Shown: positions 1-54,522 of the stretch, in pieces
Layout: every line of letters begins with the position of its first letter
How positions within the stretch are numbered: the first letter of the stretch is position 1
DNA from: Candidatus Angelobacter sp.
GTDB lineage: Bacteria; Acidobacteriota; Terriglobia; Terriglobales; Acidobacteriaceae
Direction: 5' to 3'
Length of the DNA stretch: 54,522 bases
Assembly (NCBI GenBank): GCA_025462835.1
Contig: JAOAPH010000153.1
Span: forward strand, 1 to 54,522
Program-made: the position numbers and the translations under genes
Notes under the pieces: generated by a model
What the model saw: only the letters and a program-made list of their open reading frames with translations
Database searches by the model: none
Told to the model about the DNA's origin: nothing

Positions 1-539
1 CTTCCCGCTGCCTGACTTTGCTTTGACGGAGTAAAGAAGACACGAAGCCACAGCTCGTCTGCAGGATCATACTTGGCTCCAAAGATCTCCTGTGCCTCGG
101 GTGTTAGCGACGCCATTCCCTCGCCACTCCTTGGGCCAGTGCCAACGAGGATAAGTTTTCGGACAAGGTCTGGCCGGTCGATCGTGAACTGCTGCGCGAC
201 GAGGCCGCCCATCGAAAATCCGAGAGCGTCGAGCTTCTTAACGCCGAGGGCGTCGATGAAAGCAGCTGCGTGCCGCGCCATCTCTTCGATCGAGGTCGGA
301 ACCTCACCGCTAGAGCTAGAGACGCCGGCGTTGTTGAACAAGATCACTTCGCGGTCCTGGGCAAATCCGTCGGTCAATGCGGGATCCCAGTGATCGATGG
401 TTCCGGTAATGTGCATGAAGAAAAGCAGCGGGACAGTCCGTTCCCCAGCGCCTCGTTTGGAGAAGCGCCGGTATGCAAAACGAATGCCGGCTGCTTCAAC
501 AAACTGGGTCGGTGCTAGCTGGTGCATGTAGTTACTCAT
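1..539 (-). CDS. alpha/beta hydrolase, 3' part outside the window
   Basis: The reverse strand opens at an ATG ending at base 539 and stays open to the window edge, giving 179 residues of an alpha/beta-fold hydrolase. An FMHITG strand-loop near residues 41-46 resembles the oxyanion-hole region, and the nucleophile elbow GFSMGG at 107-112 gives Ser109 as catalytic residue. The Asp and His of the triad would lie beyond the edge. It starts 29 bases after the stop of the SDR at 569-1318 on the same strand, so the two are probably one transcript under the divergent SDR/LysR promoter. Substrate unknown: it could be an esterase, an epoxide hydrolase-like enzyme or a ring-cleavage hydrolase. Confidence 0.85.
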   Translation of the reverse strand, partial: MSNYMHQLAPTQFVEAAGIRFAYRRFSKRGAGERTVPLLFFMHITGTIDHWDPALTDGFAQDREVILFNNAGVSSSSGEVPTSIEEMARHAAAFIDALGVKKLDALGFSMGGLVAQQFTIDRPDLVRKLILVGTGPRSGEGMASLTPEAQEIFGAKYDPADELWLRVFFTPSKQSQAAG

Positions 540-568
540 AAAAGGTCCGTATGCAGGCAGAGCTCGAA

Positions 569-1318
569 TCAGCCCGCGAGCATTCCTCCATCCACGGCGA
601 GGGACGCACCAATAATGTAGGAGGCCTTGTCAGAGCCAATGAACACAATGGCATTCGCAATCTCTTCGGGCAAGCCCATGCGCTTGGCAGGAATCTGTGC
701 CTCGAGGAAATTGGATTTGTTTTCCTGATTTTGCGCAAAGTGGTTGAACATCCTCGTTTCCGTCGGACCGGGGCCAACGATGTTGACACGAATGCCTGTG
801 CCCGCGAGTTCAATGGCCGCAGACTTCGTGATACCCTCCACGGCATGTTTGCTGCCGACATACACTGCTGCGCTCGGGCCGCCGACTTTGCCGTACGAAG
901 ACGAGATGTTAACAATGCTGCCTTTGCCTTTCGGAAGCATGGCCCGAATCTCGTACTTCATGCACAGAAGCACCCCAAGCACATTCGTGTCGAAGATGGC
1001 TTGGTAACTCTCCGGGGTTACATCGGCAACCGAACCCGGGTCGCCCACTGTGCCGGCGTTATTGACGGCAACGTCGAGTCGACCGAAACGAGCGATGATC
1101 TTGTCGACGAGACTCTTGACTTCCTCCTCATGCCGCACGTCGGTGCGCACAAATTCGGCCTCAGTGCCGAGGTTGCGCAATTCAGTGGCAAGTTTCTGGC
1201 CTTCATCTTCGTGTCGGCCAGACACGACCACCCGTGCTCCATCACGTGCGAAAGCCTGGGCCGTCGCGCGACCGATGCCTGTCAGGGCGCCGGTAATCAA
1301 AACAACTGGTGAACTCAT
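569..1318 (-). CDS. short-chain dehydrogenase/reductase (cassette copy A, intact)
   Basis: This is a 249-residue classical SDR. The cofactor motif TGALTGIG is at residues 9-16, NNAG at 86-89, the catalytic Ser near 140, and the Tyr153/Lys157 pair sits in YVGSK. The C-terminus IGASLAVDGGM is typical of FabG-like oxidoreductases. An in-frame start lies ten codons upstream, but ATG at 1318 is preceded by an AGGAGAGAG ribosome site and fits the family. It is transcribed divergently from the frameshifted LysR gene at 1491 and followed by the hydrolase at 1-539. A decayed duplicate lies at 5077-5382. It likely oxidises or reduces a small alcohol or ketone with NAD(P)(H); the substrate is not evident. 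Confidence 0.95.
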   Translation of the reverse strand: MSSPVVLITGALTGIGRATAQAFARDGARVVVSGRHEDEGQKLATELRNLGTEAEFVRTDVRHEEEVKSLVDKIIARFGRLDVAVNNAGTVGDPGSVADVTPESYQAIFDTNVLGVLLCMKYEIRAMLPKGKGSIVNISSSYGKVGGPSAAVYVGSKHAVEGITKSAAIELAGTGIRVNIVGPGPTETRMFNHFAQNQENKSNFLEAQIPAKRMGLPEEIANAIVFIGSDKASYIIGASLAVDGGMLAG

Positions 1319-1346
1319 GGATACTCTCTCCTCGATCTGGGGACCC

Positions 1347-1361
1347 ATGCAGGTAAGGCAT
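1347..1361. promoter_or_regulatory. LysR-type T-N11-A dyad, copy A site 1
   Basis: ATGCAGGTAAGGCAT is a dyad with outer arms ATGC/GCAT and fits the T-N11-A rule for LysR operators. It lies about 29 bases upstream of the SDR start. The same site with one change occurs at 5410-5424 in the duplicate cassette. Binding is inferred. Confidence 0.6.
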
Positions 1362-1460
1362 GACTAACGTCCGCCAATGCCCGCTCTGGATTAGCTCAGA
1401 CTCACTCGGTTAGATTGCTGCGTTAGGCGGTTGAACCATACTTTGTTAAGCTGGTGGGCA

Positions 1461-1475
1461 ATGCCTGGCAAGCAT
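1461..1475. promoter_or_regulatory. LysR-type T-N11-A dyad, copy A site 2
   Basis: ATGCCTGGCAAGCAT has the same ATGC/GCAT outer arms as the site at 1347-1361. It lies just upstream of the LysR start region, where autoregulation would be expected. The counterpart at 5535-5549 is a perfect six-base-arm palindrome. Confidence 0.6.
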
Positions 1476-1490
1476 GGGAGTAGGAATGGA

Positions 1491-2385
1491 ATGCGACATC
1501 TTCGCTATTTCGTCGCGGTTGCTGAGGCGGGAAGTCTGACAGTGGCGGCGGGGAAAACTGCACACCTCGCAACCTTCGTTGAGTCGGCAGATTCGAGATC
1601 TTGAGGACGAGGTAGGCGCCCAACTCCTGAAGCGCAGCGCTCGCGGCATCGAAGTCACAGCGGCGGGTCAAGCTTTTCTCGACCACGCCCGCTTGGTGCT
1701 CTCGCAGGTTGAAGCGGCCGCCGAAGCTGCACGCCGGGTTGCTCATCCCGCTAAGCCATGCTTCACCATGGGCTTTCTGACCGGACACGAATTGGCATGG
1801 ATGCCGGAAGCCCTGCGGATCTTGCGCGACGAACTGCCTAACATCGACGTGATGATATCGAGTCAATACTCGCCGCTGCTCGCGAATGCGCTTTCGAAAG
1901 GAACCGTCGACGCAGCTTTTCTTCGACGGGAACGAGGAATGTCAGACTTGGCGTTCCGTCTTCTCGTCAAGGAGCCCTTGGTGGTGGTCTTGCCTCGTGA
2001 CCACCATCTCGCTGCGCTCAAAGCCATCAGGCCTGGGGATCTAGTAGGCGAGACATTCGTGACCGTGTCGGACACGGCTCCTGTACTGCGTGTGGTCATC
2101 GACAATTACCTGAAGCGGTCCGGAATCAATATCACACCAGCTCACGAGGCGGACCACCTCGCCATGGGAATGTCATTAATAGCCTCGACGCGCGGCGTAG
2201 GGCTGTTCCCTGCTTACGCACAGAACTTTCTCCCTTCATCTGTAACGAGTCGTCCTCTCAAGGGAGATACGCCGACTATCGATCTGGTCCTCGGCTACAA
2301 GAAGTCGAACCAGTCTCCCATCCTGAAGCTCTTGCTTTCGAGATTGGGCGAGTTGGTTGCTCGTGCGTCAAATAAGACCCTGTAA
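1491..2385 (+). pseudogene. LysR-family regulator, frameshifted (cassette copy A)
   Basis: Compared with the intact copy at 5560-6471, this gene has lost one base at the start codon region and two bases near 1550, inside the winged-helix coding part. From ATG 1491 translation gives a normal LysR N-terminus (RYFVAVAEAGSLTVAA), then shifts frame and stops after about 37 codons. The correct frame resumes near 1558 and runs to 2385, encoding the rest of the DNA-binding domain and a complete ligand-binding domain closely similar to copy B. A TTG at 1579 could start a 268-residue protein, but it would lack the first half of the helix-turn-helix. It is most likely inactive, though a sequencing error cannot be excluded from one sequence. 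Confidence 0.8.
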
Positions 2386-2551
2386 AACTCGAGATGCATC
2401 CCAGCAGAGGACTATGGAGAGAGTCGCCCGTCACCCGGAGAGCGATCCATAGCACTGCACAGATTGTTACTGCGATGCCGACTTAAGGTTACTAATCTTG
2501 GCGGCCGAGCATTCCGCCATAGTTTCAGCTAGGTCCCTTTCAGCCCAAACG

Positions 2552-2568
2552 TATTCCGATTTGGAATA
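2552..2568. promoter_or_regulatory. perfect dyad upstream of the SDR gene at 2697
   Basis: The 311 bases between the LysR pseudogene and the next SDR contain no gene. They hold one clear signal: TATTCC, five bases, GGAATA, a perfect dyad that also fits T-N11-A. It lies 129 bases upstream of the SDR start and differs in sequence from the ATGC/GCAT dyads. Its role as an operator is a guess from position and symmetry. Confidence 0.4.
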
Positions 2569-2696
2569 GCTTGCATTCCCCAGACTGTCAATCCGCCTGC
2601 AAGAATGGCGCATCGAATGTGACAGGTCCGAGCAAGATCGCGGTCAGTTCAATCAGTGGAGTAGTGAATTGTTCACAGAAAGCCAAAGGAGATTTT

Positions 2697-3437
2697 ATGT
2701 CTAAGTTAGCCAATAAAGTGGCGCTCGTTACCGGCGGTTCCCGGGGCATTGGCGCGGCGATCGCGAAGCGTCTGGCCGCGGATGGAGCGAGCGTGGCCAT
2801 TACGTATGCGAAGGACTCCAGCGCGGCTTCCGCCGTGGTCAAAGCGATTGAACTCGATGGCGGAAAGGCTGTCGCGATCCAAGCGGACGCTGTCGATACC
2901 GAAGCGGTGAAGGGCGCAGTCGAAAAGACGGTCGCGACCTTCGGTCGACTTGATGTGCTTGTGAACAATGCCGGCACGGCCATTCCGAAAACGTTTGAAG
3001 AGACGACGCTGGAAGAGATGGATCGCGTGATCAACATCAATATCCGCGGCGTATTCGTCGCCACCCAGGCGGCGCTGAAGCACATGAAAGATGGTGGTCG
3101 CATCATCATGATCGGTTCGTCCGTGGGTGAGCGTGTCCTAGTGCCCGGACTTGTGCCCTACTCGGCCACCAAGGGAGCCGTGAAGATATTTACCCAGAGC
3201 CTGTCCAGAGAGGTAGGGAGCCGTGGCATCACGGTAAACAACGTCCAGCCAGGTCCGATCGACACGGAATTGAACCCCGCCGCGGGGGATTGGGCGGTGC
3301 CTCAGAAGGCCGCCACAGCGCTCGACCGCTATGGGCGTGTTGATGAGGTGGCCGCGTTAGTGGCGTTTGTCGCCGGTCCGGAGTCCTCGTACATTACTGG
3401 GGCGAATCTTACCGTGGATGGCGGAATGAATGCCTGA
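2697..3437 (+). CDS. short-chain dehydrogenase/reductase, FabG-like
   Basis: This 246-residue SDR has TGGSRGIG at residues 12-19, NNAG at 90-93, catalytic Ser 141/142, and Tyr155/Lys159 in YSATK. The ending ITGANLTVDGGM is typical of the family. The frame extends 42 codons upstream, but AAAGGAGAT just before ATG 2697 fixes the start. It is a lone plus-strand gene, convergent with the cupin operon. It is more distant from the SDR at 569 than the duplicate remnant is, so it is not part of the recent duplication. Related proteins reduce ketones or 3-oxoacyl thioesters with NADPH; the substrate here is unknown. Confidence 0.95.
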   Translation: MSKLANKVALVTGGSRGIGAAIAKRLAADGASVAITYAKDSSAASAVVKAIELDGGKAVAIQADAVDTEAVKGAVEKTVATFGRLDVLVNNAGTAIPKTFEETTLEEMDRVININIRGVFVATQAALKHMKDGGRIIMIGSSVGERVLVPGLVPYSATKGAVKIFTQSLSREVGSRGITVNNVQPGPIDTELNPAAGDWAVPQKAATALDRYGRVDEVAALVAFVAGPESSYITGANLTVDGGMNA

Positions 3438-3451
3438 ACCAACGCACACAC

Positions 3452-3625
3452 TCAGTCCACGGATCTGAAGAAAGAGGCGATGCGGATTTGTTGTAGTGCA
3501 CCAGCGTGGCCTTTTATCTGCCCGAGGGCACAGGTCACCGAGAGACCAGCAGTTACCGCCTTCAGCTGCGACCAGCGCGTCAACCCTCCGTGCGCTTCAA
3601 GAGCAAGCTCTAACAGGGATTTCAT
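3452..3625 (-). pseudogene. truncated fragment of an uncharacterised protein
   Basis: A 57-codon reading frame starts with ATG overlapping the cupin stop codon (ATGA), so it would be translationally coupled. The product begins MKSLLELALEAHGGLTRW and then QLKAVTAGLSV, which I recall as the N-terminus of a longer soluble or periplasmic family of about 250 residues. Here it ends abruptly after 57 residues. It looks like the 5' remnant of the third gene of the SDR-cupin operon. The family memory is approximate. Confidence 0.45.
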
Positions 3626-4203
3626 GTTCTTGCGCCATTCAGGAAAAAGAGCATCGTGACGGGCTTGGTGCCTTTGTTTCGCCATGCATGGCGTGTACCG
3701 TTTTGCACAACCACGTCGCCGCGTTTCAAATGAAGAATCTCGCCGTCGTCCAACTCCAGCCAAATCTCTCCGTCGTAGACAACCGAGTAGTCCACGGTGT
3801 TCGTTTTGTGCATTCCTGGATCTTCCTTTTCGAAGTGATCGGCTAATCCCCTCAAACGAATCAACGCTTCTTCTTGTGCGGCCGCACCATCGAAAGACGG
3901 ATCCGCGAAGAATGAACCGGGCGGAAATGTCACAAAGTGCAGACTCGTGCCGCCAGGTCCCGGAACGACGGAGTCGGGATAGCGGCCAAACCTTTGCTCT
4001 TTGCTGAGATCCGGGGTCACCGGATTGACCCAGATGAGGGTGTGTTCATAGCCGGGAACGGTCTTGAACTCGTAGGCTTGCATCGGCCGGTCGCTTTGGA
4101 CGACGGACTTTCCGTTTACATTTTCCGTTACGACACGCCGGTAAGTGCTCGGTTTCTTACCGCGATTGGACAACTCTCTTTTCTTAGAGGCCGCTCCATT
4201 CAT
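3622..4203 (-). CDS. cupin-domain protein
   Basis: This is a 193-residue single-domain cupin. The N-terminal half resembles the sugar-free part of small gentisate-dioxygenase-like cupins. The C-terminal barrel carries MHKTNTVDYSVVYDGEIWLELDDG (about residues 130-153), then LKRGDVVVQNGTRHAW. The usual first-motif metal ligands are represented by His131 and Glu near 146, and the second motif keeps a His in GTRHAW. AAAGGAGAA precedes the ATG. It lies 84 bases after the SDR at 4288-5028 on the same strand and overlaps the fragment at 3452-3625, so it belongs to that operon. It may isomerise, oxygenate or simply bind a small polar metabolite; the sequence does not decide. Confidence 0.85.
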   Translation of the reverse strand: MNGAASKKRELSNRGKKPSTYRRVVTENVNGKSVVQSDRPMQAYEFKTVPGYEHTLIWVNPVTPDLSKEQRFGRYPDSVVPGPGGTSLHFVTFPPGSFFADPSFDGAAAQEEALIRLRGLADHFEKEDPGMHKTNTVDYSVVYDGEIWLELDDGEILHLKRGDVVVQNGTRHAWRNKGTKPVTMLFFLNGART

Positions 4204-4287
4204 GGCCTTTCTCCTTTGACGCCAATGTCGTCGCCCGCGCCCGGCGATCTCGCTAAAAAAATTCCGCCCTTTCGATTAGATCTGCGG

Positions 4288-5028
4288 TTAAATCTGCGCT
4301 CTGCCGCCGTCGACGAATAGTTCGATACCCGTGACGAAACTGGAATCATCCGACGCCAGAAACAACGCCACTTTTGCAACTTCATCGGGTTCCCCCATGC
4401 GTCCCATCGGGACGGTGGACACAATCCGCGCGATCACGTCTGCAGATTGCCGACTCGCCAGCGGCGTATTGATCGGACCCGGACTAACAACGTTTGAGCG
4501 GATACGGCGGTCCTTCAGATCTGTAGTCCAAGTCCGCACGAAAGAGCGGATGGCCGCCTTACTCGCGGCGTAGACACCGAAGGCGGCAGTACCCTTAACA
4601 CTCGCGACAGAGCCGTTGAGAATGATTGAGCCACCATCATTCAGTAGCGGTAAGGCCTTTTGCACCGTGAACAGCGTTCCCCTCACATTGATGTTGAATA
4701 GTTTGTCGAAATGCTCTTCGGTGACGGCTCCAAAGGGAACAAATTCGCCAATGCCGGCGTTGGCGAAAACAATATCGATTCGCCCCTTCACCTTAGAGAC
4801 GGTCTCGTAAAGGCGAGCAAGGTCGGCCAATTTTGCAACGTCTCCCTGAACTCCAGAAACGTTGGCACCGATTGCCTTCACGGCCTCATCGAGTTCCTTT
4901 TGGCGACGGCCCGTGATAAAGACATAGGCACCCTCTTTAACGAAAAGTTTTGCTGTAGCCAAGCCAATCCCTTCTGTGCCCCCGGTTATGACTGCTACTT
5001 TCCCCTGCAACTTCTTAGCTTCGGTCAT
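4288..5028 (-). CDS. short-chain dehydrogenase/reductase
   Basis: This 246-residue SDR has TGGTEGIG at residues 15-22, NAG at 90-92, Ser140, and Tyr153/Lys157 in YAASK. The terminal VTGIELFVDGG is typical. Two ATGs lie close together. ATG 5028 is preferred because GGAGGAG sits nine bases ahead of it, whereas the ATG six bases earlier would overlap the site. It lies between the SDR remnant 5077-5382 (upstream) and the cupin gene (downstream), all on the minus strand. It is therefore probably driven by the LysR-controlled divergent promoter at 5383-5559 now that the first gene of the operon has decayed. Confidence 0.95.
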   Translation of the reverse strand: MTEAKKLQGKVAVITGGTEGIGLATAKLFVKEGAYVFITGRRQKELDEAVKAIGANVSGVQGDVAKLADLARLYETVSKVKGRIDIVFANAGIGEFVPFGAVTEEHFDKLFNINVRGTLFTVQKALPLLNDGGSIILNGSVASVKGTAAFGVYAASKAAIRSFVRTWTTDLKDRRIRSNVVSPGPINTPLASRQSADVIARIVSTVPMGRMGEPDEVAKVALFLASDDSSFVTGIELFVDGGRAQI

Positions 5029-5076
5029 CGGCATTCTCCTCCTTATCCGCTCCCTCAATTTGCGCCTTCCACGCCT

Positions 5077-5382
5077 TCAGCTCCAGAGATCGAAGGTGGC
5101 CGTGTAGCTCTCTGTTGTCTGCTCGGTTACGAGGCCGTGCAATCCTTCCGCCACGGCATTGTTGACCGCAATATCCTTGCGCACGTCTTCCTCGTTGCGG
5201 ACGTCGGTACGAACAAAAATGGCTTCTGCTCCGAGCGCTTGTAGCTCTGCAGCTAACTTTTTTCCTTCTTTGTCTCGAAGACCGGACACGACAACATGTG
5301 CTCCTTCTTGCACAAAGATTATTGCGGCAGCGCGACCGATGCCGGTCAGTGCGCCGGTAACTAAAACAACGGGTGAACTCAT
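5077..5382 (-). pseudogene. short-chain dehydrogenase remnant (cassette copy B)
   Basis: From ATG 5382 the product begins MSSPVVLVTGALTGIGRA and matches the SDR at 569-1318 almost residue for residue up to FVRTDVRNEEDV. It then lacks about 15 residues before the NNAG region, which is altered to NNAV, and runs out near ESYTATFD with a stop. The catalytic Ser, Tyr and Lys and the whole C-terminal half are absent, so it cannot be an active SDR. It keeps the divergent promoter arrangement with LysR copy B. It is a decayed duplicate whose promoter may now serve the downstream SDR-cupin genes. Confidence 0.85.
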
Positions 5383-5409
5383 AGCATCTGCCTCCTTGAT
5401 CTGAAACCC

Positions 5410-5424
5410 ATGCAGGTCAGGCAT
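5410..5424. promoter_or_regulatory. LysR-type T-N11-A dyad, copy B site 1
   Basis: ATGCAGGTCAGGCAT lies in the divergent promoter of copy B, 28 bases upstream of the remnant SDR start. It is equivalent to 1347-1361 with a single base change, which leaves the ATGC/GCAT arms intact. Confidence 0.6.
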
Positions 5425-5534
5425 GACAAAACGTCCGCCGAAAGCTGCTTCCGGGATAGCTCAGATCAGCTCATTGGATTGAAAACTTCGCCAGTAGTTG
5501 CACCCTTGAAACATACTTTGTTAAGCTCGCATCG

Positions 5535-5549
5535 ATGCCTCACAGGCAT
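5535..5549. promoter_or_regulatory. LysR-type perfect dyad, copy B site 2
   Basis: ATGCCTCACAGGCAT is a perfect palindrome with arms ATGCCT/AGGCAT and three bases between. It fits T-N11-A and lies 10 bases before the LysR ATG. It is the best copy of the four related sites and probably the autoregulatory operator. Confidence 0.65.
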
Positions 5550-5559
5550 GGGAGTGGGA

Positions 5560-6471
5560 ATGGAATTACGACATTTTCGCTATTTCGTCGCGGTTGCCGA
5601 AGCGGGAAGTCTGACCGTGGCAGCAGAGCAAAAACTGCACACGTCACAACCTTCGTTGAGTCGGCAGATTCGGGATCTTGAAAACGAGGTCGGTGCCCAA
5701 CTGCTGAGGCGCAGCGCTCGGGGCATCGAACTGACACCGGCGGGCGGAGCCTTTCTTGATCACGCCCGCTCAGTGCTATCGCAGGTTGAAGCGGCAGGCG
5801 AAGCAGCACGCCGAGTCGCTCATCCTGCCAAGCCCTGCTTCACCATGGGCTTTCTGACCGGACACGAATTGAGATGGATGCCGGAAGCCTTGCAGATCTT
5901 GCGAGATGAACTACCTAACATCGACGTGATGGTATCGAGTCAATACTCGCCGCGGCTCGCGGACGGCCTTTCGAAAGGAAGAATCGATGCAGCTGTTCTT
6001 CGGCGGGAAAAAGGAGTGCCAGGGTTGGGGTTCCGTCTTCTCGTCAAGGAGCCCTTGATGGTGGTCTTGCCTAGTGACCACCGCCTCGCTGCGCACAAAG
6101 CTATCAGTCCGCGGGATCTAGCGGGTGAGAAATTCGTGACCGTGTCAGACACGGCTCCAGTGCTGCGTGGGATCATCGACGATTACCTGAAGCGGTCCGG
6201 AGTCAATATCACGCCCGCGCACGAAGCGGACCATCTCGCCATGGGAATGTCATTAATAGCGTCGACGGGTGGCGTCGGACTGCTACCTGCTTACGCACTG
6301 AACTTTCTCCCTTCGTCTGTAACGAGTCGTCCTTTGAAGGGAGATACGCCAACTGTCGATCTGGTCCTCGGCTACAGAAAGTCGAACCAGTCTCCCATCC
6401 TGAAGCTTTTTCTTTCGAGATTGGACGACTTGGTCGCTCGTGCGTCAAATAAGACCATCAGTGCCCATTGA
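5560..6471 (+). CDS. LysR-family transcriptional regulator (cassette copy B, intact)
   Basis: This is a 303-residue LysR regulator. The winged helix-turn-helix occupies about residues 1-60 (MELRHFRYFVAVAEAGSLT, SQPSLSRQIRDLE), followed by a linker helix and a two-lobe effector domain from about 90. The open frame extends 50 codons upstream through the conserved operator, so ATG 5560, preceded by GGGAGTGGGA and matching the family start, is chosen. It is divergent from the SDR remnant and the SDR-cupin genes. Its 3' end overlaps the convergent CPBP gene by 14 bases. Because copy A is frameshifted, this is the only LysR of the pair able to bind all four dyads. The inducer is unknown. Confidence 0.95.
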   Translation: MELRHFRYFVAVAEAGSLTVAAEQKLHTSQPSLSRQIRDLENEVGAQLLRRSARGIELTPAGGAFLDHARSVLSQVEAAGEAARRVAHPAKPCFTMGFLTGHELRWMPEALQILRDELPNIDVMVSSQYSPRLADGLSKGRIDAAVLRREKGVPGLGFRLLVKEPLMVVLPSDHRLAAHKAISPRDLAGEKFVTVSDTAPVLRGIIDDYLKRSGVNITPAHEADHLAMGMSLIASTGGVGLLPAYALNFLPSSVTSRPLKGDTPTVDLVLGYRKSNQSPILKLFLSRLDDLVARASNKTISAH

Positions 6472-7186
6472 AAATCCTGAGCCCTACGTAAAGGAGCATG
6501 ACGTTGTTGAGCGAATGCATGATGATGGTATTGAAGGTTGAGCCTGTGCGTACCCGGACGTATCCGGCGACGACCGCGAAGATGAAGACGTAGGGCGCCA
6601 CGACCAACGAGCCGTGCATCAAGGCGAAGAGCGTGGCCATTGCGAAAATCGCACCGTGCACATTCAAGCGTGTCCGCAACCATGAAAGCAGAACTCCGCG
6701 GAAAAATACTTCTTCGAAGATCGGAACAATCAAGCAGCCACGCACTATGGCAATGATCCAGGCCGGTGTCGGTTGTCCTTGAAGCCGTTTCGCGTCTGTT
6801 GCGAAGGCTGTGATCTGCGTTGCGACTGTAGAAACGCTTCCGAAGATCGACCCGAGACAGAAGTAGAACACTACGATGGCAACGACAGATGCGATCCAAA
6901 TCCCCACACTGGCGATTGCGTCTTGCGCGCCCGATGGTCGTAATGCGATTGGTGGCTCTGTCACTGGGCTAAACCGGAGGCAAAAGGTGATCAGAAGCAC
7001 CATATAAACCTGCAAGGTCACGATCTGGGGGACGGTTGTCCCCCAACCGCTGCCAAGCAATCGGTGGAATACGAAGTAGCCAACAGTTCCAACGACTGCA
7101 GCGGCAAAGACGCTGCTGCCGAACGCTATCAAGAGCTTCTTGCCCTCGACGGATTGCCCAACTTTATGTGGAGCGGATGTGATCAT
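6458..7186 (-). CDS. CPBP-family intramembrane metalloprotease
   Basis: This is a 242-residue, multi-spanning membrane protein of the CAAX-protease/bacteriocin-processing (Abi) family. All family motifs are present: EEVFFRG (Glu158, Glu159, Arg163), a second motif with His191 (FALMHG), and a third with His224 and Asn227/228 (IIMHSLNN). These place the predicted metal site in the membrane. The start overlaps the stop of the upstream membrane protein by 23 bases, indicating coupled translation, and AGAGGTG precedes the ATG. The pair lies opposite a MarR regulator. Family members process prenylated or small peptides or act in bacteriocin immunity; the target here is unknown. Confidence 0.9.
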   Translation of the reverse strand: MITSAPHKVGQSVEGKKLLIAFGSSVFAAAVVGTVGYFVFHRLLGSGWGTTVPQIVTLQVYMVLLITFCLRFSPVTEPPIALRPSGAQDAIASVGIWIASVVAIVVFYFCLGSIFGSVSTVATQITAFATDAKRLQGQPTPAWIIAIVRGCLIVPIFEEVFFRGVLLSWLRTRLNVHGAIFAMATLFALMHGSLVVAPYVFIFAVVAGYVRVRTGSTFNTIIMHSLNNVMLLYVGLRIFNGH

Positions 7187-7877
7187 CGTTCACCTCTATA
7201 TTGCTTTGTTTGGAAAGCGAGAATCCAGCGGCAATCATCCAGACAAACCCGGGAAAGCGCGTCAGGGGAATCAGCGGAAGGAGTTTGACATTTAACATCT
7301 CAAACCAGCTCAGTTCGCCAGCAACTGCTACAACCAGACCGAGAATGACGATCCACTTCGGTAAAAGCTTGTAGAGGCCAGCGGTTACTGAGACTCCCGC
7401 TGCGAGCAGTCCAAAAAACACTGAATAGCCAAGACCTCCAAGCCCAAAGGAGACGCGGTAAAAGGCCTGAAGCAGGTTTGCGTCTTGCGATATGCCCGGA
7501 TATGTCATCGCCCACAAGAAGCAGGACGAGGTAACCACTCCCATCGCAGTGGCCAACCCACCAAAAAGCGCAATGTCTGCTCCGGCGGCTCTGACGCCCA
7601 GAAACTTCAGCCGCGCCACTATCGACATGGTGAAGATGCCAAGGGGTACCGCAGAGCCGAACTGGAGAAAGGCGCACAGTAAGGTTCCCCCTTGTCTTTG
7701 AGAAAAGAAGGCGACCATCCCATTCACACTTGCCGTTGGTCCCGGGAAATATGGCATTCCGCCAAACGCCGTGACAGGCATAAGACCGGCAAAAAACAGC
7801 ACGACAAAGACGGTGGCTACGATTCCGGAGTTTGGGCCTTGAAAGCGGGCTGGGGTGTTTTGAATAGGTTCGGTCAT
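7164..7877 (-). CDS. multi-spanning membrane protein of unknown function
   Basis: This 237-residue hydrophobic protein has about six or seven predicted membrane segments, beginning with GIVATVFVVLFFAGLMPVTAFGG near residue 20. ATG 7877 is chosen over an earlier in-frame start because AAGGAGAAATCG precedes it and the earlier start would lie inside the operator palindrome. I do not recognise the family with certainty; it resembles small DUF4386-like membrane proteins in size and layout. It is the first gene of a two-gene unit with the CPBP protease and is divergent from marR across 70 bases, so it is a likely MarR target. Confidence 0.75.
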   Translation of the reverse strand: MTEPIQNTPARFQGPNSGIVATVFVVLFFAGLMPVTAFGGMPYFPGPTASVNGMVAFFSQRQGGTLLCAFLQFGSAVPLGIFTMSIVARLKFLGVRAAGADIALFGGLATAMGVVTSSCFLWAMTYPGISQDANLLQAFYRVSFGLGGLGYSVFFGLLAAGVSVTAGLYKLLPKWIVILGLVVAVAGELSWFEMLNVKLLPLIPLTRFPGFVWMIAAGFSLSKQSNIEVNDDHIRST

Positions 7878-7900
7878 TCGATTTCTCCTTGGTTCCTTTA

Positions 7901-7929
7901 AATAATCATTACACTGAGTAATCATTATT
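7901..7929. promoter_or_regulatory. near-perfect palindrome, probable MarR operator
   Basis: A 29-base palindrome fills the space between the divergent membrane-protein and MarR genes. Each arm reads AATAAT, one base, ATTAC towards the centre, with mismatches only at single spacer bases and in the middle. The motif TAATCATTA occurs twice as a direct repeat within it. Position and AT-rich symmetry fit a MarR operator controlling both genes. Confidence 0.7.
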
Positions 7930-7947
7930 GCAAGTTATTGTTCACAA

Positions 7948-8481
7948 ATGTCAAAATCAGATATGGCGCAAGGCGAACATCCTAGAAATAACTCGGCGGC
8001 TTTTCTTTTGGCTCAGCTTGGTGCATACGCATCCGGCCAGTTTGCAAAGCGCTTGGAGCCGCTCGGATTCACACCGGCGCAGGCTGGCATCTTTCGGATC
8101 ATTGCGGCAAACCCCGGGCTTTCTCAACAGGAACTTGCGGCAAAGTTGGGTATGTATGCGAGCCGGCTAGTAGCCGTTATCGACGACTTGGACGAGCGAG
8201 GGCTGATTGAGCGGCGACCGTCAAACTCGGACCGCCGACTATATGCGCTCCACCTCACAAAGTCCGGGAAAGAACAGTTTTCAGCGATTGGGGTGATTGC
8301 TCGAGAACATGGACGGGATCTACTGGATGGATTATCTGATGAGGAGCGGTCGACTCTAGCCGAGCTGCTTGAACGTGTGGCAACGAAGAAGGGGCTGCAG
8401 GAAGGGGTCCATCCGGGTTACAGAAACATCCCAGACGATGCCAGCCAGAAAAACGTTCGCAGCAAAAGCCGCCAGACCTAA
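7948..8481 (+). CDS. MarR-family transcriptional regulator
   Basis: This is a 177-residue MarR/winged-helix regulator. The core has GLSQQELAAKLGMYASRLVAVIDDLDERGLIERRPSNSDRRLYALHLT in pieces across residues about 50-107: the recognition helix, then the wing with the usual D-x-R-x-x-x-L pattern. The last 30 residues are a basic tail beyond the normal family end. The start is uncertain. ATG 7948 has no strong ribosome site, and ATG 7963 is an alternative. It is divergent from the membrane-protein/CPBP pair across the palindrome 7901-7929 and probably represses both itself and that pair. Confidence 0.9.
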   Translation: MSKSDMAQGEHPRNNSAAFLLAQLGAYASGQFAKRLEPLGFTPAQAGIFRIIAANPGLSQQELAAKLGMYASRLVAVIDDLDERGLIERRPSNSDRRLYALHLTKSGKEQFSAIGVIAREHGRDLLDGLSDEERSTLAELLERVATKKGLQEGVHPGYRNIPDDASQKNVRSKSRQT

Positions 8482-8707
8482 CGCGCTAAATCTTCCAATC
8501 ACTTAGAGACGCCCCCGCCCGCGCTAAAGTTCAGGAGCGATTGTATTTCTCGTCTTCGCCGCTGAAGCGCTTGCCGAGGACGCGCTACCTGCGGGAGCGA
8601 ATCTGCCCTGGTTCGGTACCGCTCAGAGTGACAGCGTGACACTCTTTCGGTGAAGCCAATTTCAATTGTCACTGCGCGTTTCGCGGAACTCCCGAACACA
8701 AAGTAAA

Positions 8708-8731
8708 ACCCAGCCGCATTCCGGGCTGGGT
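8708..8731 (-). terminator. Rho-independent terminator of the radical SAM gene
   Basis: On the minus strand an ACCCAGCC/GGGCTGGGT stem with a short loop is followed by TTTTA, 20 bases after the stop of the gene at 8751. The 269 bases from 8482 to 8750 hold no other recognisable feature. The hairpin is nearly the same as the one after trxA at 26892. Confidence 0.75.
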
Positions 8732-8750
8732 CATTTCGAACTTTCTCGCG

Positions 8751-10334
8751 TTAGGTCAATATGTTGAAATTACTGTCACTTGATGCAACAGCAGCTGCAA
8801 GCAATACAGGTTCCGGCAATGCTGACTTCCTAGCTGGAATCTGCAACTCGGGCATCGGCTTGGCTTGGAATAGTTTTCGGCAAGGTTTCGCCAGCATTCG
8901 CGCCCATTGGGTCGCATTGCTTCGCCTCGCGCTGTCAGTGGCAATGCCTGTGCTCGCATACATCTGGCGATAGAGTTTCGATATGAACAAGAATGCCAGT
9001 CGCGCTTTCAGGTTGGGCGTGCAGTTCGACCGTTTCCAGATCGCAGGTAGGCTGTAGAATCCGTCCCACACACCCTGAGTGCGCCGCCTGAGTTCTTCTG
9101 AAGTCATCGTGGGATGCGGCATGAACATCTTCGGGCGCTTGTCAGCGGGAATCAACCAGTACCGAGTCAACGGCACGCCCTCGACTTTCGGCACATCTTC
9201 TCCCTGGGCTTTTTCCCATCGCTCGAAATCGACAGTGCCGGGAAATGGGGTGAGCATCACGAATTGTGCGAAGGTCAATCCTGCGCGACGGGCAAGATCG
9301 AATGTAGCCTCGAAAGTGTTTTCGCGGTCAGTAGGTAGGCCGAAGATAAATGACCCGAGGATATGAATCCCGTGATCGGCGAATTTCTGCAAACGCTTTA
9401 CCAGGTCTTCTCCCGAACAATTGAAATCTTTATAGACGGCTTTCAACCCTTCGGGCGTAACCGCTTCAACGCCAACCAGCGCGCCTTTGATTTTGGCGTT
9501 GCGCATGGCATCAAGGAATTGTGGGTCCTCGGCCGCTTCCATGGTGATCTGCGTGAAGAAGATCATGTCTTTCGGAAGATCGGCGAGCCGCGACATCAAC
9601 TCAAAACGCTCTGCGCGGATCGCCTTGAGTTCATCCACTCTGTGCTGGTTGTTCTGGCGCTCAGCCAACTGGATGTCTGTCATCGAAACGGGATAAAAAT
9701 TGTCGTCTGCAAGCGCGATGAACCGGAAGCCTCTTCGCCGAAGCTCTACGATCTCTTCAACCACGATGTCGGAAGGTCTCTGCCGTGGCTTTTGCCCATC
9801 GGTGCGCCATACCGAGCAGAACGAACAGTGCTTTGGACAGCCACGCACCGTCTGTACTGATGCCCACATATAACTGTCCGGGGGCAACAAGTCCCAACGT
9901 GCGGCCTTGAACTGGTCTGCATCGATGCGGCCTCCTTCATATATGTGTTGCGGAGTCCCCTTCGCACAGTCAGCTAACGCTTGTCCCCAGGCGATGTCGC
10001 CATCTCCTCTTACAACCGCGTGAGCGGCTCCGCGCTCGAATGCTTCTTCTGAATACAGCGTCGCTTGAATCCCGCCAAAGACCACCCACGCGCCACGTTC
10101 GCGCGCCATGCGGCCCACGGTATATCCGCGCAACGCATTGCCGGTGTGGATACCGATTCCCACTACATCGCCGGGCTGAACGCTTTCGGGATCAAGATGC
10201 TGAAGAGTCTCATCACAGATGAGGGGATCGCCGAAGCTGCGCGGAGTCGCGCCGGCGAGCACATACAACCATCGTGGGGTGATTACAGCAGTTCCAAAGG
10301 CAGTGTCGCTGGGGTTGACTAGGTGCACTCTCAT
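8751..10334 (-). CDS. cobalamin-binding radical SAM protein
   Basis: This is a 527-residue protein of the B12-binding radical SAM class. Residues 1-130 look like a cobalamin-binding fold (VGIGIHTGNALRGYTVGRMARE, then VVFGGIQATL). The radical SAM cluster motif is Cys166-x3-Cys170-x2-Cys173 in RGCPKHCSFC, followed by GSFIFGLPTD and a C-terminal region of about 130 residues ending in an Ala/Ser-rich tail. Relatives include methyltransferases such as the hopanoid C-2/C-3 methylases, but no hopanoid gene is nearby to support that. It is a single-gene transcript bounded by a terminator, and 396 non-coding bases separate it from the next gene. The substrate is unknown. Confidence 0.9.
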   Translation of the reverse strand: MRVHLVNPSDTAFGTAVITPRWLYVLAGATPRSFGDPLICDETLQHLDPESVQPGDVVGIGIHTGNALRGYTVGRMARERGAWVVFGGIQATLYSEEAFERGAAHAVVRGDGDIAWGQALADCAKGTPQHIYEGGRIDADQFKAARWDLLPPDSYMWASVQTVRGCPKHCSFCSVWRTDGQKPRQRPSDIVVEEIVELRRRGFRFIALADDNFYPVSMTDIQLAERQNNQHRVDELKAIRAERFELMSRLADLPKDMIFFTQITMEAAEDPQFLDAMRNAKIKGALVGVEAVTPEGLKAVYKDFNCSGEDLVKRLQKFADHGIHILGSFIFGLPTDRENTFEATFDLARRAGLTFAQFVMLTPFPGTVDFERWEKAQGEDVPKVEGVPLTRYWLIPADKRPKMFMPHPTMTSEELRRRTQGVWDGFYSLPAIWKRSNCTPNLKARLAFLFISKLYRQMYASTGIATDSARRSNATQWARMLAKPCRKLFQAKPMPELQIPARKSALPEPVLLAAAVASSDSNFNILT

Positions 10335-10730
10335 GCGTCGTTTACTGGCCTCGAATTACGTTCACGGGGTTGTCTTGCGTTGACGAGCAACTTCGGTCGT
10401 ACAGGCAGACTGGACTTAATCGGATAATCCAGGACCCGGAGTGGAAACAGTTCCAGCAGGTTGGCTTGTTAATCAACCCTAAGCTTCTCTGCCTTTGGAG
10501 TCAAGCTCAATGGTATTTATAGCCTGAGCATTTCCAGGATGCTGTTCAATATTGCTCAGCAGCTACTTTTTGCCAGAGCAGTTGATCAAAGCTTCGCTTT
10601 CAGATCCCGCGCTCCTGGTACTGCGTCGTCAAATCAGAAACACCTGTCTTTTCGCAGTCCTCCCAGGCGCACCTGCAAAACCTACGATGCATCCCAACTC
10701 GTATCGAACACTATTATTAGGGACATCAAC
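10335..10730. other. non-coding gap upstream of the TPP enzyme
   Basis: These 396 bases separate the divergent radical SAM and TPP-enzyme genes. Open frames here have no recognisable product and the enzyme has a clear N-terminus at 10731. I see no convincing promoter boxes, repeats or riboswitch. Promoters for both genes must lie here. Confidence 0.5.
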
Positions 10731-12479
10731 ATGACTGCATCTGACCTCCTCGTTGAGCGACTTATTGATTGGGGCGTGGACACTGTCTTCGGACTGCCCG
10801 GCGACGGCATCAACGGCATCATGGAAGCCTTGCGCACTCATCAAGACCAGATCCGTTTCATACAAGTCCGCCATGAAGAGTCGGCTGCATTCATGGCCTG
10901 TTCCTTTGCCAAGTTCACCGGCAGATTGGGCGTGTGTCTCGCCACTTCCGGCCCCGGCGGGCTTCATCTTCTCAATGGCCTCTACGACGCCAAGATGGAC
11001 GGCCAGCCTGTTCTCGCTCTTACAGGCATGGCTTTCCACGATCTGATCGGTACGTTGCAACAGCAGGACGTTGAACTCGACAAAGTCTTCGAAGACGTTA
11101 CTGTCTTCAATGAGCGTGTGATGGGCCCCACTCACGTTGAGAATTTGGTTGACCTGGCCTGCCGCACTGCTTTGGCTTATCGCGGAGTCTCGCACATCAC
11201 TTTTCCTACTGACATTCAAGAATTCAAGGTGGACAGCAAGGACCGAAGCAAGCGCAATGTTCCGCATCACAGCTCCGATACTTTTGCGCGCTCCGCGCGG
11301 CTGCCGCATGAAAATGATCTGCAACGTGCCGCGGACATCTTGAACAAGGGCGAGCGGATCACCATCCTTGCTGGACGCGGCGCTCTGGATGCCACTAACG
11401 CCCTTGAGGACGTGGCTGAGATTCTAGGCGCGCCCATCGTAAAACCGCTGCTTGGAAAAGCCTGTGTTCCTGACGACAGCCCCTACACCACTGGTCCTAT
11501 CGGTCTACTCGGAACCAAGCCATCGCAGGAAGCGATGGAGGAGTGCGACACCTTATTAATGGTGGGCACATCGTTCCCCTACATCGAGTTCTATCCGAAA
11601 CCCGGGAAAGCCCGCGCCATCCAGATTGATCTTGATCCCAAACGGATCGGACTCCGCTATCCCGTGGATGTCGGCCTGGTGGGCGACAGTGATCGAACTC
11701 TGCGCGAACTGATGCTCTTTTTGAGGCGACATCAGGACAGAAGCTTCTTGCGAAAAGCGCAAGAAGGAATGATCGATTGGTGGCGCATCATGAAAGTGCA
11801 GGGCACTGATGGCGACAAGCCGATGAAACCGCAGGTAGTCGCCTGGGAGTTGGGAAAGCGGCTCCGCAATGATGCCATCGTCGTCTCTGACAGCGGCACC
11901 ATCGCTACCTGGTTCGCTCGGCAGATACCCGTAAAGCGAGGACAGATGCATTCGCTATCCGGCAATCTTGCCAGCATGGCGAATGGTCTGCCTTATGCTA
12001 TCGGCGCCCAGGTAGCGTATCCCGATCGGCAAGTGGTCGCGTTTGTGGGCGACGGCGGTTTCTCCATGCTCATGGCCGAAATGTCGACGGCCGTGAAGTA
12101 TCAGCTTCCTATCAAAGTCGTGATCGTGAAGAACAACACTCTCGGACAGATCAAGTGGGAGCAGATGGTCTTTCTCGGCAATCCGGAATACGGATGCGAC
12201 TTGCAGCCAATCGATTTCGCCTCGGTCGCGCACGCGATGGGCGCAGCAGGTTTCACCTCGGAAGATCCCGCAGAGTGTGGCAGTGTCATGGAAGGATTCC
12301 TCAATGCTCCGGGACCGGCAGTCCTACAAGCTGTGGTCGACCCCAACGTCCCGCCTCTTCCTCCAAAGATCACGGTGGAGCAGGCATTGCACTTTGCCAA
12401 ATCACTGGCGCGTGGCGAGCCTGAGCGTGGGCAGATCGCGGTGGAGGCCATCGGTCAAAAGATCCGGGAACTGATCTGA
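10731..12479 (+). CDS. thiamine-diphosphate enzyme, pyruvate oxidase/dehydrogenase (quinone)-like
   Basis: This 582-residue three-domain TPP enzyme starts MTASDLLVERLIDWGVDTVFGLPGDG in two recognisable blocks. The catalytic Glu lies in VRHEE (residues 49/50). The TPP-binding motif starts GDGGFSM at 440 and ends KNN at 467-469. The C-terminal stretch after PPLPPKITVEQA resembles the PoxB tail used for membrane association. Overall it is closer to pyruvate oxidase/PoxB than to acetolactate synthase; oxidative decarboxylation of pyruvate to acetate at the membrane is the best guess. ATG 10731 is chosen over upstream in-frame codons because the family N-terminus begins there. The next gene follows after 15 bases, so the two are co-transcribed. 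Confidence 0.85.
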   Translation: MTASDLLVERLIDWGVDTVFGLPGDGINGIMEALRTHQDQIRFIQVRHEESAAFMACSFAKFTGRLGVCLATSGPGGLHLLNGLYDAKMDGQPVLALTGMAFHDLIGTLQQQDVELDKVFEDVTVFNERVMGPTHVENLVDLACRTALAYRGVSHITFPTDIQEFKVDSKDRSKRNVPHHSSDTFARSARLPHENDLQRAADILNKGERITILAGRGALDATNALEDVAEILGAPIVKPLLGKACVPDDSPYTTGPIGLLGTKPSQEAMEECDTLLMVGTSFPYIEFYPKPGKARAIQIDLDPKRIGLRYPVDVGLVGDSDRTLRELMLFLRRHQDRSFLRKAQEGMIDWWRIMKVQGTDGDKPMKPQVVAWELGKRLRNDAIVVSDSGTIATWFARQIPVKRGQMHSLSGNLASMANGLPYAIGAQVAYPDRQVVAFVGDGGFSMLMAEMSTAVKYQLPIKVVIVKNNTLGQIKWEQMVFLGNPEYGCDLQPIDFASVAHAMGAAGFTSEDPAECGSVMEGFLNAPGPAVLQAVVDPNVPPLPPKITVEQALHFAKSLARGEPERGQIAVEAIGQKIRELI

Positions 12480-12494
12480 CGGAAGGTCATCAAG

Positions 12495-13811
12495 ATGGTC
12501 CAACTTTCTTCCAGCAGAGTGGCGGCGGCTGCGCAGCCGGTCACCTTTTCCGAATCCGACTACGATTCACTGCTGAAGTGGATCGGCGACGCGCGCTTTG
12601 TGCTCATCGGCGAAGCTTCGCATGGCACACACGATTTCTATCGTGAGCGCGCGCTGATCACCAAACGGCTCATCGAGGAAATGGAATTCACTGCTGTTGC
12701 GGTGGAAGCAGATTGGCCTGATGCCTTTCGGGTTAATCGATTCGTCCGCGGCCGCAGTGACGAAAACGCATTGCACTCGCTGGACGGCTTCAAGCGGTTC
12801 CCCGCGTGGATGTGGCGGAACATGGACGTGCTCGATTTTATCGACTGGCTTCGCCGCCGGAATGACGTAATGCCGGAGAATCGCCGGGCCGGATTCTACG
12901 GACTTGATCTTTACAGCCTGCATGCATCTGCTGGCGCCGTGCTCCGGTTTCTGGACAAAGTAGATCCGGCGGCCGCCGAACGTGCTCGACAGCGCTATGC
13001 CTGCTTCGAACAATTCGGTGAAGACACACAGGCCTATGGATACGCAACCAGCTTTGGGATGAGCGAATCCTGCGAGAAGCAAGTCGTTAGCCAGCTGGTC
13101 GAAATGCAGCGGCGCGCGGCGGAGCTGGCGCGACACGACGGGAACATTGATCCCGAAGAACTCTTTTCTGCCGAGCAGAACGCGCGATTAGTAAAGGACG
13201 CCGAAACCTACTACCGCACCATGTTTCGCGGACATGTTGAATCCTGGAATGTACGCGACCAGCATATGGCGGACACTTTGTCTGCTTTGGCCGACCACGC
13301 CGGGCCGCAAAGCAAGTTCGTGATCTGGGCGCACAACTCGCACGTGGGAGACGCGCGTGCCACTCGAATGGGCCGCGCGGGTGAATTCAACATCGGACAA
13401 CTTGCGCGGGAGCGATACGGCGACGATGCATACCTGATCGGCTTCACCACTCACAACGGGGAAGTGACCGCGGCATCCGATTGGGGTGGGATGGCCGAGC
13501 GCAAACGCGTTCGCGCTGCATTACCCGGCAGCATCGAATCGGAGTTCCACGAGATCGGCATCGATAATTTTCTGCTCTCGCTCCGGTCAACAGCAGTTCG
13601 CGACGCACTCTCGGAGCCGCGACTCGAGCGCGCTATCGGCGTGATCTATCTTCCGGAAACGGAAAGGGCCAGCCATTACTTCGATGCGCGAGTAGCCGAA
13701 CAGTTCGATGCTGTCATTCACATCGACCACACCCTTGCGCTGATTCCGCTTGAGCGTACCAGTGAGTGGGAAGCCGGCGAGCCGCCCGAAACCTATCCCT
13801 TCGCGGTTTAG
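12495..13811 (+). CDS. erythromycin esterase-family protein
   Basis: This is a 438-residue protein of the EreA/EreB superfamily. The active-site motif LIGEASHGTHDF gives Glu40, His43 and His46, and WAHNSHVGD gives His280 and His283, matching the Glu/His set of EreB. It has no fused phosphoribosyltransferase domain, which some bacterial relatives carry. It follows the PoxB-like gene by only 15 bases. Most chromosomal members of this family are not known to act on macrolides, so antibiotic resistance should not be assumed. Hydrolysis or cyclic-ester chemistry on an unknown substrate is the safe statement. Confidence 0.9.
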   Translation: MVQLSSSRVAAAAQPVTFSESDYDSLLKWIGDARFVLIGEASHGTHDFYRERALITKRLIEEMEFTAVAVEADWPDAFRVNRFVRGRSDENALHSLDGFKRFPAWMWRNMDVLDFIDWLRRRNDVMPENRRAGFYGLDLYSLHASAGAVLRFLDKVDPAAAERARQRYACFEQFGEDTQAYGYATSFGMSESCEKQVVSQLVEMQRRAAELARHDGNIDPEELFSAEQNARLVKDAETYYRTMFRGHVESWNVRDQHMADTLSALADHAGPQSKFVIWAHNSHVGDARATRMGRAGEFNIGQLARERYGDDAYLIGFTTHNGEVTAASDWGGMAERKRVRAALPGSIESEFHEIGIDNFLLSLRSTAVRDALSEPRLERAIGVIYLPETERASHYFDARVAEQFDAVIHIDHTLALIPLERTSEWEAGEPPETYPFAV

Positions 13812-13823
13812 CGCCGCGAACTT

Positions 13824-14171
13824 TCAATGTCTGGGTCCGGCGTTCTCGCGAGATTTTTCCGTGCGCCGCGAACTTCTCATGCGGTGTGTGTATCCCTTTG
13901 TCTTTTTCTGCTCTTCTTGCAAATGGGATTTGGGATGACGCGGAGGCGCGGCAGCATCTGGGCCGTCAGGAGAGCTTAGTACCGCGCGTGCCTTGATTTC
14001 GTCCAGGCGGTCTGAAGGGAATTCCTTTACTTCCGTCAGTTCTTCCCAAGCTGTAAAGAATCCATGCCGCTTGCGATGGTTCACAATGTTGTAAGCCACA
14101 TTTTTCGCGACGCCCGGAAGCTGGGTCATCTCGCTGACACGCGCAGTGTTCAGGTCCACAGTCTTTGCCAT
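13824..14171 (-). CDS. helix-hairpin-helix (ComEA-like) DNA-binding protein
   Basis: This is a 115-residue protein. Residues about 4-66 form two helix-hairpin-helix motifs, with VDLNTARVSEMTQLPGVAKN and later ELTEVKEFPSDRLDEIKA, as in the ComEA C-terminal domain. The last 40 residues are basic and probably disordered. The frame extends to 14288, but ATG 14171 has AGGTGG seven bases upstream and starts directly at the domain. There is no signal peptide or membrane anchor, so unlike ComEA it is probably cytoplasmic. It is convergent with the esterase gene (12-base gap) and divergent from the MATE gene. Confidence 0.75.
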   Translation of the reverse strand: MAKTVDLNTARVSEMTQLPGVAKNVAYNIVNHRKRHGFFTAWEELTEVKEFPSDRLDEIKARAVLSSPDGPDAAAPPRHPKSHLQEEQKKTKGYTHRMRSSRRTEKSRENAGPRH

Positions 14172-14296
14172 ATAAGCCCACCTGTAGAGATTTCTCTCTA
14201 GTTGGAGGTGGGACTCGGCATCGAGGTGGCCAACGCTGAGATGCACATTGTTGCTACCATGTTCAGGCAGGGATTCTCGAACAGGCAATCTGACTC

Positions 14297-15679
14297 ATGG
14301 CGCAACTGACAAACTTAGGACAAGAATTCCGGCCCATGCTCCGGCTCGCGGGTCCGCTGGTCTTAGCGGAACTCGGCTGGATGTCGATGGGTGTGGTCGA
14401 CACTATTATGGTCGGCCACTTGCCTAATAGTGCGGAGGCGATTGGCGCGGTCAGTCTGGGCGGCGTCCTCTTCTATATGATCGCGCTTTTCGGGGCGGGG
14501 GTCCTGTTGGGACTAGACACATTGGTCTCGCAATCGTTCGGCGCCGGTGATGTGGAAGACTGCCATCACTCGCTCATCAACAGCATCTATTTGGTGCTGA
14601 TCATGACGCCCGTTCTCATGGCGACGGTCTGGATCGCGATCCCGCTCTTGCCGAGATTCGGTGTCAACCCCGCAGTGCTTGACCTCACAGCGCCATTTTT
14701 GAAAGCGGTGCTTTGGAGCACGTTTCCCCTCTTGCTTTATTTCGGCCTGCGGCGATATTTGCAAGGTATGAACATCGTAAAGCCCATCATGTTCGTCTTG
14801 ATCACTGCCAATCTTGTGAACCTCGCCGGCAATTGGATATTGATCTACGGACATCTCGGGTTCCAAACAATGGGAGTCGCCGGCTCCGGCTGGGCGACTT
14901 GCATTTCCCGCATTTACATGGCTGTCGCGCTCTGCGCGTACCTCCTTTATTACGATTGGAAGCACAAGACTAATCTGCGAAAGATCAATTTCGGATTCGA
15001 TGTGGACCGTATCCGCGAATTGATACGGTTAGGATTTCCCGCGGCCGCGCAGATGACTATTGAGATCGGCATCTTTACCCTGGCCACTGTTGTCATCGGA
15101 CGTCTTCAGCCCGCCGCTCTCGCCGCCCACCAGATCGCACTGAATGTGGCCAGCGTCACTTATATGGTGCCGCTCGGGATCAGTTCCGCAGCGGCGGTGC
15201 GAGTAGGGCAGGCGATTGGCCGCCGCGATGCCGATGCTGCAGCCCGGGCGGGATGGGCAGCGCTCATGATTGGCATGGGATTTATGTCCTGCGCTGCGTT
15301 AGCTTTCGTCTTGTTTCCGCAGTACATCGTTCGTATTTACAGCTTCGATCCCGCGGTGATGAAGATCGGCGTGACTCTTCTCGCGGTCGCCGCCGTGTTT
15401 CAGATCTTCGATGGTATGCAGATCGTTGCTTCGGGCGCGCTCCGCGGTGCCGGCGAGACAAAGATTCCCATGCTCACCTATGGTGTCGCCTATTGGGTCA
15501 TCGGACTCCCGCTTGGCTACTACCTCTGCTTTGACCGCGGTTGGGGCGCGACAGGCGTGTGGGCCGGCCTCTGTTTTGGCCTTGTCCTCATCGGCTCCGT
15601 GCTGCTCCTGGTCTGGAAGCGAAAAGTGACGCAGTTGCAGCAGCAGATGGCCGGTAGCCGGGTCGCTGCAGTCAGCTGA
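14297..15679 (+). CDS. MATE-family multidrug/metabolite exporter
   Basis: This is a 460-residue, 12-helix membrane protein of the MATE family (NorM-like). It starts with FRPMLRLAGPLVLAELGWMSMGVVDTIMVGHL in pieces over residues 11-42. Two homologous halves are visible: the second begins about residue 240 with IRELIRLGFPAAAQMTIEIG. GAGETKIPM near 390 corresponds to the conserved loop of the C-lobe. It would export cationic drugs or metabolites by Na+ or H+ antiport. It stands alone, 51 bases ahead of the two ABC permease genes and in the same direction, so read-through into them is possible. Confidence 0.92.
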   Translation: MAQLTNLGQEFRPMLRLAGPLVLAELGWMSMGVVDTIMVGHLPNSAEAIGAVSLGGVLFYMIALFGAGVLLGLDTLVSQSFGAGDVEDCHHSLINSIYLVLIMTPVLMATVWIAIPLLPRFGVNPAVLDLTAPFLKAVLWSTFPLLLYFGLRRYLQGMNIVKPIMFVLITANLVNLAGNWILIYGHLGFQTMGVAGSGWATCISRIYMAVALCAYLLYYDWKHKTNLRKINFGFDVDRIRELIRLGFPAAAQMTIEIGIFTLATVVIGRLQPAALAAHQIALNVASVTYMVPLGISSAAAVRVGQAIGRRDADAAARAGWAALMIGMGFMSCAALAFVLFPQYIVRIYSFDPAVMKIGVTLLAVAAVFQIFDGMQIVASGALRGAGETKIPMLTYGVAYWVIGLPLGYYLCFDRGWGATGVWAGLCFGLVLIGSVLLLVWKRKVTQLQQQMAGSRVAAVS

Positions 15680-15730
15680 TTATTCGGTTTTTCCGGAAAC
15701 TATCCGTTGCTTTCCTTCGTACCTGAATCT

Positions 15731-16981
15731 ATGCGCATAACAGTGCCCAAGGCGATGCGGGCGATGCGGGAGCCCACTCGCATTGCCCTTGACAGTATGC
15801 GCGTACACAAGTTGAGAACCTTCCTCACTCTGCTTGGCGTGATCCTTTCGGTCTCCACACTGATCCTGGTGATCTCGATGATCGAAGGCACCAACGCCTA
15901 CATCTCGAACAAAGTCGCCAATCTGGGTGCAGACGTTTTCCTGGTCAACCAGTTCGGAATCATTCCTGACAGGAAGGCTTTTCTAAAAGCGCAGCGGCAC
16001 AACAAGCCCATCACTTACGAAGATTTCGAAGCCCTGCGCGACACCATGCAATTGCCCGCGCGCGTAGGCCTCGAAGCACGCCGCACCGGCCTGCTCCGTG
16101 TAGGAACGGAAAGCATGGAAGACGTGGATGTTCGCGGTGTCACTTCCAATATCGGTGAGATGGACGTAGAGGAACCGGCCTCCGGCCGCTACATCACCGA
16201 TGCCGATGACACGCACAGGTCTGAAGTCGCGCTGATTGGGACTGACGTGGTCAATCGACTTTTCCCGACCGTGGATCCTATGGGGAAGAACGTTTCCATT
16301 GATGGCCGGCCATTTCTGATCGTCGGCATTGCCAAGCCGATAGGTTCTGTCCTCGGCCAGAGCCAGGACAATTTCATCTACATCCCCATCCAGACATTCG
16401 TAAAGATATATGGCGCAAATAATAATGGGATGGCCATCAACATCCAGGCGCGCGGTCCTGAGTGGTCAATACCTACACAGGAAGAGGCGCGGACGTTGAT
16501 GCGCGTCCGCCGCCATCTCGGCCCCGGGGACGAGGATACTTTTGGCATCATCGCCGCGTCCGGAATCATGGAGATCTGGCACAGCATCTCCAGCGCCATC
16601 GAAGCCGGTATGGTGGGCGTTGTCTCGGTTTTTCTCGTGATCGGTGGCGTCGTCATCATGAACGTGATGCTCACTAGCGTGACGGAGCGCACGCGCGAGA
16701 TCGGAATTCGCAAGTCGCTGGGTGCGCGGAAGAATGACATCCTGCTGCAATTCCTCTTCGAGTCCGCGATGATGTCCGCGCTGGGCGGCATCATCGGAGT
16801 TCTCTTCGCGGCGTCGTTGTCCAAAGCTGTCAACGCGGGCTTTTCCATTCCCATGTCGATGCCCATCTATGCGGTTGTTTTGGCGATCGGAGTTTCCACT
16901 ATCGTTGGACTCTTCTTCGGGATCTATCCGGCGAGGAAGGCCGCACAGTTAGACCCCATTGAAGCGATGCGCCACGAGTAG
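15731..16981 (+). CDS. MacB/FtsX-type ABC transporter permease
   Basis: This is a 416-residue permease with four membrane segments in the MacB layout. The first helix is at about residues 30-50, followed by a periplasmic MacB_PCD domain of about 230 residues, then three helices in the FtsX domain. The signature TSVTERTREIGIRKSLGARKND (in two pieces) starts near 315. A TTG eight codons upstream is possible, but ATG 15731 fits the family. No ribosome site is obvious. It is paired with a second permease 12 bases downstream, and no ATP-binding subunit is encoded nearby, so the ATPase must be elsewhere. Related systems export peptides, lipids or macrolides. Confidence 0.9.
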   Translation: MRITVPKAMRAMREPTRIALDSMRVHKLRTFLTLLGVILSVSTLILVISMIEGTNAYISNKVANLGADVFLVNQFGIIPDRKAFLKAQRHNKPITYEDFEALRDTMQLPARVGLEARRTGLLRVGTESMEDVDVRGVTSNIGEMDVEEPASGRYITDADDTHRSEVALIGTDVVNRLFPTVDPMGKNVSIDGRPFLIVGIAKPIGSVLGQSQDNFIYIPIQTFVKIYGANNNGMAINIQARGPEWSIPTQEEARTLMRVRRHLGPGDEDTFGIIAASGIMEIWHSISSAIEAGMVGVVSVFLVIGGVVIMNVMLTSVTERTREIGIRKSLGARKNDILLQFLFESAMMSALGGIIGVLFAASLSKAVNAGFSIPMSMPIYAVVLAIGVSTIVGLFFGIYPARKAAQLDPIEAMRHE

Positions 16982-16993
16982 CCCAAGGACCCA

Positions 16994-18250
16994 ATGAAGA
17001 TTCAACTGAGTGAAAACGCGAAGATGGCGCTAGAAACGGTTCGGGAGAACAAGGTCCGCTCCGCGCTCACGGTGTCCGGAGTCGTCATCGGTATCACGAC
17101 CGTGATTGCGGTCGCGTCTATCCTGGTTGGGGTCAGCCGGAATATCGAGGATTCGCTCAATGATTTCGGTGTAAACACGCTCTTCATCTTCAAGTTCTCT
17201 CCGGGCGTGCACTTCGGACGGCTGTCGACGGAAGAACGCACCAGAAAACCATTGACTCTCGAAGACGCCGAGGCCATTCAGGAACTGTGTCCGGCGGTGA
17301 AGAGGGTTTCAGCGCAGGTCTTTCCCCGCGTGGGACAAGGCCCTCGCACAGTTGATCCGCCTATGCGATACAGCGGCCGCGAGACCGACGTCAATTTTTC
17401 CGGAGTGACGCCGAATTTTGAGCAGACCCAGAATCTGCATATCGCCAAAGGGCGTTTCTTCTCCGATACTGAGAACGACCATCATGCTGAATTGATCGTG
17501 TTGGGCTACGATGCCGCCCGCTCCCTTTTCCCCGAGGAGGACGGCACCGGCAAGTTAGTCCAGTTCGGCACCCAGAGTTTTACGGTCGTCGGCATTCTCG
17601 AGCAGCGCAAGACCAACGTCCTGCGTGGCAGCGGTTCAGAGAACCAGGCCCTCGTCCCGTATCGTACTTATCGGAAACACAATCCCAACAACGACGAACA
17701 TTTCATCTCCGCCGAGGCCTATCCCGGACAAAAAACTATCGCCGAGGACCAGATCAGGGGAGTGCTTCGCCAGCGTCGTCGTGTCCCCTTCAGCAATCCT
17801 GACAGCTTTGGCGTCTCCAGCGCGGAACAGATCGCCGATCAACTGCGACAAGTCACGGCCTCCGTGGCGCTGCTCACCATCGCTATCAGTTCTATAGGAT
17901 TGCTGGTGGGCGGAGTCGGCGTGATGAACATCATGCTGATGTCGGTCACCGAACGCACCCGTGAGATCGGTGTTCGCAAAGCCCTGGGTGCGCGCAAACG
18001 CGACATCACCTGGCAGTTTCTCACGGAAGCTATGACGCTCACCGGGTCAGGTGGGACGATCGGCGTGATACTTGGTGTGACCATCAGTTTTGCCATCAAT
18101 AAATTAGTTCCCGCATTGCCTTCCACGGTTCCCGCATGGGCGATCATTGCCGGCGTATTGGTCTCCATGAGCGTGGGTTTATTCTTCGGAATTTATCCCG
18201 CGGTCAAGGCTGCAAAATTAGATCCCGTGGACGCCCTGCGCTACGAGTAA
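16994..18250 (+). CDS. MacB/FtsX-type ABC transporter permease
   Basis: This 418-residue permease has the same domain order as its upstream neighbour: a helix near residues 22-42, a periplasmic domain, and three C-terminal helices. VTERTREIGVRKALGARKRD lies around 318-337, and the ending FFGIYPAVKAAKLDPVDALRYE (in two parts) is typical. The two proteins are diverged paralogues, not recent copies, and probably form a heterodimeric permease. It ends the unit: 97 bases separate it from the secreted protein gene. Confidence 0.92.
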   Translation: MKIQLSENAKMALETVRENKVRSALTVSGVVIGITTVIAVASILVGVSRNIEDSLNDFGVNTLFIFKFSPGVHFGRLSTEERTRKPLTLEDAEAIQELCPAVKRVSAQVFPRVGQGPRTVDPPMRYSGRETDVNFSGVTPNFEQTQNLHIAKGRFFSDTENDHHAELIVLGYDAARSLFPEEDGTGKLVQFGTQSFTVVGILEQRKTNVLRGSGSENQALVPYRTYRKHNPNNDEHFISAEAYPGQKTIAEDQIRGVLRQRRRVPFSNPDSFGVSSAEQIADQLRQVTASVALLTIAISSIGLLVGGVGVMNIMLMSVTERTREIGVRKALGARKRDITWQFLTEAMTLTGSGGTIGVILGVTISFAINKLVPALPSTVPAWAIIAGVLVSMSVGLFFGIYPAVKAAKLDPVDALRYE

Positions 18251-18347
18251 CCTTTGCGGGTTACCTCAGTCCAATCTGTCCGGTCGGCATCCGCCGAAGC
18301 TGCGATAATGTGTTCTTGTTTGGAAGCTACTCTTTCCCTAGGGAGCG

Positions 18348-19850
18348 ATGCAGATGAAATTGGCTAAATCGTGGTTTGGGGTGTTCACTGCTGTCCTGTT
18401 TCTTTCAACTCTAGCCGTAGCGCAAAACAACAATTCCAAGAATCCCACTTGGTGGGACAAATACGATTACCTCTTTCACAACGGCCCTGATCCGGCAACC
18501 GGGCCCACGTCGCCCGTTAGTTCAGGGAAAGGGAATGTCGATGCGTCCAATGAATGTGGTCCGCAAAGTGAAACTAATATTGCGCTGAGCACGGTGAATC
18601 CAAAGATTTTGGCTGCTGGTTCCAATGAGATCTTCCGCCTGCCGATGCGTGGATACTATTCCACCAACGGTGGCTCGAGTTGGGGCGGTGTGGATCTTCC
18701 CCTTCCTTCCGCTATCGGGACCAACGGCATTGATTTCGGCTCTGACCCCACTCTCGCCTTTGACACTCTCGGGAACACTTTTTACGGCTACATTGTCGTT
18801 TTTTTCAGCAACGGCAACGGCATCAATGGCACTGAGATGGCTGTGGCGCGGTCCACAGACGGGGGAAAGACTTATCCGTCCGTCACGTTCTTCTCTTTCT
18901 CCGGCGGCTCTGATCACTTCAATGACAAGCCCATGATGACGGTTGACACCAATCCCAACAGTCCCTACAAGGACAATATTTACATCGCCTGGGATGCGGC
19001 CAGCGGCGGTTCTACCGGCGGCGGCATTAGGGTGGCCACATCGACCGACCATGGCGCCACTTTCAACACTGTTCGCGCAGATGATCCCAAGGGCCCGGGC
19101 CGATCGATCGGCACCTCTCCTTTTGTGGGTCCTAATGGAGAGGTCTACGTCGCATGGAACGACTACGCCGCAAATGCGATCGTCTTCACAAGATCACTGG
19201 ATGGTGGCACTACCTGGCAAGCTCCGACTACGATTTCCGCAAAAACTATTCCGTTCGACATTGCGGTTCCCGCGGAATCATTCCGTGCGGCTCTGGTCTA
19301 TCCGTCCTGCGATGCCGATCGCTCCAGTGGCCCCCATCGTGGGCGTCTCTATTGTTCATGGATAGATCTGACGTCCGCTGGCACCACTGATATCTTTCTC
19401 GCCTACTCTGATGACCGCGGTTCCACGTGGACGGCCAAGCAGACCGTCGCCGACCAGCTCGCAAATAAAGTCGATCGCTTCAATCACTGGATATCCCTGG
19501 ATCCAGTCACTGGTGATGTCAATCTGTCTTTTTATGACACGCGCAATGACACTACCGGCCAGCGCTACATGACCGATGTTTACTTCACTCAATCGCAGAA
19601 TGGTGGTCTGACCTTCCGCACTCCTAACACGCGAGTGACTACCGTCAGTTCCAATGAACATGACTGCGATGGCATCTTCCCTTGCTCCGGGATCAACTAC
19701 GGCAACCAGCAGGGCGACTACGAAGGCCTGGTCTCCTTCGGAGGCGTGTCTCATCCAGTCTGGACGGACAGCCGACGCCAGCTTGATCGAATCACAGGAT
19801 GTTCACGCAATCTGGGGATGGAAGAAGTGTTCACGGCAACCGTGAAATAA
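18348..19850 (+). CDS. secreted sialidase-like Asp-box beta-propeller protein
   Basis: This is a 500-residue exported protein with a signal peptide at about residues 1-25 (hydrophobic AVLFLSTLAVA, then Ala-Gln). Six Asp-box or BNR motifs of the S-x-D-x-G-x-T-W type occur at about residues 105 (STNGGSSW), 170 (STDGGKTY), 231 (STDHGATF), 283 (SLDGGTTW), 354 (SDDRGSTW) and 415 (SQNGGLTF), indicating a six-bladed propeller. The catalytic Arg triad of true sialidases cannot be confirmed, so glycoside hydrolase activity is uncertain. ATG 18354 is an alternative start with better spacing from GGGAG. A terminator follows at 19874. Confidence 0.85.
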   Translation: MQMKLAKSWFGVFTAVLFLSTLAVAQNNNSKNPTWWDKYDYLFHNGPDPATGPTSPVSSGKGNVDASNECGPQSETNIALSTVNPKILAAGSNEIFRLPMRGYYSTNGGSSWGGVDLPLPSAIGTNGIDFGSDPTLAFDTLGNTFYGYIVVFFSNGNGINGTEMAVARSTDGGKTYPSVTFFSFSGGSDHFNDKPMMTVDTNPNSPYKDNIYIAWDAASGGSTGGGIRVATSTDHGATFNTVRADDPKGPGRSIGTSPFVGPNGEVYVAWNDYAANAIVFTRSLDGGTTWQAPTTISAKTIPFDIAVPAESFRAALVYPSCDADRSSGPHRGRLYCSWIDLTSAGTTDIFLAYSDDRGSTWTAKQTVADQLANKVDRFNHWISLDPVTGDVNLSFYDTRNDTTGQRYMTDVYFTQSQNGGLTFRTPNTRVTTVSSNEHDCDGIFPCSGINYGNQQGDYEGLVSFGGVSHPVWTDSRRQLDRITGCSRNLGMEEVFTATVK

Positions 19851-19873
19851 CTCGATTCAGTACAATTCACACA

Positions 19874-19902
19874 TGGGGCACGCTTGCGTGCTCCATTTTT
19901 TT
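19874..19902 (+). terminator. Rho-independent terminator of the propeller gene
   Basis: GGGGCAC and GTGCTCC pair, with one G-T wobble, around a short loop and are followed by ATTTTTTT, 24 bases after the stop codon at 19850. Confidence 0.75.
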
Positions 19903-20013
19903 GGACATGTACGGTAGTAACTAAGATTGAAGCATCAAAGAGGCTCGATCGGGACTCTAAGTCATAGAGGAACGGACATCTTACTGAAAAGTCCGCCCAT
20001 CTTTCAGGATCTC

Positions 20014-20277
20014 GTGAAAACCAGGACTCAGACAACGAGCAAGGCGAAATGTGCCGGATGTCGCGCACCCGTACGGGACGCGTTTCGTGTTATTTCTACC
20101 GACGATGACGGCAGCCAGCGCGAATATGCTTGCCTCTGCCGCCGTTGCTTGGAAGCGGAAAAGGTGTTCGCCCGCCGCGTCGAGCTTTTTGTGAATGGGA
20201 TTCCGGTAAAAGAATTTGTTAATACGAATGAAGCAGTTCCTCGGCCGATTCCGGCCAAGACTCCTGCTGCAGCCTGA
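20014..20277 (+). CDS. small protein with two cysteine motifs, unknown function
   Basis: The product is about 87 residues from GTG 20014, where AGGA lies five bases upstream; a TTG at 19927 would add 29 residues. It has CAGC and, about 25 residues later, CLCRRC, a pattern suited to one zinc site. A helical segment and a Pro/Ala-rich tail follow. I do not recognise the family. It lies between a terminator and the convergent phosphoesterase gene, 14 bases from its end, so it is probably a single-gene transcript. The cysteine arrangement suggests zinc-dependent nucleic-acid or protein contact, but that is inference. Confidence 0.6.
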   Translation: MKTRTQTTSKAKCAGCRAPVRDAFRVISTDDDGSQREYACLCRRCLEAEKVFARRVELFVNGIPVKEFVNTNEAVPRPIPAKTPAAA

Positions 20278-20290
20278 TCCCGCCGACCGG

Positions 20291-21046
20291 TCACTTCAAT
20301 TCAAATTTCGCGAATGATTGAAGTGTCTCCGCCTCGGATGGCGGATTCATAACATTGCGCGCTGCAAATTCTTCTGCTTGAGGATACTTCGTCTTTCGAG
20401 TGCGCTCGGCAGCTTTCGCGAAATCGTATTCCGTACGCCGAAGCTCCACGCCGGATCCAAGCAACAGCCAATAAGCACCGGGGTCTTGAAACGGCATACC
20501 TACGCTGCCCGCATTCACAACTCGAATACCTCCGACCATGCGGTCGAATTGCATGTGCGTATGGCCACAGACGACTATGGGTGCCCTGACTTTTTCAAAG
20601 ACCGGCAGAAGGCGCTCGTCAGAGGTGAGCCGAGTAAATATCTCAGTGTCGTTTCGCGGTGTAGCATGGCAAAAAAGAGCATCACCCAAATTTTGGATAT
20701 TGACATTGAGCGTTGGAGGCCAACTTGCCAGCAAACGTTCGTGCTCAGGATCAAGTTGCTGCGCGGTCCATCGCACCGGCTCTCGCCATTTTTCTGGAGC
20801 GGAACGGTACCACTCCGTCTCGTCCCCTCGCATTTGCGCAAGCACCTCACGGTCGCCGTTGCCCTGAACGAACTGCACTGGAATTTCGACGTCAAGCAGA
20901 CGTCTGATTGTTTCGCGCGGCATCGGTCCCGGAAAAACATCGCCGCCGACCACTAACAGGTCTACTTTTTCCTGACGGATATCCTGAAGAACAGCTTCGA
21001 GCGCGGGCAGGTTGGCATGAATGTCGTAGACCGCTGCAACCCGCAT
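20291..21046 (-). CDS. metallophosphoesterase (YfcE/MJ0936-like)
   Basis: This 251-residue calcineurin-like phosphoesterase has the full set of metal-binding motifs: Asp8 and His10 (YDIHAN), Asp36 (GGDVF), Asn63 and Asp65 (GNGD), His127 (FCHATP), and His162/His164 (GHTH). Length and compact insert-free layout fit the bacterial phosphodiesterase subgroup acting on small molecules, not the nucleic-acid repair group. It lies 40 bases downstream of the TPR-GAF gene on the same strand and may be co-transcribed. The physiological substrate is unknown. Confidence 0.92.
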   Translation of the reverse strand: MRVAAVYDIHANLPALEAVLQDIRQEKVDLLVVGGDVFPGPMPRETIRRLLDVEIPVQFVQGNGDREVLAQMRGDETEWYRSAPEKWREPVRWTAQQLDPEHERLLASWPPTLNVNIQNLGDALFCHATPRNDTEIFTRLTSDERLLPVFEKVRAPIVVCGHTHMQFDRMVGGIRVVNAGSVGMPFQDPGAYWLLLGSGVELRRTEYDFAKAAERTRKTKYPQAEEFAARNVMNPPSEAETLQSFAKFELK

Positions 21047-21086
21047 AGAGACCTTCCACAGATGGTGGAGAAGTGAATAACCGCTT

Positions 21087-23684
21087 TTACGCCACGGCCG
21101 CAGTCTGGAACTGCGGTGCCAGCGACTTCGCTGAATTCGGGCCTTCGGCTTGCGCCGATTCCAAAGCCGATTCCACTCGATTGATCGCTTCGGTCACAAT
21201 GTCGATTGGATCATACTGCTGCAGCAACACCGCCTCTGCGATTCCCACGGCAATCGTCAAAGCCTTGCCACTATTGGATATTTTCACTCCGGCCAGCGCC
21301 TTTCGCATCTTTTCTACTACAAAAAATGCGTTCTTGTCGGTTGTGTCGGGCAGGATCAAGGCGATGGTCGTCAGTTCGTAGCGGACAGCGACATCGTTTT
21401 GTCGCAATTGCGAACAGATGTTTTGTCCGAGCTGCTGCATCATGTTCTCGACCGCAGGCTCGCCAAATTCCTTTACCATCGCTGACGCTTTTCCGAAGTG
21501 CAGCAACAGCACAGATGCCGTCGAATTCTGGGAGATCGCGCGCTTGGTCTCGGAGAGCAGCACATCCAGATAAGAAGAGCGTTTCAGCAAGCCTGATTTT
21601 TCGTCTGTGACCGCCAGGTTTTTCATCAGGCTGCGCAACTTGGCATTGTTGACCGCCAGCACCATCTGGTCGGCTATCGTCTTCAACACCACTGCATCAG
21701 TCTGTCGCCACTGGCGGGGTTGATCACATTGCTCCAACATCAGGATGCCGACATGCTCATCGCTCGAAGTATCGAGCAGCGGAACAGCCAGTACTGACCT
21801 GATGCCTAACGCCTGGATCGAATCTTTCACGGAAGCCAATTCGCCCGATGCTGCGGTATTGTCGATCGACACCATCCCGCTCTGCATCGCGATCGCCTGC
21901 ACAGCAGCCAGCAGCTTCACAATATGCTGCACGTCAGATTGCTTTATTCCCGGCGAACAATATTCCAATGCAGCCGAGGGCGGCTTTCCCGGCGAACACA
22001 ATCCTGCAATGCATCGGCTCGCATTGTAATGACGGCCAACATCATTGACCGCGGTGAAGAGGACGCCCTTCACCGTCGATTGCCGATAGATATTGCGCGT
22101 GATCTCAGTGACTCTGCCAAAATTATCGACGGCATTCTCTTCGTGCGACATCGAAGGCATCTGTTGCGCGTATTGAGGAGGCGCTTGCTGCTGGCCTCCG
22201 CCATAACTCGGCGCTTGTCCGAATGGCGATAGCGGCACTGCCGCTGTCGCAGCAGGAGCCGACGCGGGAGTGTCATATTTCGGAACGAATCCCGCATTCA
22301 TATACAGATTGCGCAGCTTCTCGTTCTTCTCTTCCTCGCGCGGAAAGAGTTTGTTGATGCGCTCCAGCCTCTCCACTGCCTTTGAACGCATGGAGTACTG
22401 GATGAAGATCTCTGCCTGCAGCATGAAGTCTTCGAGTACGGTCGGTTCTTTCTCGAACTCGGCGGGCTTCGCTCCATCCGCTTCTTCGGTTCCGCCAACG
22501 ATCTGGAAACGGTTCGATATCGCGTTATAGCGGCCCTGATCGATCTTGCCCCGCAGCATCTCCAGGCGTTTCTGATTGCCCGATTGGTAGGGATCGACTT
22601 CCGCCGCGCGGTCGAGCGAATCGGCAGCCTTCAAGAAATTTCCTGCGGCGTAGTAAAGCGAAAATAATCCGATCAGCGTTTCACAATAATCCTGTTCGCG
22701 GTTTGCCGAGTTGTACACCGCAACCAGGTATTCCATGAATCCGATCCCCGGCGGATGCTTGCTCGTGGTCTCCTTCAACAACGTCACAAACTCGCGGCGC
22801 TTGTTTTGCTTGTTCATCAGTTGCTCAAGCTTTTGCGCTACCACCAGCGCGCGATCATGCTGGTCTGCGGTGATCAGGTTGGAGATAAGCAGCATGATCT
22901 CGTCAACCTGCTTCGGATCTTTTTCAAACAGCTCCCATAAGAACGGCTCTGCCTCCGCGATGCGGTTGGCGCCCAGCAACGCCCGGGCGTAGGCTTCGCG
23001 ATAGTCGGGACCGCCGTCCGCCGCCGTAGCGAATGGAGCAAGCACTTCAACCGCCCGCTCGGGTTTTCCAGCGACCAAGTCTCGCCCATATGCGAGTGCC
23101 AGAAAGGCATTTGAGGGGTCGAGTCCGTATCCCTTTTCCAACCAGCTTGATGCGTTATCGGGTTCCATTTCCGACAACTGCAAGCAGGACGCGCCCGCGC
23201 CTTTGGCATCGCCCAGCGCGGTGCCTAACTCTGCCATGCGCTTGTGATTGTTTACGGAGGGATCGATCGCAACGATCCGCTTCAGCGCGGTCAAAGCATC
23301 GGGATGCCGGTCAGCCGCCTGAAATGAGTTGAGGGCAAACTCGTACCCTTCCAACGCAGTCTTCTTGTCGGATTTTTCTATGAACTGCGAGAAGCGAAAT
23401 GTCTGGTCTACTGTCGGGGTCCCCAACTTGGCCAATTTCTTGTAATTGACGATAGCCTTGGGTTGGTCGCCCACCTCCGCCTGGTGATCGAACAACGCAC
23501 TCAACAATGTGCAAGCTTCAGCGTTGCGGCCCAGCGCGACTGAGATGTCCGCTGCCGTCTGCCGCACTTTTTCATTGTTGGGATCGTCTTCAAGGATTTC
23601 CAGGTACTCTTCCAGAGCGTCTTCCTGCTTGCCCTTTTGAAGATACTTCTCCGCTTTTTCCAGACGCTTCTGAATGTCAGCCAT
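21087..23684 (-). CDS. TPR - GAF - degenerate GGDEF protein
   Basis: This is an 865-residue cytoplasmic protein. Residues 1 to about 400 are helical repeats of TPR type (EKYLQKGKQEDALEEYLEIL and further copies). A charged segment and a Pro/Gln-rich linker lie around 480-510, and a GAF-like domain at about 520-680 (VLAVPLLDTSSDEHVGILML). The C-terminal domain from about 690 aligns with diguanylate cyclases: VTDEKSGLLKRSSYL stands for the usual VTDxLTGLxNR start, and RYELTTIALILP near 770 occupies the place of the GGDEF loop. The catalytic Gly-Gly-Glu-Glu are absent, so cyclase activity is not expected; a GTP or c-di-GMP sensing or scaffold role is possible. The start is set at ATG 23684; an upstream ATG would add 21 residues. 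Confidence 0.88.
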   Translation of the reverse strand: MADIQKRLEKAEKYLQKGKQEDALEEYLEILEDDPNNEKVRQTAADISVALGRNAEACTLLSALFDHQAEVGDQPKAIVNYKKLAKLGTPTVDQTFRFSQFIEKSDKKTALEGYEFALNSFQAADRHPDALTALKRIVAIDPSVNNHKRMAELGTALGDAKGAGASCLQLSEMEPDNASSWLEKGYGLDPSNAFLALAYGRDLVAGKPERAVEVLAPFATAADGGPDYREAYARALLGANRIAEAEPFLWELFEKDPKQVDEIMLLISNLITADQHDRALVVAQKLEQLMNKQNKRREFVTLLKETTSKHPPGIGFMEYLVAVYNSANREQDYCETLIGLFSLYYAAGNFLKAADSLDRAAEVDPYQSGNQKRLEMLRGKIDQGRYNAISNRFQIVGGTEEADGAKPAEFEKEPTVLEDFMLQAEIFIQYSMRSKAVERLERINKLFPREEEKNEKLRNLYMNAGFVPKYDTPASAPAATAAVPLSPFGQAPSYGGGQQQAPPQYAQQMPSMSHEENAVDNFGRVTEITRNIYRQSTVKGVLFTAVNDVGRHYNASRCIAGLCSPGKPPSAALEYCSPGIKQSDVQHIVKLLAAVQAIAMQSGMVSIDNTAASGELASVKDSIQALGIRSVLAVPLLDTSSDEHVGILMLEQCDQPRQWRQTDAVVLKTIADQMVLAVNNAKLRSLMKNLAVTDEKSGLLKRSSYLDVLLSETKRAISQNSTASVLLLHFGKASAMVKEFGEPAVENMMQQLGQNICSQLRQNDVAVRYELTTIALILPDTTDKNAFFVVEKMRKALAGVKISNSGKALTIAVGIAEAVLLQQYDPIDIVTEAINRVESALESAQAEGPNSAKSLAPQFQTAAVA

Positions 23685-23771
23685 GGGTCCCGTGGGGATG
23701 TTTCGAGGTGAGAGCGTATTGTATGCGGAAGCTGGCAGGGACAGCAATTAGGGAAATGCGGGAAAGGCAGC

Positions 23772-23905
23772 TTTTAGCCTTTAGCCCTTAGCATTTAGCG
23801 GTGAATGGGCTGGATTCCCGACAAAACGCGGGTGCCCCACGTTCGCGAAGCTAACGTGGGGATCTTAGATTTTGTGCCCGTTACCAATCCGCGTTCATCC
23901 GCGGC
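23772..23905. repeat. intergenic short-repeat elements upstream of the kynureninase-like gene
   Basis: Three elements lie in the 262-base gap. A TTTAGCC/TTTAGCCC/TTAGCAT/TTAGC series of near-heptamers occupies about 23772-23800. A hairpin with arms CCCCACGTT and AACGTGGGG is at about 23833-23862. The decamer pair AATCCGCGTT-CATCCGCGGC is at 23886-23905. Similar elements recur elsewhere in this window ahead of start codons. Confidence 0.65.
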
Positions 23906-23946
23906 TAGCTTTTGTTTGCTGTCTGAAAAGGTTTTACAATCTCACA

Positions 23947-25128
23947 ATGACCGCCGAAGCCGAGCTTTTGCAGTTTCGCAAAGAATTCCCCATTCTCGAC
24001 CGCACTACCTACCTCATCAGCAACTCACTCGGCGCTATGCCGCGCGGCGTTTATGACACCACGAAGGAATACTGCGACACCTGGGCCAGCCGCGGAGTCC
24101 GCGCATGGGAAGAGCAGTGGTGGATGCTCGCCCGCGAGGTCGGCGACGAGATCGGGCTTCTGATGAACGCCGCTCCCGGCACCATCTCCTGCCATCAGAA
24201 CGTGACCCAGTGTCAGGCGATCATCGCTTCATGCCTCGACTTCTCCGGAAAGCGCAACAAAGTCGTTTACAGCGACATGAATTTCCCCTCAGTCATGTAT
24301 TTCTGGGAAGGACAGCGCGCATACGGGGCCCGCGTCAACATGGTCAAGACCGACGACGGCATCACCGTCCCCCTCGACCGCATGCTCGACGCCATCGACG
24401 AAGAGACCCTGATCGTTCCCATGTCGCACGTCGTCTTCCGCAGCTCTTACATTCAGGATGCGAAGGCGATCATCGACAAGGCCCACAAAGTCGGCGCCAT
24501 GGTTTTGCTGGATACATTTCAATCGCTCGGCACTATGCCCATCGATGTGCAGGCTCTCAACGTGGACTTCGTCACCGGCGGTGTCTTGAAATGGCTCTGC
24601 GGCGGACCTGGCACGGCTTATCTGTACGTGCGTCCCGATCTCGGCACTAAGCTGCAGCCTAAATTCACCGGTTGGACGGCGCACGAAAATCCCTTCGCAT
24701 TTAAGATCGGCGCGATTGACTACTGCGAAGCGCCTTACCGCTTCATGAACGGCACTCCCAACATTCCTGCGCTGTACATTGCGCGCCCGGGATTGAAGAT
24801 CATCCGCGAAGCCGGAGCCGAACGCATTCGCGCCAAGTCTCAACGACAGACCGCCGCCCTCATCCGCCTCGCCGACGAAAAGGGATGGAAGGTCAACACT
24901 CCGCGCGACCCTGCCGTCCGCGGCGGCACCGTCTCAATCGAAATGCCCAATTCCAAAGAGGTCTGCGCCGAACTGCTCAAGCGCGACGTCGTCGTGGACT
25001 ACCGCCCCAAAGCCGGTGTGCGCATGTCGCCGCACTTCTACACCCGGGATGAAGAATTGAATACTGCGATTGATACGGTGGAAGAGATATTGAGTGAGAT
25101 GAAGGTGGGACCCACATCCTGGGCGTAG
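23947..25128 (+). CDS. PLP-dependent enzyme, kynureninase/aminotransferase class V-like
   Basis: This 393-residue fold-type I PLP enzyme has an internal-aldimine Lys, probably Lys215 in TGGVLKWLCGGPG, with the cofactor Asp189 in LLDTFQS. The Lys context (xxKWLxGGPG followed by YLYVRPDL) and the TGW-x2-HENPF stretch resemble kynureninase more than aspartate aminotransferases. Cleavage of kynurenine to anthranilate and alanine is therefore the best guess. No tryptophan-degradation genes are adjacent, so a related hydrolase, desulfurase or epimerase remains possible. The frame is open 25 codons earlier, but ATG 23947 fits the family start. The gene stands alone. Confidence 0.8.
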   Translation: MTAEAELLQFRKEFPILDRTTYLISNSLGAMPRGVYDTTKEYCDTWASRGVRAWEEQWWMLAREVGDEIGLLMNAAPGTISCHQNVTQCQAIIASCLDFSGKRNKVVYSDMNFPSVMYFWEGQRAYGARVNMVKTDDGITVPLDRMLDAIDEETLIVPMSHVVFRSSYIQDAKAIIDKAHKVGAMVLLDTFQSLGTMPIDVQALNVDFVTGGVLKWLCGGPGTAYLYVRPDLGTKLQPKFTGWTAHENPFAFKIGAIDYCEAPYRFMNGTPNIPALYIARPGLKIIREAGAERIRAKSQRQTAALIRLADEKGWKVNTPRDPAVRGGTVSIEMPNSKEVCAELLKRDVVVDYRPKAGVRMSPHFYTRDEELNTAIDTVEEILSEMKVGPTSWA

Positions 25129-25158
25129 CGAGCGTTCTTCAATCGAAAATCACAAATG

Positions 25159-25467
25159 TCACGGCCCAAACCGCTGAACGATCCACCCTATCAACATCCC
25201 GCCCACCGCTCCCATGCCAATGATCGGCGCATAGGCCTTCGTAATGATTGCGTCCGGCACACTCAGCAGCAGACCAATTACAAGCCCGGCCAGCCATCCC
25301 GGCCACGGCAGTTGTGAAGCTCCAATGAGAAAACCAATCGCAAAGCGATTGATGAACGCGCCGGTCAGCGCAGCTGGTTTGTCGGGAAAAGAGAGCGGCA
25401 ACATGGATGCAGCCGAGAGCGCGCCATAGACCAGTCCACAGACAACGCCCAACATGATTCGTGACAT
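25159..25467 (-). CDS. small membrane protein, unknown
   Basis: This is a 102-residue protein with about three hydrophobic segments rich in Gly (MLGVVCGLVYGALSAASML, LAGLVIGLLLSVPDAI, GMGAVGGMLIGWIV). The frame is conserved in character across its length. An overlapping longer frame at 25139-25489 has no membrane-protein composition and is treated as its shadow. TATAAT lies about 12 bases ahead of the ATG, suggesting a short or leaderless transcript. The function is not recognised. It is convergent with the kynureninase-like gene and divergent from lexA. Confidence 0.65.
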   Translation of the reverse strand: MSRIMLGVVCGLVYGALSAASMLPLSFPDKPAALTGAFINRFAIGFLIGASQLPWPGWLAGLVIGLLLSVPDAIITKAYAPIIGMGAVGGMLIGWIVQRFGP

Positions 25468-25531
25468 GCCGCGGATTATAGGCCAGCATGGTTCCAGAAG
25501 TTACAACAAAGAACTCTGTGCTCTCTCGGGT

Positions 25532-25581
25532 TCAAGCTTCTTGAGTTTCTTGTTGACATTCGCCTTTTCTTCGCTCAGAAT
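25532..25581 (+). promoter_or_regulatory. lexA promoter with an adjacent dyad
   Basis: TTGACA at 25553-25558 and CAGAAT at 25576-25581 are separated by 17 bases, a good sigma-70-type promoter 41 bases before the lexA ATG. Just upstream, TCAAG-CTT-CTTGA (25532-25544) is a dyad that could be the autoregulatory LexA site. It does not match the E. coli or Bacillus boxes, so that part is a guess. Confidence 0.5.
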
Positions 25582-25622
25582 GGCGTTGCTCTGAAACACG
25601 ATTCTTCGCGACTTCAAAAACT

Positions 25623-26243
25623 ATGGCACTGACCAAACGACAGCGCGAGATCTACGACTTCATCTCCCACTTTGTCCAGAAGAACGGCTATTCGCCTTCT
25701 TTTGAGGAGATCGGCGAAGGCATGGGCCTCAGCTCATTGGCCACCGTGCACAAACATCTGACCAACCTCGAACGTAAGGGCATGCTCAAGCGCGATTACA
25801 ATCGTAGCCGCTCGATCGACGTGATCGCACCGCGCGGACGCATGAAGCAGGAGATGGCGCTGAGCACTGCCGGCGTGTTGCCTTTACTGGGACGCATCGC
25901 TGCCGGACGACCGATCGAAGCGCTCGAAAATCCTGCCACGATTTCTCTCAATGACGTTACGCGCTCCAAAGAAGTCTTCGTCCTCCAGGTCTCCGGCGAT
26001 TCCATGCAGGACGAGCACATCGTTGACGGCGACTACGTAATGGTCGAGCGCATGAAAACCGCCAACAACGGCGAGATCGTCGTCGCGCTCATCGATGGTA
26101 CCGATGCGACATTGAAGCGGATGTACCGCGAAGGGGACCGCATCCGCCTCCAACCCTCCAATGCAACGATGAAGCCGATCATGGTGCCTGCCGCCGCGGT
26201 GCAGATTCAAGGGCGAGTGATTGGTGTTTTAAGGAAGTACTAG
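25623..26243 (+). CDS. lexA: LexA repressor
   Basis: This 206-residue SOS repressor and self-cleaving protease has an N-terminal winged helix at about residues 1-68 (LTKRQREIYDFI, then GYSPSFEEIGEGMGLSS). The self-cleavage bond is Ala94-Gly95 in AAGRPIEA. The catalytic dyad is Ser127 (GDSMQD) and Lys165 (TLKRM). All residues needed for RecA-stimulated autocleavage are present. Length and layout are standard. It is monocistronic or followed by the small gene at 26270, and a plausible promoter lies at 25553-25581. It represses DNA-damage genes, probably including itself. Confidence 0.97.
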   Translation: MALTKRQREIYDFISHFVQKNGYSPSFEEIGEGMGLSSLATVHKHLTNLERKGMLKRDYNRSRSIDVIAPRGRMKQEMALSTAGVLPLLGRIAAGRPIEALENPATISLNDVTRSKEVFVLQVSGDSMQDEHIVDGDYVMVERMKTANNGEIVVALIDGTDATLKRMYREGDRIRLQPSNATMKPIMVPAAAVQIQGRVIGVLRKY

Positions 26244-26269
26244 GGTCCAGAAGGATAAAGGAGCATTAG

Positions 26270-26494
26270 ATGAGTTCAGAGTGGGTCCCAGTTGAGAATC
26301 AAAGGCCCGAGAACGGTCGTGTGGTTGGTTTGTTGTGTTCGCGTCCAGATGGAACGATTGAGCGTGCAATCGGGTGGTGGAACGTAAAGGAGTGGGTGAT
26401 TACGGCAGCTCCCAGAGAATCGGTGAGCACCATCTTTTGTTGGTGCCGTTTGCCAGAAAACACGCCATCGGTTATCAGTGGGGACTTGATCTGA
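26270..26494 (+). CDS. small protein resembling DUF551
   Basis: This is a 74-residue protein. It begins SEWVPVENQRPENGRVVGLLC and has GWWNVKEWVI and a C-terminal WCRLPE, the order of Trp and Pro motifs seen in the small DUF551 family often found in phage and mobile DNA. GGAG lies nine bases before the ATG. It is located 26 bases after lexA in the same direction, so LexA-linked expression is possible. The function is unknown. Confidence 0.65.
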   Translation: MSSEWVPVENQRPENGRVVGLLCSRPDGTIERAIGWWNVKEWVITAAPRESVSTIFCWCRLPENTPSVISGDLI

Positions 26495-26527
26495 TAGAGA
26501 TCAAGTAATTGGCAGTGTTGGAGAGTT

Positions 26528-26868
26528 ATGCTCCATTCGGAATTCAAAGAGGCTTGGAAAGACGGTCGACTCCAAGTTGATGTCGACCGAAGTACTGCTC
26601 GACTGGTCACAGCCGGATACTTACCAAAGCGATATTTCTGGGCGACAACTTTCTGGGGACTCGTTTGGATCGGATTGATTATTGCTGGCCCACTTTTATT
26701 TTTTTTTATCGTTGGTGGAGCGGAGTAGGTGCCTGGATCGTCGCGACCCTGCTTTTTGGAGCAATAAAAACTTCCGCTTGCAAGTTTGTTATCCAGCATT
26801 CTCTCGAGAACGAAAGCTTTTATTCCGAACTTTCCGGAAAATCAATAATGCAAGTTCGAGAGAAGTAG
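26528..26868 (+). pseudogene. small membrane protein interrupted by a frameshift in a T9 run
   Basis: The first frame (26528-26728) encodes a soluble start (FKEAWKDGRLQVDVDRSTARL) and one helix ending LLFFF. A run of nine T at 26699-26707 follows. From the run onward the -1 frame continues WSGVGAWIVATLLFGAIKTS, a second helix, and a hydrophilic tail to 26868. Adding one T would join the two into a 113-residue, two-helix protein. It may be a real deletion, a homopolymer sequencing error, or a slippery site. The joined protein has no function I recognise. Confidence 0.6.
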
Positions 26869-26891
26869 ACATCCACGCAACACAAAAACAA

Positions 26892-26920
26892 AACCCAGCC
26901 ATTCGGCTGGGTTCGCTCTT
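26892..26920 (-). terminator. Rho-independent terminator of trxA
   Basis: AACCCAGCC and GGCTGGGTT form a perfect nine-base stem with loop ATTC (26892-26913). On the minus strand the stem is followed by TTGTTTTTG, 25 bases after the thioredoxin stop. Confidence 0.8.
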
Positions 26921-26937
26921 CGTTAACGCTAAGCTGT

Positions 26938-27273
26938 TTACAAATGTTTGTCTATCGCTCCGCTGATGGCTTCTTTTGTCCACTGTCCGCCGACCATCTG
27001 CACCTGCACCTTGCCTTCTTTGAACAATAACAAGGTCGGAATGCCCTGCACGCGATAGCGCATTGGGGTCGCTGAATTCTTGTCCACATCCATCTTGAAG
27101 ACCTTGGCTTTTCCCTTGTAGGCATCGGCAATCTCGTCAACGATCGGCGCTATCGCTCTGCACGGACCGCACCAGGCCGCCCAGAAGTCTACCAACACGG
27201 GCTGGTCCCACTTTAGAACGTCCTGATCAAAGCTCGCGTCCGTTACTTCCAGTACCAATTGACTTGTTGCCAT
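26938..27273 (-). CDS. trxA: thioredoxin
   Basis: This 111-residue thioredoxin has the redox motif Trp-Cys35-Gly-Pro-Cys38 (FWAAWCGPC) and cis-Pro79 in GIPT, with the complete fold and no signal peptide, so it is cytoplasmic. It reduces protein disulfides, and thioredoxin reductase in turn reduces it. The frame is open further upstream, but ATG 27273 is preceded by GGAGAG and starts at the family N-terminus. It is a single-gene transcript with a strong terminator. Confidence 0.97.
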   Translation of the reverse strand: MATSQLVLEVTDASFDQDVLKWDQPVLVDFWAAWCGPCRAIAPIVDEIADAYKGKAKVFKMDVDKNSATPMRYRVQGIPTLLLFKEGKVQVQMVGGQWTKEAISGAIDKHL

Positions 27274-27414
27274 CGAATCTCTCCAGAAAATAATAGTGAA
27301 TTGAGTAGGACTAATTATCCTAACATCCGATTGGATGCGACGGCCGCCGGAAAGTCGCAGCCGCTGACATTCCGGTAAGTTATTCATTGCATAAGACAAT
27401 CATTCCCAAGGTCA

Positions 27415-27566
27415 TTGCGCCGTAGGTACCGGAGGTTACTTATGGTTACTTTCGGGATATTGCGATGTGACCCCAAGTCCACCTAGACTGCGCGGTGTAG
27501 GCAGACCTGGGGGAGGGCTGCCGAGATCACGCCCCGCAACCAAGCCGGTTTCGGGGCGTTTTCTTT
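27415..27566 (+). ncRNA. candidate structured small RNA ending in a terminator
   Basis: This stretch between trxA and the radical SAM gene has no credible protein. It can fold: CCCCA at about 27471-27475 pairs with TGGGG, GTGA near 27466 pairs with TCAC near 27526, and GGCAG/CTGCC forms an inner stem. A final hairpin with arms CGCCCCG and CGGGGCG is followed by TTTTC, as in a Rho-independent terminator. It does not show the conserved SRP, tmRNA or RNase P cores. It could be 6S-like or a lineage-specific RNA; the assignment rests on structure alone. Confidence 0.35.
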
Positions 27567-27573
27567 GATATAA

Positions 27574-27744
27574 GGGTTCCGCGGCTTCGCCGCTCCACCC
27601 TCGCGCTCTGTTCGCGCGCGACGCGCTCACTCCGCGCGCGACGCGCTCACTCCGCGCTCACCCGGGTATCTGAGGGTTCCGCGGCTTCGCCGCTACACCC
27701 TCGCGCTGTGTTCGCGCGCGACGGCGCTCACTCCGCGCTCATCC
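27574..27744. repeat. two tandem copies of a GC-rich intergenic element
   Basis: Two copies, 27574-27663 and about 27673-27744, begin GGTTCCGCGGCTTCGCCGCT and end with CTCACTCCGCGCTCA. Copy 1 contains an extra internal duplication of about 20 bases (GCGCGACGCGCTCACTCC twice). The start is a small hairpin, CGGCTTCGCCG. No open frame or mobile-element gene accompanies them. Confidence 0.75.
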
Positions 27745-27770
27745 GATGTATAAGGTTTTTGCGGTTCGGG

Positions 27771-27866
27771 TGGCGCAGGCCTTCAGGCCTGCATTAAATG
27801 CCCGTAGAAATTGGGGGCTTTAGCCCCTGGGTTCCGCTGATAGCTGATAGCCGAAAGCTGACAGCT
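27771..27866. repeat. palindromic elements and a heptamer tract
   Basis: GCAGGCCTTCAGGCCTGC and GGGGCTTTAGCCCC are two short palindromes within about 27770-27830. They are followed by the heptamer tract CTGATAG-CTGATAG, CCGAAAG, CTGACAG at 27837-27864, just after the end of the radical SAM gene. Such short palindromes are common intergenic repeats in acidobacterial genomes, to my knowledge. Confidence 0.65.
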
Positions 27867-27869
27867 CCC

Positions 27870-28925
27870 TTACTTAATCTGCACTAACTCTTCAGCCTCA
27901 ATCTTAGGTGGCGGCGCAGCCGGAGGCGATTTCCTTCCAGCCTTCTTGATAGAAGACTGCGGCGCGCGCCAGTGGTCGATATATGAGATCTGGTGCACGC
28001 ACGAAACCGTGCAATGTGGCGCGCAGAATTTTTCTTTGAGGAACTCGCGTCGGATGTCGTCAACTGAATATGTCAGCAGCGGAACGCCCGGGATGCCGCG
28101 TTGCTGTGAGCACCAGTGGACCAGCCCGTTTTCGCATATATAAAGGTAGCGGGCGCCGGAGCGGCATCGCCAGTCATTGGGCTTTCCGTATGCGATGTTC
28201 TTCTGGAAGTGGTTGAACTGCGAATAGTTCTTCTTCTCGAACTTCATGATCTCTTCGTACACTGCGATCTCTTCATCGCGTAGCGGACGAAGCTGCCCAT
28301 CGCCATCATGAATGATCCCGACGGTCGACGTAAATCCAAGTTCGATGGCGCGCTTGCTCACCACCAGCGCGTCCTGCGGATTGTGGATTCCGCCACCGAC
28401 CACCGAATTGATATTCACGTGGAACTCAGCGAACTCGGAGAGAAGTTGCAACTTCTTGTCCAGCACCTTCAGGCTCTTTTTCGACACGTCATCCGGCATC
28501 ACATTATCGATGCTGATCTGCATGTGGTCCAAGCCCGCATCGTTCAACCGCTTAATGCGTTCTTCCACCAGCAGATAGCCATTCGTGATCATTCCAGCGA
28601 TAGAGCCGTTCTTGCGGATGCGTCCGATGACCTGATCCAACTCCGGATGCAGCAGCGGTTCGCCGCCGCTGATGGTGACGATCGCCGTCCCCAGGCTGCC
28701 CAGCTTGTCGATGCGCTCGAACATCGTCTCGATCGGCACCGGCTTCGACACATCGTCATACTCATTGCAATAGGTGCAGGAAAGATTGCAGCGACGCATG
28801 GGAATAATGTGCGCCATCACCGGATGGTCAGTGGACGCCAGCGCTCGGCCGATCATCATCAGCTCGCGCGAGCGCCGGTTCGCTATCCGCAAACGGTGTT
28901 TAAGACTGGGATGGGTGTGGGACAT
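27870..28925 (-). CDS. radical SAM protein with SPASM-like C-terminus
   Basis: This 351-residue radical SAM enzyme has Cys46-x3-Cys50-x2-Cys53 in RRCNLSCTYC, then TISGGEPLLHPEL, which is the Gly-Gly-Glu SAM-binding motif. The C-terminal region has further cysteines (WRCRSG, ICENG, HWCSQ, KFCAPHCTVSC) placed as for an auxiliary iron-sulfur cluster. This layout fits enzymes that modify peptides or small molecules, including HpnH-like and peptide-maturase relatives; no precursor peptide is visible next to it. A Lys/Pro-rich tail ends the protein. It is transcribed alone, divergent from the acyl-CoA cluster. Confidence 0.88.
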   Translation of the reverse strand: MSHTHPSLKHRLRIANRRSRELMMIGRALASTDHPVMAHIIPMRRCNLSCTYCNEYDDVSKPVPIETMFERIDKLGSLGTAIVTISGGEPLLHPELDQVIGRIRKNGSIAGMITNGYLLVEERIKRLNDAGLDHMQISIDNVMPDDVSKKSLKVLDKKLQLLSEFAEFHVNINSVVGGGIHNPQDALVVSKRAIELGFTSTVGIIHDGDGQLRPLRDEEIAVYEEIMKFEKKNYSQFNHFQKNIAYGKPNDWRCRSGARYLYICENGLVHWCSQQRGIPGVPLLTYSVDDIRREFLKEKFCAPHCTVSCVHQISYIDHWRAPQSSIKKAGRKSPPAAPPPKIEAEELVQIK

Positions 28926-29118
28926 TTCGTCTATTTATTACAACACAGCCCTGTGGATTTTTAGGCATTGCGCAATCGAATGGGGAAAAACCACGGGCGA
29001 ATGGGGAACTATTGACATTGCTCTGTACTCCCGTGGTTAAACGACTCTCAATCCGCTCTTATCCTTCTTTGATCCGCGGTTAGGCTTTTGCCTTTCGGCG
29101 ATCGACTCCCCTTTCCTG

Positions 29119-29140
29119 ATAAACTAAAAAGTTCGTTTAT
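29119..29140. promoter_or_regulatory. dyad upstream of the thiolase gene
   Basis: ATAAAC and GTTTAT are perfect inverted arms separated by ten bases and lie 23 bases ahead of the thiolase ATG. The arrangement suits a TetR- or FadR-type operator for the acyl-CoA genes. The evidence is position and symmetry only. Confidence 0.35.
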
Positions 29141-29162
29141 ACCCTCCAAGGACGCCATACTA

Positions 29163-30362
29163 ATGCTCAACCCTTCAGATATTGCCATCATCAGCGGAGC
29201 GCGCACGCCCATGGGCCGCTACTGCGAAAAGCTTCGCGACTTCACCGCCATGGAACTCGGCGCCACCGCCGGCATAGAAGCGATCAAGCGATCCGGAATC
29301 GACCCCCAGGAATTCGATCACGTTGTCTTCGGCAACGCGCAGCAGACCTCTTCGGATTCGCACTACGGAGCGCGACACGTCGGCCTCAAAGCCGGATTGC
29401 CTATCGAAACTCCCGCGCTCACCGTTAATCGCCTCTGCGGCTCCGGCATGCAATCCATCGTGAACGCCGCTCAGATGATCCAACTCGGTGAAGCTAAGAC
29501 CGTCCTCGCCGGCGGCATGGAATCTATGTCGCAAGCACCGTTCGTCGTTCGCGGCGCGCGCTGGGGCATCGGCCTGGGACAAGGCAAGTTGGAAGACGCG
29601 CTCATGCAGGGCCTGCTCGACCCGCAATGCGGCCTCTACATGGCGCAGACCGCAGAAGAATATTCGAAGCAGCAGGGAATCACGCGCGAGAAGATGGATG
29701 AGTTTGCGTTGCTCTCGCAGAAACGCGCAGCCGACGCGCAGCAAGCATGCCGTCTAGGCGAAGAGATCACGCCGGTCGCATTGAAGGATCGCAAGGGCAA
29801 ACCCACCGGCGAGATGTTCGAGAAAGACGACCACCTCCGTCCGCAGACCACGCTCGAAGGGCTCGCCAAACTTCCGCCCGCTTTCGGCAAAGACGGCATG
29901 GTCACCGCCGGAAATGCCAGCGGCATCGTCGATGGCGGTGCAGCCGTAGTCGTTACCTCCATGCAGGATGCAGAAAAGCGTGGCCTCAAGCCTATGGGAC
30001 GCATCGTCAATTGGGGCATCGCCGGAGTCGATCCCAGGATCATGGGCAGCGGTCCCGTGCCCGCCACCCGCGCTGCACTGAAACGCGCCGGCCTCAAACT
30101 CGATGACATTGATTTAATCGAAGTGAACGAAGCCTTCGCTGGACAATACCTCGCAGTCGAAAAAGAACTCGGCTTCGATCGTGAAAAAGCCAACGTAAAC
30201 GGCGGCGCGATTGCGCTGGGCCATCCGCTCGGCGCAACCGGCACGAGACTCGTCATCACGCTGTTGTACGAGTTGAAGCGCCGCAAAAAGAAATATGGTT
30301 TGGCAACAGCCTGCATCGGTGGGGGGCAAGGTATTGCGGTTATTGTGGAGAGCCTTAACTAG
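29163..30362 (+). CDS. acetyl-CoA acetyltransferase (thiolase)
   Basis: This is a 399-residue thiolase with a complete active site: nucleophile Cys92 (LCGSGMQS), NEAFA near 322, His354 (GHPLGATG) and Cys384 (CIGGGQG). It cleaves 3-oxoacyl-CoA or condenses two acetyl-CoA. Motifs alone do not separate degradative FadA from biosynthetic AtoB/PhaA. The frame is open 25 codons upstream, but ATG 29163 fits the family. It is the first gene of a cluster with a 3-hydroxyacyl-CoA dehydrogenase and an enoyl-CoA hydratase, so the three cover the steps between crotonyl-CoA and acetyl-CoA. Confidence 0.95.
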   Translation: MLNPSDIAIISGARTPMGRYCEKLRDFTAMELGATAGIEAIKRSGIDPQEFDHVVFGNAQQTSSDSHYGARHVGLKAGLPIETPALTVNRLCGSGMQSIVNAAQMIQLGEAKTVLAGGMESMSQAPFVVRGARWGIGLGQGKLEDALMQGLLDPQCGLYMAQTAEEYSKQQGITREKMDEFALLSQKRAADAQQACRLGEEITPVALKDRKGKPTGEMFEKDDHLRPQTTLEGLAKLPPAFGKDGMVTAGNASGIVDGGAAVVVTSMQDAEKRGLKPMGRIVNWGIAGVDPRIMGSGPVPATRAALKRAGLKLDDIDLIEVNEAFAGQYLAVEKELGFDREKANVNGGAIALGHPLGATGTRLVITLLYELKRRKKKYGLATACIGGGQGIAVIVESLN

Positions 30363-30640
30363 TGATTCTCAGATCTATTGGCTTGGGCACGATTGCATCG
30401 GCTTTGTTATTTCTCTTCGAAATTAAATTTCCTGGGAACCGCACCGTATTTTTTCTAGATCAACCCGGATGGCTTGCGATTGTATCGATTTGGGGATTCG
30501 ACGGTACGCACTCACCTTGGGGGCACGTTGTTTGGATTAGCGCAAACTCGGCTTTTTATGCAGTCATAATTTTCTTGTTTTTGTACTTGGTTCAGCAAAT
30601 CTCGGGTAAGGTGCGTGGGAGAGGCCCACAATCCAATTAA
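30362..30640 (+). CDS. small membrane protein, unknown
   Basis: This is a 92-residue protein from GTG 30362, whose first base is the last base of the thiolase stop (TAGTG), so translation would be coupled. There are two hydrophobic segments (IGLGTIASALLFLFEI and FYAVIIFLFLYLVQ) with a Trp-rich loop between. I do not recognise the family. Its base composition is more AT-rich than the neighbouring enzyme genes, which suggests a later insertion into the acyl-CoA cluster. The stop lies 19 bases before the next start. Confidence 0.6.
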   Translation: MILRSIGLGTIASALLFLFEIKFPGNRTVFFLDQPGWLAIVSIWGFDGTHSPWGHVVWISANSAFYAVIIFLFLYLVQQISGKVRGRGPQSN

Positions 30641-30659
30641 ATACGAAAACGGAGAGTTA

Positions 30660-31553
30660 ATGGCAATCAAAAAAGTTGGTGTACTCGGTTGTGGACTTAT
30701 GGGCTCCGGCATCGCGCAGGTTTCCGCGATGGCGGGCTATGACGTGGTCGTACTCGAGGCCGAGCAGAAGGCCATCGACAAAGGCTTCGCCGGCATTGAA
30801 AAATCGCTGGCAAAGTTGGCTGAGCGCCCGGTAGAAAAAGGCGGCATCACTGCCGAACAACGCGACGCAGCCCGCGCCCGCTTGAAGGGCACGCTCAACA
30901 AACAAGACCTCGCTGATTGCGACATCATCATTGAAGCCATCATCGAGAACGTCGAGATCAAGAAAGCAATGTATGCCGACCTCGACAACATCGCCAAGAA
31001 AGAATGCATCTTCGCCACCAATACCTCTTCGATCTCTGTAACAGAACTGATGGCGGCCACCAAGCGTCCCGAACGCTTCATCGGACTCCACTTCTTCAAT
31101 CCCGTGCCGCTGATGAAGCTCATCGAAGTCGTGCGCACCATCGCCACTGCGCCCGATGTCTTTGATACCGCCGTCGAATTCGCCAAGAGTCTCGGCAAAG
31201 TCCCAGTGCGCACAACCGACAGGACTGGATTCATTGTCAACCGTCTTCTCGTTCCATATTTGCTCGACGCGATCCGCGCTTACGAAGAAGGCGTCGGCTC
31301 CATCAGCGACATCGATAACGCCATGAAACTCGGCTGCGGCTATCCCATGGGCCCGTTCACGCTGCTCGACTTCGTCGGCCTCGATACCACTTACTACATC
31401 ACTCATGTAATGTTCGACGAATTCAAAGAGCGACGCTTCGCCTCACCCGCGCTGCTGAAGCGAATGGTGCTGGCCGGCTGGTACGGGCGAAAATCCGGCA
31501 ATGGCTTTTATAATTACGCCGACCCGAATAAGCCAGTTGAGAACAAGGTTTAG
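30660..31553 (+). CDS. 3-hydroxyacyl-CoA (3-hydroxybutyryl-CoA) dehydrogenase
   Basis: This 297-residue NAD(P)-dependent dehydrogenase has the Rossmann motif GCGLMGSGIAQ at residues 10-20. The catalytic His144 and Glu156 lie in HFFNPVPLMKLIEVV, and NRLLVPYL with the C-terminal helical domain follows. Single-domain length fits Hbd/PaaH-type enzymes, not the fused FadB. GGAGAG precedes ATG 30660. It oxidises 3-hydroxyacyl-CoA to 3-oxoacyl-CoA, or runs in reverse in butyrate or PHB metabolism, feeding the thiolase upstream. Confidence 0.95.
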   Translation: MAIKKVGVLGCGLMGSGIAQVSAMAGYDVVVLEAEQKAIDKGFAGIEKSLAKLAERPVEKGGITAEQRDAARARLKGTLNKQDLADCDIIIEAIIENVEIKKAMYADLDNIAKKECIFATNTSSISVTELMAATKRPERFIGLHFFNPVPLMKLIEVVRTIATAPDVFDTAVEFAKSLGKVPVRTTDRTGFIVNRLLVPYLLDAIRAYEEGVGSISDIDNAMKLGCGYPMGPFTLLDFVGLDTTYYITHVMFDEFKERRFASPALLKRMVLAGWYGRKSGNGFYNYADPNKPVENKV

Positions 31554-31582
31554 GGGAAAAGAGCAGATCCAGCTCTATTTGA

Positions 31583-31957
31583 ATGCCACCTATTAAGCGG
31601 AACGAACGGCGGGCGCTTGAAGACTATCGAGACTTAAAGATCTCGCTCGAAGAACTGCGTCCGCTGATCGAAAAGAGGGTTGGAATTTATTTCCAACCCG
31701 AGGGCTTCCACAATCGAGGTATTCAAAAATATACAGATCCTGCCGTTCCACAAGTCAAGGTCAGAGTAGGCCACCTAGAAACCGCCTATCGTAGATGGCA
31801 GGAACGCAAAATTTCCGAGAAACATTTAGGAGATTGGGCTGCGATGCTGACAATGAATGACGATTATGTACTTCATGAGGACGAAAGCGAAATACTCGCG
31901 GAGTGGCTAAATAGAGTTTGTTTTAACGGTGTAATCAAACCTGTTATTAAGGCTTGA
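31583..31957 (+). CDS. conserved hypothetical small soluble protein
   Basis: This is a 124-residue soluble protein rich in charged residues. The C-terminal half, LETAYRRWQERKISEKHLGDWAAML (in two parts), followed by DESEILAEWLNRVCF, resembles small uncharacterised proteins whose motif pairs a segment like RWxxGxISxxxLxDWA with a terminal ADWL. Such proteins appear scattered in genomes, to my memory, without known function. It lies 29 bases after the dehydrogenase. The gene is more AT-rich than its neighbours. Confidence 0.65.
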   Translation: MPPIKRNERRALEDYRDLKISLEELRPLIEKRVGIYFQPEGFHNRGIQKYTDPAVPQVKVRVGHLETAYRRWQERKISEKHLGDWAAMLTMNDDYVLHEDESEILAEWLNRVCFNGVIKPVIKA

Positions 31958-32037
31958 ATCCGTGCGAATCCGTCTCATCGGTGTAATCCGTGGCAAGCTT
32001 TTGATTCTTAATCCGCGTTAATCCGCGGCAAAGGTCT
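31958..32037. repeat. decamer repeat tract upstream of the enoyl-CoA hydratase
   Basis: Almost the whole gap is built of about ten-base units containing ATCCG: GAATCCGTGC, GAATCCGTCT, CATCGGTGTA and ATCCGTGGC. The exact pair AATCCGCGTTAATCCGCGGC follows at 32010-32029, ten bases before the start codon. The last 20-mer differs by one base from 23886-23905. Confidence 0.8.
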
Positions 32038-32038
32038 T

Positions 32039-32821
32039 ATGAACTTTCAAAACCTGAAATTCGAATCCAAGAACCACATCGCCTACGTCACCATCAACCG
32101 CCCGGAGAAGCTCAATGCTCTGAACATGGCAGTGATGGAAGAACTGCGCACTGCGTTCACAGCCATCAAAGCCGACAGAGATCTTCGCGTCGCGATCCTC
32201 ACCGGATCAGGCGAGAAGGCCTTCGTCGCCGGCGCTGATATCGGCGAGCTCAGCAAGCACAGTACTGTCTCCGCGAAGGAATACACCCACGTTGGACAAT
32301 CCGTTCTTGACCTCATCGAGAATCTCGGGAAGCCGGTGATCGCCTGCGTAAATGGATTCGCTCTCGGCGGAGGATGCGAACTCGCGATGGCCTGCACCAT
32401 GCGCATCGCCTCAGAAAACGCGAAGCTCGGACAGCCCGAAGTGAAACTAGGCATCATGGCCGGATACGGCGGCACTCAACGCCTGCCCCGACTCGTGGGC
32501 AAAGGCCGCGCCATGCAGATACTCCTCACTGCGGACACCATCAGCGCAGCGGAAGCCCACCGCATTGGACTGGTGAATGAAGTCGTTCCCCAGGCCGACC
32601 TCATCAAGCGCGCCGAAGAGATTGCCGCCAAGATCATTGCCAACGCTCCGCTGGCGATTCAATACACAATGGAAGCAGTCAATCACGGGATGGAAATGAC
32701 CCTGCCCGAAGGACTGTATCTCGAAGCCACATTATTCGGCGTTTGCTGCGCTACCGACGACAAGAACGAAGGCACCAAAGCTTTCCTGGAAAAGCGCGCC
32801 GCACAGTTTACGGGAAAGTAA
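32039..32821 (+). CDS. enoyl-CoA hydratase (crotonase-like)
   Basis: This is a 260-residue crotonase-superfamily hydratase. The oxyanion-hole stretch VAGADIGEL lies near residue 63. Both catalytic Glu residues are present: Glu114 in GGGCELAM and Glu134 in GQPEVKLG, followed by GYGGTQRLPR. It adds water to 2-enoyl-CoA, giving the substrate of the dehydrogenase at 30660, so the three enzymes make a short-chain beta-oxidation or butyrate module. An acyl-CoA dehydrogenase is not in the window. AAAGG precedes the ATG at short spacing. Confidence 0.95.
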   Translation: MNFQNLKFESKNHIAYVTINRPEKLNALNMAVMEELRTAFTAIKADRDLRVAILTGSGEKAFVAGADIGELSKHSTVSAKEYTHVGQSVLDLIENLGKPVIACVNGFALGGGCELAMACTMRIASENAKLGQPEVKLGIMAGYGGTQRLPRLVGKGRAMQILLTADTISAAEAHRIGLVNEVVPQADLIKRAEEIAAKIIANAPLAIQYTMEAVNHGMEMTLPEGLYLEATLFGVCCATDDKNEGTKAFLEKRAAQFTGK

Positions 32822-32862
32822 GCCGGCGGTATTTGCGGTAAATAGGCATTTTCCATCTCTTA

Positions 32863-32888
32863 GGGCGCGCAGAAATGCGCCCCTTTTC
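32863..32888 (+). terminator. Rho-independent terminator of the acyl-CoA cluster
   Basis: GGGCGC and GCGCCC (32863-32868 and 32877-32882) form a stem with an eight-base loop, followed by CTTTTCT. It lies about 40 bases after the hydratase stop. Confidence 0.7.
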
Positions 32889-33050
32889 TATTCCTCGGCC
32901 ATTTGCCCACTGTTTTCATTGACTTTCCCCAACGCCCATATACAATTCTCCCGCTCCTTCCTCCCTCAATTTACCCAGGCCCTGAATTGCCGCCTCGCTC
33001 GGTAGGCAGACGGCGACGTGTTCATACCCTATTGCAAGAAGGATTTGACT

Positions 33051-36000
33051 ATGGCCTCGCGCAAGACCCTCGCCACCGTTTTCCTGTTGATTTCGTTTTC
33101 TTTGTTTGGCATTGCCCAGTCGAAGACACCCCCGCCCGATCTTTCCACTCTTCCGCGCATCATCAAGTACAGCGGCGCTTTGAAGACATCCGACGGCCAG
33201 CCGCGCAGCGGCACCGTCGGCGTGATCTTCGCCATATATGACAGGGAAGCCGGCCTTTCGCCCATTTGGCTGGAATCGCAGAGCGTCACCGCGGATGACA
33301 CCGGACACTACTCCGTCCTGCTCGGCAGCACCAACCCGGCAGGATTGCCCGCGAGCATCTTCTCCAGCGGCGAAGCGCGATGGATCGGCGTTCAGTCCGA
33401 CGGCCAGGCCGAACAACCGCGCACGTTGTTAGTCAGCGTTCCTTATGCCCTTAAGGCCGGCGACGCCGACACCCTCGGCGGCAAACCGCTTTCCGCTTTC
33501 TTACTCGCCGACACTTCGACCGCTTCGCGCGCACAGCGCGAGAAGACCGCCGCCATCAGCAATGGAGCCACGAGTGGCGTGGTTAATTTTGTGGCCAAGT
33601 TTGATTCCACTGCTTCCATCGTCAACTCCAGCATCTTTGACACCGGCGTTGCCGTCGGTATCGGGACCACATCTCCCGCAGCCACCCTTGATGTAAGCGG
33701 GCTCATCCGCACGTTGAACGGCATCAAGTTCGGCGATGGCACTATTCAAAGCACAGCCGTGCCCAGCAATTGCGCGGCAACGCAGATTGTGAAATGGACA
33801 GGCTCGGCTTGGTCCTGCGCGGCAGAGAGCGGAACCATAACCGGCATAACCACCACCGCGGGACTCACCGGAGGTGGTACCAGTGGAAATCTCATCCTGC
33901 AACTTGATCCCACCATCGTTCGCGCCGACGTCAGCAATAACTTCACCGCCCGGCAAAGCGTCATTGGAAGCACCGCCTCGGTGTTGTTGTCAGCCACGCA
34001 GAGCAATTCCGTCGTGCTCGCCGGCCAGCCCACATTCCTTCAAGCGCAGACATCGATTCCCGCAGGCGTCGCCGGCTATTCAACATCTCTTACCGGTACA
34101 GCGGCCGGTGTCGCCGGATTCAGCAGCAGCATCAGCGCGCCCGCAGTTCTGGGTTGGAATGGTTCCACCACGGGCGTTAATGATTCTGCAACGGGCGTTC
34201 TTGGCGTTACCGACAATCCCATCGGCCGCGCCGTAGAAGGCGAAGCAAACTCGCTGAGCGGCAACACCGTCGGCGTCCGCGGAAAATCAGTCAGCACCTC
34301 CGGAACCGGCATCGCTGGCAACGCGACCGCTGGCTCCGGATTTACAGTCGGCGTGTTTGGTGGTGTTAATAGCCCTGACGGAATCGGCGTCACAGGCAAT
34401 GCGTCATCGGGCAGCGGATTCACGGTCGGCGTAGAAGGAAACGTCAACAGCCCCCTCGGAACGGCTGGTCTGTTCACCGCACCAAGCAGTGTCGGTGCAT
34501 ATTTTCTACGCGGCAATGCGGGTGGCACCGATCGCTTCAAGGTCGATGGCACCGGCACGGTATTCGCGGCCGCGTATAAAGACCTAAACGGAAATCCCAT
34601 CAGCGGCGGCGGCAGCGGCACTGTCACCAGCGTCATCGCCGGCAGTGGACTCAGCGGAGGCGTAATCACTACCAGTGGAACTTTGTCAGTTGATTCCACG
34701 GTCGCCCGGGTGAACGCTAATAACAATTTCAGCGCCCCACAGACTTTCTTGAGTTCTGTTGGAGTTGTCGATATCAGTGCTGCGAACGGCCTCTTTCTCG
34801 CTACCCTCCCACCAAGCTCTCCCTCGCCGGTTGGCACAAATCGGGTTCTTGTAGAGGCTGGCGCTGGGCTGGATGGAATGTCGGTGGTAGCACAAGACGC
34901 CAATGGGGTGATCGACTTTCTTACGGGAGGCGACACAGCCGCGACCAACACCCGCATGCACATTGATGCTGCCGGCAAAGTGGGCATCGGCACGCAGACG
35001 CCGACTCAAGCCCTCGACGTGGTCGGAACCGTCAACGCAACGTTCTTCGTCGGCAACGGTTCTGGCATTACAGGGATAACCGCCACCACACTCGGCGGCG
35101 TCGCGGCAGGGAGCTATGCGCGCATAGACCAGCCGCAAACTTTTGCCACAACTCAGACTTTCAATGCCGGTGACGGCGGCCAGATCATCAGCGGGAAAGA
35201 CAACGGCACGGAGATTTTCACTGTCAACGGTGCGAACACCAATTTCACCGTCTCTGCATCGCAGGCCAAGCCCGGCCCCGCGACTCTCGACATCAATGCG
35301 CCCACCACTGATTATCCAGCGGCCATCCGCGGAGAAGCCACCAACACTGTTGGCATTGTCGGCGGAGTTCAAGGCATTTCTGCAAGCGTCGATGGCGGCG
35401 CGGGTGTTGCCGGAATTTCTACGACATTGACGGGCACCGGCGTCGGCGTCTTTGGTGGAGCGAAGAGCGACGGCACAGCCTACGGCGTCTCTGGCCACAC
35501 TTTCTCCCTCACAGGTGCTGGCGCCGGCGTCGTTGGCCAATCTGACAGTAGCGTCGGTGTAGGCGTCCAGGGCTATGCCCAAGCAGTGAGCGGCCCGAAC
35601 TACGGCGTGCAAGGAACCTCCGAAAGTACGAACGGTGTGGGCGTTCTGGGTCTGGCGAATTCCGCCTCCGGTTTCAATGTGGGCATTTTAGGAATCACAA
35701 ATAGTGCAACCGGCACGGCGGGCTTCTTCAAGAATGCCGCCGATGGGCAGATTTTGAGCGGACGGAACAGCAGCGGTCAAATATTCAGCGTCTCCGGCAC
35801 CGGTGCCGTCACCGCTACCAGCTTCACCGGCAGCGGCGCGGGGCTGACAGGAGTCACGGCAGCAACAGCAACCAATGCAACCCAACTCGGCGGCGTCGCC
35901 GCTGCAAATTTTCCAACACTAACCGCAGCTACCGACCAGAGCTTCACGAGCAGCCTTACATTGCCGGAATTGAATCTACCTGCCACGACATCATCAACAT

Positions 36001-39000
36001 TAGGAGTGATTAATCTGGGCGGCAGCAGCTTCATTCACAAAGTCGGAACCCAAAATACATTTGTTGGTGAGAGTGCCGGGAATTTTGCTCTCACGGGAAT
36101 TTCGAATTCAGGTATCGGGTACTTTGCACTCAACAGTTTGACCACGGGCAATTCGAATACCGCAGTGGGAAGGAATGCACTGAAAGCGACTACTTCCGGA
36201 GGCAGCAATGTCGCAATCGGTTTATCAGCACTGGCCAACAACACGACCGGAACTCAGAATGTGGCTCTGGGGACTGCTCTTACTAGCAACACGATTGGTG
36301 GTAACAACGTTGCAATCGGGTCTTCCGCTTTGGGGTCAAATATATCGGGAAACAGCAATATCGCACTTGGGCAGAGTGCTCTCAGCGTCAACACCACTGG
36401 CTTCCAAAACCAAGCTGTTGGAGTTCAAGCTTTGCAGAGTAACAGCACAGGCAATAATAATGCGGCGTTTGGGACTCTTTCGCTTTTAGCTGCTACTGCG
36501 TCCTTCAATTCTAGCTTCGGTTCTTCTGCCTTACGATCAACCACAACCGGGTCTCTAAATGCTGCCTTGGGTTACCAAGCCGGCTACACGTTAACGCCGG
36601 CTAATGCCAACACGACAGGGGCTAACAATACTTTTGTTGGCGCCAATTCCGGCCCCGGCACTCCAACACAACTGAACAACGCAACAGCAATAGGTTCGGG
36701 TGCGCTCGTCTCGCAGAGCAACTCCATCGTTCTCGGCGATGGCACCGTAAACGTCGGCATCGGCACGCAAACTCCGGCCCAAGCTCTCGACGTGGTCGGC
36801 ACTGTCCGCGCCACCAGCTATATCGGCGACGGCTCTGCATTGTCCAACATCACAGCGAGCAATGCGGCATCGCTCGGCGGCATCGACGCGGCCAACTATG
36901 CGCAGAACGGCGTCAGCAACACCTTCACCGCTAATCAGTCGGTTAACGCCAACACTGTCTCCGGTACCGCTTCCCTAAGTGTCGCTCAGGCAGGTGCAGG
37001 AGCCGGACTAAATATCTCTGCGCCCGGATTGGGAACATTTCCGAATGACGCGGTTATCGTCGCAACCGCGACCGATGCCAGCGGCGCATCCGCCCCCAAC
37101 GTTCCTCGCGCCATTCTGGCGATCGTCAGCAGCAGCGGCGGCCGCGGTGTGCAAGGTAACAGCCAAGCAACGACCGGGAACGGTGTCGGCGTGATCGGAT
37201 TTTCCTCGGGTAGTTCAGGATCGGGCGTCTATGGCCAAGAAAATTCGGCGACTGGTCCGACCAATGGCGTGGCCGGCGTTTCGCTGAGCACCAACGGCGC
37301 CGGTGTTTACGGTGAGGCTGACGCGACCTCCGGCAATACCGCCGGCGTGCGCGGAATCGCTCTTAGCCCTTCCGGAAAAGGCACTGAGGGTGATGCTTTC
37401 CCCACCACCGCAAACGCCGTCACCTCAGCGGGCACGGGCGTACTCGGCACATTCGGCTTCAATAGCGACTTCAGCACTAACCCTAACGCCACCGGCGGAT
37501 ACGGCGTGCGCGGTCAGACAGCCGGCTCCGGCGGCTTCAGCACCGGCGTCCGCGGCGATGCGCTCTCGAATACAGGGAACGTGATCGGCGTCGAGGGTTT
37601 CACTTTGAGCAATAGCGGAGTGGGCGTGAAAGGAGAAGCTGATGCATCCAGCGGCGTTACCGTCGGAGTGCTCGGCATTGTCACCAGCCCCTCGGGAATT
37701 GCTGGCTACTTCGAAAACGATGGCGGCGGAAAAATTCTGAGCGGAAACAACAATGGAACCGAAGTCTTCAGCGTCTCCGGAGCCGGAGTCGTCACCGCCA
37801 CCAGTTTCTCCGGTAGCGGCGCTTCGCTTACGGGAGTGACCGCCGCAACCGCCACCAATGCTACCCAGCTAGGTGGTGTGGCAGCGGCAAATTATCCAAC
37901 GTTGAATGCAGCTAGCAACCAGACCTTCACGAGCAGCCTGACCATGCCGCTGATGGCGTTGCCGACGACGACTTCCTCGACCAGTGGAGTGATCACGTCT
38001 AACGGCAACAGATTCCTTCACAGCTTCGGGACAAATAATCTTTTTCTTGGCGTGAACGCCGGCAATTTCAGCACAACGGGAACTGGTGGTAATACTGGAC
38101 TTGGAGTCTTGGCTCTTTCGAGCGTCACAACTGGGTTCAGCAATACCGCGACCGGTAGTAATGCGTTGAAGTTAAACCTTATAGGCAATCACAATACAGC
38201 CATTGGAGCTTCAGCCCTCCAGAACGCGACCGGCAATGGCAACACCGCCACCGGATCTGCAGCATTACTCTTAAACACCGCGGGAATCGAAAACACCGCA
38301 ACTGGACTCGGCTCTCTTTTGAGCAACACTTCCGGGAACTACAATATTGCGATTGGCTCTGATGCACTCAGTGGTAATACGACTGGCGCAAACAACACCG
38401 CACTGGGAAAATCTGCTGGGACTACCACTGCATTTGCCAATGAGAACACCACAGGATCCAACAACACCTTTATTGGATACAATTCCGGCCCCGGCACGCC
38501 GACGCAACTCACCAATGCCACCGCCATCGGCGCGAATGCTCTCGTCTCGCAGAGTAATTCCATCGTCCTCGGCGACGGAACCGTTAAAGTTGGCATCGGC
38601 ACTTCGACACCAACGCAAGCGCTCGACGTCGTCGGCAACATTAACGCGAGCGGCACGATCTCGGGAGACGGTTCAGGACTCACGAATGTAAATCCAACAC
38701 TTCTCGGCGGCGTGGCTGCAATCAGTTATGCGCGTTTAGATGTACCAACAGATGAGAGCTTCGCAGGCACTTTGACAACGCCCCAACTCAATCTGCCTTC
38801 AACGGCTTCTGCAGCAGTGGGCGTACTCACCATCGGTGGAAATAGGTTTGCACACAGTTTCGGTGTTCAAAACACGTTCCTGGGATCGGGCACGGGGAAT
38901 TTTGCCATGACTGGCGGCAGCAACACAGGTCTCGGATTTCAAGCGCTCTTGAACAACACAACGGGTACGGCCAACACCGCAACCGGAAGCCAAGCTCTCC

Positions 39001-41237
39001 AACTCAATACTACGGGCAGCAGCAATACCGCTAATGGCACTTTCACCCTCTTCTTCAACACCAGCGGCGGCGGAAACACCGCGAGCGGATACAGCGCTCT
39101 ATTCTCAAATAACATAGGAATCAGAAACACAGCGGATGGAGCTTTTGCCCTTACAACCAATACGAGTGGTAACCTGAATGTCGCCACAGGATTTCGAGCA
39201 CTTGAGCAAAACGCTTTCGGGAGTTCAAACAGCGCTAGCGGATACTACGCATTACAGCAAAACACTAGCGGAGATGCCAACACAGCTTTGGGATTTCAAG
39301 CCGGTTACACTGCAACCCCAGCCAACGCCAACACCACAGGCTCAAATAACACATTCCTCGGTTACAACTCTGGCCCCGGCACACCCACGCAACTCACCAA
39401 TGCCACCGCCATCGGCTCAGGTGCGCTGGTTTCGCAGAGCAATTCCATGGTTCTCGGGAACGGTTCTGTAAAGGTCGGCATCGGCACGGAAACACCAACG
39501 CAAACACTTGACGTCATCGGAACTGTGAAAGCCACCAGTTTCTCCGGCAGCGGCGCGTTGCTCACCGGCATTCCCAACAGCGCCACCTCGGGTACGTCAT
39601 TTGATACCGCCAATTCTCTGGTGGCAAGAAACGCCACGGGCGGATTCACTGCAGGAACCCTGACACTCGATGACGTCAACATCACCAGTCTCGCCGGAAG
39701 CTCGATAACCGGCAGCCTTGCCGGCGACATACTCACCCTGAATCAAGCCGGCGCAGGAAGAGCACTGGTCGCTACTTCCCAAGGCGGTAACGCAATCAGC
39801 ACCTCCAGCGTAAGTGGAAACGCGCTGTCGGCAAGCAGCACCAACGGACAGTCGGTTTTCGCTTCTTCCGATGGCGCCGTCGGCCTGTTCTCGCAGACCA
39901 CAGCCACCACCGCTGCAAGCGTTGCCATCCGTGGAACCTCCTTCAGCACAACTGGTAACAGCGTCGGCATGCAAGGCATTGCTTCCGCAAGCACGGCTGG
40001 CGTTGGTGTCGCCGGAACCGGACAAGCCGGCGGCGCGCAGGGCGTCGCTACTTCGTCCACCGGCTTTGGCGTAAAGGGTTTTTCGTCCTCCGCTACTGGC
40101 GCCACTGTCGGCGTCCTCGGACTGGTCAGCAGCCCCTCAGGCATCGCTGGTACCTTCAACAACACCGGCGGCGGACAGATCCTCAGCGGACAGAACAATA
40201 GCGTCGAGAAATTCAGCGTAAGCGGCACCGGTAACGGCACCTTCAGCGGCTCCGTCACCGCCACTAACTTTATAGGTCAACTCGGCGGTGTTGCCTCATC
40301 CAACTATGCCCGCCTGGATACCGGAAACTCCTTCGCGTCGACTCAAACCTTCTTGCCGGCTTCCTCCAGCACCGGCGTGGCCATCACCCAGACCGGCACC
40401 GGCACGGGGCTCGATGTCGAGACTGGGAGTTCCACCTTGCCTGCGTTGTTTGCGCACTCCAGTGCCACCAGCGGTTTTCCAACGGGCGTCTGGGGACAGA
40501 GCGATGCGCCTAGCGGCATCGGAGTGCGAGGCACGGGAACGGCTGCGACAGGTGGCGGAATCGGCGTCTATGGCGAGTCGTCTGCCCTCAGCGGCGTGGG
40601 CGTGTGGGGGCAGCCTACCCATCCCACCGGAAACACCGTCGGCGTATACGGTATCAACCCCAGCTCCGGAGGCACCGGTATCTGGGGCAGGGTCACGGAC
40701 ACTACCGGCGGGTCCACGGTGGGCGTGGAGGGAGATGTCTTCAGCGCTAACGGGATTGCCGGCAAGTTCGTCAGCAACAATTCCAGCGGCAAGATCATCA
40801 GCGGGCGCGACAGCATAAGTGAAGTCTTCGCGGTGAATGGTACAGGTAACATCAGCGCCTACAACGGCAACCCGACCGCCGGTAACGGCGTGGCGTCCGT
40901 TCACGGAAGCTTTTCCTCTGCGGTCGGTGCTCTCACGCCAGTCAATACCACTACACTATTCACCCCGTCTGGCGCGACGGGCGGCGGTCTCTATCGCGCG
41001 ACGTGTTACATGGTCAACACCGCAAGCGCAACCGGGCCGAATGGTATCGCTACTATCCACTGGACCGACGATTCCGGCACTGCGCAGAGCGGGATATGCT
41101 CAACGTTTGTTACCACAACCCTGGGCGATTACGTCACTGGTAGTGTGATGGTGCAATCGGCAGGGGCGATCACGTTTAGCGTCACTGCGAACGCCGCCAC
41201 CTACAAGATCTACATCAGCTTGGAGAAACTGATCTGA
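33051..41237 (+). CDS. giant secreted repeat protein with YadA-head-like modules
   Basis: One uninterrupted 8.2-kb frame encodes 2728 residues. A signal peptide occupies about residues 1-25 (VFLLISFSLFGIAQ). The body is modular. Five copies of GIGTxTPxxxLDVxG lie at about residues 203, 645, 1238, 1848 and 2144. LGGVAA-type motifs are found before many segments. Three YadA-head-like blocks of NTAxGxxAL repeats occur at about 1003-1226, 1663-1840 and 1940-2136, and GVxGxA/S spiral repeats lie between. The C-terminal 115 residues (GLYRATCYMVN, then IYISLEKLI) look like a small jelly-roll. There is no YadA anchor, LPxTG or T9SS tail. The motifs suggest a trimeric fibre related to phage tail-fibre and adhesin stalks. 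AAGGA precedes ATG 33051, and a strong terminator follows. The function, probably surface adhesion or matrix, is inferred. Confidence 0.9.
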   Translation: MASRKTLATVFLLISFSLFGIAQSKTPPPDLSTLPRIIKYSGALKTSDGQPRSGTVGVIFAIYDREAGLSPIWLESQSVTADDTGHYSVLLGSTNPAGLPASIFSSGEARWIGVQSDGQAEQPRTLLVSVPYALKAGDADTLGGKPLSAFLLADTSTASRAQREKTAAISNGATSGVVNFVAKFDSTASIVNSSIFDTGVAVGIGTTSPAATLDVSGLIRTLNGIKFGDGTIQSTAVPSNCAATQIVKWTGSAWSCAAESGTITGITTTAGLTGGGTSGNLILQLDPTIVRADVSNNFTARQSVIGSTASVLLSATQSNSVVLAGQPTFLQAQTSIPAGVAGYSTSLTGTAAGVAGFSSSISAPAVLGWNGSTTGVNDSATGVLGVTDNPIGRAVEGEANSLSGNTVGVRGKSVSTSGTGIAGNATAGSGFTVGVFGGVNSPDGIGVTGNASSGSGFTVGVEGNVNSPLGTAGLFTAPSSVGAYFLRGNAGGTDRFKVDGTGTVFAAAYKDLNGNPISGGGSGTVTSVIAGSGLSGGVITTSGTLSVDSTVARVNANNNFSAPQTFLSSVGVVDISAANGLFLATLPPSSPSPVGTNRVLVEAGAGLDGMSVVAQDANGVIDFLTGGDTAATNTRMHIDAAGKVGIGTQTPTQALDVVGTVNATFFVGNGSGITGITATTLGGVAAGSYARIDQPQTFATTQTFNAGDGGQIISGKDNGTEIFTVNGANTNFTVSASQAKPGPATLDINAPTTDYPAAIRGEATNTVGIVGGVQGISASVDGGAGVAGISTTLTGTGVGVFGGAKSDGTAYGVSGHTFSLTGAGAGVVGQSDSSVGVGVQGYAQAVSGPNYGVQGTSESTNGVGVLGLANSASGFNVGILGITNSATGTAGFFKNAADGQILSGRNSSGQIFSVSGTGAVTATSFTGSGAGLTGVTAATATNATQLGGVAAANFPTLTAATDQSFTSSLTLPELNLPATTSSTLGVINLGGSSFIHKVGTQNTFVGESAGNFALTGISNSGIGYFALNSLTTGNSNTAVGRNALKATTSGGSNVAIGLSALANNTTGTQNVALGTALTSNTIGGNNVAIGSSALGSNISGNSNIALGQSALSVNTTGFQNQAVGVQALQSNSTGNNNAAFGTLSLLAATASFNSSFGSSALRSTTTGSLNAALGYQAGYTLTPANANTTGANNTFVGANSGPGTPTQLNNATAIGSGALVSQSNSIVLGDGTVNVGIGTQTPAQALDVVGTVRATSYIGDGSALSNITASNAASLGGIDAANYAQNGVSNTFTANQSVNANTVSGTASLSVAQAGAGAGLNISAPGLGTFPNDAVIVATATDASGASAPNVPRAILAIVSSSGGRGVQGNSQATTGNGVGVIGFSSGSSGSGVYGQENSATGPTNGVAGVSLSTNGAGVYGEADATSGNTAGVRGIALSPSGKGTEGDAFPTTANAVTSAGTGVLGTFGFNSDFSTNPNATGGYGVRGQTAGSGGFSTGVRGDALSNTGNVIGVEGFTLSNSGVGVKGEADASSGVTVGVLGIVTSPSGIAGYFENDGGGKILSGNNNGTEVFSVSGAGVVTATSFSGSGASLTGVTAATATNATQLGGVAAANYPTLNAASNQTFTSSLTMPLMALPTTTSSTSGVITSNGNRFLHSFGTNNLFLGVNAGNFSTTGTGGNTGLGVLALSSVTTGFSNTATGSNALKLNLIGNHNTAIGASALQNATGNGNTATGSAALLLNTAGIENTATGLGSLLSNTSGNYNIAIGSDALSGNTTGANNTALGKSAGTTTAFANENTTGSNNTFIGYNSGPGTPTQLTNATAIGANALVSQSNSIVLGDGTVKVGIGTSTPTQALDVVGNINASGTISGDGSGLTNVNPTLLGGVAAISYARLDVPTDESFAGTLTTPQLNLPSTASAAVGVLTIGGNRFAHSFGVQNTFLGSGTGNFAMTGGSNTGLGFQALLNNTTGTANTATGSQALQLNTTGSSNTANGTFTLFFNTSGGGNTASGYSALFSNNIGIRNTADGAFALTTNTSGNLNVATGFRALEQNAFGSSNSASGYYALQQNTSGDANTALGFQAGYTATPANANTTGSNNTFLGYNSGPGTPTQLTNATAIGSGALVSQSNSMVLGNGSVKVGIGTETPTQTLDVIGTVKATSFSGSGALLTGIPNSATSGTSFDTANSLVARNATGGFTAGTLTLDDVNITSLAGSSITGSLAGDILTLNQAGAGRALVATSQGGNAISTSSVSGNALSASSTNGQSVFASSDGAVGLFSQTTATTAASVAIRGTSFSTTGNSVGMQGIASASTAGVGVAGTGQAGGAQGVATSSTGFGVKGFSSSATGATVGVLGLVSSPSGIAGTFNNTGGGQILSGQNNSVEKFSVSGTGNGTFSGSVTATNFIGQLGGVASSNYARLDTGNSFASTQTFLPASSSTGVAITQTGTGTGLDVETGSSTLPALFAHSSATSGFPTGVWGQSDAPSGIGVRGTGTAATGGGIGVYGESSALSGVGVWGQPTHPTGNTVGVYGINPSSGGTGIWGRVTDTTGGSTVGVEGDVFSANGIAGKFVSNNSSGKIISGRDSISEVFAVNGTGNISAYNGNPTAGNGVASVHGSFSSAVGALTPVNTTTLFTPSGATGGGLYRATCYMVNTASATGPNGIATIHWTDDSGTAQSGICSTFVTTTLGDYVTGSVMVQSAGAITFSVTANAATYKIYISLEKLI

Positions 41238-41276
41238 CCATGACTTGGCTGATCTGACTAAGACTGCTGCGTAAAG

Positions 41277-41306
41277 ACGGGAGCAAAACGCTCCCGTTTT
41301 TTTTTG
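41277..41306 (+). terminator. strong Rho-independent terminator of the giant gene
   Basis: ACGGGAGC and GCTCCCGT form a perfect eight-base stem with loop AAAAC, followed by nine T, 40 bases after the stop at 41237. Confidence 0.9.
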
Positions 41307-41345
41307 GCGAGTATTCGTGTTCTTGCTGAGCTAATCTTTTGTCCT

Positions 41346-41424
41346 TCTCAGTGCCTCTGTGTCTCTGTGGTGAAAACGAATTGACCTCTGACTGTTGACT
41401 ACTGTTTACTGACTACTGCCTCTC
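41346..41424. repeat. octamer and heptamer repeat tract before the lumazine synthase fusion
   Basis: TTCTCAGTGCCTCTGTG and TCTCTGTGGTGAA form an octamer-like element at 41346-41374. Six heptamers then run directly into the start codon: TTGACCT, CTGACTG, TTGACTA, CTGTTTA, CTGACTA and CTGCCTC (41381-41422). No ribosome site of the usual kind is visible between them and ATG 41425. Confidence 0.8.
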
Positions 41425-42300
41425 ATGATCAAGTCCATCACCACTGTGCGCCTCACCAAGTCCGCTAAAGACTTCGAGAAACTCTCTGCGCTCTTCGACT
41501 CCCTCGGTTTCGGACGCGGACACGGATGGAAAGACGGACACAGCCGCGGCGCTCCTTTTCTCGCCCCCGTAGGCAGCATCGAGATTGTTGATGGCAAAGC
41601 TCCAGCCGAAGGCGACCTTCTCGTCGAAGTCTCTGACCTTGACAGCGTGCACGCGCAAATCAAGAAAAATAAGATTGGCGACGTTACTGACATCAAGCCG
41701 ACACATTGGAAATCGCGCTACTTCATCTTCGAGCACGCAGCGACTATCAGACTTGCCTTCTGGTCATTCGATACCCCGCCGAAGCTCGAATTCCAAACTC
41801 TCGAAGGCGATCTACATGTTGCGGGCGCACGTTTCGCAATCGTAGTCAGCCGCTTCAATCAGTTCATCACTGACCGCCTGCTGCAAGGCGCGCTCGACGC
41901 GCTTCATCGCACCGGAAGCAAAGATGCCGACCTTGAGGTCGTTCGTGTCCCCGGCGCTTTCGAAGTCCCCATCGCCGCGCGCAAACTCGCATTGACCAAA
42001 CGTTTCGACGCCGTGGTCTGTCTCGGCTTGCTGATGCGCGGAGAAACATCGAACTACGAACATATCTCCGACGAAGTCGCCCGCGGCATCGGACAGGCCG
42101 CGCAGGACTCCGGCGTTCCGTGCGCATACGGCGTGCTCACCTGCGACACACTTGAACAAGCCATCGATCGCGCTGGGTTGAAATCCGGCAACAAAGGTTT
42201 CGAAGCCGCCATCAGCGCAGTAGAAATGGTTTCGCTAGCAAGAAAATTGAAAAACAAGAAATCATCCAGCAAGAAATCCGCTCGCAGCAGAAAGAAATAA
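41425..42300 (+). CDS. ribH: VOC/glyoxalase-like domain fused to 6,7-dimethyl-8-ribityllumazine synthase
   Basis: This is a 291-residue fusion. Residues 1 to about 120 resemble a VOC (glyoxalase/bleomycin-resistance) module: ITTVRLTKSAKDFEKLSALF, then LLVEVSDLDSVHAQI. From about 125 on it is lumazine synthase: RFNQFITDRLLQGALDAL, VPGAFEVP, CLGLLMRGET, then GVLTCDTLEQAIDRAG and GNKGFEAA. The catalytic His of B. subtilis RibH (His88 in RGATTHYDY) is replaced here by Asn210 in RGETSNYEH, a rare change that may lower the rate or shift proton transfer to the nearby His213. The C-terminus is a Lys/Ser/Arg-rich tail. nusB follows after 104 bases, the common ribH-nusB neighbourhood. Confidence 0.88.
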   Translation: MIKSITTVRLTKSAKDFEKLSALFDSLGFGRGHGWKDGHSRGAPFLAPVGSIEIVDGKAPAEGDLLVEVSDLDSVHAQIKKNKIGDVTDIKPTHWKSRYFIFEHAATIRLAFWSFDTPPKLEFQTLEGDLHVAGARFAIVVSRFNQFITDRLLQGALDALHRTGSKDADLEVVRVPGAFEVPIAARKLALTKRFDAVVCLGLLMRGETSNYEHISDEVARGIGQAAQDSGVPCAYGVLTCDTLEQAIDRAGLKSGNKGFEAAISAVEMVSLARKLKNKKSSSKKSARSRKK

Positions 42301-42317
42301 CCGCTACCCTAAGTTTT

Positions 42318-42404
42318 TCTCAGTGTTCTCCGTGCCTCCGTGGTGAATGGGTCCACGCGTTCGTGATACAACTGACTACTGACTACTTGCTACTGACTAC
42401 TGCC
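42318..42404. repeat. octamer and heptamer repeat tract before nusB
   Basis: TTCTCAGTGTTCTCCGTG followed by CCTCCGTGGTGAA (from 42318) is the same element as at 41346. The tract CTGACTA, CTGACTA, CTTGCTA, CTGACTA, CTGCC (42372-42404) ends directly at ATG 42405, as before the fusion gene. Confidence 0.8.
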
Positions 42405-42824
42405 ATGGGTACTCGCCGCAAATCTCGGGAAATGGTTCTGCAGATGCTTTTTCAGGCGGACATGGGCAAGCAGACGCCGGAAGAAGTGCGCAAGACATTT
42501 TGGGCTGAGCGCAAAGATGTCGACGACAGCACGCGCGGTTTTGCTGACGATCTGTTCCGCATCGCCACCGACGGCAGCCAGAACAATCCCGTTGAGATCG
42601 ACGGGATGATCCAGAAACACGCCGCCAACTGGCGCTTGGAGCGCATGGCCGCAGTGGACCGAAATCTGCTTCGCGCCGCCGTCGCCGAGATGCTTGGATT
42701 TCCGCAGACCCCGCGGCCGGTGGTGATCAACGAATCACTGGAGATCGCAAGGAAATTTTCCTCGCCGGAATCTGTCAACTTCATCAATGGCGTCCTCGAC
42801 AGCATCGCCAAAGACCTCGCTTAA
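42405..42824 (+). CDS. nusB: transcription antitermination factor NusB
   Basis: This 139-residue all-helical protein begins RRKSREMVLQMLFQADM, the typical NusB N-terminus, and ends with ESLEIARKFSSPESVNFINGVLDSIAK, also typical (shown in pieces at about residues 105-135). It binds boxA RNA with S10 and supports rRNA antitermination. ATG 42405 is chosen over an upstream start whose codons are the heptamer repeat. It lies downstream of ribH as in many bacteria and ends at a bidirectional terminator. Confidence 0.96.
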   Translation: MGTRRKSREMVLQMLFQADMGKQTPEEVRKTFWAERKDVDDSTRGFADDLFRIATDGSQNNPVEIDGMIQKHAANWRLERMAAVDRNLLRAAVAEMLGFPQTPRPVVINESLEIARKFSSPESVNFINGVLDSIAKDLA

Positions 42825-42846
42825 CCTCAATTATTAGCAACAAATG

Positions 42847-42876
42847 AAAAAGCCCTCGCATTCGCGAGGGCTTTTT
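42847..42876. terminator. bidirectional Rho-independent terminator
   Basis: AAAAAGCCCTCGC and GCGAGGGCTTTTT pair perfectly around ATTC. With A-runs and T-runs on both sides it can end nusB on the plus strand and the convergent lipoprotein gene on the minus strand. Confidence 0.88.
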
Positions 42877-42886
42877 CATTGCAGAA

Positions 42887-42906
42887 AATGTTCCACGTGG
42901 AACATT
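42887..42906. promoter_or_regulatory. parS-like perfect palindrome
   Basis: AATGTTCCACGTGGAACATT is a perfect 20-base palindrome. Its inner 16 bases, TGTTCCACGTGGAACA (42889-42904), match the ParB/Spo0J site consensus TGTTTCACGTGAAACA except for the two symmetric T/C changes, a variant known from other phyla to my memory. It sits between the convergent nusB and lipoprotein genes, where it would not disturb transcription. Confidence 0.75.
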
Positions 42907-42911
42907 GTGAA

Positions 42912-44963
42912 TCACTTCGGGCGCACGGCGACAAAATCAGGAGACACCGCAGCGCCGGCCGAATCTTTCAGGCTGACTGCGATCTGCTGCGCGTCAGTGC
43001 CAGCATTCACATCGATGCGATGCACATCGTTTGTTCCGAGCGCGCCGACATAAACTTGCGCGCCGTCGAGTGTTGCGCCGCCGGTTGTGGTTGCGGTCGC
43101 ACCGCCCTGCAAGGCGATGGATGACGCTGTTGCAGCCGTTGCGTTGTACGTCAAAACTTTATTGGAATTATTGGTGACAAACACGTGCACGCCGTTGGAG
43201 GTCAAGATCATCAGCTTAGGCGTGACTGTGCTTCCGAATGCGACCGTGTTCAGGCTGTTGCTCACGGTCGGCGGGCAGTTGCCGTTCGCGGGCGTGGCAA
43301 TGTTGGAGACGGTCACGTCATACACTCTGCTGCCATCCACGCCAAAGACACGGGTGGAATCAAAGTTGGACGTGATCAGCAACGGAGTTGCGGTACTCCC
43401 GATTGTGCTTACCAGACTGTTGTCGCAGGTGGCGCGCACGGTGATTGAATTCACGGCGCCGCCCGCCAAGTATGCCAGCGAGCCTTGGCTCAAGAACGTA
43501 ACGTCATTCGCAGCGGCATTCAATGTCAGTGCCTGGAACGGAAGCGCCGGCGAGAAGATGGATAGCGTCGCGTTGCCGTTGCTGACGATGTAGGCCTTGA
43601 GACTGTCGGCGGAAAAATCCGCGGCAGTCGAGACCGTGGTGATCCCCAACTTCGCGAAGGTGCTGGTGGCCACATCGACGACAAACGTCTGCGGAGCGGT
43701 CGGAGTCTGGTCCGCGACGATGACCTTCTTGCTGTCAGGCGAGATGGCCAACACTTTTCCGGGTACGGAAAGTGCGGTTCCGAGCGCATTGGTAGCAGGG
43801 TTGAGCGGGATGAGCACGGTGTTCGTGCCGATGTAAGCGGTGCTTCCGCTCTTATCAAATACCAGCGAGTTGATCAGCGGTTGGGAATTGTTGATCACCG
43901 GGATCGTGATTGCCGTGCCGGCGACGTTGGTCACGGAATCGATAGGAACGATGGTGGTCGATGTTGCGCCGGTGACATATACCGTGGTGCTGGAGGAGCC
44001 TGTCACCGTTGTTGACACAAGATTGCTGTACACGGGAACACCTGCCGACGCGCCCTGATTGCAGGTTGGCGGAGTACAGCTGGCGATGACACCGGCGTTG
44101 CCAGCGCCGATTGCCGTGATCAGGCCGGTCGCGGTCACACCAGCAACAGTCACTTGCGAGCTCGAATAAGTGAGCGTCGATCCGGTGATTGGATTTCCTG
44201 CGGTGTCTATGACGGTTGCCGTGAGTTGCTGGCTGGCAGCGACGGCGCCGGTGAATGAGGTCGGGGTCAAGGTGATCGACGCTGGCGGGCAATCGATTAG
44301 CGTTATTGGGAGCGAAAACACGCCGTTCAAAGAGGCGCTGATCTTAACGCTGCCCGGTTGGACGGCAGTTGCCACTCCGGTCGTAGCATCCACCGTGGCG
44401 ACGGTCGTGTCCGTAGTGGAGTATGAGAACGTGCCCGGATTGGTGAGAGGAACAGTCGGATTGATGGAATCGAAAGCTTGTGCGGTGAACTGCCGCGTTG
44501 CTCCCTGAGACGCGCATGCCGGGCCGGCAGCAGTTGTGAGCGTAACGCGGGCGATGCGGTTGTGAACGGAGACCGGAACGGTTGCGGTGAGGCTGCCCGC
44601 GGTGACAGTTATCGCCGCGGTGCTTGCAGGAGCTACGGGCGGGTTCTTGACCTGGCAGACTGTTGGCGTAGTCAACGAATCCCAAGTGCCAGCGCAGACC
44701 AGGCCAGCGGTGGAGACCTGAACATTGGCATCGTTGGAGGCGTATGTCGGAGTAAGCGTAAGGACCTGCGTCCCGTTGCTGTCGAGAATGGTTGGAGTGA
44801 GTTGGACGAATTGCCCGAAGTTCATCGAGAGGGTGGCCGGGCTGATGGTCATGGTGTTGGTAGTAGTGGTGGTGGAACTACTTCCTCCGCCGCAACCGCT
44901 GATACCAATAACAATGATGAGAGCAAGTGCAAGTAGAAAGCCAATGAGCTGCGACTGCCGCAT
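42912..44963 (-). CDS. lipoprotein with bacterial Ig-like domains and a beta-propeller-like C-terminal half
   Basis: This is a 683-residue exported lipoprotein. The signal peptide ends in the lipobox ISGC (Cys24), followed by GGG and a Ser/Thr-rich linker. Residues about 35-320 contain three Ig-like units of the Big_2 type (ITVTAGSLTATVPVSV, then FSYSTTDTTVATVDATTGVATAV, then ITLTPTSFTGAVAASQQL). Residues about 330-680 are repeats resembling YncE-type propeller blades (VYVTGATSTTIVPIDSVT, and AYIGTNTVLIPLNPATN). It is probably anchored to the outer membrane and exposed to the periplasm or surface. It is a single-gene unit with a shared terminator at 42847. Confidence 0.88.
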   Translation of the reverse strand: MRQSQLIGFLLALALIIVIGISGCGGGSSSTTTTTNTMTISPATLSMNFGQFVQLTPTILDSNGTQVLTLTPTYASNDANVQVSTAGLVCAGTWDSLTTPTVCQVKNPPVAPASTAAITVTAGSLTATVPVSVHNRIARVTLTTAAGPACASQGATRQFTAQAFDSINPTVPLTNPGTFSYSTTDTTVATVDATTGVATAVQPGSVKISASLNGVFSLPITLIDCPPASITLTPTSFTGAVAASQQLTATVIDTAGNPITGSTLTYSSSQVTVAGVTATGLITAIGAGNAGVIASCTPPTCNQGASAGVPVYSNLVSTTVTGSSSTTVYVTGATSTTIVPIDSVTNVAGTAITIPVINNSQPLINSLVFDKSGSTAYIGTNTVLIPLNPATNALGTALSVPGKVLAISPDSKKVIVADQTPTAPQTFVVDVATSTFAKLGITTVSTAADFSADSLKAYIVSNGNATLSIFSPALPFQALTLNAAANDVTFLSQGSLAYLAGGAVNSITVRATCDNSLVSTIGSTATPLLITSNFDSTRVFGVDGSRVYDVTVSNIATPANGNCPPTVSNSLNTVAFGSTVTPKLMILTSNGVHVFVTNNSNKVLTYNATAATASSIALQGGATATTTGGATLDGAQVYVGALGTNDVHRIDVNAGTDAQQIAVSLKDSAGAAVSPDFVAVRPK

Positions 44964-45141
44964 GAACGATTAAGCCTAGTAATCCACCACTCTGTTTTCC
45001 GGTTTTCAGGAGTGGGAGAGACCTTTCCCGATTGTGAGTGCGAAAGAACGAGTTTAGAGCCAGAGCGGATATTCGGCAAGTGGAGGGGACAGAACGCGGA
45101 CAAGCAAAGCGGCAGAGACAAGCAGGACACATCGGAAACAG

Positions 45142-45167
45142 CCCCGCCCTGCGAAGTCAGGGCGGGG
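45142..45167 (-). terminator. GC-rich hairpin after the His-rich gene
   Basis: CCCCGCCCTG and CAGGGCGGGG form a perfect ten-base stem, 55 bases after the stop of the histidine-rich gene. On the minus strand it is followed by CTGTTTCC, a weak T-tract, so termination is likely but not certain. The rest of the gap 44964-45221 shows nothing else. Confidence 0.6.
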
Positions 45168-45221
45168 TCTTGGACTCTTGACTTACCACGTTACTCCGTT
45201 AATGCCGCTTCGCGTTTCATC

Positions 45222-45578
45222 CTATGCCGCCTTCATTTCCAACGCCGAGTGGTCGTCGCAATGGTCGCCATGTGGATGGTGGAGATGGCCCTCTACGAGG
45301 TAATCCACATGGTCGCCGTGCGGAACTGCTTCATGACCGCAGTTGGGGCCGTGCTTATGGCCCTTTTCGTGCTCTCCGCAGTCGTGTTTAGGAGTGCACT
45401 TTTCCGGATTGCTTCCACTGACGGAAATCTGGTGCTCGTACACCCGATTGGCTTCCATGTGATGCAGGTGTCCATCATGTAGGTAATCCACGTGATCATC
45501 GTGCTGCACGGCTGTGTGACCGCAATTGGGGCCATGTACATGAGAATGCACTTCATGGATTTTGTTCTCTGGACTCAT
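45222..45578 (-). CDS. histidine-rich metal-binding protein with an internal duplication
   Basis: This 118-residue protein has about 30 histidines. The unit HGPNCGHxAVxHxDHVDYL followed by GHLHH occurs twice (residues about 15-40 and 76-101), linked by a segment with KCTPKHDCGEH. A third His/Asp cluster is near the C-terminus (HPHGDHCDDH). There is no signal peptide. The pattern fits binding of zinc or nickel in the cytoplasm, for storage or delivery. AAGGAGGATCTG gives a very strong ribosome site. It is divergent from the exported protein at 45742. Confidence 0.85.
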   Translation of the reverse strand: MSPENKIHEVHSHVHGPNCGHTAVQHDDHVDYLHDGHLHHMEANRVYEHQISVSGSNPEKCTPKHDCGEHEKGHKHGPNCGHEAVPHGDHVDYLVEGHLHHPHGDHCDDHSALEMKAA

Positions 45579-45741
45579 CAGATCCTCCTTGGGTTTCGCT
45601 GTCTGTCCTCACTTAGACGTACGCCCCGCTGGCGACTGTTGTCATGGCAAACAGGGTGGCTGTCCGGGGTAGAAAGTGTTCGCACAACAAAGCGGCTGTC
45701 ATCTTCCATCTATGAAAAGTAGCCTTAGCTGGAGGTATGTC

Positions 45742-46302
45742 ATGAGCAGGTATTTGGGTATTGCATTGAGTATTGCGCTTGGTCTTTTACTTTGCGTTTT
45801 CACAGCCTATGCGGCGGAGGACGTGTCGGGCGCCGTCGAGGGGACGGTCAAGAAGACTGATGCGGCAGCGAAGACTGTCGTGGTGAAGACAGCGGATGGT
45901 ACCGAGCACACCTTTCACGTCGTAGATCGCACCACGGTCCACGGCGCGGAGGCGAGTGGAAAGGGAGCGGAGGAGACCTTTCGCGGCGTGAAAGAAGGCA
46001 GTCACGTGGTGGTGCACTACAGCACCAAAGGCACCGAAGACACGGCTGAGGAGATCGATCACGTCGGCAAGGGCGGCATGAAAGTCACGGAAGGAACGGT
46101 GAAAGGGATTGACCGCGGCGCGAAGACCATTGCCGTAAAAACAGCGGACGGCACTGAAGAAACCTTTCGGCTGACTGACCACGCGGCCAAGGATGCCGGC
46201 AAGGGCATCGGCGAAGGGGCGGAGAAGTCAGGGAAGGTGACTGTCTACTACACCGAGCAGGGAGGGCAGAAAGTCGCCCACTTCTTCAAGAAAGTGTTTT
46301 AG
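45742..46302 (+). CDS. exported protein with two similar beta domains, unknown
   Basis: This is a 186-residue protein with a signal peptide (residues about 1-24, IALSIALGLLLCVFTAYA). The mature part has two repeats: GTVKKTDAAAKTVVVKTADG with EHTFHVVDRT, and GTVKGIDRGAKTIAVKTADG with EETFRLTDHA. Each probably folds as a small beta-barrel of OB-like type. Many His, Lys and Glu are present. The start is ATG 45742 with GGAGG upstream; an ATG at 45712 would add ten residues before the signal. It is divergent from the His-rich gene across 163 bases, so the two may share regulation. The function is unknown. Confidence 0.75.
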   Translation: MSRYLGIALSIALGLLLCVFTAYAAEDVSGAVEGTVKKTDAAAKTVVVKTADGTEHTFHVVDRTTVHGAEASGKGAEETFRGVKEGSHVVVHYSTKGTEDTAEEIDHVGKGGMKVTEGTVKGIDRGAKTIAVKTADGTEETFRLTDHAAKDAGKGIGEGAEKSGKVTVYYTEQGGQKVAHFFKKVF

Positions 46303-46349
46303 GGCGGGTGGTCACGTGGAGTGTTGAGACGCCCATCATTCTCTCAACT

Positions 46350-48008
46350 CTATTCTCGCGCAGATTGAACTTTAACTCTTGTGTGCATGCTTTGGCTTGG
46401 CTTGACCTCGATAGTCTCGCCATACTGTAAGAAACGGCGCATCACGTCCATCTTCGACCATTCCAGCCCCCAGCCATCTTGTATGGCGACGAGGGTATAT
46501 TTCCCTGGCATCACTACCCGGAGAAGGAACGTACCATCGGTGTCACTCTGGTCTCTGCGAAATATGCTCTGGTTGTGGTCTGGATCGTCCGGAATCAAAA
46601 CGACCATGGCGCCGGCGATCGGCTTGCCTTCCTTCGAATGAACTGTTCCTTCGATGCTGGTGGCTACATCGGCCATAGTCACGTTCAAAATCACAGGAGA
46701 TAGACCGACTTCAATAGTTCCGCCGCGCACTTTGGCGCCGGTTGCCGTAAAGCTTTTGATGACTCCTTGCCGGCTAAAAGCAGAGTATTGAAATACGCCG
46801 GGAAACAACTGGAAGGGGACAAATTCTCCCTTGGCATTCAAATGCGCTTGCACTACATCATGTGTATCGCGTTCTTCGAATTGGATAATGGTTTCGTGTA
46901 GCGGTTGATTGCTTCCTTCCAGCGCGAGGGTGCCTTTGACGGAAGTCCCTTCCGCTGGCTTTCGATATTCAACATTGCCGTCCGGAGAAATCTCTACATC
47001 CTGACGACGTTCACTTGCGGCACTCTCTTCAGTCGTGGTCCGCTGGCGCAATCTGTAACGGCCCGGCGGAATCCCCGCAAAATCAGTCGCCCCCTTTTCG
47101 TCGATCCAGACACTCGCCTGCGGCATGAACATTGACATGTCGAAGACCCTGCTTTCGATCATAAACTGGGTATTTGGTTCTTCTCCTCTGATGGACAAGC
47201 CAAAGCCAGCTTCGCTGTTTAGCTTCATGTCGGCAACGAAGCGATCGCCGGGACGTAGTTTGATGGGCGTGGCACTTGCGGAATCCAAAGCGCCGGAAAA
47301 GTAGGTGATTGGAAACGTAGCATTCAGATTGGCGTCTCCTTCTTCAGCTCCTGGCGCTGGTTGATCATTGCTTGAGAAAAGCACCTGCTGCCGATATTGC
47401 GCGTACCAGGGCCTGGCCATGACCACCACGAAGTATTCGCCAGGTGGAAGCCGGTAAAAGTGAAATGTGCCTACACTGCCGGTATTCGTGCTAGCCCGAG
47501 GATGAGTGGAGACCTTCCCGAGTAGGAGGCCGTGGTGGAAAAGTATTACCTGGCCGTTCGCTACCGGATCGCCAAATTCATCCTCGACCCTGCCAGTGAT
47601 GGAAGCAGACGGCTGCAAACGGAAGACGATGTTTTGCGAATCCTTGTCCGGACCAACGGCAACAGCGGAGGTGAATTCGTCATGTTCATTCAAGGCTTGG
47701 GTCCGGAAGCCGTTTCGACGAGCCACTAGGGAATATTTTCCGATTGGAACATTGTTGAACACGAACCGGCCATCTCCACCAGTGGTCACTGTCATGCCTC
47801 TTGGAACTCCCTGCGGGGATTGCGGATTGAAATCGGCCGGAAGTGTTGGACTTATCATGACTTGGCAATTTCCCACCGGCGAACTGTTGCTGGTATTCAC
47901 CACGATGCCCGTGATGCGAAAGCCGTCGTCCGTTGGGGAAGCCGTTGCCGCTCCCGCTATGACAAGCACCGCGGTAAATATGTAATGGATGACAGCAAGG
48001 CGCTTCAC
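46350..48008 (-). CDS. secreted protein with carboxypeptidase-regulatory-like domains
   Basis: This is a 552-residue exported protein. A signal peptide at about 1-23 is followed by repeated Cna_B/carboxypeptidase-regulatory-like beta-sandwich domains: FRITGIVVNTSNSSPVGNC, ITGRVEDEFGDPVANGQV, and IEGTVHSKEGKPIAGAMV. Each continues with G-x-F-x-F-x-x-V/L-P-x-G-x-Y-x-L/V (for example GDGRFVFNNVPIGKYSLVA). The start is GTG 48008, which overlaps the stop of the upstream gene (GTGA), indicating translational coupling. Expansion of this family is typical of Acidobacteria. No outer-membrane barrel follows, so it is probably a periplasmic or surface binding protein. Confidence 0.85.
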   Translation of the reverse strand: MKRLAVIHYIFTAVLVIAGAATASPTDDGFRITGIVVNTSNSSPVGNCQVMISPTLPADFNPQSPQGVPRGMTVTTGGDGRFVFNNVPIGKYSLVARRNGFRTQALNEHDEFTSAVAVGPDKDSQNIVFRLQPSASITGRVEDEFGDPVANGQVILFHHGLLLGKVSTHPRASTNTGSVGTFHFYRLPPGEYFVVVMARPWYAQYRQQVLFSSNDQPAPGAEEGDANLNATFPITYFSGALDSASATPIKLRPGDRFVADMKLNSEAGFGLSIRGEEPNTQFMIESRVFDMSMFMPQASVWIDEKGATDFAGIPPGRYRLRQRTTTEESAASERRQDVEISPDGNVEYRKPAEGTSVKGTLALEGSNQPLHETIIQFEERDTHDVVQAHLNAKGEFVPFQLFPGVFQYSAFSRQGVIKSFTATGAKVRGGTIEVGLSPVILNVTMADVATSIEGTVHSKEGKPIAGAMVVLIPDDPDHNQSIFRRDQSDTDGTFLLRVVMPGKYTLVAIQDGWGLEWSKMDVMRRFLQYGETIEVKPSQSMHTRVKVQSARE

Positions 48009-49651
48009 TCGGTCCTCCGAATCAAGGTGCAGGCAATGCTGGCCTTTTGATTTGTTTGCAGTTCGACGACTGTGGCACTTGCACTGAATTTTTTCAGCAC
48101 ATCGGGATTCGCGTATTCCAAATCGCTCAGATCTTCAAACGCATAGAACGAATATTTTCCGGGAGGCAGGGAGAAATAAAGAGCCTGTTTAAGGCTGAAT
48201 AATTGGCGCACAACAGGCTTGGCGGGCGACTGTTCGGCTATGGCAAACACCGCGACCGCGGTTTCCTGCTGTTCGGAAGCAGAAACAACAGCGACCTTCA
48301 GGCTGGCAGAATCATTCCGCAAGACAACGTCTATGGGCTGCGAAGCTCCAGGTCCCACTACGAGTGGTTCAAATCTCAGGTCGGTGCCTTCATGGAGAAT
48401 AGATTGTGCATACCACACGTCGCTTTCATTCACTTCCACGCGATAGCGTCCGTACTCGACGTTGGTGATTGCAGAGGTCCAGTTCTCCGGCCCGCCTTTT
48501 GTTTCGGACGCAATATCCGGATGAAACGGGTCCAACGAGATTAATCTCAGCGAAACCGGTCTGTTGAGTACTCGATCTGAAGCACCCCGGAACTCCGGAG
48601 ATGATTCTCTCAATTCCAGTCTTTGGACGGTTATGGGGATGTACGTCTGGCTCATTGCGATCTGCAGTCCGCGAATGTCCCTGGAGGGATTGAGTTCGAC
48701 CTGCCCGTAAAAGTGGTTGCCCTGGTCGTCTTGAGAGTTAACCTTCAGCAAGCAGGGTCCCGCAGTGAGCCGGGCGCGAAAGCCCTCTGTTCCATCACGG
48801 CGCTGTGCGATGGACATCTCCTGGCCCGCGCTGTTGAGAAATTGCAACGAGAATCTGCCGGCGACTCCGCCGACCACACTGCCGGAGACGACGAACGATG
48901 GCGAAGCGTTCAGCGAAAAATCATTCCGCTGGTGCTTAGCTGCCGCCACGTGAATAACAGTGGCGTCAGCAAGTTCTTGCACTCCCGGATAGAACATTTG
49001 CGCATATGCCAAACGATCAGTGCCTCCGGCCTGAAAGGGATCGGAGAGATCCTTCCATGACGGGCCGGCTGACACTATGTAGTCGCCCGGTGGCAATTCC
49101 GAGAACTGAAATTCGCCATCCTCATCGGTTTGAATCTGCCGGAAGTCCCGTTTTTTCCGAATGCCCTCCTGAATAGAAAAGGAGAATATTTTTACGGGAA
49201 CATTATCCAGCGGCTCGCCGCTTGAATCTGTGATCCTTCCTTCAATGGTTGCCTCGGGAATTAATTTCACAGTTATAGGAGAAGTCTCCAGACCTATGGA
49301 GATCATTACTTGACGCACTCCCCCTCCCAGTTCGGAGTGGCCCTCCTGAATGAAGCCGGGCTTGATCACATTCAAAGATGTCTGAATCCGCGGCAGATGC
49401 GCGAAGAGGAAATGGCCCTCGCCATCTGAGAAGACCATCCGTTGAGTCTGCACATCTATCTGGACCAATGCGTGACTGACCGGTTCACCAGTGACGGAAT
49501 TCACGATCGTGCCGCTCAACGAGTATTTCGCTTCAGCGGGGCTGGGCGGATTGTAGCGTCCAATTTGCGGCGCCAGAGGGCTAGTGGTGAAGAGAAGAGA
49601 CGTAGCGAACAAAAGCCGCCACCACGTGAGCAGACACGCCGACGGTTTCAT
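48005..49651 (-). CDS. secreted protein with carboxypeptidase-regulatory-like domains
   Basis: This 548-residue paralogue of its downstream neighbour has an N-terminal signal (LLFATSLLFTTSPLA). It contains at least two regulatory-like domains: YSLSGTIVNSVTGEPVSHAL with GEGHFLFAHLPRI, and IEGRITDSSGEPLDNVPV with GEFQFSELPPGDYIV. The two genes form an operon with a four-base overlap. Sequence identity between them is low, so duplication is old. It may bind carbohydrate or protein at the cell surface; this is inferred only from the fold. Confidence 0.85.
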   Translation of the reverse strand: MKPSACLLTWWRLLFATSLLFTTSPLAPQIGRYNPPSPAEAKYSLSGTIVNSVTGEPVSHALVQIDVQTQRMVFSDGEGHFLFAHLPRIQTSLNVIKPGFIQEGHSELGGGVRQVMISIGLETSPITVKLIPEATIEGRITDSSGEPLDNVPVKIFSFSIQEGIRKKRDFRQIQTDEDGEFQFSELPPGDYIVSAGPSWKDLSDPFQAGGTDRLAYAQMFYPGVQELADATVIHVAAAKHQRNDFSLNASPSFVVSGSVVGGVAGRFSLQFLNSAGQEMSIAQRRDGTEGFRARLTAGPCLLKVNSQDDQGNHFYGQVELNPSRDIRGLQIAMSQTYIPITVQRLELRESSPEFRGASDRVLNRPVSLRLISLDPFHPDIASETKGGPENWTSAITNVEYGRYRVEVNESDVWYAQSILHEGTDLRFEPLVVGPGASQPIDVVLRNDSASLKVAVVSASEQQETAVAVFAIAEQSPAKPVVRQLFSLKQALYFSLPPGKYSFYAFEDLSDLEYANPDVLKKFSASATVVELQTNQKASIACTLIRRTE

Positions 49652-50121
49652 GCAACAGAGGGTAATACGGATTAAGGCGAGAAAGTCGGACTAATTTAGA
49701 GAATTTACGAAAAACGAACAAGGAGATAGTGGCCGCCAAGGGAATCCGCCTCGCGCAGTTGACGCATTCCCATTCTCTTTGATACATTCATAAGGTTCCG
49801 CGAGTCAGGTTTACGCTGCTGTATGCAGTCTAGTTTCTGTTCAGGTTTCTAGGAATTCCTCGCTGAAGAGCGCTACGCCGAAAGGCAAACGCGCTTAAAT
49901 TTGAGATCCGCGCTACCTCGCTCCTTAGCGAGGGTATGTGGGTCAAGGGCAACGAAACGGAGCACTACCCGGAAACGGGCATAGCGCCACCGTCGTGACC
50001 GAAAGCCGAACTAAAAAGGTGTTTTGCAGTAAGCGGGCAGTAGTTGCGCGCTTTGACATAAGCGCGTCCTCTGTCGGCTGCGTGTTGTGCTTGAGAAAAA
50101 AGAATTTTGGAGTAAGAGACT
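49652..50121 (+). promoter_or_regulatory. structured leader and promoter region of the str operon
   Basis: This 470-base gap has no credible gene. It contains several small hairpins with GNRA-type or short loops: GCC-GAAA-GGC near 49877, CTCGCT-CCTT-AGCGAG near 49918-49933, and CCCG-GAAA-CGGG near 49967-49978. AC-rich segments lie between. A TTGACA box at 50053-50058 may be the -35 of the proximal promoter; no good -10 is visible 17 bases later. The hairpin group from about 49855 to 50020 could be an upstream RNA leader or an independent RNA on this strand. Known riboswitch cores were not recognised. Confidence 0.4.
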
Positions 50122-50496
50122 GTGCCTACATTTCATCAGCTCGTGAAGCAGGGCCGCAAGAAGCCGAACTATAAGACGGCGAGTCCGGCATTACAGGAAT
50201 CTCCGCAACGCCGCGGTGTTTGCACCCGCGTGTACACGCAGACTCCCAAAAAGCCGAATTCGGCGCTGCGCAAAGTGGCCCGCGTCCGTTTGACCAACGG
50301 CATTGAAGTGACGACGTACATCCCCGGTGTCGGCCACAATCTGCAGGAGCACTCGATCGTGCTCATCCGCGGCGGCCGCGTGAAGGATCTGCCGGGTGTG
50401 CGCTACCACGTTGTCCGCGGAACGCTGGACACGACCGGTGTCGCCAACCGCAAGCAGTCGCGCTCGAAGTACGGGGCGAAGAGGCCGAAGAGCTAG
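50122..50496 (+). CDS. rpsL: 30S ribosomal protein S12
   Basis: This 124-residue S12 starts at GTG 50122 with GGAG 12 bases upstream. The decoding-centre loops [12 protein letters not shown] (Lys43/Lys44) and [12 protein letters not shown], then [14 protein letters not shown], are intact, so there is no sign of streptomycin-resistance substitutions at the usual Lys positions. It is the first gene of the str operon rpsL-rpsG-fusA-tuf. Confidence 0.98.
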
Positions 50497-50523
50497 TGGC
50501 CAGTGGCTAGTGATTAGTGGCTA
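50495..50523. repeat. heptamer repeat tract directly after the rpsL stop
   Basis: AGTGGCC, AGTGGCT, AGTGATT and AGTGGCT run in exact seven-base phase from the second base of the rpsL TAG to 50522, then AGTC. A related short series, ACTTAGC then ATTTAGC, follows rpsG at about 51046-51059. The elements therefore lie inside a core ribosomal operon. Confidence 0.75.
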
Positions 50524-50568
50524 GTCAAGAACAAGTTTAAGAAGGATTTAGAAGGACAGGAACTACAT

Positions 50569-51039
50569 ATGCCTAGAAAAGGACACATCGGAAAGCGGGA
50601 AGTGGCGGCTGACCCCGTTTACAACTCCACTCTGGTCACCAAGTTCGTGAATTCCATGATGTGGGGCGGCAAGAAGTCGACCGCACAGGGAATCTTCTAC
50701 GAGTCAATGAGACAGCTGGAAAAGAAGGGCGGCGACGAAGCCCTGAAGCTGTTCAAGAAGGCCGTTGAGAACGCCAAGCCGGTGCTGGAAGTGAAGTCGC
50801 GGCGCGTGGGCGGAGCCAACTACCAGGTGCCCATCGAAGTGAATCCGGATCGTCGCACATCGCTGGCCATCCGCTGGCTGGTGACTTTCACCCGTAGCCG
50901 TGGTGAAAAGGGCATGGTGGACAAGCTCACCGCAGAGTTGCTCGACGCCGCGAACGGCAAGGGCGCTGCGATCAAGAAGAAGGAAGACGTTCACCGCATG
51001 GCGGAAGCGAACAAGGCTTTTGCGCATTACAGGTGGTAA
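50569..51039 (+). CDS. rpsG: 30S ribosomal protein S7
   Basis: This 156-residue S7 has the standard [16 protein letters not shown] start and the 16S-binding core ([31 protein letters not shown], then [11 protein letters not shown]). AGGA lies close upstream. It initiates assembly of the 30S head. Between rpsL and rpsG are 72 bases containing the heptamer repeats. Confidence 0.98.
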
Positions 51040-51119
51040 GGCAGCACTTAGCATTTAGCCATATATAGCGCGATATAGCGCGGCGCTGAGAAACAAAGTT
51101 TTGGAATAGGGAAAATAAA

Positions 51120-53219
<2,100 letters not shown>

Positions 53220-53235
53220 TGGTTCACGGTTTCTT

Positions 53236-53571
53236 GTGGCCCGTGAATTTTGGGTCTGCGAAGGTCGCGAGACAGACTTTGAACGGGTTTTTGGCAAGTC
53301 GGGGTTGTGGGCGGAACTCCTCCAGAAAGCAAACGGTTTTCTGGGCACGGAGTTGAAATGCGAGTCGGAGGTCGAAAGGCGATACAAGGCTTTCGATTAC
53401 TGGAGTACGCACCACCACTTCGAACGGTTTCGAGAGAACTTCAAGGCCGAGTGCGAGAGATTGCATCGGCTGGTTGAGAGCGAAAAGATTCTGGATCGCG
53501 AGTTGCTTCTGGGTTCGTTCTATACGGGCGGGCCTGATTTAGATGATGAGACAGGTTTAGTTCCGGCTTAG
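53236..53571 (+). CDS. small ABM-like (dimeric alpha/beta barrel) protein between fusA and tuf
   Basis: From GTG 53236 the frame gives about 111 residues: [56 protein letters not shown], then ECERLHRL. This order of short beta strands and helices with a conserved Trp and a His pair matches the antibiotic-biosynthesis-monooxygenase/EthD-like dimeric barrel fold. The ribosome site is weak; the same frame also continues upstream inside fusA, so the start is not certain. Its position inside the str operon is unusual. Possible roles include quinone or heme oxidation; none can be assigned. Confidence 0.7.
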
Positions 53572-53605
53572 GCCGAGCGACAAAACAGAAGATAAGGAAA
53601 AGAAC

Positions 53606-54522
53606 ATGGCGAAAGAAAAATTTGACCGCAGCAAGCCGCACGTGAACGTGGGAACGATCGGGCACATCGATCATGGCAAGACGACCCTGACGGCGGCGAT
53701 CACCAAGGTGCTGTCGAAGCACAACCCGAACATCAAGTTCCGTTCGTTCGATTCGATCGACAACGCTCCGGAAGAGCGCGAGCGCGGCATCACCATCGCC
53801 ACGGCGCATGTGGAATATGAGACAGCCAACCGGCATTATGCCCACGTTGACTGTCCGGGCCACGCCGACTACATCAAGAACATGATTACCGGCGCAGCCC
53901 AGATGGATGGCGCGATTCTGGTGGTGGCAGCGACCGATGGCCCGATGCCGCAGACGCGGGAACACGTGCTGCTGGCCCGCCAGGTAGGAGTGCCGTGCAT
54001 CGTGGTGGCGTTGAACAAGTGCGATGCCGTGGATGATGCTGAGCTGCTCGACCTGGTTGAACTCGAAGTTCGCGAACTGCTGAAGAGCTATAAGTTTCCT
54101 GGCGACGATGTTCCGGTGATCCGCCTGTCGGCATTGAATGCCCTGAACGGCGATCCCAAGTGGGAAAAGCAGATTGACGAGCTGATGGCCGCGGTTGACA
54201 AGTACGTTCCGCTGCCGGCCCGCGACATCGACAAACCGTTTCTGATGCCGATTGAAGATATCTTCTCCATTCAGGGCCGCGGCACGGTGGTTACGGGCCG
54301 GATTGAACGCGGCAAGGTGAAAGTGGGCGAGGAAGTTGAGATCGTCGGCTTCCGCGATACACGCAAGACCGTGGTCACGGGCGTGGAAATGTTCAAGAAG
54401 CAGCTGGACGAAGGCATGGCCGGCGACAATGCTGGGCTGCTGCTGCGCAGCATTGCGAAGGAAGATGTGGAGCGCGGCATGGTTCTGGCCAAGGGCGGAT
54501 CGATTACGCCGCACACCAAGTT
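53606..54522 (+). CDS. tuf: translation elongation factor Tu, 3' end outside the window
   Basis: The first 305 residues of EF-Tu are present. GHIDHGKTT (Ile replaces the more common Val), [25 protein letters not shown] and NKCDAVDD form the GTPase domain, and domain 2 begins around [18 protein letters not shown]. The reading frame remains open to the edge. AAGGA precedes ATG 53606. It delivers aminoacyl-tRNA to the ribosome and completes the str operon visible here. Confidence 0.98.

Follow-up and report, generated by a model that had tools for sequence, protein, structure and literature searches.

A giant fibre gene in Acidobacteriota probably encodes a large form of the mosaic adhesive trimer fibres described in Bdellovibrio

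Introduction

The stretch of DNA analysed here (the window; 54,522 nucleotides from Candidatus Angelobacter sp.) contains a very long gene for a repetitive, fibre-like protein. This raises the question of which kind of fibre it encodes, and whether that kind is new. A preliminary description, made from the letters of the window, had proposed a secreted trimeric fibre of a new type that lacks a known anchor. A possible counterpart is found in predatory bacteria. The mosaic adhesive trimer (MAT) fibres of Bdellovibrio bacteriovorus, such as Bd3182, Bd2133, Bd1334, Bd2439, Bd2734 and Bd2740, are defined by a signal peptide, a conserved beta domain of ~130 aa, a trimeric shaft of mosaic build and a tip that varies (PMC10769870). 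They are surface-displayed, and their N-terminal domain has been proposed to lie at the cell surface (PMC10769870).

Results

The fibre gene stands alone in an insertion between housekeeping genes

The reading frame at 33051-41237 (+) was free of stops throughout and translated into 2728 aa, as the preliminary description had stated. Translation from the in-frame GTG at 33018 would lengthen the protein by 11 residues; the ATG at 33051 was preferred as the start since a typical Sec signal peptide begins there. No lipobox cysteine was found when this signal peptide was read. The protein has a high content of G, T, S and A, and just four of its residues are cysteines. With its ATG, signal peptide, promoter-like -35/-10 elements and strong terminator, the coding frame is real. 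The following features were assigned to the gene and its borders:

32822..41424 (+), 8.6-kb insertion holding one gene, flanked by those for enoyl-CoA hydratase and lumazine synthase, from comparison with congeners
32863..32882 (+), hairpin resembling a terminator, assigned to the upstream operon, from a scan, a consensus match only
32919..32946 (+), promoter-like TTGACT-16-TACAAT of the fibre gene, sigma-70-like scan 10/12, a consensus match only
33051..33116 (+), Sec signal peptide, residues 1-22 (MASRK, hydrophobic core, GIA), read from the sequence
41273..41301 (+), intrinsic terminator that closes the fibre gene, a stem of 12 pairs with a T run, fold z -3.85

In three congeners (G023, G090 and G125) the genes for enoyl-CoA hydratase and lumazine synthase are separated by 1, 9 and 91 bp, respectively. 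The same gap in the window measures 8603 bp and holds the fibre gene only, with its own promoter-like site and terminator. The fibre gene is thus a one-gene insertion, and a simple insertion in the lineage of the window is the most economical reading. The giant fibres of the congeners sit elsewhere and have no neighbour in common. Across 20 loci with relatives no gene was conserved beside the fibre genes, and therefore no anchor partner is proposed.

Some other features of this region were recorded. The lumazine synthase RibH (41425-42300, +; PF00885 at residues 135-272) has an extra N-terminal part of ~130 residues, which looked VOC/glyoxalase-like by eye and had no Pfam match at 1e-3; the protein is kept in the three congeners with 75-80% identity. 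A secreted Ig-like (Big_2) lipoprotein of 683 aa (42912-44963, -) adjoins nusB; it occupies the same place in three congeners with an identity of only 51-61%. Two neighbouring secreted proteins of carboxypeptidase-regulatory-like repeats (PF13620) are encoded at 46350-49651 (-), and short TGACTACTG-type direct repeats lie just 5' of two gene starts, at 41396-41420 and 42372-42402.

The shaft consists of old duplicated modules

The preliminary description had noticed YadA-head-like NTAxGxxAL repeats together with a GIGTxTPxxxLDVxG motif, and both stood out far above shuffled sequences. The protein contains 13 copies of N[TIV]AxGxx[AS]L (shuffle maximum 1), five of GIGTx[TS]PxxxLDVxG (shuffle 0) and, in addition, 15 of GVxG...GxGVxG (shuffle maximum 1). 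The NTAxGxxAL repeats have a period of 17 residues and form three blocks, while the five GIGT-type motifs, referred to below as capping motifs, lie at residues 203, 645, 1236, 1848 and 2143. The shaft was mapped as follows:

33657..33701 (+), capping-loop motif 1, GIGTTSPAATLDVSG, from the motif map and shuffle test
33756..33944 (+), CxxxQxVKWxGxAWxC...GLTGG module, residues 236-298, found in fibres of Bdellovibrio as well
34050..34475 (+), GVxG repeat block 1, residues 334-475, from the motif map and self-comparison
34983..35027 (+), capping-loop motif 2, GIGTQTPTQALDVVG, aligned to Bd3182 (8OJN), E 0.0015
35307..35729 (+), GVxG repeat block 2, residues 753-893, from the motif map and self-comparison
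35520..36890 (+), supermodule copy A, residues 824-1280, from self-comparison
36054..36740 (+), 17-residue NTAxGxxAL block 1, residues 1002-1230, period 17, phrog_23837 E 2.9e-43
36756..36800 (+), capping-loop motif 3, from the motif map
37146..37712 (+), GVxG repeat block 3, residues 1366-1554, from the motif map and self-comparison
37497..38720 (+), supermodule copy B, residues 1483-1890, from self-comparison
38028..38570 (+), 17-residue repeat block 2, residues 1660-1840, period 17
38592..38636 (+), capping-loop motif 4, from the motif map
38748..39593 (+), partial module copy C with 17-residue block 3, residues 1900-2181, from self-comparison and period
39477..39521 (+), capping-loop motif 5, from the motif map
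39927..40157 (+), GVxG repeat block 4, residues 2293-2369, from the motif map and self-comparison
40470..40790 (+), GVxG repeat block 5, residues 2474-2580, from the motif map and self-comparison

A self-comparison of the gene, which had been suggested as a check, showed internal duplications far above shuffles, with a best off-diagonal match of 202 bits compared to at most 51 in 15 shuffles. The modules of about 2 kb reported earlier are real: 35779-36010 matches 37762-37993 with 75% DNA identity at a spacing of 1983, and 36528-36827 matches the DNA at 38364 and 39249 with 65-71% identity. At the protein level, chunked self-comparison revealed a supermodule of ~660 residues (824-1280), which has a second copy at 1483-1890 (up to 64%) and a partial third at 1900-2181.

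It had also been supposed that the number of modules changes by recombination between near-repeats. Module number and order indeed differ among congeneric fibres. The module copies in the window gene, on the other hand, are only 60-75% identical in DNA, and the gene contains a single exact repeat of at least 25 bp, which is 30 bp long. The duplications are thus old and are not near-repeats primed for recombination at present. A congeneric gene for a 3301-aa fibre (L037, 7885-17799, +) harbours 23 exact repeats of at least 25 bp, the longest of 86 bp, and may be the better candidate for an ongoing change in module number.

Phage tail fibres and YadA-type adhesins do not account for the protein

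As the preliminary description had pointed out for the GIGT-type motif, the shaft has features in common with phage tail fibres. The PHROGs matches in the shaft belong to the phage virion and tail families phrog_23837 and phrog_4636, and the repeats recur with 33-45% identity in tail fibres from phages of many hosts. We therefore considered whether the gene is a tail fibre left behind by a prophage or a tailocin, as these matches would suggest. The signal peptide, the housekeeping neighbours and the insertion of one gene only all speak against such an origin, and the N-terminal domain described below is nearly absent from viral contigs. There it was found at one locus, which may be host DNA. 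This origin is largely refuted and was rejected as very improbable. The viral-collection contig in question (L075, 5468-7663, +) encodes an S74-ended fibre with the N-terminal domain beside seemingly cellular genes, and it may have come from a host and been filed among the viruses by mistake.

The head-like repeats, and matches of PF05658 to related fibres near the cut-off, would also be compatible with a trimeric autotransporter of the YadA type that had lost its C-terminal barrel. The repeat period is 17 instead of 14-15, the barrel is absent from every relative seen, the conserved N-terminal domain is foreign to YadA, and the C-terminus is formed by an independent tip that recurs. We consider the loss of a barrel hardly credible. 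An intact YadA autotransporter was likewise rejected: no match to the Pfam YadA_anchor was obtained at E 1, and the C-terminus is all-beta and soluble-looking. A scan of the 2728-aa protein with Pfam and NCBIfam gave zero domains, and hence no sign of a YadA barrel, an LPXTG motif or a T9SS tail, in agreement with the preliminary description; Peptidase_S74 was absent by Pfam as well. A sortase- or T9SS-dependent adhesin was rejected on the same scan and because the C-terminal sequence held no LPXTG or T9SS signal.

A capping loop and an N-terminal domain are common to the window fibre and MAT fibres

When the window protein was searched against PDB sequences, the only meaningful match was 8OJN, a structure of Bd3182 from Bdellovibrio (E 0.0015). 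It spans the stretch rMxIDxxGxVGIGTxxPxxALxVxGT, which in Bd3182 is the solved capping loop (PMC10769870) and of which the window shaft carries five copies. In addition, the module at residues 236-298 matched fibre ORFs of B. bacteriovorus kdesi (phmmer 1.4e-8 to 1.8e-5, in a small set). None of the kdesi fibres that we read showed the 17-residue NTAxG repeats.

Directly behind the signal peptide the window protein contains a further domain:

33159..33512 (+), N-terminal beta domain, residues ~37-154, from hhalign to the MAT N-domain and an AF2 beta-sandwich

Bdellovibrio genomes were located by a published 16S primer; a 60-aa piece of Bd3182 searched against genome contigs gave zero matches. 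A profile of 29 acidobacterial N-domains (A1) matched B. bacteriovorus kdesi and other Bdellovibrionota with E-values from 4e-5 to 0.12. In each of the matches that were read, the domain lay directly behind the signal peptide of a long fibre ORF. The best kdesi fibre ORF (L118) contains the SNLSILRYSDAG... region of Bd3182. A second profile was built from the N-domains of eight Bdellovibrionota fibres (A2). Aligned with hhalign, the two profiles gave a probability of 98.2% and an E-value of 2.9e-14 over 114 columns, a value that is not fully independent because the members of A2 had been chosen via weak A1 matches. A2 found six kdesi fibre ORFs at E < 1e-40, L118 among them. In the reverse search of acidobacterial genomes with A2, the best E-value was 0.002 and that of the window protein 0.23, and the matches fell mostly on the SVPYAL...LGG..ASxF end of the domain.

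An AF2 model of the N-domain, computed from a two-sequence alignment, was a beta-sandwich with a core pLDDT of mostly 75-93 and without a clear fold match in the PDB (Z <=6.9). The lack of a strong match agrees with what has been stated for MAT fibres (PMC10769870) and proves nothing. A PDB sequence search with the N-domain and the tip gave nothing beyond chance.

These findings bear on two statements of the preliminary description. The idea of a new type of fibre does not hold, since the N-domain and the capping-loop motif are shared with the MAT fibres described in Bdellovibrio (PMC10769870). That the protein lacks a known anchor is correct as far as Pfam and NCBIfam anchor domains are concerned, but a conserved domain of ~120 residues at the N-terminus, the part proposed to lie at the cell surface, had been overlooked.

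It could be argued that the fibre is unanchored and is released into a biofilm as part of its matrix or as a sheath, in which case the N-domain would be no more than a base for folding or trimerisation. No known anchor domain, lipobox or conserved neighbour that could act as an anchor partner was found, which is in line with this idea. However, across fibres with otherwise unrelated shafts and tips, conservation is highest in the N-domain, and its counterparts in Bdellovibrio are surface-displayed (PMC10769870). Release is thus rather unlikely, though less so than an origin from phage or YadA.

The tip may resemble that of Bd2133 and is exchangeable

40851..41234 (+), C-terminal tip, residues 2601-2728, without S74 chaperone, from a relative in G029 and an AF2 model

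One clear relative of the tip was found, with 35% identity; it closes a fibre of 554 aa in the genome G029, and the N-domain was not found in that fibre. Searches of viral contigs, phages and 396 genomes of the phylum gave nothing but a weak match with an E-value of 6e-4. The single-sequence AF2 model of the tip was an all-beta sandwich (pLDDT 55). After re-alignment, its top VIA rows were those of the Bd2133 MAT tip (8OND, Z 8.3; 8OK3, Z 8.1; 113/121 residues), at a pLDDT of 55 and with unrelated jelly-rolls reaching 7.9. The likeness to the Bd2133 tip in this model is suggestive, not proof.

The C-terminal tip of these fibres is exchangeable. N-domain fibres elsewhere end in S74 or in many other tips, and Peptidase_S74 was found on three of the four fibre ends scanned in one genome (G032; L046 and L047). 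Fibres of 3301 aa (G023) and 2007 aa (G090) have tips that are 82% identical on different bases and at different lengths, and the fibres of G090 and G125 have modules in common, up to 92% identical, in a different order. Shared tips on unlike bases, together with reordered modules, indicate that base, shaft and tip evolve separately.

N-domain fibres recur in Acidobacteriota and are longest in the genus of the window

Of the genomes searched, 33/150 in the family and 41/297 in the phylum carried the N-domain, and one held as many as 21 copies (G032, 5,650,368 bp). The N-domain gave zero matches on plasmids. Open frames longer than 1900 aa were found for five of 12 in the genus of the window, compared to none of the 64 frames from the family's other genera, where the longest was 1281. 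The congeneric frames measured 1956, 2061, 2644 and 3305, and the longest frame elsewhere in the phylum sample was 1564. We did not find a paper on such fibres in Acidobacteria in the literature searched.

Discussion

We conclude that the window fibre is a giant acidobacterial form of the known MAT kind, in another phylum than Bdellovibrio. The gene probably encodes a giant MAT fibre with its N-domain as a base at the cell surface, a trimeric shaft and an adhesive tip. Judging from the sequence, Sec would export the fibre via its signal peptide, and the N-terminal beta domain would sit at the cell surface on a partner, a position as proposed for MATs (PMC10769870). About 2400 residues of capped beta-helix-like segments and repeat modules would then form a long shaft, presumably trimeric by analogy with the solved MAT tips. 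The exchangeable C-terminal beta domain may be the adhesive tip, binding a glycan or another surface ligand. The shaft grew by whole-module duplication, as its internal repeats show, and tip and base are swapped between fibres by recombination, as the comparison of fibres shows. The gene itself arrived at its present site as a single-gene insertion, given that the site is empty in the three congeners. Bd3182, with 922 residues, has been modelled at ~550 A; by this measure, a very rough guess for the length of the fibre would be 0.15 micrometre.

In soil the fibre likely serves to touch other cells or surfaces; there is no tie to predation in the data here. MAT fibres were first seen as a kit with which a predatory bacterium recognises its prey. 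The base domain is shared with Acidobacteriota, where it reaches 21 copies in one genome, which makes this kit broader than Bdellovibrio. Acidobacteriota offer many new genomes in which a common surface partner of the MAT base can be sought, and the giant forms show that shaft length, too, evolves separately from base and tip. Tentatively, one acidobacterial genus could have built MAT-type fibres of 2000-3300 residues by module amplification, two to three times longer than any found elsewhere in the family. These would be very long exchangeable contact fibres of soil bacteria other than Bdellovibrio, anchored by a surface receptor common to phyla; we regard this wider reading as possible, though somewhat doubtful.

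Among known systems, YadA trimeric autotransporters have similar NTAxGxxAL-type head repeats, whereas the window fibre has no C-terminal barrel, a period of 17 and no Pfam YadA match. The NTAxG tail fibres of phages (phrog_23837; Pelagibacter phage HTVC111P and others) have the same type of shaft repeat, with 33-45% identity, but are virion parts without the architecture of signal peptide and N-domain. The S74-ended acidobacterial fibres (for example L046 and L047 in G032; L075) carry the N-domain, and L075 also has GIGT motifs and NTAxG repeats; unlike the window fibre, they are roughly 700-1050 aa long and are closed by a Peptidase_S74 chaperone. The MAT fibres of B. bacteriovorus have, like the window fibre, a signal peptide, a beta N-domain, a mosaic shaft, capping loops and a varied tip, and, like its acidobacterial kin, they occur in many copies per genome, swap tips and end in S74 or not. 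In contrast to these fibres of typically ~1000 aa, the window fibre is ~2.5 times longer at 2728 aa, belongs to another phylum, has no known link to predation, and combines blocks of 17-residue NTAxG and GVxG repeats with a tip of its own.
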